Shown here piece by piece: positions 1-27,956 of a DNA stretch of 27,956 nucleotides; positions within the stretch are counted from its first letter, which is position 1; each line of letters begins with the position of its first letter. The stretch comes from a virus: the IMG/VR virus record IMGVR_UViG_3300043446_003243, positions 1-27,956 of that record; one strand, 5' to 3'. The notes beneath the pieces are model-generated. The model saw only the letters and a program-made list of their open reading frames with translations, did not search any database and was not told the DNA's origin. The position numbers and the translations under genes are program-made.

Positions 1-1109
1 TCGGCGGGGACGTGCGCGTCGTCCAGGCCGACCGCGACACCGGCCCGGCGGATGCCACCGTCGTCATCGCGTCCGTCCAGACCGTGGCCGCCCCGCGCTG
101 GGCCGAGCGGCTGCCGCCCGCCGACCTCGTCATCATCGACGAGTGCCACCACGCCGCGGCGCCCACCTGGGCCGCTCTCGCGGCGCGGTACGCGGACGCT
201 CGCCTGCTCGGCCTGACCGCGACCCCGCAGCGCGGCGACGGCGCCCCGCTCGGCGACGTGTTCGATGACCTCGTGGTCGGCGCCTCGATCCGTGAGCTCA
301 CGGAGGCTGGCCACCTCGTGCCGTGCCGCGTCTACGTGCCCGCCGGCGGCGAGGTCAGCGGCCGCCGCCTCGCCTGCTCGCCCCTCGAGGCGTACCGCCG
401 CCATGCCGGTGGCCAGCGCGCCGTGGTGTTTTGCGGGACCGTCGAGCACGCCAGCGAGGTCGCCGAGCGGTTCCGCGCCGACGGCGTCCCCACCGGCACC
501 GTCACCGGGTCGACGCCCGACGACGTCCGCGCCCGGACCCTCGCCGAGTTCCGCGTCGGCGAGCTCCGCGTCCTGACCAACGTCCACGTCTTGACCGAGG
601 GCTGGGACGACCCCGGCTGCGCCGTGGCCATCCTGGCCCGCAGCTGCGACGCCGCCAGCACCTACCTCCAGGCCGTCGGTCGTGTCCTGCGCCCTGCTCC
701 CGGCAAGGACCACGCGGTCCTCGTCGACCTCGCCGGCGTCGTCGAGAAGCACGGCCTGCCCGACGCCGACCGCATCTACGCGCTCACTGGCAGGGCGATC
801 AGTTCCGGGGGCCAGAGCCTGCGCCAGTGCGCCGTGTGCGGCGCCGTGTTCACTAGCGCGACGTGCCCCGAGGGCTGCGTCTCCGCGGTGCCGCCGCGGG
901 TCATCGTCGAGCAGCGCCTCGACACCGTCGCCGCGCCCACCAGGACGTTCGCCACCGAGTACGAGCTGGCCCTCGTCGCCAAGCTGTCGGGCTACTGCCA
1001 GGTCTGCCGCTCCGGCTACGGCCCCGGCACGCAGATCATGTACCGGCGCGGCCGCCGCTTCCACCCGCACCGCGCCTGCTGGCGACCCGGCTGGGAGGCC
1101 GCCGTATGA
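1..1109 (+). CDS. SF2 DEAD/DEAH-type helicase, 5' end outside the window
   Basis: This is an ATP-dependent nucleic-acid helicase or translocase of superfamily 2, cut at its N-terminus; the frame is open from base 3 and the Walker A motif must lie upstream. Visible motifs in order are DECH (bases 138-149, Walker B), TATP (216-227, motif III), a RecA-like C-terminal domain with TEGWDDP, and QAVGRVLRP (669-695), whose arginines form motif VI. After the helicase core comes a four-cysteine zinc ribbon (codons at 828, 837, 864, 876). A second CxxC with a downstream His and Cys follows (codons at 996 and 1005, then 1077). The stop overlaps the ATG of the nuclease gene, so the two are probably co-translated. 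Such helicases serve phage replication or recombination. The exact role is inferred from the neighbouring primase. An internal GTG at base 12 is not the true start. Confidence 0.9.
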   Translation, partial: GGDVRVVQADRDTGPADATVVIASVQTVAAPRWAERLPPADLVIIDECHHAAAPTWAALAARYADARLLGLTATPQRGDGAPLGDVFDDLVVGASIRELTEAGHLVPCRVYVPAGGEVSGRRLACSPLEAYRRHAGGQRAVVFCGTVEHASEVAERFRADGVPTGTVTGSTPDDVRARTLAEFRVGELRVLTNVHVLTEGWDDPGCAVAILARSCDAASTYLQAVGRVLRPAPGKDHAVLVDLAGVVEKHGLPDADRIYALTGRAISSGGQSLRQCAVCGAVFTSATCPEGCVSAVPPRVIVEQRLDTVAAPTRTFATEYELALVAKLSGYCQVCRSGYGPGTQIMYRRGRRFHPHRACWRPGWEAAV

Positions 1110-1432
1110 CCGAGCGGCAGATCCAGGACGCCATCCGCCTCGAGCTCGGCCGCGAGCGGGACTTGGTCCTCTGGCGGAACAACGTCGGCGTCGCCATCCA
1201 GAACGGCCGGCGCATCGCCTACGGCGTCGGCGGCCCCGGTGGCTCCGATCTCCTGGGCATCTTCCGCGGGCACGCGGTCGCCGTCGAGATCAAGACCCCC
1301 ACCGGGAAGCTCTCAGAGGCCCAGAAGCAGTTTTCCGCGTTGGTCGAGGCCAAGGGCGGCACCTACGTCGTGCTGCGCTCCGTCGAGGACGCGCGGCTGT
1401 GGATTGCGAAGATGAAGGAGACCACGCCGTGA
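1106..1432 (+). CDS. VRR-NUC family nuclease
   Basis: This 108-aa protein belongs to the VRR-NUC domain family of PD-(D/E)xK endonucleases, often encoded near phage helicases and primases. Visible family signatures are an N-terminal helix with a TERQIQDAIR-like opening, an RNNVG segment, GGPGGSDLLGI (the catalytic Asp), then AVEIKTPTGKLSEAQKQF containing the E-x-K pair, and a C-terminal helix with YVVLRSVEDA. The length is typical of a stand-alone VRR-NUC protein. The ATG is chosen because it overlaps the helicase stop (ATGA) and begins exactly at the conserved domain; a longer open frame upstream is a shadow. The stop overlaps the GTG of the primase gene. It probably acts on structured DNA during replication or recombination. 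The substrate is not shown by the sequence. Confidence 0.9.
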   Translation: MTERQIQDAIRLELGRERDLVLWRNNVGVAIQNGRRIAYGVGGPGGSDLLGIFRGHAVAVEIKTPTGKLSEAQKQFSALVEAKGGTYVVLRSVEDARLWIAKMKETTP

Positions 1433-3555
1433 TCCCTCAGCTCAGCACGGACCGGCCGCTGGTCGTTTCCAAGTTCTCCTCGCTGTTCGTCACCGAGGTC
1501 GCCGAGGTCATCCAGACGACCATCGACGCCTGGTTGCGGCACCTGCTCATCGAGCCCGGCGACGAATGGGCCGGGCAAAGCCACAGCGGCTGGTCTCCCG
1601 TCGAGTTTGAGCCGAGCAAGCGGTCCCGGGAGAACGTCAAGCGCGTCTACCTCCTGGTCCTCGACTACGACAAGGGCGCCGAGTGGAACAAGCTGGCCGA
1701 GTACTGGCGCGAGTTCCGCTGCACGCTCTACACGACCAAGAGCCACGGCCGGGACGGAGTCGAGCGGCTGCGCGTCGTCGTCGGGCTGACTCGGCCCGTG
1801 TCCGCTGAGGAGTACGCGCGCGTCTGGGAGTGGGGCGCCCGGGTCAGCCCCTGCCCTGCCGACAAGCAGACCAAGGACCCAAGCCGGTTCTGGTACTCGC
1901 CGACGTTGCCCCCGGGCGGCTGGCGCGCGGAGCTGTTCGAGGGCGCGATGGTCGACCCGGACGTGGTGTTGCGGACCGCGAGGCCCGCTGTCAGGTCGGC
2001 GCCGCCGGTGACCGCCTCGAGCGACCAGCGCGTGCGGCGGGCGCGAGGGTACATCGCCAAGGTCCCGGGGGCCGTTGCGGGCTCGTCGGGCCACACGGCG
2101 ACCTTCAACGCCGTGGCCTCGGTGATGGTCGGGTTCGACCTGTCCGAAGCCGAGGCCCGGCCCATCATCGACGAGTGGAACCAGACGTGCTCGCCGCCGT
2201 GGTCGGAGAAGGACCTGGACCACAAGTTCGCCAGCGTCGCCAAGGACTGCCAGCGCCAGCGTGGTTACCTGCTCGGCGAGCGCCAGCAGCTCGACACGCG
2301 GACGTCCCCATCCCGGCAGGCGCCGCCGCTGGACGGCGAGGTCGATCACGACTGGTTCTCCATGATGCTGCTCAAGCCGGACAAGTCGGCGCGCAAGGCG
2401 CAGCGCAACGTCGAGGTCTACGTCCGCCATCACCCGGACTTCCGCGGGCGGTGGTCGCTCGACACGATGAACGGCAGCGCGTGGCTCGATGACGCGCCGG
2501 TCGACGACGAGGTCATCCACCAGGTCATCGGCGGGGTCGAGGAGAAGCTCGGGTTCACGCCGCCCCGCGAGCACGTCGTCTCGTCGATTCACGTCGCCGC
2601 CAAGGACCGGCCGTTCCACCCGGTGCGCCAGTACCTCCGGTCGCTCGACTGGGACGGGGTGCCGCGGTTGCAGACGATGGCCAGCGACTACCTCGGCAGT
2701 TCCGACCCGAAGCACGCGCAGATGGTCCGCAAGTGGATGATCAGCGCGTGCGCGCGGGTGTTGCGCCCGGGCTGCAAGGTCGACACGGCGTTGATGCTCG
2801 TGGGTGCCCAAGGCATCGGCAAGAGCACGTTCTTCAGCGTCCTGGGCGGGCAGTGGCACGCGGACACCTACATCGACATCACGTCCAAAGACGGGCTCAT
2901 CCAGCTGCACTCGACGTGGCTCTACGAGCTCAGCGAGCTGGAGAACGTCCTGAGCGGCTCGAAGGAGAGCCGGATGAAGGCGTGGATGACCAGCGCGGTG
3001 GACCTGTACCGGGCGCCCTACCAGCGGACGCTCGAGCGCAAGGCTCGGTCGTGCGTGCTCTGCGGCACGACCAACCGCAACGAGTTCTTGACCGACGACA
3101 CCGGGAGCCGCCGCTACTGGATCGTCCGGGTTCAGAGCCGGATCGACCGGCGCAAGCTGTCCGAGAACCGAGACCAGCTCTGGGCCGAGGCGGTCGCGGC
3201 TGCCGAGGCCGGCGAGTCGTGGTGGCTGGACGATGACGACGCCGCCGACCTGGAGGCGTCCAACCGCGAGTTCGCGGAGTCGGACAGCTGGTCGGAGCCG
3301 GTCATCGAGTTCCTCAAGAACCCGGCCTTGCAGCTCGTGAGCATCCACGACGTGCTTCTCAAGGCCCTCGAGGTGGACACGGCCCGGCAGGACCGGTGGG
3401 CGCAGATGAGGTGCGCTCGGCTGCTTCGGAACCTCGGGTGGTCGCGGGTGCGCCACATCCAGAAGGGGCACCGGGAGTGGCGGTACCGCCGCCCCAACGA
3501 AACGAGCGACGGTCGGGGCTCAAACGAAACGGAGGTTGGGGCCGATGATGAGTGA
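1429..3555 (+). CDS. Primase-helicase: AEP-like N-terminus with VirE-family ATPase
   Basis: This 708-aa protein looks like a fused primase and replicative helicase. Residues about 73-155 have the pattern of an archaeo-eukaryotic-primase-like fold: LDYD (D79, D81), YTTKSH (H106), RLRVVV, then an Asp-rich segment ending in FWYSP. Residues about 203-285 look like a PriCT-type helical linker. The C-terminal half is a Virulence-associated E (D5-like, SF3-related) ATPase. It has Walker A GAQGIGKST (residues 459-467, K465), Walker B-like ELSELE (500-505), sensor TTN (547-549) and GSRRYW (559-564). The GTG start overlaps the upstream stop as GTGA and sits where the domain begins; an open frame back to 682 is a shadow of the two preceding genes. 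The tail contains NET twice, encoded by two copies of AACGAAACG, and runs into the GAGGTTGGGG repeat block. It probably initiates phage DNA replication. Confidence 0.88.
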   Translation: MIPQLSTDRPLVVSKFSSLFVTEVAEVIQTTIDAWLRHLLIEPGDEWAGQSHSGWSPVEFEPSKRSRENVKRVYLLVLDYDKGAEWNKLAEYWREFRCTLYTTKSHGRDGVERLRVVVGLTRPVSAEEYARVWEWGARVSPCPADKQTKDPSRFWYSPTLPPGGWRAELFEGAMVDPDVVLRTARPAVRSAPPVTASSDQRVRRARGYIAKVPGAVAGSSGHTATFNAVASVMVGFDLSEAEARPIIDEWNQTCSPPWSEKDLDHKFASVAKDCQRQRGYLLGERQQLDTRTSPSRQAPPLDGEVDHDWFSMMLLKPDKSARKAQRNVEVYVRHHPDFRGRWSLDTMNGSAWLDDAPVDDEVIHQVIGGVEEKLGFTPPREHVVSSIHVAAKDRPFHPVRQYLRSLDWDGVPRLQTMASDYLGSSDPKHAQMVRKWMISACARVLRPGCKVDTALMLVGAQGIGKSTFFSVLGGQWHADTYIDITSKDGLIQLHSTWLYELSELENVLSGSKESRMKAWMTSAVDLYRAPYQRTLERKARSCVLCGTTNRNEFLTDDTGSRRYWIVRVQSRIDRRKLSENRDQLWAEAVAAAEAGESWWLDDDDAADLEASNREFAESDSWSEPVIEFLKNPALQLVSIHDVLLKALEVDTARQDRWAQMRCARLLRNLGWSRVRHIQKGHREWRYRRPNETSDGRGSNETEVGADDE

Positions 3556-3759
3556 CAACGTCTGCCCCAACCACGAGGTTGGGGAACCCCAAGCGAGCGG
3601 CGCAGGTTGGGGCGCATCGCAAGCCACCGGAATCGTTGGCGACACTGACCAACGCCCCATCCGCCCTATCCTCTCTCTCTCACTTCTAAAGGGGAATAGT
3701 AATAGGGGAGAGAGGGGGGGGATGTGGAGGTTGGGAGGATGTTCCGAAAGAGGTTGGGG
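3532..3759 (+). repeat. GAGGTTGGGG direct-repeat block (iteron-like)
   Basis: The 10-mer GAGGTTGGGG occurs exactly at 3532-3541, 3575-3584 and 3750-3759. Near copies are CAGGTTGGGG at 3603-3612 and GAGGTTGGGA at 3727-3736. An inverted copy CCCCAACC lies at 3565-3572 and a partial one (CCCCAAC) at 3492-3498. The copies fall in different codon phases relative to both overlapping reading frames, so the repeat is a DNA or RNA feature rather than a protein repeat. The block directly follows the primase-helicase gene. It may be a replication origin or a protein-binding array (inference). Confidence 0.75.
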
Positions 3760-3784
3760 CGGATGGGGCGGTGAGGCGCCATGA
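3545..3784 (+). CDS. Doubtful 79-aa ORF across the repeat region
   Basis: An open frame starts with two adjacent ATG codons inside the primase stop region and ends in a TGA that overlaps the ATG of the next gene. Those overlaps resemble genuine junctions elsewhere in the window. The peptide is low-complexity, rich in Gly, Trp, Arg and Ser, with no recognisable domain. Its composition is dictated by the GGTTGGGG repeats and the CT/GA hairpin underneath. No clear Shine-Dalgarno sequence precedes it apart from the repeat at 3532-3541 itself. I think this stretch is more likely a structured non-coding element whose lack of stops is incidental, but a small translated gene cannot be excluded. Confidence 0.2.
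   Translation: MMSDNVCPNHEVGEPQASGAGWGASQATGIVGDTDQRPIRPILSLSLLKGNSNRGERGGMWRLGGCSERGWGGWGGEAP
3565..3584 (+). repeat. Perfect hairpin made of two opposed repeat copies
   Basis: CCCCAACC, a 4-nt spacer ACGA, and GGTTGGGG form an 8-bp perfect stem. The downstream bases are AACCCC rather than a T run, so it does not look like an intrinsic terminator. It lies 10 bases after the primase stop codon. Confidence 0.75.
3653..3770 (+). repeat. 14-bp perfect inverted repeat around a CT/GA hairpin
   Basis: CGCCCCATCCGCCC at 3653-3666 is the exact reverse complement of GGGCGGATGGGGCG at 3757-3770. One wobble pair and one A-T pair extend the stem inward. Nested inside, CCTCTCTC (3670-3677) pairs exactly with GAGAGAGG (3708-3715). 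The strand is pyrimidine-rich on the left (3653-3687) and purine-rich on the right (3688-3770), with G runs at 3691-3694, 3705-3708 and 3714-3721 that could also form a G-quadruplex. The centre is the least GC-rich part of the neighbourhood. Its position after a primase gene suggests an origin or a structured regulatory element. Confidence 0.7.
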
Positions 3785-3960
3785 AGGTCCAGGACGTCAC
3801 CCTGACCTGCGACGGCTGCCGCGTTGCCTCGGTCACCGCCACCCTGCCCGTGGGCACGCCGCACCTGCCCGTGGTGGCCTACGCCCGCTCGCTCGGCTGG
3901 ACGGTCGACGTCGGCGCCGAGTCGCTCTGCCCGGGCTGCCGCAAGCGAAGGCGGCCGTGA
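3781..3960 (+). CDS. Small four-cysteine zinc-ribbon protein
   Basis: This 59-aa protein has two CxxC knuckles, CDGC near residues 10-13 and CPGC near residues 51-54, separated by about 37 residues, and a basic C-terminus (RKRRRP). This is the layout of a minimal zinc ribbon, a fold common in small phage proteins that bind nucleic acid or protein. A G-rich tract upstream (GGGGCGGTGAGG) could serve as ribosome-binding site for the ATG at 3781. Its stop overlaps the GTG of the next gene as GTGA. The function is unknown; the zinc binding is inferred from the cysteine pattern. Confidence 0.65.
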   Translation: MKVQDVTLTCDGCRVASVTATLPVGTPHLPVVAYARSLGWTVDVGAESLCPGCRKRRRP

Positions 3961-4193
3961 CCTGCCCGCACAGCCTCCGCTGGGACTCGGGATGGTGCTC
4001 GCAGTGCGCCGGAATCGTCGTGCCGCGGATCATCGGGACTGGCTACGAGCCCGGCGACGAGGGCCGCGTCGGCGCTCGGGTCGCGCGGCGGATGGCTCGC
4101 GCCGGGCGTCGCGGCGGCCGGCGAGCTCGAGGCGTGACCGTGCGCTGTTCGAGCTGCGGCCAGCTCGGGCACCGGAGCAGTGGCTGCCGTTGA
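3957..4193 (+). CDS. Small protein with C-terminal CCHC zinc knuckle
   Basis: This 78-aa protein starts at GTG and overlaps the previous stop by 4 nt. The N-terminus carries cysteines in the arrangement CPHS...WCSQC. The middle is strongly basic, with many Arg in residues 40-62. The C-terminus ends with CSSCGQLGHRSSGC, an exact CX2CX4HX4C zinc knuckle of the type that binds single-stranded nucleic acid in retroviral nucleocapsid and related proteins. The combination suggests a nucleic-acid-binding mini-protein. A shorter product starting at an internal GTG (4135) would contain only the knuckle. I do not know a named homologue, and the role in the phage is open. Confidence 0.65.
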   Translation: MTCPHSLRWDSGWCSQCAGIVVPRIIGTGYEPGDEGRVGARVARRMARAGRRGGRRARGVTVRCSSCGQLGHRSSGCR

Positions 4194-4247
4194 CTTTCGC
4201 AACGCCCAGCAGCAGGACGAGAGGGGCGGGGGTCCGGCCCGCGGACG

Positions 4248-4622
4248 ATGAGCGCGCAGCGCAACCAGAGAATCGACGCCGAGCTCGACCGCTACCTCGC
4301 CCTCGCCGAGCGCCTGGGCAAGCGGCTCGGCGACACCCTCGACGTCGACGTCAACGAGAACGGCACGCCGTCCCGGGACTGGGCGCGCTGCTACGGCAAC
4401 TACCGCCAGGGCATGATGTCGCTCGTCCAGGAGCGCCGCGAGTCGCAGCGGCTGGCACTCCAAGCGCAGGCGGCGGGCGTCCCGGTGCTCAGCGACGCCG
4501 AGTACGAGGCCCAGCTCAAGCTCCTGACGGCTGAGGTCCTCCGCGAGCTGCCGGTGGACGAGCTCGCGCCGGCGCTCGCCGCTCGCGGCATCGTCATCGA
4601 GACCGACCTGGAGGACGAGTGA
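4248..4622 (+). CDS. Hypothetical protein, 124 aa (small terminase candidate)
   Basis: The ATG at 4248 follows a purine-rich ribosome-binding region (GAGGGGCGGGGG, about 4220-4231). The product is predominantly helical and charged. It has an N-terminal helix with regularly spaced Glu, Arg and Leu, a central segment rich in Trp, Tyr and Arg (about residues 43-60), and an acidic C-terminus ending EDLEDE-like. I do not recognise the family. Its size, helical character and position a few genes before the large terminase make the small terminase subunit one possibility, but no helix-turn-helix is clear enough to claim it. The 54 bases before it carry no supported gene. Confidence 0.6.
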   Translation: MSAQRNQRIDAELDRYLALAERLGKRLGDTLDVDVNENGTPSRDWARCYGNYRQGMMSLVQERRESQRLALQAQAAGVPVLSDAEYEAQLKLLTAEVLRELPVDELAPALAARGIVIETDLEDE

Positions 4623-5053
4623 GGCCGCGGGTCGTCCTGCGGCAGCCCCGGCCGACGGACCAGGGCTATGTGGCCAGCACCTGGGTTCATAGCTCGGCCG
4701 GCACCGGCGGGCGGCCTATCGGCCAGCGCCCGGTGGCCCGCCAGCTCGCCGACCTCGTCGACAAGATCATCAACCGGCGGGACACCCGGCTCGTCATCGC
4801 CGCGTCGTCCGTCGACCTGGACCACGTCATCGGCTGGCTCGCCCACGTCCACCCGTCGCCGGTGCCCTGCGTCCACTACGCCTACGTCCGCTCGGCCGAC
4901 CGCCGACGCGGCATCGCCAGCCGGATGCTTGAGCACGCCGGCGTCGCCCGCGACCGGGCTGCCGTCTGGACCTGCGAGGGGCCGTCCCTCGCCCACCTCG
5001 CCGCGCGCTACCCGGCCGCGGTCCACCTGCCACTCACGGAGTTCCTCGCATGA
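4619..5053 (+). CDS. GNAT-family N-acetyltransferase
   Basis: This 144-aa protein begins at GTG in a GTGA overlap with the preceding stop. The central part VHYAYVRSADRRRGIASRML matches GNAT motif A: a beta-strand, then the acetyl-CoA pyrophosphate-binding loop R-x-x-G-x-A (R95, G98, A100) and a helix. The preceding strands (VIAASSV, then VIGWLAHV) and the overall size are typical. GNAT enzymes move an acetyl group from acetyl-CoA to an amine; the substrate here cannot be deduced. The stop overlaps the ATG of the GroES-like gene. In phages, acetyltransferases can modify host proteins or protect phage components. Which of these applies here is unknown. Confidence 0.75.
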   Translation: MRPRVVLRQPRPTDQGYVASTWVHSSAGTGGRPIGQRPVARQLADLVDKIINRRDTRLVIAASSVDLDHVIGWLAHVHPSPVPCVHYAYVRSADRRRGIASRMLEHAGVARDRAAVWTCEGPSLAHLAARYPAAVHLPLTEFLA

Positions 5054-5397
5054 GCATCGAGCCAATCGGTAGCCGCGTCCTGGTACGGGTCGTCGGCGAG
5101 TCCAACCGCACCCGCGGCGGCCTGGTCATCCCGGAGATGGCCCTCGACAACACGCCGTGGCTACGCGGCGAGGTCGTCGCCGCCGGCCCCGGCAGCTACA
5201 GCGCCGAAGGCCGCTTCATCCCCATCACGGTCGGCGTCGGCGACGTCGTCGTGTTCTTCCGCAGCCAGGACGGCCGCCAGATTGTCGTCCCCGGCGAGGA
5301 CGGCGAGGACCTCCTGCTCATCCAAGAGGGCTACATCTGCGGCAAGGTCGTCGGCAAGCCGGAGTCCCCCATCGTCACGCTCGGGGTGTCCCCGTGA
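5050..5397 (+). CDS. GroES-like co-chaperonin
   Basis: This 115-aa protein matches the Cpn10/GroES pattern along most of its length. It opens with IEPIGSRVLVRV, then carries a flexible segment with GGLVIP (L25-V26-I27 in the place of the hydrophobic tripeptide that contacts GroEL). It continues with GEVVAAGPG, a loop, VGVGDVVVF, and EDLLLIQEGYICGKVV as the closing strands. It is about 20 residues longer than E. coli GroES because of a longer loop near residues 47-60 and a C-terminal tail. No GroEL is visible, so it would have to work with the host chaperonin, like T4 gp31. The likely client is the phage capsid protein, which is an inference. Confidence 0.88.
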   Translation: MSIEPIGSRVLVRVVGESNRTRGGLVIPEMALDNTPWLRGEVVAAGPGSYSAEGRFIPITVGVGDVVVFFRSQDGRQIVVPGEDGEDLLLIQEGYICGKVVGKPESPIVTLGVSP

Positions 5398-5624
5398 TCA
5401 CGCTGGTCGCCTTCGCCAAGCCGGTCACCATCGGCGGCCACGGCCGCGACGGCTGGAGCGCCGCCGGCTCCATCAACGGCACGAGCGCCCGGGCCGACGA
5501 GGGCATCGTAGTGGCCCACGAGGACAAGGGCCGCGGGCTCGTGTTCACCGTCGGCCCGCTCAAGACCTTCGTGCCCTGGCAGAACATCGTCCAGGTCACC
5601 GAGCGCGTGGAGCCGAAGAAGTGA
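5394..5624 (+). CDS. Hypothetical protein, 76 aa
   Basis: This small protein starts at GTG in a GTGA overlap with the GroES-like gene and ends in a GTGA overlap with the next gene. The sequence alternates short beta-like stretches (ITLVAFA, LVFTVGPL, FVPWQNIVQV) with Gly-rich turns, which suggests a small beta barrel. No cysteine, signal or transmembrane segment is visible and I recognise no family. Its tight coupling on both sides supports a real gene. A longer open frame extending upstream to 5157 is a shadow of the GroES-like gene. Confidence 0.6.
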   Translation: MITLVAFAKPVTIGGHGRDGWSAAGSINGTSARADEGIVVAHEDKGRGLVFTVGPLKTFVPWQNIVQVTERVEPKK

Positions 5625-5797
5625 CCTCCGAGCTCGTCCAGGCGTTCGCCACCGCCGCCCGCGAGCTCCACGCCGCCCATGCGGCGATTGCGGCGCCGGC
5701 CCAGCGGCTGCGCGACGCCGAGCTGGCCTACCGGGCTGCGGTCGAGGCGCTCAGCCGGGCCGCGACGTCGTCCCCGGCCGAGGATGACGGAGGCTGA
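5621..5797 (+). CDS. Hypothetical helical protein, 58 aa
   Basis: A GTG start in a GTGA overlap gives a short Ala-rich, helix-forming protein with regularly spaced Leu, Arg and Glu (residues about 3-45) and an acidic tail. The stop lies 14 bases inside the terminase gene. It could be a small coiled-coil oligomer. I cannot assign a family. A small terminase subunit is conceivable from position alone but is not supported by any motif. Confidence 0.5.
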   Translation: MTSELVQAFATAARELHAAHAAIAAPAQRLRDAELAYRAAVEALSRAATSSPAEDDGG

Positions 5798-7358
5798 CCG
5801 CCGCGCGCTCGCCGTGGCGCACGTCGCCCGGCTCCGCGCCGCCGAGCAGCGCAGGCGCGTCGCCGCTCTCGCCGGCGAGCTGCGGGCGTTCTACTACCCG
5901 AAGCAGCGCGACTTCTTCACGTCGCCGGCCAAGCGACGCGCAACCCGCAAGACCCGCCGCGCCGGGGCGACCGCCGGCGGCTGCCGAGAGGTCATCGCCC
6001 GGTGCCTCGAGCACGCCGGCTACCGCGCGACCTACGTGGCCACGACCCGCGGCGAGGCCCGGCAACGTGCCTGGGAGTCGGACACCAAGTCGGGGTTCCT
6101 CGACATCCTGCGGCGCTACGGGACGCCGATGCCGGTGGCCGGAGTCGAGCAGCTCCAGCTTGCCGGCATCACGGTCGAGGTCCGAGCGGCGGACCTGGCG
6201 CTGGAGTTCTCCAACGGCAGCCGGGTCAACCTATTCGGGGCCGACGACGCGAGGGCCATCAACAAGCAGCGCGGGCTGGCCAAGCACCTGTACTGGATCG
6301 ACGAGGCCCAAGATTTCCGGTTCCTCGCCGAGATGTTCAAGGGCGTCATCAGCCCGTCCCTCGCCGACTTCAACGGCGAGTGCTGGCTGACCGGGACGCC
6401 GAGCCGCGACCTCGCCGGGATGTTCTTCGAGGTCACCCGCGACGAGGCGCCGCTCCCGGGCTGGGAGGTCCATGCCTTCGCCCAGGTCGACAACCCGCAC
6501 TTCGGCGCGACCCCCGAGGAGCGGTGGCAGCGAGCGGCCGAGTCGGCCCGCATCGAGAACGGCTGGTCGGAGGACGACCCCGACTTCCAGCGCGAGTATC
6601 TGGGCCGCTGGGTGCGCAGCGACGCGCGGTGGGTCTACGCGGCCAACGCGGTGCCGCTCCACCAGCTCACCTACGCCCCGCCCCGCCTCGCCGGCGACGG
6701 CTTCCCGGACCTGCGGGCCGCGCTCCGCGACCTACCCGGCTACCCGGCCCGGGACTACTTCCTCGCCATGGGCGCCGACCTCGGAACCCGCGACGACTTC
6801 GCCCTCGTCATCTGGGCGTGGTCGCTGCGGGACCCCATCCTGTACGAGCTCGCGAGCTGGAAGCGCCCCGGGCTCGACTACGACGAGATGGCGCAATTCC
6901 TCATGGCGGCGCGCAACCAGGCAGTCATCTCCACGGTGGTGGCCGACGCGGGCGGCGGCGGCAAGCCGGCGGTGATGGGCTGGTCGAAGAAGTGGGTTGA
7001 CCGCTACCAGATACCCATCATCGAGGCGACCAAGCCCAACAAGGAGGTCGCTATCGCCACGCTCAACACCGACATCCGCACCGGCCGCATCAAGCTGCGC
7101 GAGGGCTCGCCGCTGCTCACCGAGTGGCTCGCCCACCGCTGGGCGCCGAAGCGCAGCGCGACCGGCCGCCAGGTCGAGGACCCGGGCACCGCGAACCACT
7201 GCGCAGACGCGGCGCTGTACGCGCACCGCGAGACGTTCGCCCACCGCTACCGCGAAGCCCCTTGCGCACCGGAGCGAGGTACAGCAGCGTGGCTCCAGCA
7301 GGAGGAGGCCGAGATGGTCCGCCTGCACTGCGAGCCGGACGATGAATCCCCGTGGTGA
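5784..7358 (+). CDS. Terminase large subunit
   Basis: This 524-aa protein is the packaging motor ATPase and nuclease. The N-terminal ATPase has a deviant P-loop KTRRAGAT (residues 56-63) in which the usual GK[ST] lysine is absent and a lysine stands at the front, then Walker B LYWIDEAQ (D173, E174) and motif III TGTPSR (203-208). The C-terminal RNase-H-like nuclease shows D332 (in MGADLGTRDD), D388 (in VADAGGGG) and D475 (in HCADAAL), the expected acidic triad. The ATG at 5784 is chosen over the longer frame from 5679 because the upstream part is Arg/Pro-rich shadow and a GGCCGAGG purine stretch precedes the ATG. It would dock on the portal encoded two genes downstream. Confidence 0.92.
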   Translation: MTEADRRALAVAHVARLRAAEQRRRVAALAGELRAFYYPKQRDFFTSPAKRRATRKTRRAGATAGGCREVIARCLEHAGYRATYVATTRGEARQRAWESDTKSGFLDILRRYGTPMPVAGVEQLQLAGITVEVRAADLALEFSNGSRVNLFGADDARAINKQRGLAKHLYWIDEAQDFRFLAEMFKGVISPSLADFNGECWLTGTPSRDLAGMFFEVTRDEAPLPGWEVHAFAQVDNPHFGATPEERWQRAAESARIENGWSEDDPDFQREYLGRWVRSDARWVYAANAVPLHQLTYAPPRLAGDGFPDLRAALRDLPGYPARDYFLAMGADLGTRDDFALVIWAWSLRDPILYELASWKRPGLDYDEMAQFLMAARNQAVISTVVADAGGGGKPAVMGWSKKWVDRYQIPIIEATKPNKEVAIATLNTDIRTGRIKLREGSPLLTEWLAHRWAPKRSATGRQVEDPGTANHCADAALYAHRETFAHRYREAPCAPERGTAAWLQQEEAEMVRLHCEPDDESPW

Positions 7359-7599
7359 CCTCGAGGCAGTGATGGCGCTCGTCGAATGGGCGCAGGCCCG
7401 CGGCGTGGCGCTCGCCTCGGCGACGCACGGCGCGTGCTCCATCACGCTGGCCCCGAGCTCGCCGGCGGTGTCGCCGTTCAAGGCGCCGGAGGCGACGGCC
7501 GAGGACCTGTACGCCACCTACGGCGGCAAGCTCTACGAGCGCATCGTCAAGACCGACCACGGGCTCGACGAGGAGTACCAGCCGGCGGTGTCGACGTGA
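7342..7599 (+). CDS. Hypothetical protein, 85 aa, between terminase and portal
   Basis: The ATG at 7342 lies 17 bases inside the terminase end. In-frame starts at GTG 7369 and ATG 7372 are alternatives. The product has an N-terminal amphipathic helix (LEAVMALVEWAQARG) and a second half with DLYATYGGKLYERI. The region from about residue 35 to 50 is Pro-rich. I see no known domain. Small genes in this position in other phages are often uncharacterised. A GAGGGG sequence just after its stop is the ribosome-binding site of the portal gene. Confidence 0.55.
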   Translation: MNPRGDLEAVMALVEWAQARGVALASATHGACSITLAPSSPAVSPFKAPEATAEDLYATYGGKLYERIVKTDHGLDEEYQPAVST

Positions 7600-7608
7600 C
7601 GAGGGGCG

Positions 7609-9567
7609 GTGGCACGCGCGCGGCGTGACAGCGCCGAGCAGGCCCCAGAGACCTCGACCCGTTGGTGGTCGAGCACTGGCACCGGCCAGACGAACGACCT
7701 GTGGGGTTGGGTCGACCGGATGCGGACTCGCCAGCGTCTGACGTCGGGCCGCGACCTCATCCACGAGGCGATCTACGAGGGCCGGCCCATCGCCTCCGGC
7801 CAGGACGTCACCAGCATCGAGATGATGCGCCGCCAGCAGATGGCGACGGCGAACCTGAACATCACGCGGTCGATGGTCGACACCGTGGTGGCCCGCCTCG
7901 GTCGCCGCCGGCCGATGCCCGTCATCAGCGCCGACGACGCCGAGTACAGCGAGAAGCTCTACGCCAAGCGCGCCTCGCGCGTCATGCGCCGCAAGCTGTC
8001 CACGCCGACCTTTGAGCGGCTGTCGCCGACAATCCTGCGGGACGCCGTCGTCCGCGGCACCGGCGTCGTGCGCGTGTTCCCTCGGCGCGGCGACGTCCAC
8101 TACGCCCGCGTCCCCCGCCACGAGCTCGTGGTCGACCCCCAGGACGCTCGCTACTGCGCCCCGCGAGTCATCGCCCACGCCCGGCTCGTGCCGCGGGAGA
8201 TCGTGCTCCAGCTCTACCCCGACCGCGCCAGCGACATCCGCCAGGCGAGCCGCGGCACCCGCGACGAGTGGGAGCCGTACGGCTGGGACACGTCCAAGGA
8301 CGACGACCAGATCGAAATGGTCGAGGCGTGGCACCTGCCGTCGACCGTCGGCGCCGAGGACGGCCGCTACGTCTGCGCCATCCGCACCGGCATCCCCCTC
8401 GAGTCGTGCGAGTGGGAGCGCCCGCGGTTCCCGTTCGCGTTCCTGCACTGGTCGCCGCCGATGCGCGGGTTCTGGGGCCAGGGGCTGGTCGAGGACCTCG
8501 CCGGCATCCAGAGCAAGGTCAACAGCCTCGCCCGCGACGCCCAAGAGGCGTTCCGGCTGGCCAGCGCCCTCAAGGTGTTCGTCCCCCGCTCGTCGAACGT
8601 CGACAAGAACCACCTCAGGGCCAAGGACCCCGCCGTCATCGAGTACGACGGCAACCCGCCGCAGTTCATCGCGCCCAACCCGGCGAGCGAGCAGCAGCTC
8701 CAGTTCCTACGCTGGCTCATCCAGCAAGCCTACGAGATCAGCGGCATCAGCCAGGCCGCGGCGCAGTCGCGCAACCCGCTCGGCCCCAACGCCAGCGGCA
8801 AGGCCCTGGACACGATGTACGACATGGAGAGCGACCGCTTCTCCCACGTCGAGATGCAGTACGCCCAGTTCCGTTGCGACGTTGGCCAGCTCACGCTCGA
8901 CCTGGCGCAAGACCTGACCAAGCCGGACGAGGACGACGACGACGACGACAACGCGCCGCTCGCGCCGTGGATCAAGGCGATCAAGTGGCCCAAGTTCGAC
9001 GTCGACGGCGGCAGCTACCACCTCGTCCTCGAGCCTATCAACTTCCTGCCCGAGACCCGGGCCGGCAAGCTCGACACCGTGGCCGACATGGCCAAGGCCG
9101 GCGTCATCGCGGACCCGATGGTCGCCGCGTCCCTGTTCGATGAGCCCGACATCGCCCGCGCCAACCGCGCCGAGCTCGGTCCGTATCGCTACCTCGAGAG
9201 CATCATGGAGAAGCTGGCCGACACGTCGGTCCCGCTCGAGGACTGCGTCCCGACGCCCCAGATGAACCTGTCCCTGGCCAAGCGGATGGCGCTCGGCGAG
9301 CACGGCAACGCGGCGGCCGAGGGCGCCGATGACGTGCTCCTGGGACGCTACCGCTGGTTCCTCCAGATGCTCGACGGCGAGGAGCAGCAGCTCCAGCCGC
9401 CGCCCGCTCCCCCGGGACCGCCTGGTCCGCAGCAGCCAGGCCCGGCCCCGTCCATGCCCGGCGCCCCGCCGCCGATGCCCCCGATGCCCGGTAACGGCAT
9501 GGGCGGGCTCGACGCGCAGGCCGCCGCCGGGATGCCCGTCCCCATGCTCGCCCCAGGAGTCTCGTGA
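7609..9567 (+). CDS. Portal protein
   Basis: This 652-aa protein has the character of a podovirus-type portal, the dodecameric ring at the capsid vertex through which DNA passes. The N-terminal half (residues about 50-260) is the mixed alpha/beta wing, with the stretch ANLNITRSMVDTVVARLGR, followed by VRGTGVVRVF and HELVVDP strand segments. The centre carries the stem helices, with GQGLVEDLAGIQSKVNSLAR and a QQAYEISGIS segment typical of portals. A poly-Asp run (about residues 440-449) and a long Pro/Gly/Met-rich C-terminal tail (about 594-652) are unusual. The GTG start has a GAGGGG ribosome-binding site. The stop overlaps the scaffold-like gene as GTGA, and it follows TerL, as expected. Confidence 0.85.
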   Translation: MARARRDSAEQAPETSTRWWSSTGTGQTNDLWGWVDRMRTRQRLTSGRDLIHEAIYEGRPIASGQDVTSIEMMRRQQMATANLNITRSMVDTVVARLGRRRPMPVISADDAEYSEKLYAKRASRVMRRKLSTPTFERLSPTILRDAVVRGTGVVRVFPRRGDVHYARVPRHELVVDPQDARYCAPRVIAHARLVPREIVLQLYPDRASDIRQASRGTRDEWEPYGWDTSKDDDQIEMVEAWHLPSTVGAEDGRYVCAIRTGIPLESCEWERPRFPFAFLHWSPPMRGFWGQGLVEDLAGIQSKVNSLARDAQEAFRLASALKVFVPRSSNVDKNHLRAKDPAVIEYDGNPPQFIAPNPASEQQLQFLRWLIQQAYEISGISQAAAQSRNPLGPNASGKALDTMYDMESDRFSHVEMQYAQFRCDVGQLTLDLAQDLTKPDEDDDDDDNAPLAPWIKAIKWPKFDVDGGSYHLVLEPINFLPETRAGKLDTVADMAKAGVIADPMVAASLFDEPDIARANRAELGPYRYLESIMEKLADTSVPLEDCVPTPQMNLSLAKRMALGEHGNAAAEGADDVLLGRYRWFLQMLDGEEQQLQPPPAPPGPPGPQQPGPAPSMPGAPPPMPPMPGNGMGGLDAQAAAGMPVPMLAPGVS

Positions 9568-10619
9568 GCGAAGAATTCGTCCCGGCCGTCTCCGACGTGG
9601 CCACCCAGACCGACGCCGTTGTCATCCCCGCCGACGAGGGCGGACCGCGTGTGCGCCGCGGCATGAGCGACGCCACCCGCGCCCTCATGGCCAAGGTGGT
9701 CGAGGCCCACAAGGGCAAGGACCTGGAGACCGACGAGCTCGTCCCGGCCCTGTCCGAGACCGAGTCCAAGCCGGCCGAGACCAAGCCCGCCGAGACCCCC
9801 GCCGCGGCTGCCCCGGCTGCGGCTGCCCCGGTCGCCGCGCAGGCGGTGGCGGACCATCGCATCGCCCAGCTCGAGCTGCGCGAGAAGGCGCTGGCCGAGC
9901 GTGAGGCAGCCCTCGAGGGACGCGCCAAGGGGATGCCCGACCGCGAGAAGTTCCTGGAGAAGCCGGGCGCGACGCTCAAGGCGTGGCTCCGCGACGTGGT
10001 CGGCGCCGAGTCCGACGCCGAGGCCCAGGACGCGCTGGCCGACCTCATCACCGAGCTCAGCGGCGAGGCCGGCGTCCCCATCGACCAGTCTATCCGCCTC
10101 CAGGTGGAGCAGCGCAAGGCGACGCGCTCCGTGAAGGCCCTGAAGGCCGACCTCGCCCGCCGCGAGTCCGAGGCGGCCGAGCGGGCCAAGGCGGCCGAGC
10201 GCGACCGCCAGGAGCAGAACGCCGTGGCCACGCTGCGGCAGGTGCTGTCCACGCCGGAGCACCAGGCGAAGTGGCCCACCCTCTCCGCTGAGGACGCGCC
10301 CCACGACCTCGTGTGGTCCGTCATCAAGGCGAGGTTCGCCAAGGATGGCGTTGCGCCGTCGTGGGACCAGGCTGCGCAGGAGGCGGAGGACTACCTCGCC
10401 GCCCAGGCGGAAGCCTACGTCGCCAAGCGAAAGCACATCGTGTCCAAGCTCAACCCCGCACCGGCAGCCAAGGCCGTCCCCCAGAACGCTCCCCAGAAGC
10501 CCCGAGCCGAGACGACTACAGCGACCGCGACGCCGGCCCCCTCATCCGAGGAGCCGATGTCACGCGAGGAGCGCCGACGCAAGAGCCTGGCGGCTCTCGT
10601 CGGCAAGTTCGCCCAGTAG
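9564..10619 (+). CDS. Scaffold-like capsid assembly protein
   Basis: This 351-aa acidic, Ala-, Glu- and Lys-rich protein sits between the portal and the major capsid gene, the usual place of the scaffolding protein. An N-terminal disordered segment is followed by a Pro/Ala-rich stretch (residues about 66-95). A coiled-coil-forming helix comes next (about 95-120), then a second heptad-rich region (about 175-220) and a basic C-terminus that may contact the coat protein. No protease motif is visible. The GTG start is in a GTGA overlap with the portal gene. The function is inferred from position and composition; sequence families of scaffolds diverge too much to identify by eye. Confidence 0.7.
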   Translation: MSEEFVPAVSDVATQTDAVVIPADEGGPRVRRGMSDATRALMAKVVEAHKGKDLETDELVPALSETESKPAETKPAETPAAAAPAAAAPVAAQAVADHRIAQLELREKALAEREAALEGRAKGMPDREKFLEKPGATLKAWLRDVVGAESDAEAQDALADLITELSGEAGVPIDQSIRLQVEQRKATRSVKALKADLARRESEAAERAKAAERDRQEQNAVATLRQVLSTPEHQAKWPTLSAEDAPHDLVWSVIKARFAKDGVAPSWDQAAQEAEDYLAAQAEAYVAKRKHIVSKLNPAPAAKAVPQNAPQKPRAETTTATATPAPSSEEPMSREERRRKSLAALVGKFAQ

Positions 10620-10635
10620 TCCATCCCTCTCGCTG

Positions 10636-10641
10636 AAAGGA
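10636..10641 (+). promoter_or_regulatory. Strong ribosome-binding site of the capsid gene
   Basis: AAAGGA lies 7 bases before the ATG at 10649. Most junctions in the window rely on stop/start overlap, so this near-consensus site in a 29-base intergenic gap fits the high expression expected of the coat protein. Confidence 0.7.
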
Positions 10642-10648
10642 ACGTGTC

Positions 10649-11890
10649 ATGGCCGTTTTGGATTTGACTGCCTTCGACCCGATGGTCAAGGAGCACTACT
10701 CGCCCTACGAGACCGCTCGCATGGCGATGCAGAACAACAAGGCAATCGGGCTCCTGTCCAAGAGCCAGAAGAAGCTCGTGGGCGGTCGCAAGTGGGACCA
10801 GCCCATCATGTCCGCGCTGCCCGGCGGCGGCTCGTCGACGTTTGCCACCGCCATCACCAACGCGGTCAACAACGTCTCCTCGTACAAGGTCTTCGGCGTC
10901 ACCCGCTCGACCCACTACCGCATCGCCAAGGTGGACAACCAGGCCATCGAGGCGACGGCGACCGGCGACATCGACGCCTTCGAGTCGGCGTTCGACGAGT
11001 TCGACAACGCCATCGAGGCCGAGGGCAACTACATGAACTTCCGCTTCTTCCGAGGCGCGGACGGTTCCATCGGGCGGATGTCCAACACCAGCTTCGCCAC
11101 CACCGTGCTGACCTTCGCCGACGCCGCGTCGGTGTGGGGCCTCCGCGCCGGTGAGGTCGTCGTGCTGTCGTCCGACGGCACGCTGGGCAACAAGCGCGCG
11201 GGCTCGCTGACCGTCGCCTCGGTGCAGCGCCTCGCCGGCACTGCGACGATGACTGCCAACATCAGCACCGGCATCACCTCGCCGGCCGCCAACGACTACG
11301 TCGCGCTCGACGGTGACCTGGGCCTCGCCGCCTCCGGCCTCGCCGACTGGGTCCCGGACTCCGCGCCCGGCGCCACCGCCTTCTTCGGCGTGGACCGCAC
11401 GTCGGAGCCGGAGTTCCTCGGCGGCATCCGCATCGACGGGACCGACGGCCGCTCGGTGGCAAACCTCCTGGTCGACGCCGTCGCCGCGGTGGACGCCATC
11501 GGCGGCGACCCCGACGTGGTGTTCATGAACCCGCTGACCTTCGGAACGCTGTCCAAGCAGCTCGAGGGCAAGTGGAGCATCTCCTCGGCGGTCGGGTTCG
11601 ACGGCAAGAAGCTGGCGAGCATCGGCTTCCAGGGGTTCAGCGTGAACCTCAACGGCCACAACCTGACCATCTACACGGACCGCTGCTGCCCGGTGAAGCG
11701 CATCTACGTGCTCACCTGGTCGACGTGGACCATGTTCTCGGCGGGTCCGGCGCCCAACTTCCTCCAGCGCCGCGCCGGGTCGATCATCAAGGTCTCCGAG
11801 GCCAACGACGGCTATGAGGCCCGCGTCGGCGAGTACTACAACTTCAGCTGCCGGGCGCCGGGCTGGAACGCCGTCTGCACCCTGCCCTGA
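10649..11890 (+). CDS. Major capsid protein
   Basis: This 413-aa protein is the likely coat subunit with an HK97-type fold. Evidence is position after the scaffold-like gene, a strong ribosome-binding site, length, and composition: a helical N-arm, a long beta-rich body, a FESAFDEFDNAIEAEGNYM helix (about residues 111-129), and a C-terminal half with VFMNPLTFGTLSKQLEG, which resembles the axial-domain segment of other podovirus coat proteins. Residues about 170-235 form a Gly/Ala/Ser/Thr-rich beta insertion. No N-terminal propeptide cleavage site is obvious. There are Cys residues near the C-terminus (two adjacent around residue 347). The GroES-like protein upstream may help it fold (inference). 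Confidence 0.82.
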   Translation: MAVLDLTAFDPMVKEHYSPYETARMAMQNNKAIGLLSKSQKKLVGGRKWDQPIMSALPGGGSSTFATAITNAVNNVSSYKVFGVTRSTHYRIAKVDNQAIEATATGDIDAFESAFDEFDNAIEAEGNYMNFRFFRGADGSIGRMSNTSFATTVLTFADAASVWGLRAGEVVVLSSDGTLGNKRAGSLTVASVQRLAGTATMTANISTGITSPAANDYVALDGDLGLAASGLADWVPDSAPGATAFFGVDRTSEPEFLGGIRIDGTDGRSVANLLVDAVAAVDAIGGDPDVVFMNPLTFGTLSKQLEGKWSISSAVGFDGKKLASIGFQGFSVNLNGHNLTIYTDRCCPVKRIYVLTWSTWTMFSAGPAPNFLQRRAGSIIKVSEANDGYEARVGEYYNFSCRAPGWNAVCTLP

Positions 11891-11896
11891 AAGGAG
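11890..11896 (+). promoter_or_regulatory. Ribosome-binding site AAAGGAG
   Basis: AAAGGAG lies 4 bases before the ATG at 11901 and begins at the last base of the capsid stop codon. It is the best match to the anti-Shine-Dalgarno sequence that I noticed in the window, so the following gene is probably expressed at a high level, like the capsid. Confidence 0.65.
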
Positions 11897-11900
11897 CCCC

Positions 11901-12320
11901 ATGATCCGCAGCGGATACACCGAGTCCTACCAGGGCTCTCCCGAGGTCTTCACGTTCTTCGGCTCCGTGCAGGGTGCCGGCGCCGCGGCGCCGACCATCC
12001 CCACGACGACGCAGAGCACCAGCACCTCCATCCAGCCGATGACGGCCGCCAACAACTGGGTCAGCTCCACGGCGGGCGACATCACGCGCTCGGGCGTCGG
12101 CACGTACACCATCAAGCTCAAGGACGCGCTGCCGGTCATTCTGGACATCGGCATCAACGTCTGGGGCACCGATGGCAAGTGGGCGCAGATGACCGACTAC
12201 AACCCGAGCACGCGCGTGATCTCCGTGAAGGTCTACGCGGCCGGCGGCGCTGCCGCTGACCTCGCCACGACCGACAACATGAAGATCACGGTCACGGGCC
12301 AGGTGTCGGTGTTCCCGTGA
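11901..12320 (+). CDS. Structural protein, decoration-like, 139 aa
   Basis: This Thr-, Ser- and Val-rich beta protein lies directly after the major capsid gene and has a consensus ribosome-binding site, a typical setting for a head decoration or cement protein. Features are a Thr/Ser-rich linker (about residues 33-50) followed by strands such as TYTIKLKD, VILDIGINVWG, RVISVKVY and MKITVTGQVSVF. No cysteine, membrane segment or catalytic motif is visible. The role as decoration protein is an inference from place, size and beta content; a minor head-completion protein is the alternative. Confidence 0.7.
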   Translation: MIRSGYTESYQGSPEVFTFFGSVQGAGAAAPTIPTTTQSTSTSIQPMTAANNWVSSTAGDITRSGVGTYTIKLKDALPVILDIGINVWGTDGKWAQMTDYNPSTRVISVKVYAAGGAAADLATTDNMKITVTGQVSVFP

Positions 12321-12517
12321 TCGGCGACATCGTGCTGACCCTGGACGGCGACGGCCACCTGGTGCCCGGCGTCGTCCAGGAGCTCGACAAGCTGACCGAC
12401 GTGGCGACCGTGCTTGCCTTCGCCGGCGGCGGCTGCCTGCGCCTCGAGGGGCTGTCGCTCGTCGCGTCGGCCGGCAACCTCGTGCCCGGCACGTACTGCC
12501 CGCAGGCGGGAGCCTAA
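12317..12517 (+). CDS. Hypothetical protein, 66 aa
   Basis: This small protein starts at GTG in a GTGA overlap with the decoration-like gene and stops 3 bases before the adaptor ATG. It has an N-terminal strand (IGDIVLTLDGDGHLVPGV), a short helix, and a hydrophobic Gly-rich centre with LAFAGGGCLRLEG. Two cysteines are present. It may be a small beta-sandwich head or tail component. I recognise no family. The tight spacing on both sides supports translation. Confidence 0.55.
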   Translation: MIGDIVLTLDGDGHLVPGVVQELDKLTDVATVLAFAGGGCLRLEGLSLVASAGNLVPGTYCPQAGA

Positions 12518-12520
12518 GTC

Positions 12521-13192
12521 ATGGCCCGCACCGTCACGTTGGCCAGCCTCCGCACCTCGGTGCAGCGGCGCGGCAGCCTGGAGAACAGCTCCGACATCAC
12601 GTCGGCGATGCTCACCGAGTTCATCAACGAGGCGGTGGCCGAGACCTATGACATCCTCGTCGAGAAGTGGAGTGACTACTTCCTCTCCTCGACGACCCTT
12701 TCCTTCGCCGCGGGCGCGACCACCGCGTCCCTGCCGGCGGACTTCTACAAGCTGCGGGCGCTGTTCATCGCCGACGCCTCGGTCCCCTCGGGGCTGCGGC
12801 GGCTGCGCACGCACGACCTGACGTCGGCCCATATGTTCTACACGGTGGTGGCGAAGAACTACCGCTACCGCCTCCAGGCCGGCAACCTGGTCATCGTCCC
12901 TGCGGCGGTGTCCGCGGAGACGCTGACCCTGTATTACGTCCCGTGCTGCCCCGTGCTGGCGGCCGACTCGGACACGTTCGACGGCGTCAACGGCTACGAG
13001 GAGCTCGTGGTCCAGCTCGCCTACAAGCGGTGTCTCCAGCGCCAGGAGCTTCCGACCGGCGACGTGGACAACGAGGTCGCCCGGCTCGTCGCCCGGGTGG
13101 CGCGAGCGGCAGACGGCCGCGATGCCGAGCCGTTCTACCTCGACGAAGCCGGGCCGCGGCGTGACGGGGCCTGGCTCTGGGGCGACGGGTGA
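12521..13192 (+). CDS. Head-tail adaptor (connector) protein
   Basis: This 223-aa protein has the general outline of podovirus adaptor or head-completion proteins that sit below the portal. The N-terminal helical part has [34 protein letters not shown], a following aromatic segment (WSDYFLS), and then a beta part with [17 protein letters not shown], a pattern familiar in this class. After a central beta hairpin region it ends in helices with [18 protein letters not shown]. Its place between the head genes and the fibre or tail genes agrees. It could equally be called a tail tubular A-like protein. The GTG of the fibre gene overlaps its stop. Confidence 0.7.
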
Positions 13193-14559
13193 GCGGCTCC
13201 AAGCCGACTCCCCCCAGAACCCGAGCGCAGCTCTCGACAGGCACCCTCGTCGCGCAGGACCCCAAGGTCACCTCGCGGCTGCTGTCCGACCTCGCCGACG
13301 CCGTCGAGCGCGTCGAGCTAAGCACGGCCACGGAGGTCTTCGACGCCAACAAGGACGGGCTCACCCCGGCCTCTGGTGGTGGTACGTCCACGTTCCTCCG
13401 AGCGGACGGAACCTGGGCGACCCCGGCGGGCGGCGGCGGTTCCGGCGCCCTGTTCACCTCGACGACCCAGGGCGAGGTTCCGGCCTCCGGCGGCGGTGCG
13501 ACCAACTACCTGCGCGCGGACGGGACGTGGACCGCGCCGCCGGGCTCGGGCGTCCCGACCGGCCGGCAGGTGGCCACCACGGCACCGCTGACTGGCGGCG
13601 GCACGCTGGCCGCGGACCTGACGCTCGGCGTGGCGACGTTCTCGAGCTCGGCGGCGGGCGTCGTCCCGGCGAGCGGCGGCGGGACGTCGAACTACCTGCG
13701 GGCCGACGGCACCTGGACCACGGGCGTGTCCGGCCCCGCGGGTCCGGCAGGCGCAGCGGGCACGGCCGGGCCTCCGGGGTTCGACGGCGCGGACGGAGAT
13801 GACGGCTGGGTTGGCCCGCCCGGTCCCCAGGGCGTCCAGGGCTTCCAGGGGCCTGCCGGTGCCCAGGGGCCAGCGGGGTTCGGCATTGATGGCGAGGACG
13901 GAGCGGACGGGTTTCCGGGTCTTCCGGGTCCGCAGGGCAACCCGGGGCCGACGGGGGCGCAGGGTCCGGCTGGGCCGGCGGTGTTCCTCGTCTCCGACGA
14001 ACAAGTCCCAGACGACTCCATCTGGGTTCCCCCAAACGCCAGGACCGAGCCCCCCTGGCGCGGGGCCCTCGACGCTGTCACCGGCACCCAGTCTATTGCG
14101 GCGGCAACTGCCACGGTCATCACGGGGACGAAGATTGGGCCCAGCTACATCCGCCCTGGCCAAGTCTACCGGTGGACCGTTATCGGCACTGCGGCCGCAG
14201 CTGGCACCGCGGCGAACACCATCAACATCCGCTGGGGCACCACGGGAACGGCGACGGACGGTGTTATCGAGGCGTTCACCACCGCGGTCGGAACGGCGGC
14301 AGCGAGCGAGTTCCAGATTGTCTGCACTCTCACCGTAAATGCCTACAGCTCCACCGCAACGCCGACCGCCGAGGTTGTGATCAGCAACAGCGCCGCGGCA
14401 GGGTTCGTGAACATCGGGACATCCGTCCTGGCGGGCACTGCCACGACGTTCGACGCAACCGCCGTTGGTAGCTTCTTCTCACTCTCTATCACCACCGGCG
14501 CCTCAAAGACGCTGACGATCAAACAAGCGTTCGTCGAAGTCCTGCCCGCCCGACTCTAG
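13189..14559 (+). CDS. Tail fibre with collagen-like Gly-X-Y region
   Basis: This 456-aa protein has a short N-terminal attachment region with one helix, then three copies of an ASGGG(T/A)...LRADGTW repeat (about residues 58-79, 97-117, 159-179). [20 protein letters not shown] segment, common in phage tail fibres, lies between copies two and three. Residues 182-264 are almost entirely Gly-X-Y triplets, predicting a collagen-like triple helix broken by an Asp/Gly-rich insert and thus a trimeric fibre. The C-terminal 190 residues are a Thr/Ala-rich beta domain that could recognise the host surface. The GTG start overlaps the adaptor stop. Hydroxyproline is not implied. Confidence 0.88.
13360..13725 (+). 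repeat. Three degenerate ~63-bp repeats inside the fibre gene
   Basis: Copies lie at 13360-13425, 13477-13539 and 13663-13725 and encode the ASGGG...LRADGTW module. Start-to-start distances are 117 and 186 bp. All are in the same codon phase, so they are protein-level repeats kept by selection or expanded by recombination. Confidence 0.75.
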
Positions 14560-14568
14560 GAGCACACC

Positions 14569-14934
14569 ATGGCGCAGAACAAAGTCATCCGCATCGGCCC
14601 CGTGACTCTCGGCAACGCCACCGCGAACATTCTGAACCCGCCCGCCGGGTCCGGTGGCGTGGGTCTCACCGCGACGAACCAGTATCTCATCCTCAAGCAC
14701 ATCAGAATCGTGAACCGCACCGCTTCCTCGGCAACCTTCTCGCTGTTCATCGGTGCGACCGGGGCGAGCGCGGCGGGCACCGAATTCATCGGCAACGGCA
14801 CGTCCGTCGCCGCCAACAGCTACGTAGACTGGTATGGCCAGGTGCGCCTCGACGCGGCCGACTTCCTCACCGGCTCCGCCAGCGCGGCATCTACTCTCAC
14901 CTTCCAGGCCGAGGGTGAGATCGGCGTGGCCTGA
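14569..14934 (+). CDS. Small beta-rich virion protein, 121 aa
   Basis: AGGAG (14558-14562) overlaps the stop of the fibre gene and precedes the ATG by 6 bases. The product is Ala/Ser/Thr/Gly-rich with many predicted strands (IRIGPVTLG, YLILKHIRIVN, ATFSLFIGATG, STLTFQAEGEIGVA) and no Cys. This profile is common in small phage proteins encoded beside tail fibres. It may be a fibre-tip, connector or receptor-binding component. I do not know a named family. Confidence 0.65.
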   Translation: MAQNKVIRIGPVTLGNATANILNPPAGSGGVGLTATNQYLILKHIRIVNRTASSATFSLFIGATGASAAGTEFIGNGTSVAANSYVDWYGQVRLDAADFLTGSASAASTLTFQAEGEIGVA

Positions 14935-14936
14935 CC

Positions 14937-16025
14937 ATGGCCACCCCAAACATGGCCCTGGTGCTGCCGACCAACCACGGCAGCGCCGACACCTGGGACA
15001 CCATCCTGGCCACGGTGTTCGGTCTCATCGACGCCCACGACCACACGACTGGCAAGGGCGTCCAGGTCCCGTCGCTCGGGCTCAAGATCAACGCCGACGT
15101 GCCCTGGACCTACGGCGGCACGTCTTACGCCATCACTTCGCTCCTGGCCGCTGCGTTCACCCCGTCCCCGGCAGCAGGGGTCGCCAGCTACACGTCCGCG
15201 ATGTTCGTCAACAGCGCCGACGGCGAGCTCTACTGGCGCACCGCCGGCGGCAGCAACGTCAAGATGACCTCCGGCACCGCGCTCAACGTGGTGGCCTTCT
15301 CGGGCGGCATCGGTGGCGACTACTCAGCGGTGGGAGCCCTGGCGTCCTTCGACGACGCCAGCGACAGCTACTGGCTCCAGCAGCAGGGCTCGCCCAGGCC
15401 GTGGGCCGGGCTCCGCGTCGGCAACCTGGACATCTACCAGCAGGCCGCCAGCATCGTGAACCGGGTGCGCATCAGCTCGCCCTCGGCGCTCGCTGCATCC
15501 TACGCCATCACCCTCCCCGCGGCGCTCCCGGGCAGCACCGTCGCGCTCCAGCTGTCCGCGGCTGGCCAGCTGACCGCGTCCAACACGTTCGCTACCTCTC
15601 CCAAGTTCACCACCGCGGAGACGCTCCACATCTCGGCGTGCGACGCCCAGACGGCCACCGGCGGCCCCACGTTCGCCACCAGCGGGAACGGCTGGACGCT
15701 CGGCACCTCGACCCAGCGCATCGTCTACCCCCTGCGCCTGCCCCGCGACGCGCAGATCAACGCCTGGCGCATCATCATCCGCAAGATTTCCGCGGCCGGC
15801 ACCATCACCGGCCAGCTCTACAAGTACGACGCCTCGAGCCTCACCGAGACTGCCGTGGGCGCCGCCGCCACCTACCCGGCCTCGAGTGGATACACGGTCC
15901 TTCAGGTGACCGGCCTCACCGAGAACATCAGCACGCAGGCTGTCAGCTACTACCTCGCTCTCACTGGCGGCGGCACCACCGGCGACGCCGCCTACCACGC
16001 CGAGCTCGACTACACGCGGCCCTGA
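14937..16025 (+). CDS. Tail fibre or spike protein
   Basis: This 362-aa protein opens with a motif I associate with fibre N-termini: a PN...LPTNHGSADTWDTIL-type segment followed by IDAHDHTTGKG, with a cluster of three His near residues 34-36. The middle (residues about 45-225) has alternating hydrophobic strands and Ser/Thr/Gly turns. The C-terminal third, from about residue 235 onward, has the composition of a beta-sandwich with an ITGQLYKYDASSL-like strand series. A second fibre beside the collagen-like one suggests two different receptor-binding or attachment parts. The ATG follows the previous stop by two bases. The function is inferred from the N-terminal motif and position. Confidence 0.75.
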   Translation: MATPNMALVLPTNHGSADTWDTILATVFGLIDAHDHTTGKGVQVPSLGLKINADVPWTYGGTSYAITSLLAAAFTPSPAAGVASYTSAMFVNSADGELYWRTAGGSNVKMTSGTALNVVAFSGGIGGDYSAVGALASFDDASDSYWLQQQGSPRPWAGLRVGNLDIYQQAASIVNRVRISSPSALAASYAITLPAALPGSTVALQLSAAGQLTASNTFATSPKFTTAETLHISACDAQTATGGPTFATSGNGWTLGTSTQRIVYPLRLPRDAQINAWRIIIRKISAAGTITGQLYKYDASSLTETAVGAAATYPASSGYTVLQVTGLTENISTQAVSYYLALTGGGTTGDAAYHAELDYTRP

Positions 16026-16027
16026 CC

Positions 16028-19000
16028 ATGGCACTCCGCAAGCAGCCCCTACCGCTCACGTTCGCCGGCGGCGTCGAGACGCAGCAGGACGCCAAGGGCG
16101 TGCCCCCCGCACGGCTGCTCGACCTCCAAAACGCCACGTTCGTCCGCAAGACGTCCCTGGCCAAGCGCAACGGCTACCGCGCCCTTAGCACCCTGCTCGA
16201 CACGAGCTCGGCCAGCTACACGTCCCCCGCTGGTACCTCGACCCCGGCCGTTGGCCTCGCCGCCCGCGACACCGGCGAGCTCCTGGTCCTCACCGGCGAC
16301 AAGGCGTACAGCTACCGCGAGAGCAGCGGCCGCTGGTCGACCACCGGCGACATCGCCAGCGTCCTGGCGTCGGACCGCCCGCTCGCCCGCACCGGAACCG
16401 TCCAGGCGATGCCGGACACCGCGACGGCCAACGGCATCCGGGTCACCGCCTGGGAGGACAACCGCGGCGGCGTCTGGTCGCAGGTCATCGAGGAGGCAAC
16501 CGGGCGTGTCCTCCAGGGACAGGCGCAGCTTAGCGCCACCGGGTTCTGCCCCAGGGTGGTCGTCCTAGACCGGACGATCCAGGTGCTGTGGCTCACCGGC
16601 ACCGGCGCCGTCCAGATGTTCTCGACGATCTACACCACTGCGGCCCCATACGCCGCTCCGACGGTGCAGATGGTCACCGACGACGTCTACCCGACCAACC
16701 CTGTATTCGACGCCACCACCTGCACGCTCTACCTCGGCGGCGTCTACGCCTCTGGCGTCGTGCTCGCGTGGGCGACCCCCGCCGGGTATCGCGTCGGCTA
16801 CCTGAGCTCCTACGGCACCCTCGGCTCCTCCGTGACCGGCCTGCCCGGCCCAGTGGCCATGACCAGCGCCGTAGACCTGGTCACCGGGCCGATTGCGGTG
16901 GCCAACGACACCAGCAGCGGGACCGAGGTCATCGTTGGCTGGCGCGACCCGTCGGGGTACCTGCGCATCAGGACCCACGGGATCGACCTGACGTCGGTGA
17001 CCTACTCCGGCGCGATGTACGCCACCCCCGGCATCACGCCCTACCGGCTGGCGCTCAGCACGACGAACAACGGCACCGGCTACGTGTGGTGGGCCTTCGA
17101 GGCCGCCGGCGCGACCGCCGACCAGAACTACATTGTGGCGGGCTACCTCAAGAGCAACGGCAGCAGCTTTGCCACGCTCGCCGGGACCCTCCGCGGGCAC
17201 GGCCTGGTGGCCCGCGCGTTCGCCGACCAGGGGTCGGTCTATCTCGCCGTCGCCCACGGCGTGAAGTACTACCCCTACGTCGCCGTCGTGAAGCTGTCCG
17301 GCCAGACGTTCGGCGGCGCTCCTGGTGTCACCGGCGGCGGCACGCCGACCGTGGCCCGCCTGCTACCGGGCCTGTCGACCGGCCTGCCGACGCGGGCGCA
17401 CCTGGCCTCGGTGCAGGTCTCCTCGCGCGTCGCCACCCTGCCGCTCGGCGTCCGGCTCCAGCTCTCGTCCGCCAACGGCGACCAGTTCGGCGAGGCCGGC
17501 ATCCGGCTCCAGTCGCTCGACTTCGGCCACGCCGGCGCCTACCAGAGCGCCCAGCTCGGCAAGGGCCTCTACCTCGCCGGCGCCGTCCCCCTGCGCTACG
17601 ACGGCGACAGCTGGACCGAGGCCGGCTTTCACGCCGCCCCGGACACCGCGTCCGGCACCATGACCCTGACCGCCTCGAGCTCGGGCTCGATGACCTCGTC
17701 CGCCACCTACCTCTACCGGATCGCCTACGAGGAGATCGACGCCAACGGCGAGCTCCACCCCGGCCCGGTGTCGGTGTCCCAGACCGTCACTCTCACCGCC
17801 GGCCAGACGTCGGTGACGCTGTCCATCCCGACGTGCCGCCTTACCGGCAAGCGCCGGGTCCGCATCGGCGTCTTCCGCACGACCGCCAACGCGACCGGCG
17901 CCCCCGAGTCCATCGCGTTCTACCGGGTCACCTCGACCCTGCCCACCGACGCCGGACTCACCGCCAACGGCTACCTGGCGAACAACCCGACCGTCGACGT
18001 CGTCACCTTCGTCGACTACCTCAGCGACGCCCAGCTCATCACCAAGGAGCCGCTCTACACCAACGGCGGCATCATCTCGAACGACCCCGCGCCGATGGCC
18101 GGTGGCTCGCTCGTCTCTGGCAAGTCGCGGCTGTTCTGGACCGACCCCAGCGACCCGCACATGGTCCGCTACAGCCAGACCCTCCGAGACGATACGGCGA
18201 TGGAGGAGTCCGCATCGCTTTACCTGCGGTGCGACCCCTACGGCGGACCCATCGTCGCCCTGGCCGTCATGGACGACGCCGTCCTCGTGTTCAAGCAGAC
18301 GGCTATCTACGTGTTCGTCGGCCCCGGCCCCGACGCCGACGGCGGGCTGTCGAGCAACAACGCCTTCACCGCGCCGCAGCTCCTGACCTCCGACGTTGGC
18401 TGCAAGGCGTCCGGCTCGGTCTGCCAGAGCCCCGTGGGCGTGGTGTTCCAGTCGAGCAAGGGCATCATGCTCGTCGGCCGCGACCGCCAGGTGGCGTCCA
18501 TTGGCGACCCGGTCTACGCCTACAACAGCCAGACCGTCACTCGCGCCACGCTCCTGCCCGACCGCCACCAGGTGCTGTTCCTTGTCTCGAGCGGGCGCAC
18601 GCTGCTCTGGGATTACCAGCATGGGCAGTGGTCGACCTACACCAACCACGAGGGCCTCGACGCCGCAGTGGTCGGCGGGACATACAACTACCTCCGCGCC
18701 GACGGGCGGGTGTTCTGTGAGACCGTGGGCAGCTACGCCGACGACAACGCCCACATCCCCATGCGGATTGACACCGCGTGGATCAAAGCAGCAGGGTACC
18801 TCCAAGGGTTCCAGCGCATCTTCCACGCTGAGTTCCTGGGGACGTACAAGTCTGCTCATCAGCTGTCGGTGTCCTGGCGCACCGACTACCAGGAAGCCTG
18901 GACCGCTCCGGTGCTGCTCTCTCCCGACAGCCTCTACACCCCGAGCCTCTACGGTGCCGGCACCTACGGCGCGGGCTCCTATGGCGGCACTATCGGGCCG

Positions 19001-19177
19001 GACACGGTCTACCAGCAGCGCATCCACATCAACGCGCGCTGCCAGGCTATCGCCTTCCGCATCGAGGACGTCGAGGCCACTACGACCTTCGGCGCTGCGT
19101 TCGAGCTCTCCGAGCTGCTCCTGACCGCGGGCGTGCTCGGTCCTGCCTTCCCCGTCGGTCCGGCAAGGAGCGCTTAG
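16028..19177 (+). CDS. Large tail hub / nozzle-like protein, 1049 aa
   Basis: The N-terminus (FAGGVETQQDAKGVPPARLLDLQNATF... then KRNGYRAL) matches the opening of tail-nozzle or DNA-stabilisation proteins that close the podovirus tail. The long body is an alternating series of strands and Gly/Thr/Ser loops, suggesting beta-propeller-like architecture. It contains aromatic clusters, such as YAYNSQTVTRATLLP and LLWDYQHGQWSTY near residues 830-875. The C-terminal region has a Tyr/Gly-rich turn (about 975-990). The ATG at 16028 is chosen because it begins at the conserved motif just after the spike stop (TGACCATGG). An open frame reaching back to 14834 is only a shadow over the two preceding genes. 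The nozzle role is an inference; no enzyme motif is seen. Confidence 0.78.
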   Translation: MALRKQPLPLTFAGGVETQQDAKGVPPARLLDLQNATFVRKTSLAKRNGYRALSTLLDTSSASYTSPAGTSTPAVGLAARDTGELLVLTGDKAYSYRESSGRWSTTGDIASVLASDRPLARTGTVQAMPDTATANGIRVTAWEDNRGGVWSQVIEEATGRVLQGQAQLSATGFCPRVVVLDRTIQVLWLTGTGAVQMFSTIYTTAAPYAAPTVQMVTDDVYPTNPVFDATTCTLYLGGVYASGVVLAWATPAGYRVGYLSSYGTLGSSVTGLPGPVAMTSAVDLVTGPIAVANDTSSGTEVIVGWRDPSGYLRIRTHGIDLTSVTYSGAMYATPGITPYRLALSTTNNGTGYVWWAFEAAGATADQNYIVAGYLKSNGSSFATLAGTLRGHGLVARAFADQGSVYLAVAHGVKYYPYVAVVKLSGQTFGGAPGVTGGGTPTVARLLPGLSTGLPTRAHLASVQVSSRVATLPLGVRLQLSSANGDQFGEAGIRLQSLDFGHAGAYQSAQLGKGLYLAGAVPLRYDGDSWTEAGFHAAPDTASGTMTLTASSSGSMTSSATYLYRIAYEEIDANGELHPGPVSVSQTVTLTAGQTSVTLSIPTCRLTGKRRVRIGVFRTTANATGAPESIAFYRVTSTLPTDAGLTANGYLANNPTVDVVTFVDYLSDAQLITKEPLYTNGGIISNDPAPMAGGSLVSGKSRLFWTDPSDPHMVRYSQTLRDDTAMEESASLYLRCDPYGGPIVALAVMDDAVLVFKQTAIYVFVGPGPDADGGLSSNNAFTAPQLLTSDVGCKASGSVCQSPVGVVFQSSKGIMLVGRDRQVASIGDPVYAYNSQTVTRATLLPDRHQVLFLVSSGRTLLWDYQHGQWSTYTNHEGLDAAVVGGTYNYLRADGRVFCETVGSYADDNAHIPMRIDTAWIKAAGYLQGFQRIFHAEFLGTYKSAHQLSVSWRTDYQEAWTAPVLLSPDSLYTPSLYGAGTYGAGSYGGTIGPDTVYQQRIHINARCQAIAFRIEDVEATTTFGAAFELSELLLTAGVLGPAFPVGPARSA

Positions 19178-19179
19178 CC

Positions 19180-19869
19180 ATGGGCATCGGACAGGTTCTA
19201 CTCGGCGGCCTCGGCGCGTCGAACAACCCGGCGGATTACGCGAAGGGCTCGCAGTACCAGGACCGCGGCGCCATCCAGGACGTCATCGGCCAGGCGCTCG
19301 GCCAGGCGAACAACCGCCAGCCGCAGCAGCTCGACCAGAACCAAGCGAACTACTGGCGTGGCCTCCAGCAGCAGCAGGCTGGCCAGCTCCAGCGCATCGC
19401 CAGCGGCCAGCAGCAGGGGGCCGGCGAGCTCGCCGTCCAGCGCCAGATTCAGAACGCCTTGGCCGCTCAGCAGGCCCAGGCCCGCATGGCCCGCGGCGGC
19501 AACGCGGCGCTCGCCTACCGGGGGGCCGCGAACAACGCCGCGGGTGTCGGCCTCGCCGGCGCCGGGCAGTCGCAGCAGGCGGCGCTCCAGGACCAGCAAG
19601 CAGCACAGGGCGCCCTCGCCGGGCTCACCGGCCAGGCCCGGGGGCAGGACCTCGCCGCAGCCCAGGCCAACCAGCAGGCGTGGCTCCAGACGCAGGGCCT
19701 AAACGACGCCGCCCGACAGACGGTCCTGGGCGCCTACGGGCAGATGGACGCCAACCAGCTCGCCGCTCAGCAAGCCGCCATGCAGGCCGCCCTGGGGCAG
19801 CAGGGCATCCTCGGTGGCCTACTCAACGCGGGCGGCCAGATCGGTGCCGCTTACCTCGGCTCGTCGTAG
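19180..19869 (+). CDS. Gln/Ala-rich internal virion (ejection) protein
   Basis: This 229-aa protein begins two bases after the tail-hub stop. It has a Gly-rich hydrophobic N-terminus (IGQVLLGGLGAS). A very Gln/Ala-rich helical body (residues about 35-200) follows, and a hydrophobic Gly-rich end (GILGGLLNAGGQIGAAYLG) closes it. No Cys is present. This composition, and its place as the first of three such genes downstream of the tail genes, fits proteins that are packaged inside the head and ejected with the DNA. The terminal Gly/Ala/Leu segments could insert in a membrane. The identity is inferred from composition and context. Confidence 0.65.
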   Translation: MGIGQVLLGGLGASNNPADYAKGSQYQDRGAIQDVIGQALGQANNRQPQQLDQNQANYWRGLQQQQAGQLQRIASGQQQGAGELAVQRQIQNALAAQQAQARMARGGNAALAYRGAANNAAGVGLAGAGQSQQAALQDQQAAQGALAGLTGQARGQDLAAAQANQQAWLQTQGLNDAARQTVLGAYGQMDANQLAAQQAAMQAALGQQGILGGLLNAGGQIGAAYLGSS

Positions 19870-19871
19870 CT

Positions 19872-22124
19872 ATGGGCATCTTCACGCCACCCAACGGCGG
19901 CACGCCCTTTGTCGCCCCGGACCAGCTGTTCAACCCGCCGCCGCCCCCACCGGCGAACGGCGGCACGATGGGCATGGTCGACGACGCCGCCGCGCCGCTG
20001 CTCGCCGACCAGCCGCCACCGCCCAACGGCGGGATCATGGGCATGGTGGCCGACGCTGCCGCTCCGGCGCTGCCGCCACCCGGCGGAACGTGGCGTGACG
20101 CCCCCGGATACCAGAGCCTCCCGCCCCAGCTCCAGGCGGTGGCCGACGGCATCCATCAGCGATATGGGCTCGCCCTGCAACCTCCCCCGCAGCAGCCCAC
20201 CCCGCCGGCCCCGCAGCCGACCTCGACTCCGGCGCCCGCGCCGGAAAAGCCCCTAAGCCAGCTCAGCCAGGACGACATCACCCGGCAGCAGCTCGAGGCG
20301 GCCAAGGCCGAGGCCGACGCCGCCAGCGCCGAGCACCGCGCGAAGGCCACCGCCCTCGAGGCGGGGATTGCCGAGCAACAGCGGATGCAGGCCGAGCTGG
20401 ACAAGAGCCAGAACGAGCGCCGGGCCGTCGCCGAGGACAAGCAGCGCACGGTGGACGCGCTCGCCAAGCAGGCCGAGGACTACAAGTTCGACCACGGCCG
20501 GTTCTGGTCCAACTCGTCGACAGGCCAGAAGATCGGCTGGCTCGTGAGCGTCGCGCTGTCGGGTATCGGCGACGCCTTCAACCACGTCAACCGCCCAAAC
20601 CCCGTGCTGGAGATGCTCCAGCAGCGGATCAAGCAGGACGTTGACGAGCAGTTCGCCGCGCGCGATCAGCTGCGCCAGAAGGCCGCCAACGCAGAGCACA
20701 GCCTCGACCGCTACAACACGCTTACCAAGGACATCGCCGCGCAGAAGTCCGCGGCCATGGGACAGGCCCAGATTCTCGTCGGCAAGCAGATGGAGCTGGC
20801 CGCGCTCAAGCAGGCCGACCCGCAGCTCCAGGCCGCCGGCATGGCCAAGGCTGCCGCGTTCAAGCAGGCCGGCTACAACAGCCTCCAGGAAGCGCAGCAA
20901 CGCGCCGTCGACAACAAGTTCAAGGAACAGCAGCTCAGCCTGTCGCGTGGCCAACTCGGCCTCGGCTACGCCCAGCTCAACCAGTCGGCGCGGTTCCACC
21001 AGGACGAGCTCGACGAGAAGAAGCGGGAGTTCGACCTCCGGCTGGCCGAGGCGGCCGAGAAGGCCCGCGCCGCTGGCGACGAGAAGTCCGCCAAGTTGGC
21101 CGAGGCCCAGGCCAAGGACGGCATCTACGACGCCCGCACCGCACGGCCGCTGGTCCAGCCCGAGGGCAAGCCGCTGCTCGACCAGGCCGACAAGCTCGAC
21201 CTCGCCGCCGAGAAGGCGACCGACCCGGCCCAACAGCAGCAGCTCCGCGCCCAGGCCGCCGCCAAGCGGGCCGAGGCCGCGACCCAGCACGGGTTCCGCA
21301 GCCCCGAGGCGAAGGAGCTCCGGGAGGTCATCTCGGCTGGCCAGACGGTTGTCGATGTCCTCGCCGAAACGCGCAAGGCCGTCGAGGCCGGGCCGAGCTC
21401 GTTCGACCGCGAGCAATGGGCCGACATCAAGGCCAGGTTTAAGGCCGCAAAGATCCGATACGCAGAGTCTCTCGGCGTGAAGCCAGGCCCCAAGGAGATG
21501 GAGGCGCTGGACGACATCTTCGGCGGTGACCCTGCGAAGATGACCGACCGCTGGGCCAACAAGGGCAAGATGGTCGCCGCCGTGAGCGCCCTCGAGCGCG
21601 ACGTCATCGGCGCAACGACCACGAAGCTCAAGGCGTACGGCTACCGCGGCGACTGGATGCCATCCAACAACGCTGGCGTCGAGAAGCCCGTCAACCTCAG
21701 CGGGATGACCGGCGAGGAGATCAACCGCAAGGCCGAGAGCAACCGGCCGTCGGCGCTCCAGCAGGCAATCCTCTACCCGATGGGCGCACCAGCCAGCATC
21801 GCGCAGGCACAGGGCAACGTCCCGATGACCGCATCTGGCCTCCAGCCTGGCGACGAGAAGACGGTCCAGCGAGTCATCGCCGAGTTCCAGGGTGCAGCCA
21901 ACGTCGACCAGCGCAACAAGGCGCTTGGCCAACTCACCGCCTGGTCAGGCGCCGACCGCCCCGGCATCTCGTGGGGCGTGCTCAACACCGTCTTCGAGTC
22001 CGGAGATAAAGCCCTCTACCGCAAGCTTGCCGAGTCCCTGCCCGACGCAGACCAGCGCGCCGTGGCCCTCGCCCGGCTCAAGCAACAGGACATGGTCAAC
22101 CCGTTCACGGGAAAGAAGTTCTAG
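19872..22124 (+). CDS. Internal virion / ejection protein with Pro-rich N-terminus
   Basis: This 750-aa protein has an N-terminal Pro/Gly region (residues 1-125) with tandem NGGxMGMV repeats and a second Pro/Gln run. Residues about 128-215 form a long charged coiled coil. A conserved-looking block follows, with RFWSNSS, GWLVSVALSGIGDAF, then NRPNPVLEMLQQRIKQDVDEQ (about residues 210-262). I associate that pattern with phage internal proteins. The rest is mostly helical, Lys/Ala/Gln-rich. It lies between two other ejection-type proteins. The start ATG is two bases after the previous stop; an open frame reaching back to 19680 is a shadow of the preceding gene. No muralytic motif is evident. Confidence 0.7.
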   Translation: MGIFTPPNGGTPFVAPDQLFNPPPPPPANGGTMGMVDDAAAPLLADQPPPPNGGIMGMVADAAAPALPPPGGTWRDAPGYQSLPPQLQAVADGIHQRYGLALQPPPQQPTPPAPQPTSTPAPAPEKPLSQLSQDDITRQQLEAAKAEADAASAEHRAKATALEAGIAEQQRMQAELDKSQNERRAVAEDKQRTVDALAKQAEDYKFDHGRFWSNSSTGQKIGWLVSVALSGIGDAFNHVNRPNPVLEMLQQRIKQDVDEQFAARDQLRQKAANAEHSLDRYNTLTKDIAAQKSAAMGQAQILVGKQMELAALKQADPQLQAAGMAKAAAFKQAGYNSLQEAQQRAVDNKFKEQQLSLSRGQLGLGYAQLNQSARFHQDELDEKKREFDLRLAEAAEKARAAGDEKSAKLAEAQAKDGIYDARTARPLVQPEGKPLLDQADKLDLAAEKATDPAQQQQLRAQAAAKRAEAATQHGFRSPEAKELREVISAGQTVVDVLAETRKAVEAGPSSFDREQWADIKARFKAAKIRYAESLGVKPGPKEMEALDDIFGGDPAKMTDRWANKGKMVAAVSALERDVIGATTTKLKAYGYRGDWMPSNNAGVEKPVNLSGMTGEEINRKAESNRPSALQQAILYPMGAPASIAQAQGNVPMTASGLQPGDEKTVQRVIAEFQGAANVDQRNKALGQLTAWSGADRPGISWGVLNTVFESGDKALYRKLAESLPDADQRAVALARLKQQDMVNPFTGKKF
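19938..20083 (+). repeat. Tandem 69-bp repeats encoding PPPxNGGxMGMV modules
   Basis: Two copies of a unit of about 69 bp (23 codons) encode a Pro-run, NGG, (T/I)MGMV and an acidic Ala-rich stretch; their internal Met codons are at 19968 and 20037. A partial third copy (PPNGGT) is at the protein's extreme N-terminus. The copies share protein sequence more than DNA sequence, so the duplication is not very recent. Confidence 0.65.
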
Positions 22125-25100
22125 TTGGGCGCCTGGCGCACGCAATCGGGCGAGGTCGTCTACGCCCCCGATGACCAGAGCACTCACCTAGCCTCGCTGG
22201 GCTACACGCCGGCCTCCACGTCGGACGTCGCCGACGCCACCACCCAGACCGAGCGCCCGACCGGCGACGCGGTCACCGCCGGCGTCTCCGCGGCCGCGAG
22301 CGGCGCCACCCTCGGCCTGTCGGACGTCCTCCTGCGGGCACTCGCCCCCGGTGCTGCCGACTACGTCTCCGACAGCCGCGAGGCCCACCCGTGGGTCAGC
22401 GGCATCGGCGAGCTCGGCGGCGCGGTGCTCGGCGCTCACGGCCCGTCGCCCACCGGCGCGCTCACGTCGTTCGGCGAGCGGGTCACGGCGTCGACCGCGT
22501 CTCGTCTGGGCGGCGGCGCCGCAGCTCGCGTCGCAGCTCGAGCGACCGGCGAGGCCGCCGTGGGGGCCGGGATGGCCGGCGGCGCCTACGTCGCCCAGCA
22601 GGCCCTCGAGGACAAGCCGCTGTCGGCCGAGGGCTTCGTGGGCGCGATGGGCAAGGGCGCCCTGTTCGGCGGCGTGACCGGTGGCGCACTCGCTGGCGGC
22701 TCAGAGGCCCTCGTCCGCGCCAAGTCGCTGTTCCCGGCGCACGAGGTCAGCCAGGCCGTCGCCGCCAAGGTCGACCAGGAGGCGGCGTCGACGATTGCCA
22801 CCGCGGTCGACGACAGCGCGACGATGGCCAGGTCCGCTACCGACGAGCTCCGTCGGCTGCGTATCCAGCGCGAGACGGCCAAGGCCGAGCAGGAAGCCGC
22901 CATCGGCCAGACCAAGGTGGAGTCGGCGCAGGCGAAGGCCGAGGCGATCAAGGCCAAGGCCGAGGCCGACAAGGCCCAGGCCGCGGTCCGCAAGGCCAAG
23001 GCAGAGGGCAAGCTGCCGAAGCCCCCCGAGCCGACGGCCACGGCGTTTGAGCCCGCCCCGGTGGCTGCCGAGGCGCCGGTTGTCGAGGCCGCTCCTGCTA
23101 TCGGGGTCGAGGAGATGTCGCCCCAGGAGCAGCGCATCGCCGCTGCCCAGGAGAATCTCGCCAAGGCCGAGGAGGGCATCAAGCGCGTCCGCAAGCCTCG
23201 GCAGCCCAAGGCAAGCGATGACGAGCTCAACGCCTGGCGCGAGAAGTACCCCAGCAGCGCCACCGAGCACGTCACTCTCGGCGAACGGCCCCGAGCGAAC
23301 GCGACCCAACAGTGGGCCGAGGACTTCCAGCCGAAGTCAGACGCCGACGAGGCCATCAAGGCTTACTTCCAGAAAGAGCGCGACCCGGCGCCGGTCATCG
23401 CCGACGCCAAGACGCGCCGCAACGCGCGCATCGGCGCGGACAGCGACGTGGTCACCGAGCGCCCGCCCGAGCAAGACGTGGCCAACCTCATCTCCGCGGA
23501 TGCCGCGCATCGCGCCTATCAGCGTGCGACCGAGGCCGCCACCAACGTCTCGGAGACTGGCAAGGAAGTCTTCCTGCGCGCCACCTATGCGTCCAAGAGG
23601 GCCGCGGCTGAAGCATCGGATGATTTCTTCGCCAGACTGAACGCGGCGAAGGCCGCCGGACGCGCCGACGAGTTCCTCGAGGCGACGCGCAAGGGGTTCC
23701 GCGAGAACGCCGAGGGCGACCTAGTCCGCCATATGCGAGGCGACGACGCGACCGCTAAGCTGTGGAACGATTACGCCGACGCGGTCGGCGCGGGCCGCGG
23801 CAAGGAGTGGCTGGCCGCGACGAAGGACCGCCCGTTCTACTACGACGACGCCGGCCGGCTGGTCCGCCTGGGAGACGAGGGCGCCGCCGCCGCCGTCCCC
23901 GTCCAGCAGCAGATTACCGACGCGCTCCACGCCCACGTCGGCGAGCACGTCGACCTCGGCGCCCAGCTCGCCGAGCAGGCCGACGCCATCACGAAGTTTG
24001 AGGCGGCCAACCACGAGATGGTCGAGGCCCTGCGCGACGCCGGCGCCGAAGTCCCGGTTGGCGCGGCCCAGCTCGCCGACGAATACGCCGCCGCCGCCGC
24101 CAAGCACTCCGAGGCCGCTGCCGCGTCCACCGCCAAGGTCGCCGAGGACATCGGCAACAAGGCCGCGCCGGCCCTCGCCGCTCCCGAGAAGGGCATGGGC
24201 GGCAAGCTGGCCGACCTCGCCGGCCTGCTCGAAGTCGCCGGGATGCACGTCCCCTTCCTGCACGCGGTCCCCGTTGTCGGTCCTCTGCTGTCCACCTTCC
24301 TCAAGGCGCGGGCGTTCCTGGCCATCGCCGGCAAGAAGGGCGGCAGCGTCGTCGAATCCGCGGAGGCCCACATCGCCGCGAAGTCGGCGACGACCCGCAA
24401 CCGGGTCAACGAGGCCGTCACCAAGATGCTCGACAGCTCGGCCCGCCGCACCTCGCAGGCCGCCAGCTACGCCGGCGTCGTCCAGGGGCTCGGCTACAAG
24501 CTGTTCCCGAGCGACACCAAGACCCCGAAGAAGGCCGACGCCGTCACCCTGTACCACGCCCGCATGGACGAGCTCGCCAGGGCGCAGCAGCCCGGCGCCG
24601 TCGAGGCCGCAGTCAGTGACCGCGTGATGACGGCCGATGTCGAGCTCCAGCAGCAGATCGCCTCCGCGATGAGGCGCAAGCTGGAGTTCCTCGCCAGCAA
24701 GGCGCCAAAGCAGGCGTCCGTCCCAGGGCTGCTCAAGGGCGACGGCGACTGGCGCCCCGGCAAGGCCCAGCTCGAGTCGTTCGCCCGCTACGTCCACGCA
24801 GCCGAAGATCCCGCCAGCGTGCTCGAGGACCTGGCCCACGCCGGCCACGTCTCCATCGAGGGCGCCGAGACGCTCCGCGTTGTCTATCCGTCGATGTTCG
24901 CCGAGGCCCAGAAGCTGCTTCTCCAGAAGGCCCCCGACATTCAGCGGACGCTCCCCTACCAGCGGCGCGTGGCGCTGTCCGTGATGTTCCAGGTGCCGGT
25001 TGACGGCTCGATGAGCCGCCAGCACCTCGGCTACCTCCAGGCTGGCCAGCCTCCGGCGCCGTCGCAGGGCGCGGCCCCGCCGCAGCCCCCCCATCCTTCC

Positions 25101-25166
25101 ATCTCCGGGGGCGTGAGCCTCGGGCACCAGACCATGACGGCCATGGACCGTCGAGCAGGAGCGTGA
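22125..25166 (+). CDS. Large internal virion / ejection protein, 1013 aa
   Basis: The TTG start directly follows the previous stop, and GGGAAAGAAG (22110-22119) serves as a plausible ribosome-binding site. The N-terminus (WRTQSGEVVYAPDDQ, then LASLGYTPAS) is followed by a Gly/Ala-rich hydrophobic region (residues about 65-200) with several potential membrane-inserting segments. A Lys/Ala/Glu coiled coil comes at about 245-305 and a Pro/Ala linker follows. A hydrophobic segment lies near residues 705-740 (VPFLHAVPVVGPLLSTFL). The C-terminal block (about 840-985) is compact and helical, with aromatic and Arg residues (VYPSMFAEAQKLL, YQRRVALSVMFQVP). It probably forms part of a trans-envelope conduit, an inference from composition and position. 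Confidence 0.7.
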   Translation: MGAWRTQSGEVVYAPDDQSTHLASLGYTPASTSDVADATTQTERPTGDAVTAGVSAAASGATLGLSDVLLRALAPGAADYVSDSREAHPWVSGIGELGGAVLGAHGPSPTGALTSFGERVTASTASRLGGGAAARVAARATGEAAVGAGMAGGAYVAQQALEDKPLSAEGFVGAMGKGALFGGVTGGALAGGSEALVRAKSLFPAHEVSQAVAAKVDQEAASTIATAVDDSATMARSATDELRRLRIQRETAKAEQEAAIGQTKVESAQAKAEAIKAKAEADKAQAAVRKAKAEGKLPKPPEPTATAFEPAPVAAEAPVVEAAPAIGVEEMSPQEQRIAAAQENLAKAEEGIKRVRKPRQPKASDDELNAWREKYPSSATEHVTLGERPRANATQQWAEDFQPKSDADEAIKAYFQKERDPAPVIADAKTRRNARIGADSDVVTERPPEQDVANLISADAAHRAYQRATEAATNVSETGKEVFLRATYASKRAAAEASDDFFARLNAAKAAGRADEFLEATRKGFRENAEGDLVRHMRGDDATAKLWNDYADAVGAGRGKEWLAATKDRPFYYDDAGRLVRLGDEGAAAAVPVQQQITDALHAHVGEHVDLGAQLAEQADAITKFEAANHEMVEALRDAGAEVPVGAAQLADEYAAAAAKHSEAAAASTAKVAEDIGNKAAPALAAPEKGMGGKLADLAGLLEVAGMHVPFLHAVPVVGPLLSTFLKARAFLAIAGKKGGSVVESAEAHIAAKSATTRNRVNEAVTKMLDSSARRTSQAASYAGVVQGLGYKLFPSDTKTPKKADAVTLYHARMDELARAQQPGAVEAAVSDRVMTADVELQQQIASAMRRKLEFLASKAPKQASVPGLLKGDGDWRPGKAQLESFARYVHAAEDPASVLEDLAHAGHVSIEGAETLRVVYPSMFAEAQKLLLQKAPDIQRTLPYQRRVALSVMFQVPVDGSMSRQHLGYLQAGQPPAPSQGAAPPQPPHPSISGGVSLGHQTMTAMDRRAGA

Positions 25167-25169
25167 CCT

Positions 25170-25529
25170 ATGGCAGCCATCGAAAACACCTCAGACATCC
25201 TTCCTGGAGTCAGCCAGGCAATCGGCACCGACTACCGCGGCGTCGGCGGCGATGCGTCGCTGGTGACCAGCGTGCATCTCAAGTGGGACGCCGTGTACGT
25301 CGGCACCATCTACGTCGACAGCTCCAACTTCCCCGACGTCGCGCTCAACAGCACGACCGCCGGCGACTGGATCAACGAGACGGCCAGCGGCATCACCACG
25401 ACCGTGGCCGGCGGAACCGCGAGCGGCGCGATGATCCACCTCGGCAACCTGGGCAACAAGCGCCTCCGGCTCCGCATCGTCACCACGACCGCCGGCGCGC
25501 TGCGAGCTCGCAGCCACGGGAAGGTCTGA
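25170..25529 (+). CDS. Virion-associated beta protein, 119 aa
   Basis: This small protein is separated from the large ejection gene by three bases and begins at ATG. It has predicted strands (LVTSVHLKWDAVYVGTIYV, MIHLGNLGNKRLRLRIVTTT) and a DSSNFPDVALNSTTAGDWIN segment that is typical of small phage structural proteins of unknown function. No Cys or membrane segment is visible. It may be a tail or spike accessory. The C-terminus is basic (RARSHGKV). Confidence 0.6.
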   Translation: MAAIENTSDILPGVSQAIGTDYRGVGGDASLVTSVHLKWDAVYVGTIYVDSSNFPDVALNSTTAGDWINETASGITTTVAGGTASGAMIHLGNLGNKRLRLRIVTTTAGALRARSHGKV

Positions 25530-25530
25530 G

Positions 25531-26331
25531 ATGATCGGCCCGCGCGTCGGAGCCAAGGTCGGCCCCCGCGTCGGGCCTGCCGTCGGCCCCGCTGCCGACG
25601 AAGTCTCGGCTGGCGTCGCCATCACGAAAGACGCCACCAGCAACATCTACATCCCGCAGAACGCATCCGAGTGGACGGCGCTGATGGCCCTCGCCGGTTT
25701 GGCGACCGGTGGCCCGTCCGCCGTCTACACGTTCCAGGACGCCAGCGGCAACCCGGTGGACTCCGTCGGTGGCTTCACCCTCACTGCGGCCGGCACCGGC
25801 ATCAGCTACCAGAACGCCGTCACCGGCTGGAGCAGCAAGGCCATCAACACGACGGCGGCGGGCACCGGCTCGCTGACCGCGACCGCCGCTGGCCTACCCG
25901 ACCCCTCGACGACGTCGGTGATGGTCCTCAGCTACGTCAACATCACCTCGTCGGTGCTCGCCGGCATCCACGGTTACGGCGCGCTCTCCACCCGACAGGC
26001 GATGGAGGCCACCGCCACCCCTCGCCTGCAAGCGGTCTCGGGCGCGAACCTCGCGGGCGGCACCAACTCGCCCATCAACCAGGTCCGCCCACTGGTGACC
26101 CGCTACAACTTCACCGCATCGACGGCGCTGGGTGCGAGCGACCAAGAGAAGCTCGTGCCCACGTTCACGGCGACGACGACCAAGAACCTCGTCTACGGCA
26201 ACTTCGGACGAGCCTGCGCCGCGGCGCAGTACCTCTATTCGGCGGTGTTCTTCGGCCCCGCCGCAGAGCAGACCGACGCGCAGCTCAAGACGATGCTGCA
26301 AACCCTCGGATGGAGCATCCCGTGGACCTAG
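25531..26331 (+). CDS. Jelly-roll (LamG-like) structural protein with GPxVG repeat N-terminus
   Basis: This 266-aa protein begins with an unusual repeat (GPRVGAKVGPRVGPAVGPA) in place of a signal peptide. It continues into a domain of alternating strands (about residues 50-266) with AVYTFQDASGN, STTSVMVLSYVNI and LVYGNFGR, closing with LKTMLQTLGWSIPW. That pattern matches concanavalin/LamG-type jelly-roll modules in phage receptor-binding and structural proteins. AAGG about 8 bases upstream may serve the ATG. The gene lies between the ejection proteins and the lysis genes, away from the other fibres. Carbohydrate binding is possible but not shown. Confidence 0.65.
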   Translation: MIGPRVGAKVGPRVGPAVGPAADEVSAGVAITKDATSNIYIPQNASEWTALMALAGLATGGPSAVYTFQDASGNPVDSVGGFTLTAAGTGISYQNAVTGWSSKAINTTAAGTGSLTATAAGLPDPSTTSVMVLSYVNITSSVLAGIHGYGALSTRQAMEATATPRLQAVSGANLAGGTNSPINQVRPLVTRYNFTASTALGASDQEKLVPTFTATTTKNLVYGNFGRACAAAQYLYSAVFFGPAAEQTDAQLKTMLQTLGWSIPWT

Positions 26332-26570
26332 ACCTCGCCAAGTTCATCGAGCACGAGGGCGTCCTCGGCGCCGCCCTGGTCGGGCTCGGCGTCGTGGTCT
26401 GGCGCATCGGGCTGCGGCTCACCGCCGCAATCGACAAGGCCGGCGACCGCTTTGAGCACAACACCGACCGCCTGTTGGACCGGCACGCCGAGACCCACGA
26501 GGCCGTCTCCCGCGTCGAGGCCAAGATCGACTCCATGCGCAACCCCAGCAAGAACGGAGCGACCCCATGA
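26322..26570 (+). CDS. Small membrane protein, holin or BhlA/UviB-like candidate
   Basis: The GTG at 26322 has GGAG six bases upstream (26312-26315); an in-frame ATG at 26310 is the alternative. The 82-aa product has one N-terminal membrane segment (about residues 12-29, GVLGAALVGLGVVVWRIG) followed by a charged coiled-coil tail with regularly spaced Arg, Glu and His. This topology resembles the BhlA/UviB-type lysis-associated proteins, though I cannot confirm homology. The stop overlaps the next gene (ATGA), and all following genes look like lysis functions. Confidence 0.6.
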   Translation: MDLDLAKFIEHEGVLGAALVGLGVVVWRIGLRLTAAIDKAGDRFEHNTDRLLDRHAETHEAVSRVEAKIDSMRNPSKNGATP

Positions 26571-26770
26571 GCGACGACACCACCCCCCACAAGCCCGGCT
26601 ACAAAACCACCGAGTTCTGGCTGTCCGTCGCGTCGAGCGTCCTGGGCGCCCTGTTCGCCAGCGGCATCATCGCGGACGGCTCGACCGCCGCGAAGATCGC
26701 CGGCCTGGCCGCCGCGGCCCTCGGCGCCGCCGGCTACTCGGTCTCGCGCGCGATGGTCAAGGCGGCGTGA
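26567..26770 (+). CDS. Putative holin, 67 aa
   Basis: The ATG lies in an ATGA overlap with the previous gene. The N-terminus is polar with KPGYKTTEFWL, a motif familiar from small phage holins. Two hydrophobic segments follow (about residues 19-34 and 40-58) and the C-terminus is basic (SRAMVKAA). The size, two-helix topology and place before the spanin and amidase genes fit a holin that would permeabilise the inner membrane. The signature motif is recalled from other phages. The family is not proven here. Confidence 0.7.
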   Translation: MSDDTTPHKPGYKTTEFWLSVASSVLGALFASGIIADGSTAAKIAGLAAAALGAAGYSVSRAMVKAA

Positions 26771-26835
26771 TCGTCGAGCTCCTGCGAACCGTGGCCGCGC
26801 TGGCACTCCTGGGGTGGCTGTGGTGGTGGCTGTAG
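26767..26835 (+). CDS. 22-aa Trp-rich membrane peptide
   Basis: A GTG in a GTGA overlap with the holin stop opens a 22-codon frame with a Leu/Ala membrane segment ending in GWLWWWL. AAGG (26759-26762) lies four bases upstream. It ends inside the first codons of the spanin gene. It could be a lysis regulator, a leader that couples spanin translation, or an untranslated accident of spacing. The length is too short for firm support. Confidence 0.35.
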   Translation: MIVELLRTVAALALLGWLWWWL

Positions 26836-27200
26836 CCATCGCCGCCGTCGTGGTCGTGAGCGGCGTGATGTACCTCGCCCAGCTCGCCGTCACCCGCGCC
26901 GACCGCGTCGGCTCGGCCACCGCCGCGACCTACGAGGCCCGGCTCTCGCTCGAGCGAGCCCGCGCCGACGGGCTCCAGGCCCTCGCCGAACAGGAGAAGC
27001 GACGTGCAGACGCCCTCGACGACTTGCTCGCCACGCTCGACCGCGGTGGCGACCCTGCTACTGCTCGCGAGCGCGTGCTGCAGCTCTGGCAGGTCCAGCG
27101 CGCCAACGCCGCAGCCGCCGCCAACGCTGCGCGAGCCCTGCCTGCGCCACCCGCCGCCGCCTCCCCCACCGGCGACAACCTCCTCCGTCCAGGTGAGTGA
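26814..27200 (+). CDS. Rz-like inner-membrane spanin (i-spanin)
   Basis: This 128-aa protein (GTG at 26814; GTG at 26820 possible) has an N-terminal membrane segment (about residues 2-20, a long run of Val, Ala and Ile) with no cleavage site. A long periplasmic helical region follows (about 30-110), with the heptad-like TYEARLSLERARADGLQAL and KRRADALDDLLATL, and a short Pro/Ala-rich end. This is the layout of i-spanins such as lambda Rz. The decisive context is a second reading frame (27004-27273) that begins inside it and encodes an Rz1-like lipoprotein. Together the pair would fuse inner and outer membranes at the end of lysis. Confidence 0.72.
   Translation: MAVVVAVAIAAVVVVSGVMYLAQLAVTRADRVGSATAATYEARLSLERARADGLQALAEQEKRRADALDDLLATLDRGGDPATARERVLQLWQVQRANAAAAANAARALPAPPAAASPTGDNLLRPGE
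26992..26996 (+). promoter_or_regulatory. Internal ribosome-binding site for the Rz1-like gene
   Basis: AGGAG lies inside the Rz-like coding sequence, seven bases before the GTG at 27004, which is in a different frame. A near-consensus site at the right spacing in the middle of another gene is good evidence that the nested frame is translated. Confidence 0.65.
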
Positions 27201-27273
27201 TCTGTGGTACCGCCTGGAGCAGCTCGAGCGATGGGCGATGGCGGCGTGGGCAGCGTGCGGGGGCGCGCGATGA
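27004..27273 (+). CDS. Rz1-like outer-membrane lipoprotein spanin (o-spanin)
   Basis: This 89-aa protein starts in another frame inside the Rz-like gene and runs 73 bases beyond it, the overlapped Rz/Rz1 architecture. It has a basic residue at R11, a hydrophobic core (about residues 13-22) and a lipobox-like LLASAC with C25 as the acylated cysteine; the -3 Ala is less usual than Leu. The mature part is Pro-rich, with one PPP run and a run of seven Pro, as in lambda Rz1, and ends with an amphipathic helix (LWYRLEQLERWAMAAW). Its stop overlaps the next gene as ATGA. It requires an outer membrane, so it supports a Gram-negative host. I am fairly sure of the assignment. Confidence 0.72.
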   Translation: MQTPSTTCSPRSTAVATLLLLASACCSSGRSSAPTPQPPPTLREPCLRHPPPPPPPATTSSVQVSDLWYRLEQLERWAMAAWAACGGAR

Positions 27274-27530
27274 AACGCCGACCCGCGTCGCCGCAGGACC
27301 GAGCCGTCGCCGCCCGCGTCGCCGCCGGTCGCCCGCCGTCCACCCCGACCCCGGGCTACGTGCTCGAGGCGCTCGCCGAGCTCGACGGCGACCCCGGTGA
27401 CCTGCTTGCCGAGTGGGAGGAGCGGGCCGCCGTCCGGCAGTACCTCGGCGAGATGCTCCGAGCGGACGCCGAGCGCGCCGCCCTTGGCGAGCTCATCGAC
27501 GCGCACGCAGCCCAGGGAGACCTGCCGTGA
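27270..27530 (+). CDS. Hypothetical protein, 86 aa, in the lysis cassette
   Basis: The ATG at 27270 is in an ATGA overlap with the Rz1-like stop, and the stop overlaps the amidase GTG. The N-terminus is basic and Arg/Pro-rich (residues 1-30); the rest is an acidic helical region with YVLEALAELDGD, LLAEWEERAAVRQYL and LIDAHAAQGDLP. No membrane segment or signal is visible. I do not recognise a family. Its position between spanin and endolysin genes suggests a role in, or translational coupling for, lysis, but nothing in the sequence proves it. Confidence 0.6.
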   Translation: MKRRPASPQDRAVAARVAAGRPPSTPTPGYVLEALAELDGDPGDLLAEWEERAAVRQYLGEMLRADAERAALGELIDAHAAQGDLP

Positions 27531-27956
27531 CCTGGGCCGACGGCTGGTACGCCCCCGCCCGGCGACGCCCGGCCCACCCGAGGCGCGTCGGCGGCGACAT
27601 CCGCCCCTTCGGGATCGTGGTCCACAGCACCGACTGCCCGCCCGAGGCGTGGCCCACGCTGATGCGCTCCTGGACCACGACGCCCGGCGCCGGCTCGTGC
27701 GCCCACTTCGCTATTGGCCGCAGCGAGGCCGACGGGCTGATCCAGCTCGTCCCCGTGACCCGCAACGCCAACCACGCCGGCGGCCCGAGCCACGGCGTCT
27801 GGCGCCGCGGCGGCTTCAGCGACCAGCACCCGAACCTCTGCTCGGTCGGCATCGAGCTCCACCTGGCCGGTGGCGTCCGGCTCCTGGACGGCGGCTGGCG
27901 GCTCTGGGAGGACGGCCACGCCGTCGGCGCCCCGCTGCCCGCTGCCGAGGTCAAGG
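27527..27956 (+). CDS. N-acetylmuramoyl-L-alanine amidase (endolysin), 3' end outside the window
   Basis: The GTG in a GTGA overlap opens an Amidase_2-type domain. This enzyme class cuts the amide bond between MurNAc and L-Ala of peptidoglycan using zinc. Visible features are IVVHSTDC with the first zinc ligand H33, then CAHFAIGR, and NANHAGG with H83, followed by SVGIELHLAG, a hallmark strand of the family. The third ligand would lie downstream of the window. No signal peptide is seen, so release probably depends on the holin genes upstream. The gene is cut at base 27956, so the C-terminal part, including any cell-wall-binding domain, is unknown. Confidence 0.85.
   Translation, partial: MTWADGWYAPARRRPAHPRRVGGDIRPFGIVVHSTDCPPEAWPTLMRSWTTTPGAGSCAHFAIGRSEADGLIQLVPVTRNANHAGGPSHGVWRRGGFSDQHPNLCSVGIELHLAGGVRLLDGGWRLWEDGHAVGAPLPAAEVK

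Follow-up and report, generated by a model that had tools for sequence, protein, structure and literature searches.

Do the overlapping reading frames at the right end of an uncultured viral record encode the two partners of a spanin, or does only one of them code for protein? The record, IMG/VR IMGVR_UViG_3300043446_003243, was analyzed as a whole and is called here the window: 27,956 bases with a G+C content of 71%, probably a phage genome fragment, whose gene content includes helicases, a GroES homologue, a terminase large subunit and a portal. The phage-borne GroES homologue (5050-5397; phrog_3188, E 4.9e-14) lies just 5' of the terminase. Records of three uncultured relatives, retrieved by a terminase search, measure 58-61 kb and, like the window, carry the large gene that lies beside the lysis cassette. 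An earlier note on this DNA had proposed an Rz/Rz1-type pair in two frames, a proposal that every testable sequence feature supports, as do other phage contigs in which the layout recurs at this point of the cassette. We consider, with a probability of about 0.9, that 26814-27200 and 27004-27273, both on the + strand, are the genes of a two-component spanin of the overlapped class, belonging to a tailed phage with a Gram-negative host; the product of the second would be lipidated and located in the outer membrane, and the two would act together in lysis.

The lysis cassette

The cassette lies on the + strand at the right end of the window, and four of its junctions are 4-base ATGA or GTGA overlaps. 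On the 3' side of the pair, 27527-27956 encodes a probable endolysin, an N-acetylmuramoyl-L-alanine amidase (Amidase_2) that is cut by the contig end and matches PF01510 above the cut-off (E 2.9e-6) and phrog_1794 (E 8.2e-7). Between the second frame and the amidase, an 86-residue ORF (27270-27530) shares 4-base overlaps with both; at its 5' junction, an ATGA contains its own start codon and the stop codon of 27004-27273. On the 5' side, 26567-26770 encodes a holin-like protein of the KPGYKTTEFWLS family, which we used as a marker of the cassette. Its matches to phrog_565 (E 0.044) and Phage_holin_10 (E 0.14) are below threshold, and its label as a holin is tentative. Membership of the pair in a lysis cassette is thus indicated by an amidase above the cut-off on one side and by a gene with weak holin matches only on the other. 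Holin and endolysin neighbors are usual for an overlapped two-component spanin and are not required.

Two further small genes belong to this region. Just 5' of the holin-like gene, 26328-26570 (+) encodes a small protein with an N-terminal membrane segment and a charged tail, possibly a second holin or an antiholin, for which the family matches are sub-threshold only (PHROGs holin, E 0.098; Rz-like spanin, E 0.15). A hydrophobic ORF of 22 residues (VIVELLRTVAALALLGWLWWWL; 26767-26835, +), read from the sequence, overlaps the stop of the holin-like gene through a GTGA, and its 3' end lies inside the start region of the first frame of the pair. It may serve in translational coupling to that frame or encode a tiny membrane peptide.

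Two frames with the features of an i-spanin and an o-spanin

The first frame (26814-27200) encodes 128 residues. The earlier note had described a membrane-anchored coiled-coil frame here. Its translation, a hydropathy filter and an AlphaFold prediction give one membrane helix at the N-terminus and, after it, a long helix in two parts, a predicted topology with one transmembrane domain and a periplasmic body. From the single sequence, AlphaFold placed helices at residues 2-76 and 81-108, separated by a turn at 77-80 and followed by a loose or disordered tail (mean pLDDT 78.5). Four GTG codons are candidate starts (26814, 26820, 26823 and 26826), and the one start signal is a weak GGGGTGG ahead of GTG 26826; the true start may be GTG 26820, 26823 or 26826.

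The second frame (27004-27273, 89 residues) lies in frame +1, starts within the first gene and runs 73 bases past its end, which is the geometry of the overlapped class. The AGGAG noticed earlier is present at 26992-26996, within the i-spanin gene, with a spacer of 7 bases to the GTG start at 27004. The product begins with a lipoprotein signal, read from the sequence, in which the claimed lipobox-like cysteine is Cys25 of LLLLASAC. The lipobox ASAC departs from the pattern [LVI][ASTVI][GAS]C by its alanine at position -3; the AWAC lipobox offers a parallel, being functional according to a published survey of spanins (PMC6139136). The Pro-rich body and C-terminal amphipathic helix, also claimed from the letters, were recovered by AlphaFold run on the single sequence, at low confidence (mean pLDDT 58.9), as a signal helix (10-27), an unstructured Pro-rich middle and a helix at 64-86.

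Phage lipoproteins with roles other than that of a spanin exist, and the second frame could accordingly be a real lipoprotein gene serving, for example, in superinfection exclusion, the first frame not being its spanin partner. We regard this as extremely unlikely, given that the partner it overlaps combines one membrane helix with a long helical rod, that the frame stands in a lysis cassette beside an amidase, and that it encodes a Pro-rich body with a C-terminal helix.

The second frame is not due to chance

In DNA of such a G+C content, open alternative frames are expected. We recoded the first gene under two null models of 20,000 trials each, using either the codon usage of the phage or a permutation of the synonymous codons already present in the gene. 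A +1 or +2 frame was open in 15,234 of 20,000 versions under the first model and in 19,188 of 20,000 under the second, so that at 71% G+C an open alternative frame alone means little. A lipoprotein signal was gained in only 1/20,000 versions (codon usage) and 12/20,000 (permutation), and the signal together with a Shine-Dalgarno-like site in 0/20,000 and 6/20,000, respectively. On both strands of the window, 27004-27273 is the only ORF with a Shine-Dalgarno site plus a lipoprotein signal by the criteria of this analysis, and the only pair returned by our pair finder is that of 26814-27200 and 27004-27273.

These counts bear on the reading in which 26814-27200 is the sole gene, encoding a membrane protein and perhaps a holin partner, and the second frame exists by chance, as a product of high G+C. 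That reading draws on the abundance of open frames among the recoded versions and on the fact that searches of the family libraries and fetched loci gave no homologue for the second frame. It is very unlikely in view of the rarity of a signal with a ribosome-binding site among the same versions, the uniqueness of that signal in the window, the ATGA junction that links the second frame with the next ORF, and the other contigs in which the layout occupies the corresponding place in the cassette. The second frame is not a chance feature.

A known kind of system without a catalogued family

Profile searches of PHROGs, Pfam and NCBIfam gave no significant match for either protein, to a catalogued Rz/Rz1 family or otherwise, and for this reason the identification is based on layout, signals and position rather than on homology. 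Neither did the i-spanin have a significant match in 50,697 phage records or in viral contigs. When both frames were compared by local tblastn with 117 fetched loci, without a low-complexity filter, the result was short Pro- and Ala-rich matches that we did not take as homology; the best E among the matches listed was 8.5e-6 for the second frame and 7.8e-4 for the first. The search found no relative that carried the cassette and was close enough for a selection test on the second frame. Judged by its sequence features, the pair is of a known kind, the Rz/Rz1 type, here represented by sequences outside the catalogued families. Such a lack of homologues is ordinary, since in the survey singletons account for more than 40% of spanin families, and annotation had missed 196 o-spanins (PMC6139136).

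The same source defines the overlapped class by an o-spanin whose start lies within the i-spanin gene, in another frame, and whose end lies past it, and assigns 228 of 528 two-component spanins to this class (PMC6139136). The o-spanin of the window starts at 0.49 of the i-spanin length; in the survey, embedded o-spanins start mostly at 0.4-0.5 (PMC6139136). The first product contains no cysteine, while the second has, besides Cys25, putatively periplasmic Cys26, 46 and 85, a pattern within the surveyed range, in which at least one partner has a periplasmic cysteine in 507/528 systems (PMC6139136). In published descriptions, lambda Rz is organized as TMD-CC1-linker-CC2-tail and its Rz1 partner is Pro-rich (PMC5295617), and the o-spanin PseT.2 of T4 has a C-terminal helix (PMC6139136). 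The helices predicted here match the lambda Rz plan combined with a Pro-rich o-spanin that ends in a PseT.2-like helix.

By this class definition (PMC6139136), the pair resembles LysB/LysC of P2, whose o-spanin likewise starts in frame +1 within its partner and extends past it. It differs from LysB/LysC in that none of the Rz-like families of the searched libraries matches it significantly. The order of genes in the P2 lysis cassette is also different from that of the window. With the embedded Rz/Rz1 of lambda, the pair shares the +1 frame, an N-terminal TMD followed by two helices, and a Pro-rich lipoprotein; in contrast, the o-spanin frame of the window ends 73 bases past the i-spanin frame, a C-terminal helix is predicted for its product, and the i-spanin is without cysteine.

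Recurrence after the holin-like gene

Relatives of the KPGYKTTEFWLS holin-like protein number 238 in viral contigs; the 50,697 phage records contain none. From the best 80 of these 238, we retained the 78 loci with at least 600 bases of downstream sequence, leaving out L063 and L110, and counted a pair when it started between -150 and +500 bases from the end of the holin-like match. An overlapped pair of a membrane protein and a lipoprotein follows the holin-like homologue in 24/78 of these uncultured phage loci, always in frame +1, while the same finder returned 0 pairs in the remaining 1,231,580 bases of the loci, both strands included. A first, stricter finder had missed the pair of the window, and its thresholds were loosened before these counts; the window pair is therefore not an independent test of the finder, and the background count is. 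The finder undercounts, pairs visible by eye in L039, L042, L045 and L050 having been missed, and the partner that it named in L099 and L108 is doubtful. Because near duplicates occur (e.g. L037/L038, L060/L071 and L062/L066), the 24 of 78 are loci and not independent lineages.

By eye, the pairs of the 24 loci fall into several types that seem unrelated. Position and layout recur across loci, which is evidence of a shared arrangement rather than of shared descent. The nearest pair in layout is that of L037/L038, directly after the holin-like homologue, with a TMD followed by a long charged, likely helical protein and, in frame +1, a Pro-rich lipoprotein whose C-terminal part looks helical by eye and ends near a cysteine. 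Its proteins are longer than those of the window, and pairwise comparison of the two pairs was not significant (E 2.0 and 0.39). Among viral contigs, a search with the i-spanin of L037 recovered nothing beyond the two contigs from which this protein comes. A three-sequence profile built from the lipoproteins of the window, L037 and L120 was run on 13,997 ORFs; apart from the three members and duplicates of them, nothing exceeded the threshold, and we therefore claim no shared lipoprotein family.

In L120, an Rz1-like Pro-rich lipoprotein (9279-9584) overlaps a charged frame, and its cysteine layout resembles that of the window; the contig also carries a relative of the 266-residue gene of the window. 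Bacterial genomes, among them MAGs of Verrucomicrobiales and Deltaproteobacteria, yielded 13 further loci of the KPGYKTTEFWLS family. One of these loci (L124) has a pair, and two (L125 and L132) have less than 600 bases downstream.

Holin-lipoprotein fusions in the same slot

Two relatives, G005 and G008, share the neighboring genes of the window, and in their slot the holin-like protein is extended in frame by a lipoprotein-like part; in G008, an ORF recognized by eye as amidase-like comes next. The same finder returned no overlapped pair in any fetched piece of G005, G007, G008 or G011. This absence, like the lack of homologues and the atypical lipobox, weighs against the spanin reading of the window pair. 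Since the relatives with shared neighbors carry a fusion and no pair, the pair of the window would be a replacement within its lineage.

Among KPGYKTTEFWL holin-like proteins, some continue in frame into a long C-terminal extension with a lipobox-like cysteine after a hydrophobic stretch. Such an extension is present in 8/75 distinct ORFs with the motif, 4 recognized by a lipobox filter and 4 by eye. The fusions are those of L033 (5471-6079, - strand), L034 (- strand), L117 (8524-9093), L126, L049, L075, L085 and L090, and also of L079 and L102. L119 has a related lipoprotein domain (E 9e-6 to L033) that is not fused to the holin-like protein. An internal start was rejected as a general explanation of the fusions: the VK codon is GTG in L117, L126, L079 and L102 but GTC in L033 and L034. 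The L033 row of one alignment stood in a wrong frame and was left aside. The slot after the KPGYKTTEFWLS gene might be an exchange site for outer-membrane disruption modules of unrelated origin, comprising several kinds of overlapped pair and, in relatives of this phage, the holin-lipoprotein fusion, an idea that we put forward as speculative and rather unlikely.

Proposed mechanism and significance

For the spanin pair of the window, the first product would be held by its N-terminal helix in the inner membrane, with its helical rod reaching into the periplasm. After export and lipidation on Cys25, the second would be anchored in the outer membrane, where a flexible Pro-rich stretch would lead to a C-terminal helix that may meet the C-terminal helix of the i-spanin and form a complex with it. 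Once a holin had opened the inner membrane and the amidase had cut the wall, this complex would collapse, the two membranes would fuse and the virions would be released. We infer the bridging and fusion of membranes from spanin systems of the lambda and T4 types, as described in PMC5295617 and PMC6139136. The presence of a spanin pair would in turn imply an outer membrane in the host.

An uncultured phage lineage thus gains a plausible lysis cassette, and the pair adds a case of an o-spanin frame of the kind that ordinary gene calling tends to miss. The holin-like marker provides a handle for finding overlapped spanins that are invisible to homology searches. If the exchange-site idea were true, the in-frame holin-lipoprotein fusion would be a type of spanin outside the embedded, overlapped, separated and unimolecular classes.
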